Source: Gallionellaceae bacterium (GTDB taxonomy: Bacteria; Pseudomonadota; Gammaproteobacteria; Burkholderiales; Gallionellaceae). Taken from it: a DNA stretch of 9,157 nucleotides. Both the position numbers and the translations under genes were made by a program. Where the stretch lies: NCBI GenBank assembly GCA_030646595.1, contig JAUSKS010000315.1, forward strand, positions 1 through 9,157, in the 5' to 3' direction. Numbering within the stretch: position 1 is the first letter of the stretch; each line of letters opens with the position of its first letter. This document shows positions 1 through 9,157 of this stretch, in pieces. The notes under the pieces are model-generated. The model did not search any database. It saw nothing but the letters and a program-made list of their open reading frames with translations, and was not told the origin of the DNA.

Positions 1-74
1 CTGATGATTTCTTCATTCTGCCACACAGCAACGGAACAATATTCTGTGGAAGTTTCCAGCGCCAGAATTTTCAT
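1..74 (-). CDS. tsaB: TsaB N-terminus (tRNA t6A synthesis), runs off the window
   Basis: Seen: an ATG at 74 on the minus strand opens a frame reading MKILALETSTEYCSVAVW, which stays open to the window edge (24 codons visible). This matches the start of the TsaB/YeaZ family, which begins with a beta strand and the phosphate-1-type stretch LALDTST. Known of the family: TsaB is an inactive ASKHA-fold paralogue of TsaD that scaffolds the TsaB-TsaD-TsaE complex, which adds threonylcarbamoyl to A37 of ANN-decoding tRNAs in the cytoplasm. The start lies 3 nt after the ispF stop codon, so the genes are almost certainly cotranscribed. An AAGG sequence sits very close to the ATG, so translation may depend on coupling to ispF. 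Only the N-terminus is visible, so the identification rests on a short but characteristic stretch. Confidence 0.82.
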   Translation of the reverse strand, partial: MKILALETSTEYCSVAVWQNEEII

Positions 75-77
75 GCC

Positions 78-548
78 TTACACCAGCAACAGCGCCACTG
101 CCTGCGCGGCAATACCTTCACCGCGCCCGGTGTAGCCCAGCTTTTCAGTCGTCGTCGCTTTCACATTGATTGCATTCATGGCCACGCCCAAATCAGCGGC
201 GATGTTCTCCACCATCCTGCCAATGTGTGGTGCCATCTTCGGAGCCTGCGCGATGATGGTGGCATCTACATTGGCAACGCGAAAACCAGCACTGGTCACC
301 ATACGTGCTACCTCACGCAACAAAATACGGCTGTCTATATTTTTGAATTTCGCATCGGTGTCGGAAAAATGCCGCCCGATATCGCCCAGCCCTGCCGCAC
401 CTAACAGCGCATCGCAAATCGCATGCAGCAACACATCCGCATCAGAATGTCCCAGTAGTCCCTGGAGGTAAGGAATTTCCACGCCGCCGATAATCAGCTT
501 ACGCCCTGCCACCAATTGGTGCACATCAAAACCCTGGCCTACACGCAT
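78..548 (-). CDS. ispF: 2-C-methyl-D-erythritol 2,4-cyclodiphosphate synthase
   Basis: IspF converts CDP-ME 2-phosphate to MEcPP with release of CMP, the fifth step of the MEP isoprenoid pathway, as a cytoplasmic homotrimer. Seen: 156 residues, the usual length. The N-terminal GQGFDVH carries the zinc ligands D8 and H10, and the third ligand H42 lies in [31 protein letters not shown] follows at about 53-65, and the C-terminal signature [17 protein letters not shown] is complete. An AAGGGA ribosome-binding site lies about 5 nt before the ATG. The ispD stop is 11 nt upstream and tsaB starts 3 nt downstream, so this is the middle gene of an operon. No defect is visible. Confidence 0.97.
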
Positions 549-559
549 ATTCTTCCCTT

Positions 560-1240
560 CTATATTTTTCTTTGCAGCAACAACTCTGCGAGCAGCATGT
601 CCTGCGGATAAGTCACTTTAAAATTGGTCGGGTCGCTGGCCACCAGCTTGGGGTAAAACCCCAATGCCTCGATGGCGGAGGCATCATCCGTCACATCGAA
701 AGTGGTACGCAATGCCTGCAACAGCAAGCCGCTGCGAAACATTTGCGGTGTTTGTGCTTGCCACAAGCTCTTACGATCTTCAGTACGCGCCACCCGCTGC
801 CCGGTATCGGCGCGCTTCAGCGTATCAGCCAATGGCACTGCCAATAATCCCCCGACTTTATCGTCCTGCACCTCAGCAATCAATCGCGCAAGTTGCGCCT
901 GACTCAAGCAGGGGCGAGCCGCATCATGCACCAACACCCAATCGTCTGGCTCCAGTTCCGCCGCCCGCAAGCCATTCAATACACTGCCAGCGCGGGTCGT
1001 GGCACCACAAAATAGCGGTTGTAATTTATCCCCGAAGCGCGACCAGTCATAACGATGCCAATAGTCATCATCAGGTGCCAGCACGACAAACACAATATTA
1101 ATTTCAGGGGCAGTGCACAAAGCAGTGATCGAATGGGCAATCATCGGCTGTCCAGCCAGCATCAAATACTGTTTGGGCAACTCCTCTCCCATGCGGGAAC
1201 CAGAGCCTGCAGCAGGAACAATTGCGAAAAATTCAGACAT
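560..1240 (-). CDS. ispD: 2-C-methyl-D-erythritol 4-phosphate cytidylyltransferase
   Basis: IspD joins CTP and MEP to give CDP-ME plus pyrophosphate, the third MEP-pathway step. Seen: 226 residues from the ATG at 1240. The CTP-binding signature [10 protein letters not shown] with LPKQY (R16 and K23) lies at the N-terminus, VHDAARPC is in the middle, QAQTPQMF follows, and FKVTYPQDM is near the end. These are the motifs of the family. The frame is open upstream to a TTG at 1267, but that would add nine residues (starting ARGSSFHP) and place the start inside a perfect hairpin. The ATG at 1240 puts the first beta strand at the usual distance from the terminus and is preferred. No strong ribosome-binding site precedes it, which is odd for a first gene. 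It is followed directly by ispF and tsaB. Confidence 0.96.
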
Positions 1241-1253
1241 AGGATGGAATGAA

Positions 1254-1322
1254 CTACCCCGCGCCAAGAGCGCGGGATATCAGAAAAGTTTGAGTTGGCG
1301 AAGCTTTCCCATTGTTGTTCAT
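1254..1322 (-). CDS. Possible 22-residue ORF just before ispD
   Basis: Seen: ATG at 1322, stop TAG at 1254-1256, 22 residues beginning [18 protein letters not shown]. Six G residues lie directly against the ATG, too close for a normal Shine-Dalgarno distance. The ORF reads through the hairpin at 1258-1276 and ends 13 nt before the ispD start, so it could be a leader peptide or chance. I do not recognise it, and at this length chance is the more likely explanation. Confidence 0.12.
1258..1276. repeat. Perfect GC-rich hairpin upstream of ispD
   Basis: CCCGCGC (1258-1264) and GCGCGGG (1270-1276) are exact inverted repeats around a 5-nt loop. The structure ends 17 nt before the ispD ATG, so it would lie in the ispD leader RNA. 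There is no T tract, so a simple intrinsic terminator is unlikely. It could be a leader structure or a remnant of a repeat element. Its role is not known. Confidence 0.6.
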
Positions 1323-1342
1323 CCCCCCAAGTGACGGAAGAC

Positions 1343-1411
1343 TTAACTTTTTACTGAAAAACATAACCTCTGTGCCCTATCGTCTACAAGAACAGGAATA
1401 GCTTCCGACAT
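1343..1411 (-). CDS. Possible 22-residue ORF with a strong ribosome-binding site
   Basis: Seen: ATG at 1411 preceded at 4 nt by AGGGGG, stop TAA at 1343-1345. The product of 22 residues begins MSEAIPVLVDDRAQRLC. The Shine-Dalgarno match is better than that of most larger genes in this window, and a possible promoter lies at 1443-1471. The protein is not recognised. It could be a real small protein, or the preserved 5' end of a gene whose remainder was lost when the accessory block decayed. Confidence 0.25.
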   Translation of the reverse strand: MSEAIPVLVDDRAQRLCFSVKS

Positions 1412-1442
1412 AAATCCCCCTAATTTGATTGTTTCGTCTAAA

Positions 1443-1471
1443 GTTAGATTGCGTATTGCGCATTGTACCAA
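1443..1471 (-). promoter_or_regulatory. Possible promoter toward the small ORF / ispD
   Basis: On the minus strand TTGGTA (1471-1466, 4/6 to the -35 consensus) is separated by 17 bp from TCTAAC (1448-1443, 4/6 to the -10 consensus). Transcription would start near 1436, leading to the AGGGGG-ATG at 1411 and then to ispD. The -35 hexamer lies inside the perfect inverted repeat at 1458-1476, an arrangement compatible with a repressor site. Both hexamers are weak matches, so this is tentative. Confidence 0.22.
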
Positions 1472-1575
1472 TGCGCGAGAGTAATCGAACCTCCGGCCTG
1501 TTTTGCCATTTGGCACAACTCTTGAAAGCTCAAGGGCGAAGTGACCTCAAATATGCTGGGGTTCGCGTTGCTCAC
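1444..1575 (-). CDS. Possible 43-residue hypothetical protein downstream of the ORF6N gene
   Basis: Seen: a GTG at 1575 (or 1578) opens a frame ending at TAA 1444-1446. The product of about 43 residues contains SPLSFQELCQMAKQAGG and then ITLAHWYNAQYAI, and has a balanced, protein-like composition. The ORF begins 40 nt after the ORF6N stop. No clear ribosome-binding site precedes it, and its first codons overlap a sequence resembling a widespread intergenic repeat (1555-1587). I do not recognise the protein. It may be a small gene, a fragment of a decayed gene, or chance. Confidence 0.25.
   Translation of the reverse strand: MSNANPSIFEVTSPLSFQELCQMAKQAGGSITLAHWYNAQYAI
1458..1476. repeat. Perfect 8-bp inverted repeat, operator-like
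   Basis: GCGCATTG (1458-1465) and CAATGCGC (1469-1476) are exact inverted repeats separated by TAC. The size and short spacing fit a site for a dimeric DNA-binding protein, and it overlaps a possible -35 box. It could equally be a small structural repeat. The ORF6N protein encoded nearby is a candidate binder, by inference only. Confidence 0.5.
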
Positions 1576-1587
1576 CACCAGCCTACG
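1555..1587. repeat. Sequence resembling a common proteobacterial intergenic repeat
   Basis: The stretch GCTGGGGTTCGCGTTG followed by CTCACCACCAGCCTACG forms an imperfect hairpin (GCTGG 1555-1559 with CCAGC 1578-1582). It resembles, from memory, the GGGTTCGCTNCGCTCAACCC-AACCTACG repeats scattered between genes in many Proteobacteria. The match is degenerate and was made by eye. Confidence 0.35.
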
Positions 1588-1615
1588 AAACTATTTGATT
1601 GCCGAATCCATAGCA

Positions 1616-2182
1616 TCATTTTTTCTCCCACGGCGCAAAACCAATAGGCCGTTTTTTCTTGGGGTCGGATGGAGTCATGAGTTCGCGGATGGCTTCAAAA
1701 ACTGCTCTGAACTTGATGTCGTATTTCTTTTCAAGCGCGGCCAGCTTGCCTGAAAGCTCAGCGTTGGAAGCGAGCATCTGCCGTAGCTGCACGAAGGCGC
1801 GTACTACCTGAACGCTGGCCTCTACAGCGCGGGTAGAATTAAGTACACTGGCCGCCATGATGGCTCCATGTTCTGTGAAAGCGTAAGGGAGATGCCTGCG
1901 TCCGCCACGTCCTGCTGAATTGTTTGAGGTCACAATTTGTGACCTCAAACTTGAGGTGCCAATTTGGCATTTCAAATCAGCAAATTCTTCAGCGGTCAGT
2001 TGAAACATAAAGTCTAGCGGAAACCGCTCACTATTCCGTTTGATCGCTTGGTTCAGCACTTTGGTCGGAATGTCGTAGAGTTCCGCCAAATCGGCATCCA
2101 GCATAACCTTCTGCCCACGGATCAAAAATATCTGCGATTCGATTTGCTCCACAGATGCTATCAATGTCTTATTAGTCATCAC
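1616..2182 (-). CDS. ORF6N-domain DNA-binding protein
   Basis: Seen: 188 residues. The first half (about 12-70) has the ORF6N/KilA-N-type pattern [18 protein letters not shown], then [20 protein letters not shown] and QLTAEEF. The family motif [14 protein letters not shown] follows at 93-106, then a helical stretch with a likely coiled coil (about 120-165) and a basic tail (PKKKRP). Known of the family: ORF6N domains occur in phage and mobile-element proteins and probably bind DNA; target and function are mostly unknown. Odd: residues 70-87 are two tandem 9-residue copies, LKCQIGTSS and LRSQIVTSN, whose DNA forms palindromes. Start: GGAG lies 7 nt before the ATG at 2182; the second ATG at 2179 is also possible. 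Downstream of a toxin-antitoxin pair on the same strand, it may share its transcript. Family call firm, role unknown. Confidence 0.88.
1922..1975. repeat. Two tandem 27-bp palindromic units inside the ORF6N gene
   Basis: Units 1922-1948 and 1949-1975 match at 19 of 27 bases and encode 9-residue repeats. One unit with its flanking bases is a perfect 29-bp palindrome: GTTTGAGGTCACAA (1922-1935), T, TTGTGACCTCAAAC (1937-1950). The other is TTGAGGTGCCAA, T, TTGGCATTTCAA (1951-1975), with 10 of 12 arm positions paired. Both keep an inner CAA-T-TTG core. Four inner differences between units (TGCC/GGCA against TCAC/GTGA) are compensated on the opposite arm. Confidence 0.9.
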
Positions 2183-2285
2183 CCCACTCCGTGTCTATGG
2201 CATTCACATCGAGTCCAAGTAAACTTTGCAAATCCGTTGTGCCGCCAAAACCAGTGGCAGAAACAATTGCGCAAGATTCAGCCAT
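2172..2285 (-). CDS. Possible 37-residue ORF between toxin and ORF6N genes
   Basis: Seen: ATG at 2285, eight nt after the toxin stop codon, stop TAA at 2172-2174. The product of 37 residues begins [20 protein letters not shown] and ends in DTEWGDD. Its end overlaps the first codons of the ORF6N gene, the arrangement expected for translational coupling. There is no clear ribosome-binding site and I do not recognise the sequence. It could be a small gene joining the two units, or chance. Confidence 0.25.
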
Positions 2286-2293
2286 GCCATAGT

Positions 2294-2692
2294 TTACCAA
2301 ACCGCTCTGTCGCAATGTTTGCGTATCAGGCGATCCTTACTCACCAGTGCCGCATTTGCAATCATGGCATGGGCTACGATCATGCGATCAAACGGGTCGC
2401 GCGCCCAGCTTAGCGTACTGGCTATTTTTATCACCTGGGCTAACGACACATCAGCCACACTCAAGCCTATATCCTTGTCCAGCGCATCCAGCACATAACT
2501 GCCATCGCGGCTGATGCGGCCAATTTCGTGCAAATAAGTCAGTTCGATTTGCACCACAGGAGAAATCTGCAACAAACCCGATTCAATAGCCCGCAATGCT
2601 GGCGGGGTAAGCAATTCAGTGCGGCCTTCATACAGCCAGCAAATGATATGTGTATCGAGATGAACTAGAGCAGATTTTTCGGTTCGCGCCAT
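2294..2692 (-). CDS. PIN-domain toxin, VapC-like ribonuclease
   Basis: Seen: 132 residues with the PIN-domain layout. The first acidic residue is D13 in VHLDTHIICWLY, then E50 in VVQIELTYL, then D99 and D102 in RDPFDRMIVAHA, with a last acidic residue D119 in LVSKDRLIR. Known of the family: VapC-type PIN toxins are Mg-dependent endoribonucleases that cleave tRNA or rRNA and are held inactive by a cognate antitoxin. A ribosome-binding site AAAAGG lies 7 nt before the ATG at 2692. The start overlaps the antitoxin gene by 28 nt, the usual coupled antitoxin-first arrangement. All catalytic positions are present, so it is probably active. The RNA target cannot be told from sequence. Confidence 0.9.
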   Translation of the reverse strand: MARTEKSALVHLDTHIICWLYEGRTELLTPPALRAIESGLLQISPVVQIELTYLHEIGRISRDGSYVLDALDKDIGLSVADVSLAQVIKIASTLSWARDPFDRMIVAHAMIANAALVSKDRLIRKHCDRAVW

Positions 2693-2907
2693 TCACCAAC
2701 CTTTTGTGTATGCAGCGATTCAACGTCGCCACAGATCAATTTCCGGCGCTTCAGTTTTAAGTTTTTGGATTTATTCAATTGGGCGGCGGCACTTAGCAGC
2801 AAGACTTTGCCGTTACGTTCTACACTGACTGCTTCTCCGGTCAGCAAGACCTCATCTGCGATTTTAAAAATTTGCTGGCGCAAAGCAGTCAGGGTTAACT
2901 TTTTCAT
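2665..2907 (-). CDS. Phd/YefM-type antitoxin
   Basis: Seen: 80 residues. The N-terminal MKKLTLTALRQQIFKIADEV, then TGEAVSVERNGKVLLL, is the DNA-binding Phd fold (about 1-50). The charged C-terminal part LKLKRRK to KVGEWREPKNLL would wrap and neutralise the toxin. Known of the family: Phd/YefM proteins repress their own operon and pair with Doc, YoeB or PIN toxins. The PIN toxin follows with a 28-nt overlap. GGAG lies 5 nt before the ATG. Just upstream are a near-consensus promoter and an operator with three TGTACA hexamers, so autoregulation is well supported. Confidence 0.88.
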   Translation of the reverse strand: MKKLTLTALRQQIFKIADEVLLTGEAVSVERNGKVLLLSAAAQLNKSKNLKLKRRKLICGDVESLHTQKVGEWREPKNLL

Positions 2908-2912
2908 GCTGT

Positions 2913-2916
2913 CTCC
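2913..2916 (-). promoter_or_regulatory. Ribosome-binding site of the antitoxin gene
   Basis: GGAG on the minus strand, 5 nt before the ATG at 2907. It fixes the antitoxin start and lies just outside the left operator arm. Confidence 0.75.
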
Positions 2917-2922
2917 AGGTAC

Positions 2923-2956
2923 GATATGTACATGTAATAATGTACATGTACATATC
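2923..2956. promoter_or_regulatory. Toxin-antitoxin operator with TGTACA boxes
   Basis: GATATGTACATGTA (2923-2936) and TACATGTACATATC (2943-2956) are perfect 14-bp inverted repeats with a 6-bp spacer. They contain three TGTACA hexamers (2927-2932, 2941-2946, 2947-2952). Known: the YefM-YoeB operator of E. coli is built on TGTACA-core palindromes bound by YefM. The site covers the -10 region of the promoter, so binding would block transcription. Confidence 0.88.
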
Positions 2957-2967
2957 TAACTTGTCAA
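2939..2967 (-). promoter_or_regulatory. Promoter of the toxin-antitoxin operon
   Basis: On the minus strand a consensus TTGACA (2967-2962) is followed after exactly 17 bp by TACATT (2944-2939, 4/6 to TATAAT). Transcription would start near 2932, giving a leader of about 25 nt. The -10 box lies across the operator spacer and the inner edge of one arm, as expected for a repressible promoter. Confidence 0.75.
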
Positions 2968-2999
2968 AGCCAGCATGGACTCCTTGGCCCTTCTTTAGC

Positions 3000-3004
3000 T
3001 TTAT
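3000..3004. repeat. Left copy of the 5-bp target-site duplication
   Basis: TTTAT, directly before the left terminal inverted repeat; the matching copy is at 3202-3206. Confidence 0.65.
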
Positions 3005-3201
3005 CCTAAAAAACGCAGTTGAATTTTTATCCCATGGTGCAAACCCTCTCCCCTAGCCGGCTTTGCCCCCCTCGCTTCGCTCTCCCACAGGGAGAGGGGA
3101 ATAAAGTCCCTCTCCCTCTGGGAGAGGGGTTGGGGTGAGGGAACACCCGTTGCTAGCTTGCCTCAGAGCATAATTATGACCATGCAACTGCGGTTTTTAG
3201 G
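3005..3201. mobile_element. MITE-like element, 197 bp, with terminal inverted repeats and target duplication
   Basis: Seen: the left end CCTAAAAAACGCAGTTG (3005-3021) and the right end CAACTGCGGTTTTTAGG (3185-3201) are inverted repeats matching at 16 of 17 positions. Immediately outside, TTTAT occurs at 3000-3004 and again at 3202-3206, a 5-bp direct duplication of the kind left by DDE transposases. There is no ORF inside, so it would be non-autonomous. The interior holds CCCTCTCCC/GGGAGAGGG hairpins. The right-hand TTTAT includes the stop codon of the truncated EAL gene (TAA, 3203-3205), so insertion fell exactly at the gene end. No transposase is visible in the window. Confidence 0.75.
3044..3141. 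repeat. CCCTCTCCC/GGGAGAGGG hairpin cluster
   Basis: Two hairpins lie side by side inside the MITE-like element: CTCTCCC-ACA-GGGAGAG (3080-3096) and CCCTCTCCC-TCT-GGGAGAGGG (3108-3128, perfect 9-bp arms). The second is followed by GGTTGGGGTGAGGG. An extra CCCTCTCCCC occurs at 3044-3053. The family resembles intergenic repeats common in Beta- and Gammaproteobacteria. On the minus strand the hairpins follow the EAL gene and could slow or end transcription, but there is no T tract directly after the stem. Confidence 0.8.
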
Positions 3202-3206
3202 TTTAT
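3202..3206. repeat. Right copy of the 5-bp target-site duplication
   Basis: TTTAT, directly after the right terminal inverted repeat; it contains the stop codon of the EAL-domain gene on the minus strand. Confidence 0.65.
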
Positions 3207-3514
3207 TGATTACGCAGCACAGTCCCCATTTCGTGGAAGGTTAACGGCTTGCTGTACAGAAAACCCTGTATCTCATCACATTTCAGTTCCCGCAGTAGCG
3301 CGGCCTGCTCTTCTGTTTCCACTCCTTCTGCGATTACCTTGAGGTTGAGTGAATGGCCCAAGGATATGATAGTGGAAACAATGCTTAAATCGTCTGGCTT
3401 GCTGGTCATGTTGGTAATGAAACCCAAATCAATTTTCAGGGTGCTGATGGGCAGCTTGGTCAGATAGCTCAGCGATGAATAACCCGTACCGAAATCATCC
3501 ACTGCCACTTCCAC
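3203..3514 (-). pseudogene. C-terminal part of the EAL domain, frameshifted off its gene
   Basis: Seen: a frame encoding VEVAVDDFGTGYSSL, then LKID, KVIAEGVETEEQ, and DEIQGFLYSKPL before the TAA at 3203-3205. These are the second half of an EAL phosphodiesterase domain: the DDFGTGYS loop, the catalytic lysine, the AEGVE glutamate and the QGF glutamine. It continues the gene ending at 3495 in a different frame. Removing one G from the G6 tract at 3514-3519 joins both parts into one protein of 772 residues. The GTG at 3514 is only an internal codon, and no ribosome-binding site supports independent translation. The frame has kept all its motifs, so the shift is recent, reversible, or a sequencing error. 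Confidence 0.88.
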
Positions 3515-5522
3515 CCCCCATTTCCCTGATCGCTTGCAGCTTGGCTATGCTGGCTTCTACGTCCTGCATGACCATGCTTTCGGTGATTTCAAATTCCAGG
3601 GTGCAGGAATTTTCAGCGCAGTTCAATTCACGTTCCACCATTTCGACGAAATCCTTGTGCTGCAACTGGGTAGCCGACACATTCACCGCAATCAAGGGCG
3701 GTTGTAAGCCTTCTTTATGCCATAGTCGGCAATCTGCCAAAGCCTGCTGCATGGCCCAGCGGCCCACTTCAAAAATCATGCCGGTTTCTTCCAGGATGGG
3801 AATGAAATTTACCGGCAGCACCAGGCCGTTTTCCGGATCATTCCAGCGTATCAGCGCTTCCAGCCCGCTGATGCGCCCGTTCTGCACTTCAATCTTGGGC
3901 TGATAATGCAACTCGAACTGGCCTAACTTGAGGGCGCGGCGCAATTTATTTTCCCGCTTGAGCCGCAGGTTGGCCTTGTCTGTCATCTCGGCGGTACAGA
4001 GCTGAATATTGTTGCGCCCCAGATATTTGGCATGATAGAGCGCAGTGTCTGCGCTTTTAAGCAGCGCTTCACTGCTTTCACCATCCCTGGGTGTAAAGGC
4101 AATGCCTATGCTGCTGGTAATACTCAATTCGTGGTTATCGATCATGAAGGGCGCAGCCATGCGCCTGATTATCTTGTGCGCCATCAACGCTACTGCATCT
4201 TCCGAAATCACATTGACCAGGATGGCGGCAAATTCATCGCCGCTCAGGCGCGCCATGGTATCGCAATCGCGCACACAGGCTGCCAGCCGGGCACCTGCCT
4301 GTTTCAACAGTTGGTCTCCGGCATTGTGGCCCAGGCTGTCATTCACATTTTTGAAATAATCCAGATCAACGTACAGCACGGCCAGCCGACTGCCCAGGCG
4401 CTGGGCATAAGTCAACGCCTGATTGAGCCGGTCCTGAAACAGCACCCGGTTGGCCAGCCCGGTCAACGCATCGTAATAGGCCAGGTAATTCAGCCGCTCG
4501 CCCTTTTCGTTGTATTCCAGCGCAAATGAAACATCGGCTGCCAGTTCAGTCAGCAATTTCATTTCTTCGGTATCAAAAAAACCCACTTCCTGCGCATACA
4601 GCGCCAGCACACCTCTCGCCTGATCTCCCACCATCAATGGAAAAACAGCGGCAGAACGGTAATCACGCTGTAGTGCTTCTTCGCGCCAGGAGGCCATTTG
4701 CGGATTGGTATTAATGTCATTGCATACCGCGGGCATTTTGTCGCGCAATACGCGTACAAACAAGCGGCTGCTGTTATCTTCGGCAGCCTCCTTAAGCGGC
4801 AGCCTGAGTTGATCCAGATAGCCTGCTTCAAAACCGGCTTTGGCAACCGGTATTAAACAGGTGCCTGCCGCATCCGGCCAGCCTATCCAGGCCATGCGGA
4901 ATTGTCCGTGCTGCACCGCAATATTGCATGTTTCGACGAATAATTGCTGGCGGTCGCGAATGCGTATGCTGGCGGTGTTGATGCCGCTCAGCACGGCATA
5001 CAGGCGGTTAAGACGCGTGACCTTGGCCTCTGCTCGGTTACGCTCGGCAACCTCTGCGGTCAATGCTTCTGTGCGCTGCTCCACCAGGGTTTCCAGGTGT
5101 TGCTGCAAATCCTTGAGCGATTCGGTCTGACGATGCAAATCCACAAATACCGCCACCTTGGCGCGCAATACCTCAGGAATGATGGGGGTAAAAATAAAAT
5201 CCACAGCCCCCAGCGAATAGCCTTGCAGCATATCCGATTCTGCCCGCGTATACGCAGTCACAAAAATAATCGGCGTGGTCTCCGACTGCTTACGGCTGCG
5301 TATCAAGGCAGCTGTTTCAAAACCATTCATTTCCGGCATCTGCACATCCAGCAGAATCACTGCATAGTTATGCTGCAATAATAATCGCAGCGCATCGCGG
5401 CCTGATTCCACAGCCACCACATCTTGTCCCGGTTGTTCCAGAACCGAGGTCAATGCCAGCCGTTTGGCAGCATTGTCATCCACGATAAGAATACTGGCTT
5501 TACGATTATTATCTGTCATCAT
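3495..5522 (-). CDS. REC-GAF-GGDEF-EAL response regulator, truncated by frameshift
   Basis: Role: a c-di-GMP turnover protein under phosphorelay and ligand control. Domains seen: receiver at about 10-125 with D15, D16 and phosphoacceptor D59; coiled-coil linker about 130-170; GAF about 175-340; diguanylate cyclase about 345-510 with SGDEF at 427-431 in place of GGDEF and the inhibitory RxxD at 418-421; EAL from about 530 with E555-A-L, N614 and E645. After M668 the frame shifts and ends in GGGSGSG-stop, losing the DDFGTGYS, lysine and AEGVE parts. As written the phosphodiesterase should be inactive, while cyclase activity may remain. The conserved receiver lysine is replaced (FTP at 111-113). 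The ATG at 5522 directly follows the stop of the upstream gene with no gap, so translation is probably coupled. It is a tandem paralogue of that gene with an added GAF domain. Confidence 0.92.
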   Translation of the reverse strand: MMTDNNRKASILIVDDNAAKRLALTSVLEQPGQDVVAVESGRDALRLLLQHNYAVILLDVQMPEMNGFETAALIRSRKQSETTPIIFVTAYTRAESDMLQGYSLGAVDFIFTPIIPEVLRAKVAVFVDLHRQTESLKDLQQHLETLVEQRTEALTAEVAERNRAEAKVTRLNRLYAVLSGINTASIRIRDRQQLFVETCNIAVQHGQFRMAWIGWPDAAGTCLIPVAKAGFEAGYLDQLRLPLKEAAEDNSSRLFVRVLRDKMPAVCNDINTNPQMASWREEALQRDYRSAAVFPLMVGDQARGVLALYAQEVGFFDTEEMKLLTELAADVSFALEYNEKGERLNYLAYYDALTGLANRVLFQDRLNQALTYAQRLGSRLAVLYVDLDYFKNVNDSLGHNAGDQLLKQAGARLAACVRDCDTMARLSGDEFAAILVNVISEDAVALMAHKIIRRMAAPFMIDNHELSITSSIGIAFTPRDGESSEALLKSADTALYHAKYLGRNNIQLCTAEMTDKANLRLKRENKLRRALKLGQFELHYQPKIEVQNGRISGLEALIRWNDPENGLVLPVNFIPILEETGMIFEVGRWAMQQALADCRLWHKEGLQPPLIAVNVSATQLQHKDFVEMVERELNCAENSCTLEFEITESMVMQDVEASIAKLQAIREMGGGSGSG
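3514..3519 (-). other. G6 homopolymer at the frameshift point
   Basis: Six G residues on the minus strand (C on plus) at the codons for MG-VEV. Five G would read ATG GGG GTG GAA and keep the EAL frame; six give ATG GGG GGT GGA and a TGA soon after (3495-3497). Homopolymers of this kind are typical places for replication slippage and for sequencing indels. Confidence 0.9.
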
Positions 5523-7340
5523 TCATGCGCCCATAGTCATGTTCAGAGAATAGTTTTCTCGCAGCAGACGTTCAATTTCATTGGCCGGAAGCGGCTTGCT
5601 GAAATAAAATCCCTGTCCCAGATCGCAACCTTGCAGGCGCAGCAAATCTACCTGTTCGCGCGTCTCCACGCCTTCTGCCACCACCTTCAGATCCAGGCTA
5701 TGGGCCATGCTGATAATTGCCTTGGCAATGGCCGCATCGTCCGGATTAGTGGTCATATCGCGGATGAATATCTCGTCTATTTTCAGAATATCCAGCGGCA
5801 ATTGCTTGAGGTAGCCCAACGAAGAATAGCCGGTGCCAAAATCATCGATGGCAATACAAATCCCCAATTTGCCCAGCGCCTGCAAACTCTCGATAGCCAG
5901 CGGCATATTCTGCATGATGGCATTTTCGGTAATTTCAATCTCCAGCATGCAAGGCTTGACCGGGTTTTCCTGAACGATATCCGTCACGATTTTCACCAGC
6001 CCGCCGTCAGTGAATTGCCGCCCCGAAGCATTCATGGCCATGCGCAAGGTATATCCCATATTGCGCCAGGCATGATGTTGCGCACAGGCTGTGCGCAACA
6101 CCCATTCACCTACCTGCACGATGAGGCCGTTTTCTTCCAGCAGGGAAATGAAATCCTCCGGCGGCACCACCGCTGCGCCAGGCCGTGCCCAATGAATCAA
6201 GGCCTCGACGCCGACTATGGTGCCGTTATGCAAATCAAATTGCGGTTGATAATGCAGCACAAATTCCTGCCGCTGCAGGGCCTGGCGCAATAAATTATTC
6301 AGCTCCAGCCGCTTGCGCGATTGGGAGTTCATGTCTGCCCGGTAGAACTGGAAATTATTGCCGCCCTGCTGCTTGGCACGATACATCGCAGTATCGGCAT
6401 TTTTCATCAGCGTCTGCGTATCCGTGCCATCGCCCGGAAAAAGGCTGATGCCTATGCTGCATGTCACAAAAAATTCCGTACCTTCCAGGACAAAAGGCTC
6501 GGCCAGCGCCGCGACAAATTTCTGCGCCAGCGGCGGCACATCTGCCGGTGTCACCACATCATTCAGAAACACCGCAAATTCATCGCCACCAAAGCGTGCC
6601 ACCACATCGCCGTCACGTATGCAGGACAGCAAATGGCCGGACATGGTGCGCAATAAACGATCGCCCGCTTCATGGCCCAGCGTGTCATTAACCAGCTTGA
6701 AGCGGTCCAGATCAATGAACAGCACTGCCACCACATGATGCCGTCCCTGAGCCCGGCTCAGCGCCTGCTTGAGACGCTCTACAAACAGCACCCGGTTGGG
6801 CATATTGGTCAGCGCATCGTGGTGAGCCAGATAATGCAGCCGCTCCTGCGCCTGCCTGCGTTCAGCGATTTCTGCGGTAAGCGCCGCCGTGCGGGTGGCT
6901 ACCAGGCTTTCCAGTTGTTGCCCGTAATGTTTTATTTCCTCAGTTTTGTAGTAGAGCTCCACAAATACCCCCACTTTGGCGCGCAAAATTTCCGGAATGA
7001 TGGGCGCGAACACATAATCAACCGCGCCCAGCGAATATCCCTGGAGGATATTGATATCATCCCGCGCGTAAGCCGTAACAAAAATAATGGGCGTAGATTG
7101 CGAGCGCTTGCGGCTGCGGATCAGCGCGGCGGTTTCATAGCCGTCCATTTCCGGCATTTTTACATCCAGCAGGATCACTGCATAATCATGGTTGAGCAAC
7201 AAGCGCAAGGCATCCCTGCCGGAGGCCGCCTCCACTATCTCTTCATGCAAACCATCCAGCGCCGAGGCCAATGCCAGCCGCTTGTCTGCACTATCGTCCA
7301 CTATCAGAATGCTGGCTTTCTTTTCATCTGGCATCATCAT
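5523..7340 (-). CDS. REC-GGDEF-EAL response regulator (c-di-GMP synthesis/degradation)
   Basis: Role: a response regulator that makes and/or breaks c-di-GMP in the cytoplasm. Domains seen over 605 residues: receiver about 10-125 with D15, D16 and phosphoacceptor D59; a linker helix about 130-165; GGDEF about 168-335 with intact GGDEF at 251-255 and inhibitory site RDGD at 242-245; EAL about 350-595 with E379-A-L, N437, E469, D499-D500, K520, E556 and Q576. All are positions needed for phosphodiesterase activity. The EAL signature reads EALIHW instead of EALxRW. The switch lysine of the receiver is missing (FAP at 111-113), so signalling may be unusual. Three ATGs stand in a row (7340, 7337, 7334); a GAGG ribosome-binding site lies 7 nt before the first, inside a hairpin loop. 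It follows cheR by 42 nt and touches the next gene with no gap. Confidence 0.95.
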   Translation of the reverse strand: MMMPDEKKASILIVDDSADKRLALASALDGLHEEIVEAASGRDALRLLLNHDYAVILLDVKMPEMDGYETAALIRSRKRSQSTPIIFVTAYARDDINILQGYSLGAVDYVFAPIIPEILRAKVGVFVELYYKTEEIKHYGQQLESLVATRTAALTAEIAERRQAQERLHYLAHHDALTNMPNRVLFVERLKQALSRAQGRHHVVAVLFIDLDRFKLVNDTLGHEAGDRLLRTMSGHLLSCIRDGDVVARFGGDEFAVFLNDVVTPADVPPLAQKFVAALAEPFVLEGTEFFVTCSIGISLFPGDGTDTQTLMKNADTAMYRAKQQGGNNFQFYRADMNSQSRKRLELNNLLRQALQRQEFVLHYQPQFDLHNGTIVGVEALIHWARPGAAVVPPEDFISLLEENGLIVQVGEWVLRTACAQHHAWRNMGYTLRMAMNASGRQFTDGGLVKIVTDIVQENPVKPCMLEIEITENAIMQNMPLAIESLQALGKLGICIAIDDFGTGYSSLGYLKQLPLDILKIDEIFIRDMTTNPDDAAIAKAIISMAHSLDLKVVAEGVETREQVDLLRLQGCDLGQGFYFSKPLPANEIERLLRENYSLNMTMGA

Positions 7341-7341
7341 A

Positions 7342-7372
7342 AGGGGACCTCACCCCTGCCTCTCCGCGGAGA
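7342..7372 (-). promoter_or_regulatory. Leader with the ribosome-binding site in a hairpin loop
   Basis: AGGGG (7342-7346) and CCCCT (7353-7357) are inverted repeats. In the minus-strand RNA the 6-nt loop is UGAGGU, the Shine-Dalgarno of the REC-GGDEF-EAL gene, and the stem ends one base before its ATG. A perfect 12-bp palindrome TCTCCGCGGAGA (7361-7372) lies beside it. Together CTCACCCCTGCCTCTCC and GGAGA look like a shortened copy of the CCCTC hairpin family found at 3044-3141 and 8273-8320. Confidence 0.45.
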
Positions 7373-7382
7373 AGCTGTTAAA

Positions 7383-8219
7383 TTAACCTATCCTGCGCAC
7401 CCATTTTGCTATGGCATCCATCTCTTCATAACATGCTGCATAAGGGCTGAAACGAGTGCTCTCTCTGCCAGCCAGGCCGAGCATGCCGCCGGGTGCCAGG
7501 CTCTCATATAAAAGCTTGTGCACCCGCGTCTGCAACACGCGATCAAAATAAATCAGCACATTGCAGCAAAGTATTACCTGAAACTCATTGAATGAACTAT
7601 CGCTGACCAGGTTATGTTGTGCCCAGATAATATTTTTCTTGAGTTCATCGCGAAAAATAAAACCCTCCTCATGCGGCAGATAATAATCTGCCAGCGCACC
7701 CTTTCCTTGCGCCTGCCGGTAGTTCTCGCCATATTCCTTCATTTTTTCCCTGGAATAAACTCCGGCGCTGGCGCGGCCAAGCAGCGAGGCATTCATGTCC
7801 GTGGCATAAATAAGCGCATGTTCATACAGCCCTGCCTCATGCAATAAAATGGAGATGGAATACACCTCCTCGCCGCTGGCGCAGCCTGCATGCCAGATGC
7901 GCACCAGCGGATAATTGCACAACAGCGGAACAACCTTTTCCTTGAAGGCCAGATAAAACCCGGCATCCCGAAACATGCTGGTAACACTGACAGAAAAGGC
8001 ATAGAGGCAACGCTCCCAGCAGCCCGCGTCATATAAAATCTTTTCCTGCAAAGCGGAAACGCTGTTCACCCTTTCTTCCCACATGCAATAGCGCACCCGC
8101 GACTTGAGTGCGGCGCGCGTGTAATTTCTGAAATCGTAGCCATAGCGCTGAAATATTCCATCCAGCAACAAATGGATTTCAATACCCTCAACCGTTTCTG
8201 TGGTTGGTGATTTATTCAA
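7383..8219 (-). CDS. cheR: CheR-type protein-glutamate O-methyltransferase
   Basis: CheR moves a methyl group from S-adenosylmethionine to glutamates of chemoreceptors. Seen, numbering from the TTG at 8219 (278 residues, the usual CheR length): N-terminal helical domain IEIHLLLDGIFQRYGYDF to about 75; SVTSMFRD at 78-85 with R84 at the catalytic arginine position; SAM-binding WHAGCASGEEVYS at 109-121; ATDMN at 139-143; and CCNVLIYF at 218-225, where most relatives have CRNVLIYF. Start: there is no in-frame ATG between the domain and the repeat element at 8273-8320. TTG at 8219 or 8258 are the candidates, both without a strong ribosome-binding site. Reading further upstream would translate the repeat. 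It lies between a two-receiver protein and c-di-GMP genes, with no CheB seen, so it probably serves a dedicated signalling system. Confidence 0.88.
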   Translation of the reverse strand: MNKSPTTETVEGIEIHLLLDGIFQRYGYDFRNYTRAALKSRVRYCMWEERVNSVSALQEKILYDAGCWERCLYAFSVSVTSMFRDAGFYLAFKEKVVPLLCNYPLVRIWHAGCASGEEVYSISILLHEAGLYEHALIYATDMNASLLGRASAGVYSREKMKEYGENYRQAQGKGALADYYLPHEEGFIFRDELKKNIIWAQHNLVSDSSFNEFQVILCCNVLIYFDRVLQTRVHKLLYESLAPGGMLGLAGRESTRFSPYAACYEEMDAIAKWVRRIG

Positions 8220-8272
8220 TTCGTGTGCGATCTCTGTTTTTTCCGATGGCTGCGGCAATAAAATATTTCGCT

Positions 8273-8320
8273 CCCTCACCCCGATCCCTCTCCCGGAGGG
8301 AGAGGGATCGAGGGTGAGGG
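8273..8320. repeat. 48-bp hairpin repeat between the receiver-protein gene and cheR
   Basis: The left arm CCCTCACCC + CGATCCCTCTCCC (8273-8294) and the right arm 8298-8320 pair over 22 bases with one bulged base around the 3-nt loop GGA. It shares the CCCTCTCCC/GGGAGAGGG core with the hairpin at 3108-3128. It sits 28 nt after the stop codon of the upstream gene and ahead of cheR, inside what should be one operon. As RNA it would be a very stable structure and could weaken expression of cheR and later genes. Confidence 0.85.
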
Positions 8321-8347
8321 AAACTGCCGTCACGCATAAATTGCCAT

Positions 8348-9157
8348 TTAACGATACAACCACACCCGCAACAGCGAAAACAGCTGCTCGGTATCCACTG
8401 GTTTGGTAATGTAATCGGAGGCACCGGCTTCCAGGCATTTTTCACGATCGCCTTTCATGGCTTTGGCGGTCAGTGAAATAATGGGCAGAGTCTTGAAGCG
8501 GGATTGATTGCGGATGGCGCGTATGGTTTGATAACCGTCCATTTCCGGCATCATTACATCCATCAGCACGATATCTATATCCGGCGTTTTTTGCAGCAAG
8601 GCAATCGCATCCTTGCCGTTCTCGCTGGACAGCACTTCCATATGCTGTTGTTCCAATACCGCAGTCAATGAGAAAATATTGCGCACGTCATCGTCCACCA
8701 CCAACACTTTTTTATTGGCCAGCATGGGATCATTTTTGCGCACCTGCTCCAGCATTTTGCGCTTGTCTTCCGGCAAGTCCGCTTCCACTTTATGCAGGAA
8801 CAGGGTAACTTCATCCAGCAAACGCTCCTCGGACGAGACGTTTTTAACCACCACTGATTTGGCCAGAGCCTGGAAGCGCCGCTCTTCCTCGGTAGTAAGC
8901 GGCTGGCGAGTATTGACCACGATGGGCAGATCCGCCTGAGCGGGAATTTTCTTGATTGCTTCAATCAACTCCAGACCGCTTTTATCTGGCAATTGCATAT
9001 CTGCCACCATGCAATCAAACGAACCTGCCTTAAGTGCAGCTAATGCTTCTACACCTGTGTGTGCCACGGTAACTGCCATGCCCTCATCCCCTCCCAGCAA
9101 TGCCAGCAACCGCTCCCGTTCTGATGGATCGCCTTCCACCAGCAACAGTTTTTTTAC
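8348..9157 (-). CDS. Two-receiver C-terminus of a probable hybrid histidine kinase, runs off the window
   Basis: Seen: 269 residues in a frame open at the window edge, so the 5' end is missing. Receiver A begins KKLLLVEGDP, with D53 in VADMQLPDKSG as the likely phosphoacceptor and K105; one residue of its acidic pocket is replaced by G (VEGDP against the usual VEDD). Receiver B begins at about 149 with VLVVDDD, phosphoacceptor D200 in VLMDVMMPEMDG, T230, and K252 in TKP. The protein ends shortly after receiver B with LLRVWLYR and no visible HPt or output domain. Consecutive C-terminal receivers like these are typical of large hybrid kinases with HAMP/GAF and kinase domains further upstream. 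It is the first known gene of the signalling operon and its probable sensor. A pure multi-receiver regulator remains possible. Confidence 0.85.
   Translation of the reverse strand, partial: VKKLLLVEGDPSERERLLALLGGDEGMAVTVAHTGVEALAALKAGSFDCMVADMQLPDKSGLELIEAIKKIPAQADLPIVVNTRQPLTTEEERRFQALAKSVVVKNVSSEERLLDEVTLFLHKVEADLPEDKRKMLEQVRKNDPMLANKKVLVVDDDVRNIFSLTAVLEQQHMEVLSSENGKDAIALLQKTPDIDIVLMDVMMPEMDGYQTIRAIRNQSRFKTLPIISLTAKAMKGDREKCLEAGASDYITKPVDTEQLFSLLRVWLYR

Follow-up and report, generated by a model that had tools for sequence, protein, structure and literature searches.

Palindromes within the reading frames of ORF6N, RhuM and Bro-N genes as probable cognate operators, and their covariation with the predicted recognition helix in ORF6N and RhuM

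Intragenic operators are exemplified by lac O2 and gal OI, while parS sites lie inside the parB/spo0J gene. The ORF6N-domain gene analysed in this study resembles all three in carrying a palindromic, putative protein-binding site inside coding sequence, and it resembles parS in that the site resides in the protein's own gene; single cases of the latter kind (parS in spo0J) are already known. The arrangement differs from lac O2, gal OI and parS in that the ORF6N-type site occupies one particular loop of the DNA-binding domain across families, can be read in any of three codon phases and covaries with the predicted recognition helix. What is new in comparison with the known intragenic autoregulatory operators is an arrangement that is common to families, frame-independent and co-evolving. 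Palindromic DNA translated in-frame within protein genes is also a property of the Rickettsia palindromic elements, which are larger and dispersed among unrelated genes, and for which we know of no recognition code.

A further likeness is found in the mitochondria of Nematomorpha, whose coding palindromes of up to 284 bp have arms in conserved protein regions and are perfect inverted repeats retained in frame alongside a working protein (PMC6649704, excerpt). In contrast to these, ORF6N-type palindromes measure about 25–31 bp, lie in a predicted disordered loop and are tied to the DNA-reading helix. By their Pfam ORF6N and Bro-N hits, the proteins described here belong to the Bro network of phage and satellite DNA-interactive proteins, which includes ORF6N, Bro-N, KilA-N, AntA and pRha (PMC10111431, excerpt). 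Among the matches listed, an embedded cognate site was not reported for this network, nor did the entries listed from the open-licence PMC literature on palindromes in connection with ORF6N, Bro-N, RhuM or intragenic operators report such an arrangement.

The window, i.e. the whole 9,157-nt stretch of DNA analysed (contig JAUSKS010000315.1 of a Gallionellaceae bacterium, assembly GCA_030646595.1), contains an ORF6N-domain gene (Table 1), assigned to Pfam PF10543 with an E-value of 2.7e-32 and 111.4 bits, above the curated cut-off of 27.8. In the AlphaFold2 model of its product (mean pLDDT 70) helices 29-36 and 40-49 are confident, and by our own reading of the model they would constitute a helix-turn-helix; residues 75-94 form a loop between helix 64-76 and strand 100-102. 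A PDB sequence search gave nothing below E 0.17, and a Foldseek structure search nothing at E 0.001 or better. Direct reading of the sequence confirmed the perfect 29-bp palindrome that had been noted in the original prediction: its arms (1922-1935 and 1937-1950) are 100% complementary with 1 nt between them, and the pairs at ±3, ±4 and ±7 are C:G, A:T and G:C, respectively. Between the two 27-nt units, which translate to LKCQIGTSS and LRSQIVTSN, 8 of 27 bases are different; this count and the linked exchange of TCAC/GTGA for TGCC/GGCA had also been described correctly. Four of the differences make up two linked pair swaps, two account for the mismatched pairs of unit 2 and two fall in the linker. 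At ±4 the second unit has C:G, a class not fitting Gln45.

Table 1. Coordinates of the ORF6N-domain gene, its palindromic units and the predicted DNA-reading residues within the window.
Feature	Position	Strand	Remarks
ORF6N-domain gene, 188 aa	1616..2182	minus	GTG start, ATG at codon 2; ORF list and Pfam PF10543
Perfect 29-bp palindrome GTTTGAGGTCACAATTTGTGACCTCAAAC	1922..1950		encodes LRSQIVTS; proposed cognate binding site
Second, imperfect palindromic unit	1951..1975		encodes LKCQIGTS; mismatched pairs 1955-1971 and 1956-1970
±4 pair, left base A	1932..1932		
±4 pair, right base T	1940..1940		
Predicted helix, codons 41-50	2033..2062	minus	interpreted here as HTH recognition helix; AlphaFold2 helix 40-49, mean pLDDT 90 for residues 41-50
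Gln45 codon	2048..2050	minus	residue tracking the ±4 pair
Arg49 codon	2036..2038	minus	Arg with ±3 C:G, Asn with ±3 A:T
Lys41 codon	2060..2062	minus	Lys with ±7 G:C
Predicted disordered loop, codons 75-94	1901..1960	minus	pLDDT < 50; contains unit 1 and part of unit 2

Palindromes of this type proved to be widespread among ORF6N genes, being present in 225 of 254 distinct genes by a CA...TG criterion and in 238 of 254 when 9 or more of 11 pairs were demanded at any place in the ORF, both fractions leaning high because some of the 254 loci had been fetched by the palindrome pattern itself. In a set fetched by protein (the best 80 of 587 loci, from 20 named phyla plus two unplaced, with no ORF found in 1/80), the best palindrome, with at least 9 of 11 pairs, was situated at the loop in 70 of 79 genes; two more scored 8 at the loop, and seven were placed elsewhere by motif, some of which (e.g. 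L100, L116) are loops that the motif missed, the others lying upstream in the open frame. As a background measure, 1336 control windows of 105 nt around ORF6N genes contained 23 palindromes with at least 10 of 11 pairs. A gene carries from 1 to 3 copies, so the original description of a variable-copy insert holds as a description, and not as anything beyond that; copy number was one of the checks that had been proposed. The palindrome is read in two codon phases (e.g. LRSQIVTS and EVVTNCDHL). A single fixed core, CAANTTG, was considered and dropped, since members without it have palindromes with other cores at the same place, e.g. TCGAAATTTTCGA.

The arms of the ORF6N palindromes are kept pairing by linked, often silent changes. 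This is visible in codon usage among the 114 distinct units (drawn from 171 units in 156 ORFs, 49 ORFs being without the region, and picked by peptide and position). Serine is encoded by TCA in 48 of the 49 units that have T as the partner base (Val in most) and by TCG in 22 of the 23 that have C (Ala or Ser); leucine is encoded by TTG in 91/91 units with partner C and by TTA or CTA in 15/15 with partner T; and the arginine codon is AGG in 53/65 units with partner C (Thr), while AGA is found in 11/13 with partner T (Ile or Met). When the same units were compared with 2000 shuffles preserving the amino acids, five of the six silent third positions paired above all shuffles, the sixth value being reached by 45/2000. 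The covariation of arm positions that had been proposed as a check was found on a tree of 167 genes, where 71 arm changes were matched by the other arm, none was opposite and 21 were unmatched, a tally summed over nine mutually non-independent pairs and representing the commonest outcome of 200 random pairings; one opposite change, at the ±11 pair, appeared in a few of these pairings.

Silent positions are coupled in RhuM genes (PF13310) as well, in which the palindrome is read in the third phase, e.g. SVVRLFRTTAADGK. The locating motif placed 53 of 75 distinct ORFs, and the loop window of every one of the 53 contains 8-11 of 11 pairs (9 or more in 51), compared with 5-9 of 11 in 212 control windows of equal size, where 9 was reached in 7/212. 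All these palindromes are in phase 2, and their distance to the following motif is 15 or 18 codons in 51/53 genes; among the 22 ORFs missed by the motif, the best palindrome has the same loop and phase in 15 and a different placement in 7. In 41 distinct units the two inner pairs joining third codon positions are paired in 41/41 each, beyond all 5000 shuffles, and the next such pair in 39/41, a value attained by 1/5000 shuffles; the outermost (40/41) is uninformative, as all shuffles reached it. Arginine and phenylalanine codons are likewise coupled (CGG-TTC 11, CGA-TTT 6, mixed 0; Fisher p 8e-5).

These data bear on one of the alternatives, according to which the palindrome is a by-product of a conserved peptide. 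That a peptide can spell such a sequence by chance is illustrated by ribosomal protein S15 genes, in which SQIVT gives AGTCACAANTTGTGACC. The codon-conditional shuffles, the silent-silent pairs of RhuM and the occurrence of three codon phases refute this explanation, which we regard as practically untenable. The original view that the DNA itself is maintained is supported on both points that could have refuted it: homologues with the same amino acids hold the pairing through silent changes, as seen in the codon shuffles, the tree and the RhuM third positions, and copy number does vary. A coding sequence is evidently shaped here by a DNA-level function that overrides codon choice and peptide, in loci whose G+C content differs widely (0.37 to 0.73 among a set of genome contigs). 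The genes carrying AGTCACAANTTGTGACC in L135-L138, which we take from their peptide to encode S15, represent a coding coincidence and a useful negative control.

Bro-N genes (PF02498) close to locus L152 contain the palindrome in the same phase as EVVTNCDHL, as SQLVTNCHQLK, and 15 of 18 such ORFs score at least 10, most of the loci in this set having come in via the palindrome pattern. For Bro-N as a whole the case is weaker: in a set of 30 loci obtained by family, the score is 10 or more in 6, 9 in 12 and lower in 12; many of the better-scoring palindromes are at the corresponding loop, as judged by eye. The divergent Bro-N genes of L326-L351 have very different palindromes at the loop before a G(R/K)xQ motif, in part with 9 to 11 of 11 pairs. 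In L153 (1461-3017) a gene encoding a Methylase_S domain (hsdS) bears a Bro-N-type palindrome at its 3' end; some 55 bp further on begins a Bro-N gene, which has an internal palindrome of its own.

The function of the palindrome is suggested by its relation to the encoded protein. For the tree and for the code, peptide and position served to choose the units, which succeeded in 167 of the 254 ORF6N genes; the other 87 were left out, the pattern or the anchors having failed. A scan of ORF6N columns showed that the ±4 pair is linked most strongly to the position of Gln45 of the window protein, with the highest mutual information among the columns and seven pairs tested. Counted on the very genes from which it was read, the code holds in 149 of the 153 scored genes and is broken in 4 (14/167 unscored), the matches comprising Gln with A:T (76), Glu with G:C (38), Arg with C:G (27), Lys with C:G (6) and Leu with T:A (2); in all four mismatching genes another unit of the gene matches. 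Usual amino acid-base contacts are Gln-A, Arg/Lys-G and Glu-C. The ±4 pair is tracking one residue of the predicted recognition helix, in line with these contacts. Similarly, at residue 49 Arg goes with C:G and Asn with A:T in the ±3 pair, and Lys at residue 41 goes with a ±7 pair of G:C. When the helix was left out of tree building, independent pairs agreed in 7/7 cases for ±4 A/G, 8/8 for ±4 A/C and 8/9 for ±7, with none opposed, while ±3 and residue 49 show too few changes for a tree-controlled test; the columns of the putative recognition helix rank at the top of 151. The window gene conforms at all three positions (Gln45/Arg49/Lys41 with A:T/C:G/G:C), as do the two other ORF6N genes found in its genome, with Glu facing TCGCAA and Gln facing TCACAA.

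The code was read in ORF6N and RhuM genes, and it extends across sets and frames. Within the protein-fetched set (best 80 of 587 loci) all 64 of 64 scored genes have a code-matching unit. Among ORF6N genes using the other reading frame, 24 match, 3 mismatch and 5 are unscored, the three code-breaking phase-1 genes belonging to a divergent subfamily with Lys and G:C. For RhuM, the inner half-site was compared with the residue preceding the conserved His of the predicted recognition helix, a residue equated by eye with Gln45 of the window, and the two agree in 50/53 genes (CGG-Glu 16/16, TCC-Lys 11/11, CGA-Tyr 8/9, AAG-Gln 9/11), whereas shuffles gave at most 28. The RhuM tree offers few independent changes: 9 went the same way, none the opposite way and 4 were unmatched over four classes, CGA/Tyr giving 0/2. 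The sole held-out test of the code used RhuM genes of other bacterial families, from which ORFs identical to those of the first set had been removed: it was right in 21/22 genes with Gln, Glu, Arg or Lys, and in 25 of all 29 when Tyr and Leu are included, with 1 wrong and 3 having residues outside the code. Since the encoded amino acids differ by frame while the link between base and helix holds, a protein-protein contact does not explain it.

Thus, a palindromic site is found inside the gene of its presumed binding protein and, as judged by covariation, its sequence class matches the predicted recognition helix. Pairing retained in a translated loop, together with this covariation, makes the palindrome most likely the protein's cognate DNA-binding site. 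The original suggestion of an own binding site carried inside the gene gains support from a pairing base that tracks the putative DNA-reading residue.

Two explanations which dispense with DNA reading have to be set against this. Selection could act on a cruciform, or on a hairpin formed by mRNA or single-stranded DNA, whose sequence is read by no protein; arms that pair whatever their sequence, and units that differ in sequence within one gene, would suit such an element. In an mRNA stem G-U pairs should be tolerated, yet sense G.T combinations number 14 against 48 A.C (167 genes, nine pairs) and 15 against 17 in the 41 RhuM units (14 pairs); sense G.T is not favoured, which argues against an mRNA stem, and an mRNA-hairpin element was rejected on these counts. 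Moreover, a hairpin would not link the ±4 pair to a helix residue that in the window is over 30 codons distant, or produce the same code in three phases, and the held-out helix code speaks against it as well. We consider selection for a hairpin or cruciform very improbable.

The other explanation is template switching at quasi-palindromes, which copies one arm onto the other and so yields pairing without function, and which is able to create and repair hairpins (PMC8794818, excerpt). It predicts no connection between palindrome and helix, yet covariation was found. Nor does it predict a tolerant position inside well-paired flanks, as observed in RhuM, where ±8 is paired in just 26/41 units (7 G.T, 7 A.C), with purine on the left and pyrimidine on the right in 38/41, while ±3 to ±7 and ±9 to ±12 are paired in 39-41 of 41; the arms are not homogenised along their entire length. 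This degenerate ±8 fits better to protein contacts than to a hairpin or template switching. As the source of the pairing, template switching is very improbable, and the templated mechanism of the original prediction is less well supported, although the process may still supply the paired mutations.

We propose that the ORF6N palindrome is a cognate operator written into the reading frame of its own regulator. On the sequence evidence it is likely that a dimer of the protein binds this site and holds down its own expression, the use of the palindrome probably being negative autoregulation. An ORF6N homodimer would place one recognition helix on each half-site, and the outcome of binding might be a roadblock or, in some genes that have another palindrome close to the start codon, looped repression. 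Since the loop that houses the site is predicted to be disordered, the protein would accept any peptide that the operator encodes. Being part of the gene, the operator would accompany it into new hosts, which offers a reason why often-transferred genes would stay self-limiting there.

In a wider sense, it is likely that the phage- and defence-linked superfamily of ORF6N, RhuM and Bro-N proteins writes an operator into a tolerant loop of the DNA-binding domain, in any frame, that operator and recognition helix evolve in lockstep, that DNA specificity can be read from the gene, and that the control site moves with it. DNA targets of regulators are normally not readable from sequence, whereas here the gene seems to record its target. 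If true, the specificity of many unstudied regulators would be readable from their own genes, and a natural protein-DNA recognition code, testable at once, could be extracted from large families by alignment alone.

Binding of the site could also serve another end, such as marking or blocking incoming kindred copies, or the protein could act as an antirepressor or effector. In favour of this, ORF6N, Bro-N and KilA-N are counted among a network of DNA-interactive proteins from phages and satellites (PMC10111431, excerpt), and RhuM has been proposed as a toxin in restriction-modification loci (PMC3710099, excerpt). Against a non-regulatory role, some genes contain a further palindrome that is placed like an operator, close to the start codon and 238-306 bp ahead of the internal copy; such a role is possible and, in our judgement, rather unlikely. 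Start-near palindromes are enriched, with 14 in 236 genes (one of them AT-rich and unlike the rest) as compared with the 23 in 1336 control windows, the upstream windows having 90 centre positions and the controls 105. Five of the 14 match the helix class of their gene, and for 3 of the 9 mismatches the helix had been wrongly read. An upstream palindrome as a general partner of the internal one was dropped, as it is present in a minority of genes.

Autoregulation through a cognate site has to accommodate genes with more than one unit. In genes with at least two palindromes the likeness of arms is 0.65 within a gene and 0.66 between genes; as the arms resemble each other within a gene no better than across genes, an additional unit frequently belongs to a class other than the protein's own. 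This unlikeness first argued against a binding site, and the objection was eased only by the helix code, which picks out one unit. For instance, L201_15 (locus L201) has three palindromes of three ±4 classes, of which one alone matches the helix, while in L254_28 (Gln) neither unit matches the code. In this unit-by-unit reading the pattern misidentified the L215_7 helix, and the second hits in L010, L028 and L085 apparently lie outside the loop. Our guess is that extra units of another class may serve sister regulators.

Tandem 27-nt units in 1 to 3 copies, and palindromes found also outside these genes, recall a mobile palindromic element or recombination target inserted in-frame in the manner of Rickettsia palindromic elements. 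Five of the outside places (L276, L279, L283, L284, L295) read as ORF6N remnants or lie inside one, and the site is confined to one loop and tracks the protein's helix; insertion of a mobile element is therefore very improbable, and the recombination target considered in the original prediction is less well supported. A search for the palindrome outside the gene, also proposed there, located the 25-mer, with up to 3 mismatches, at this one place alone in its own assembly (84% complete), while relatives have some stand-alone copies. Hits of an 81-base query to phages P1/P7 and a Streptomyces phage were discarded, their E-values being near chance.

Decayed ORF6N genes that keep their palindromes occur in L276, L279 and L284, and also in L283 and L295. 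The first three are near restriction or methylase genes (N6_N4_Mtase and Fic in L276, EcoRII in L279, HsdR/HsdM in L284), and the remnants in L276 and L284 also retain a PIGFAPW tail. Stand-alone ORF6N-type palindromes, with no ORF6N piece seen, are located in L280 (3050-3260, near a topoisomerase IB gene), in L277 (3850-3960, a small ORF with three tandem units), in L281 (at 407, near a Fic gene) and in L166 (1501-1536, between the DNA polymerase IV and Sir2 genes of a Sulfurospirillum plasmid).

Other features of the window were noted as well. An EAL-type frame is split at a G/C run at 3495-3520 (ORFs 3495-5522 and 3203-3514), likely by a frameshift or an assembly error. An inverted repeat around TACATGTACA (2916-2963) immediately precedes a two-gene unit whose second gene encodes a PIN-domain protein (2294-2692), and looks like a toxin-antitoxin operator. 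Dispersed inverted repeats of the CCCTCTCCC type are situated in intergenic positions at 3077-3142 and 8272-8313.
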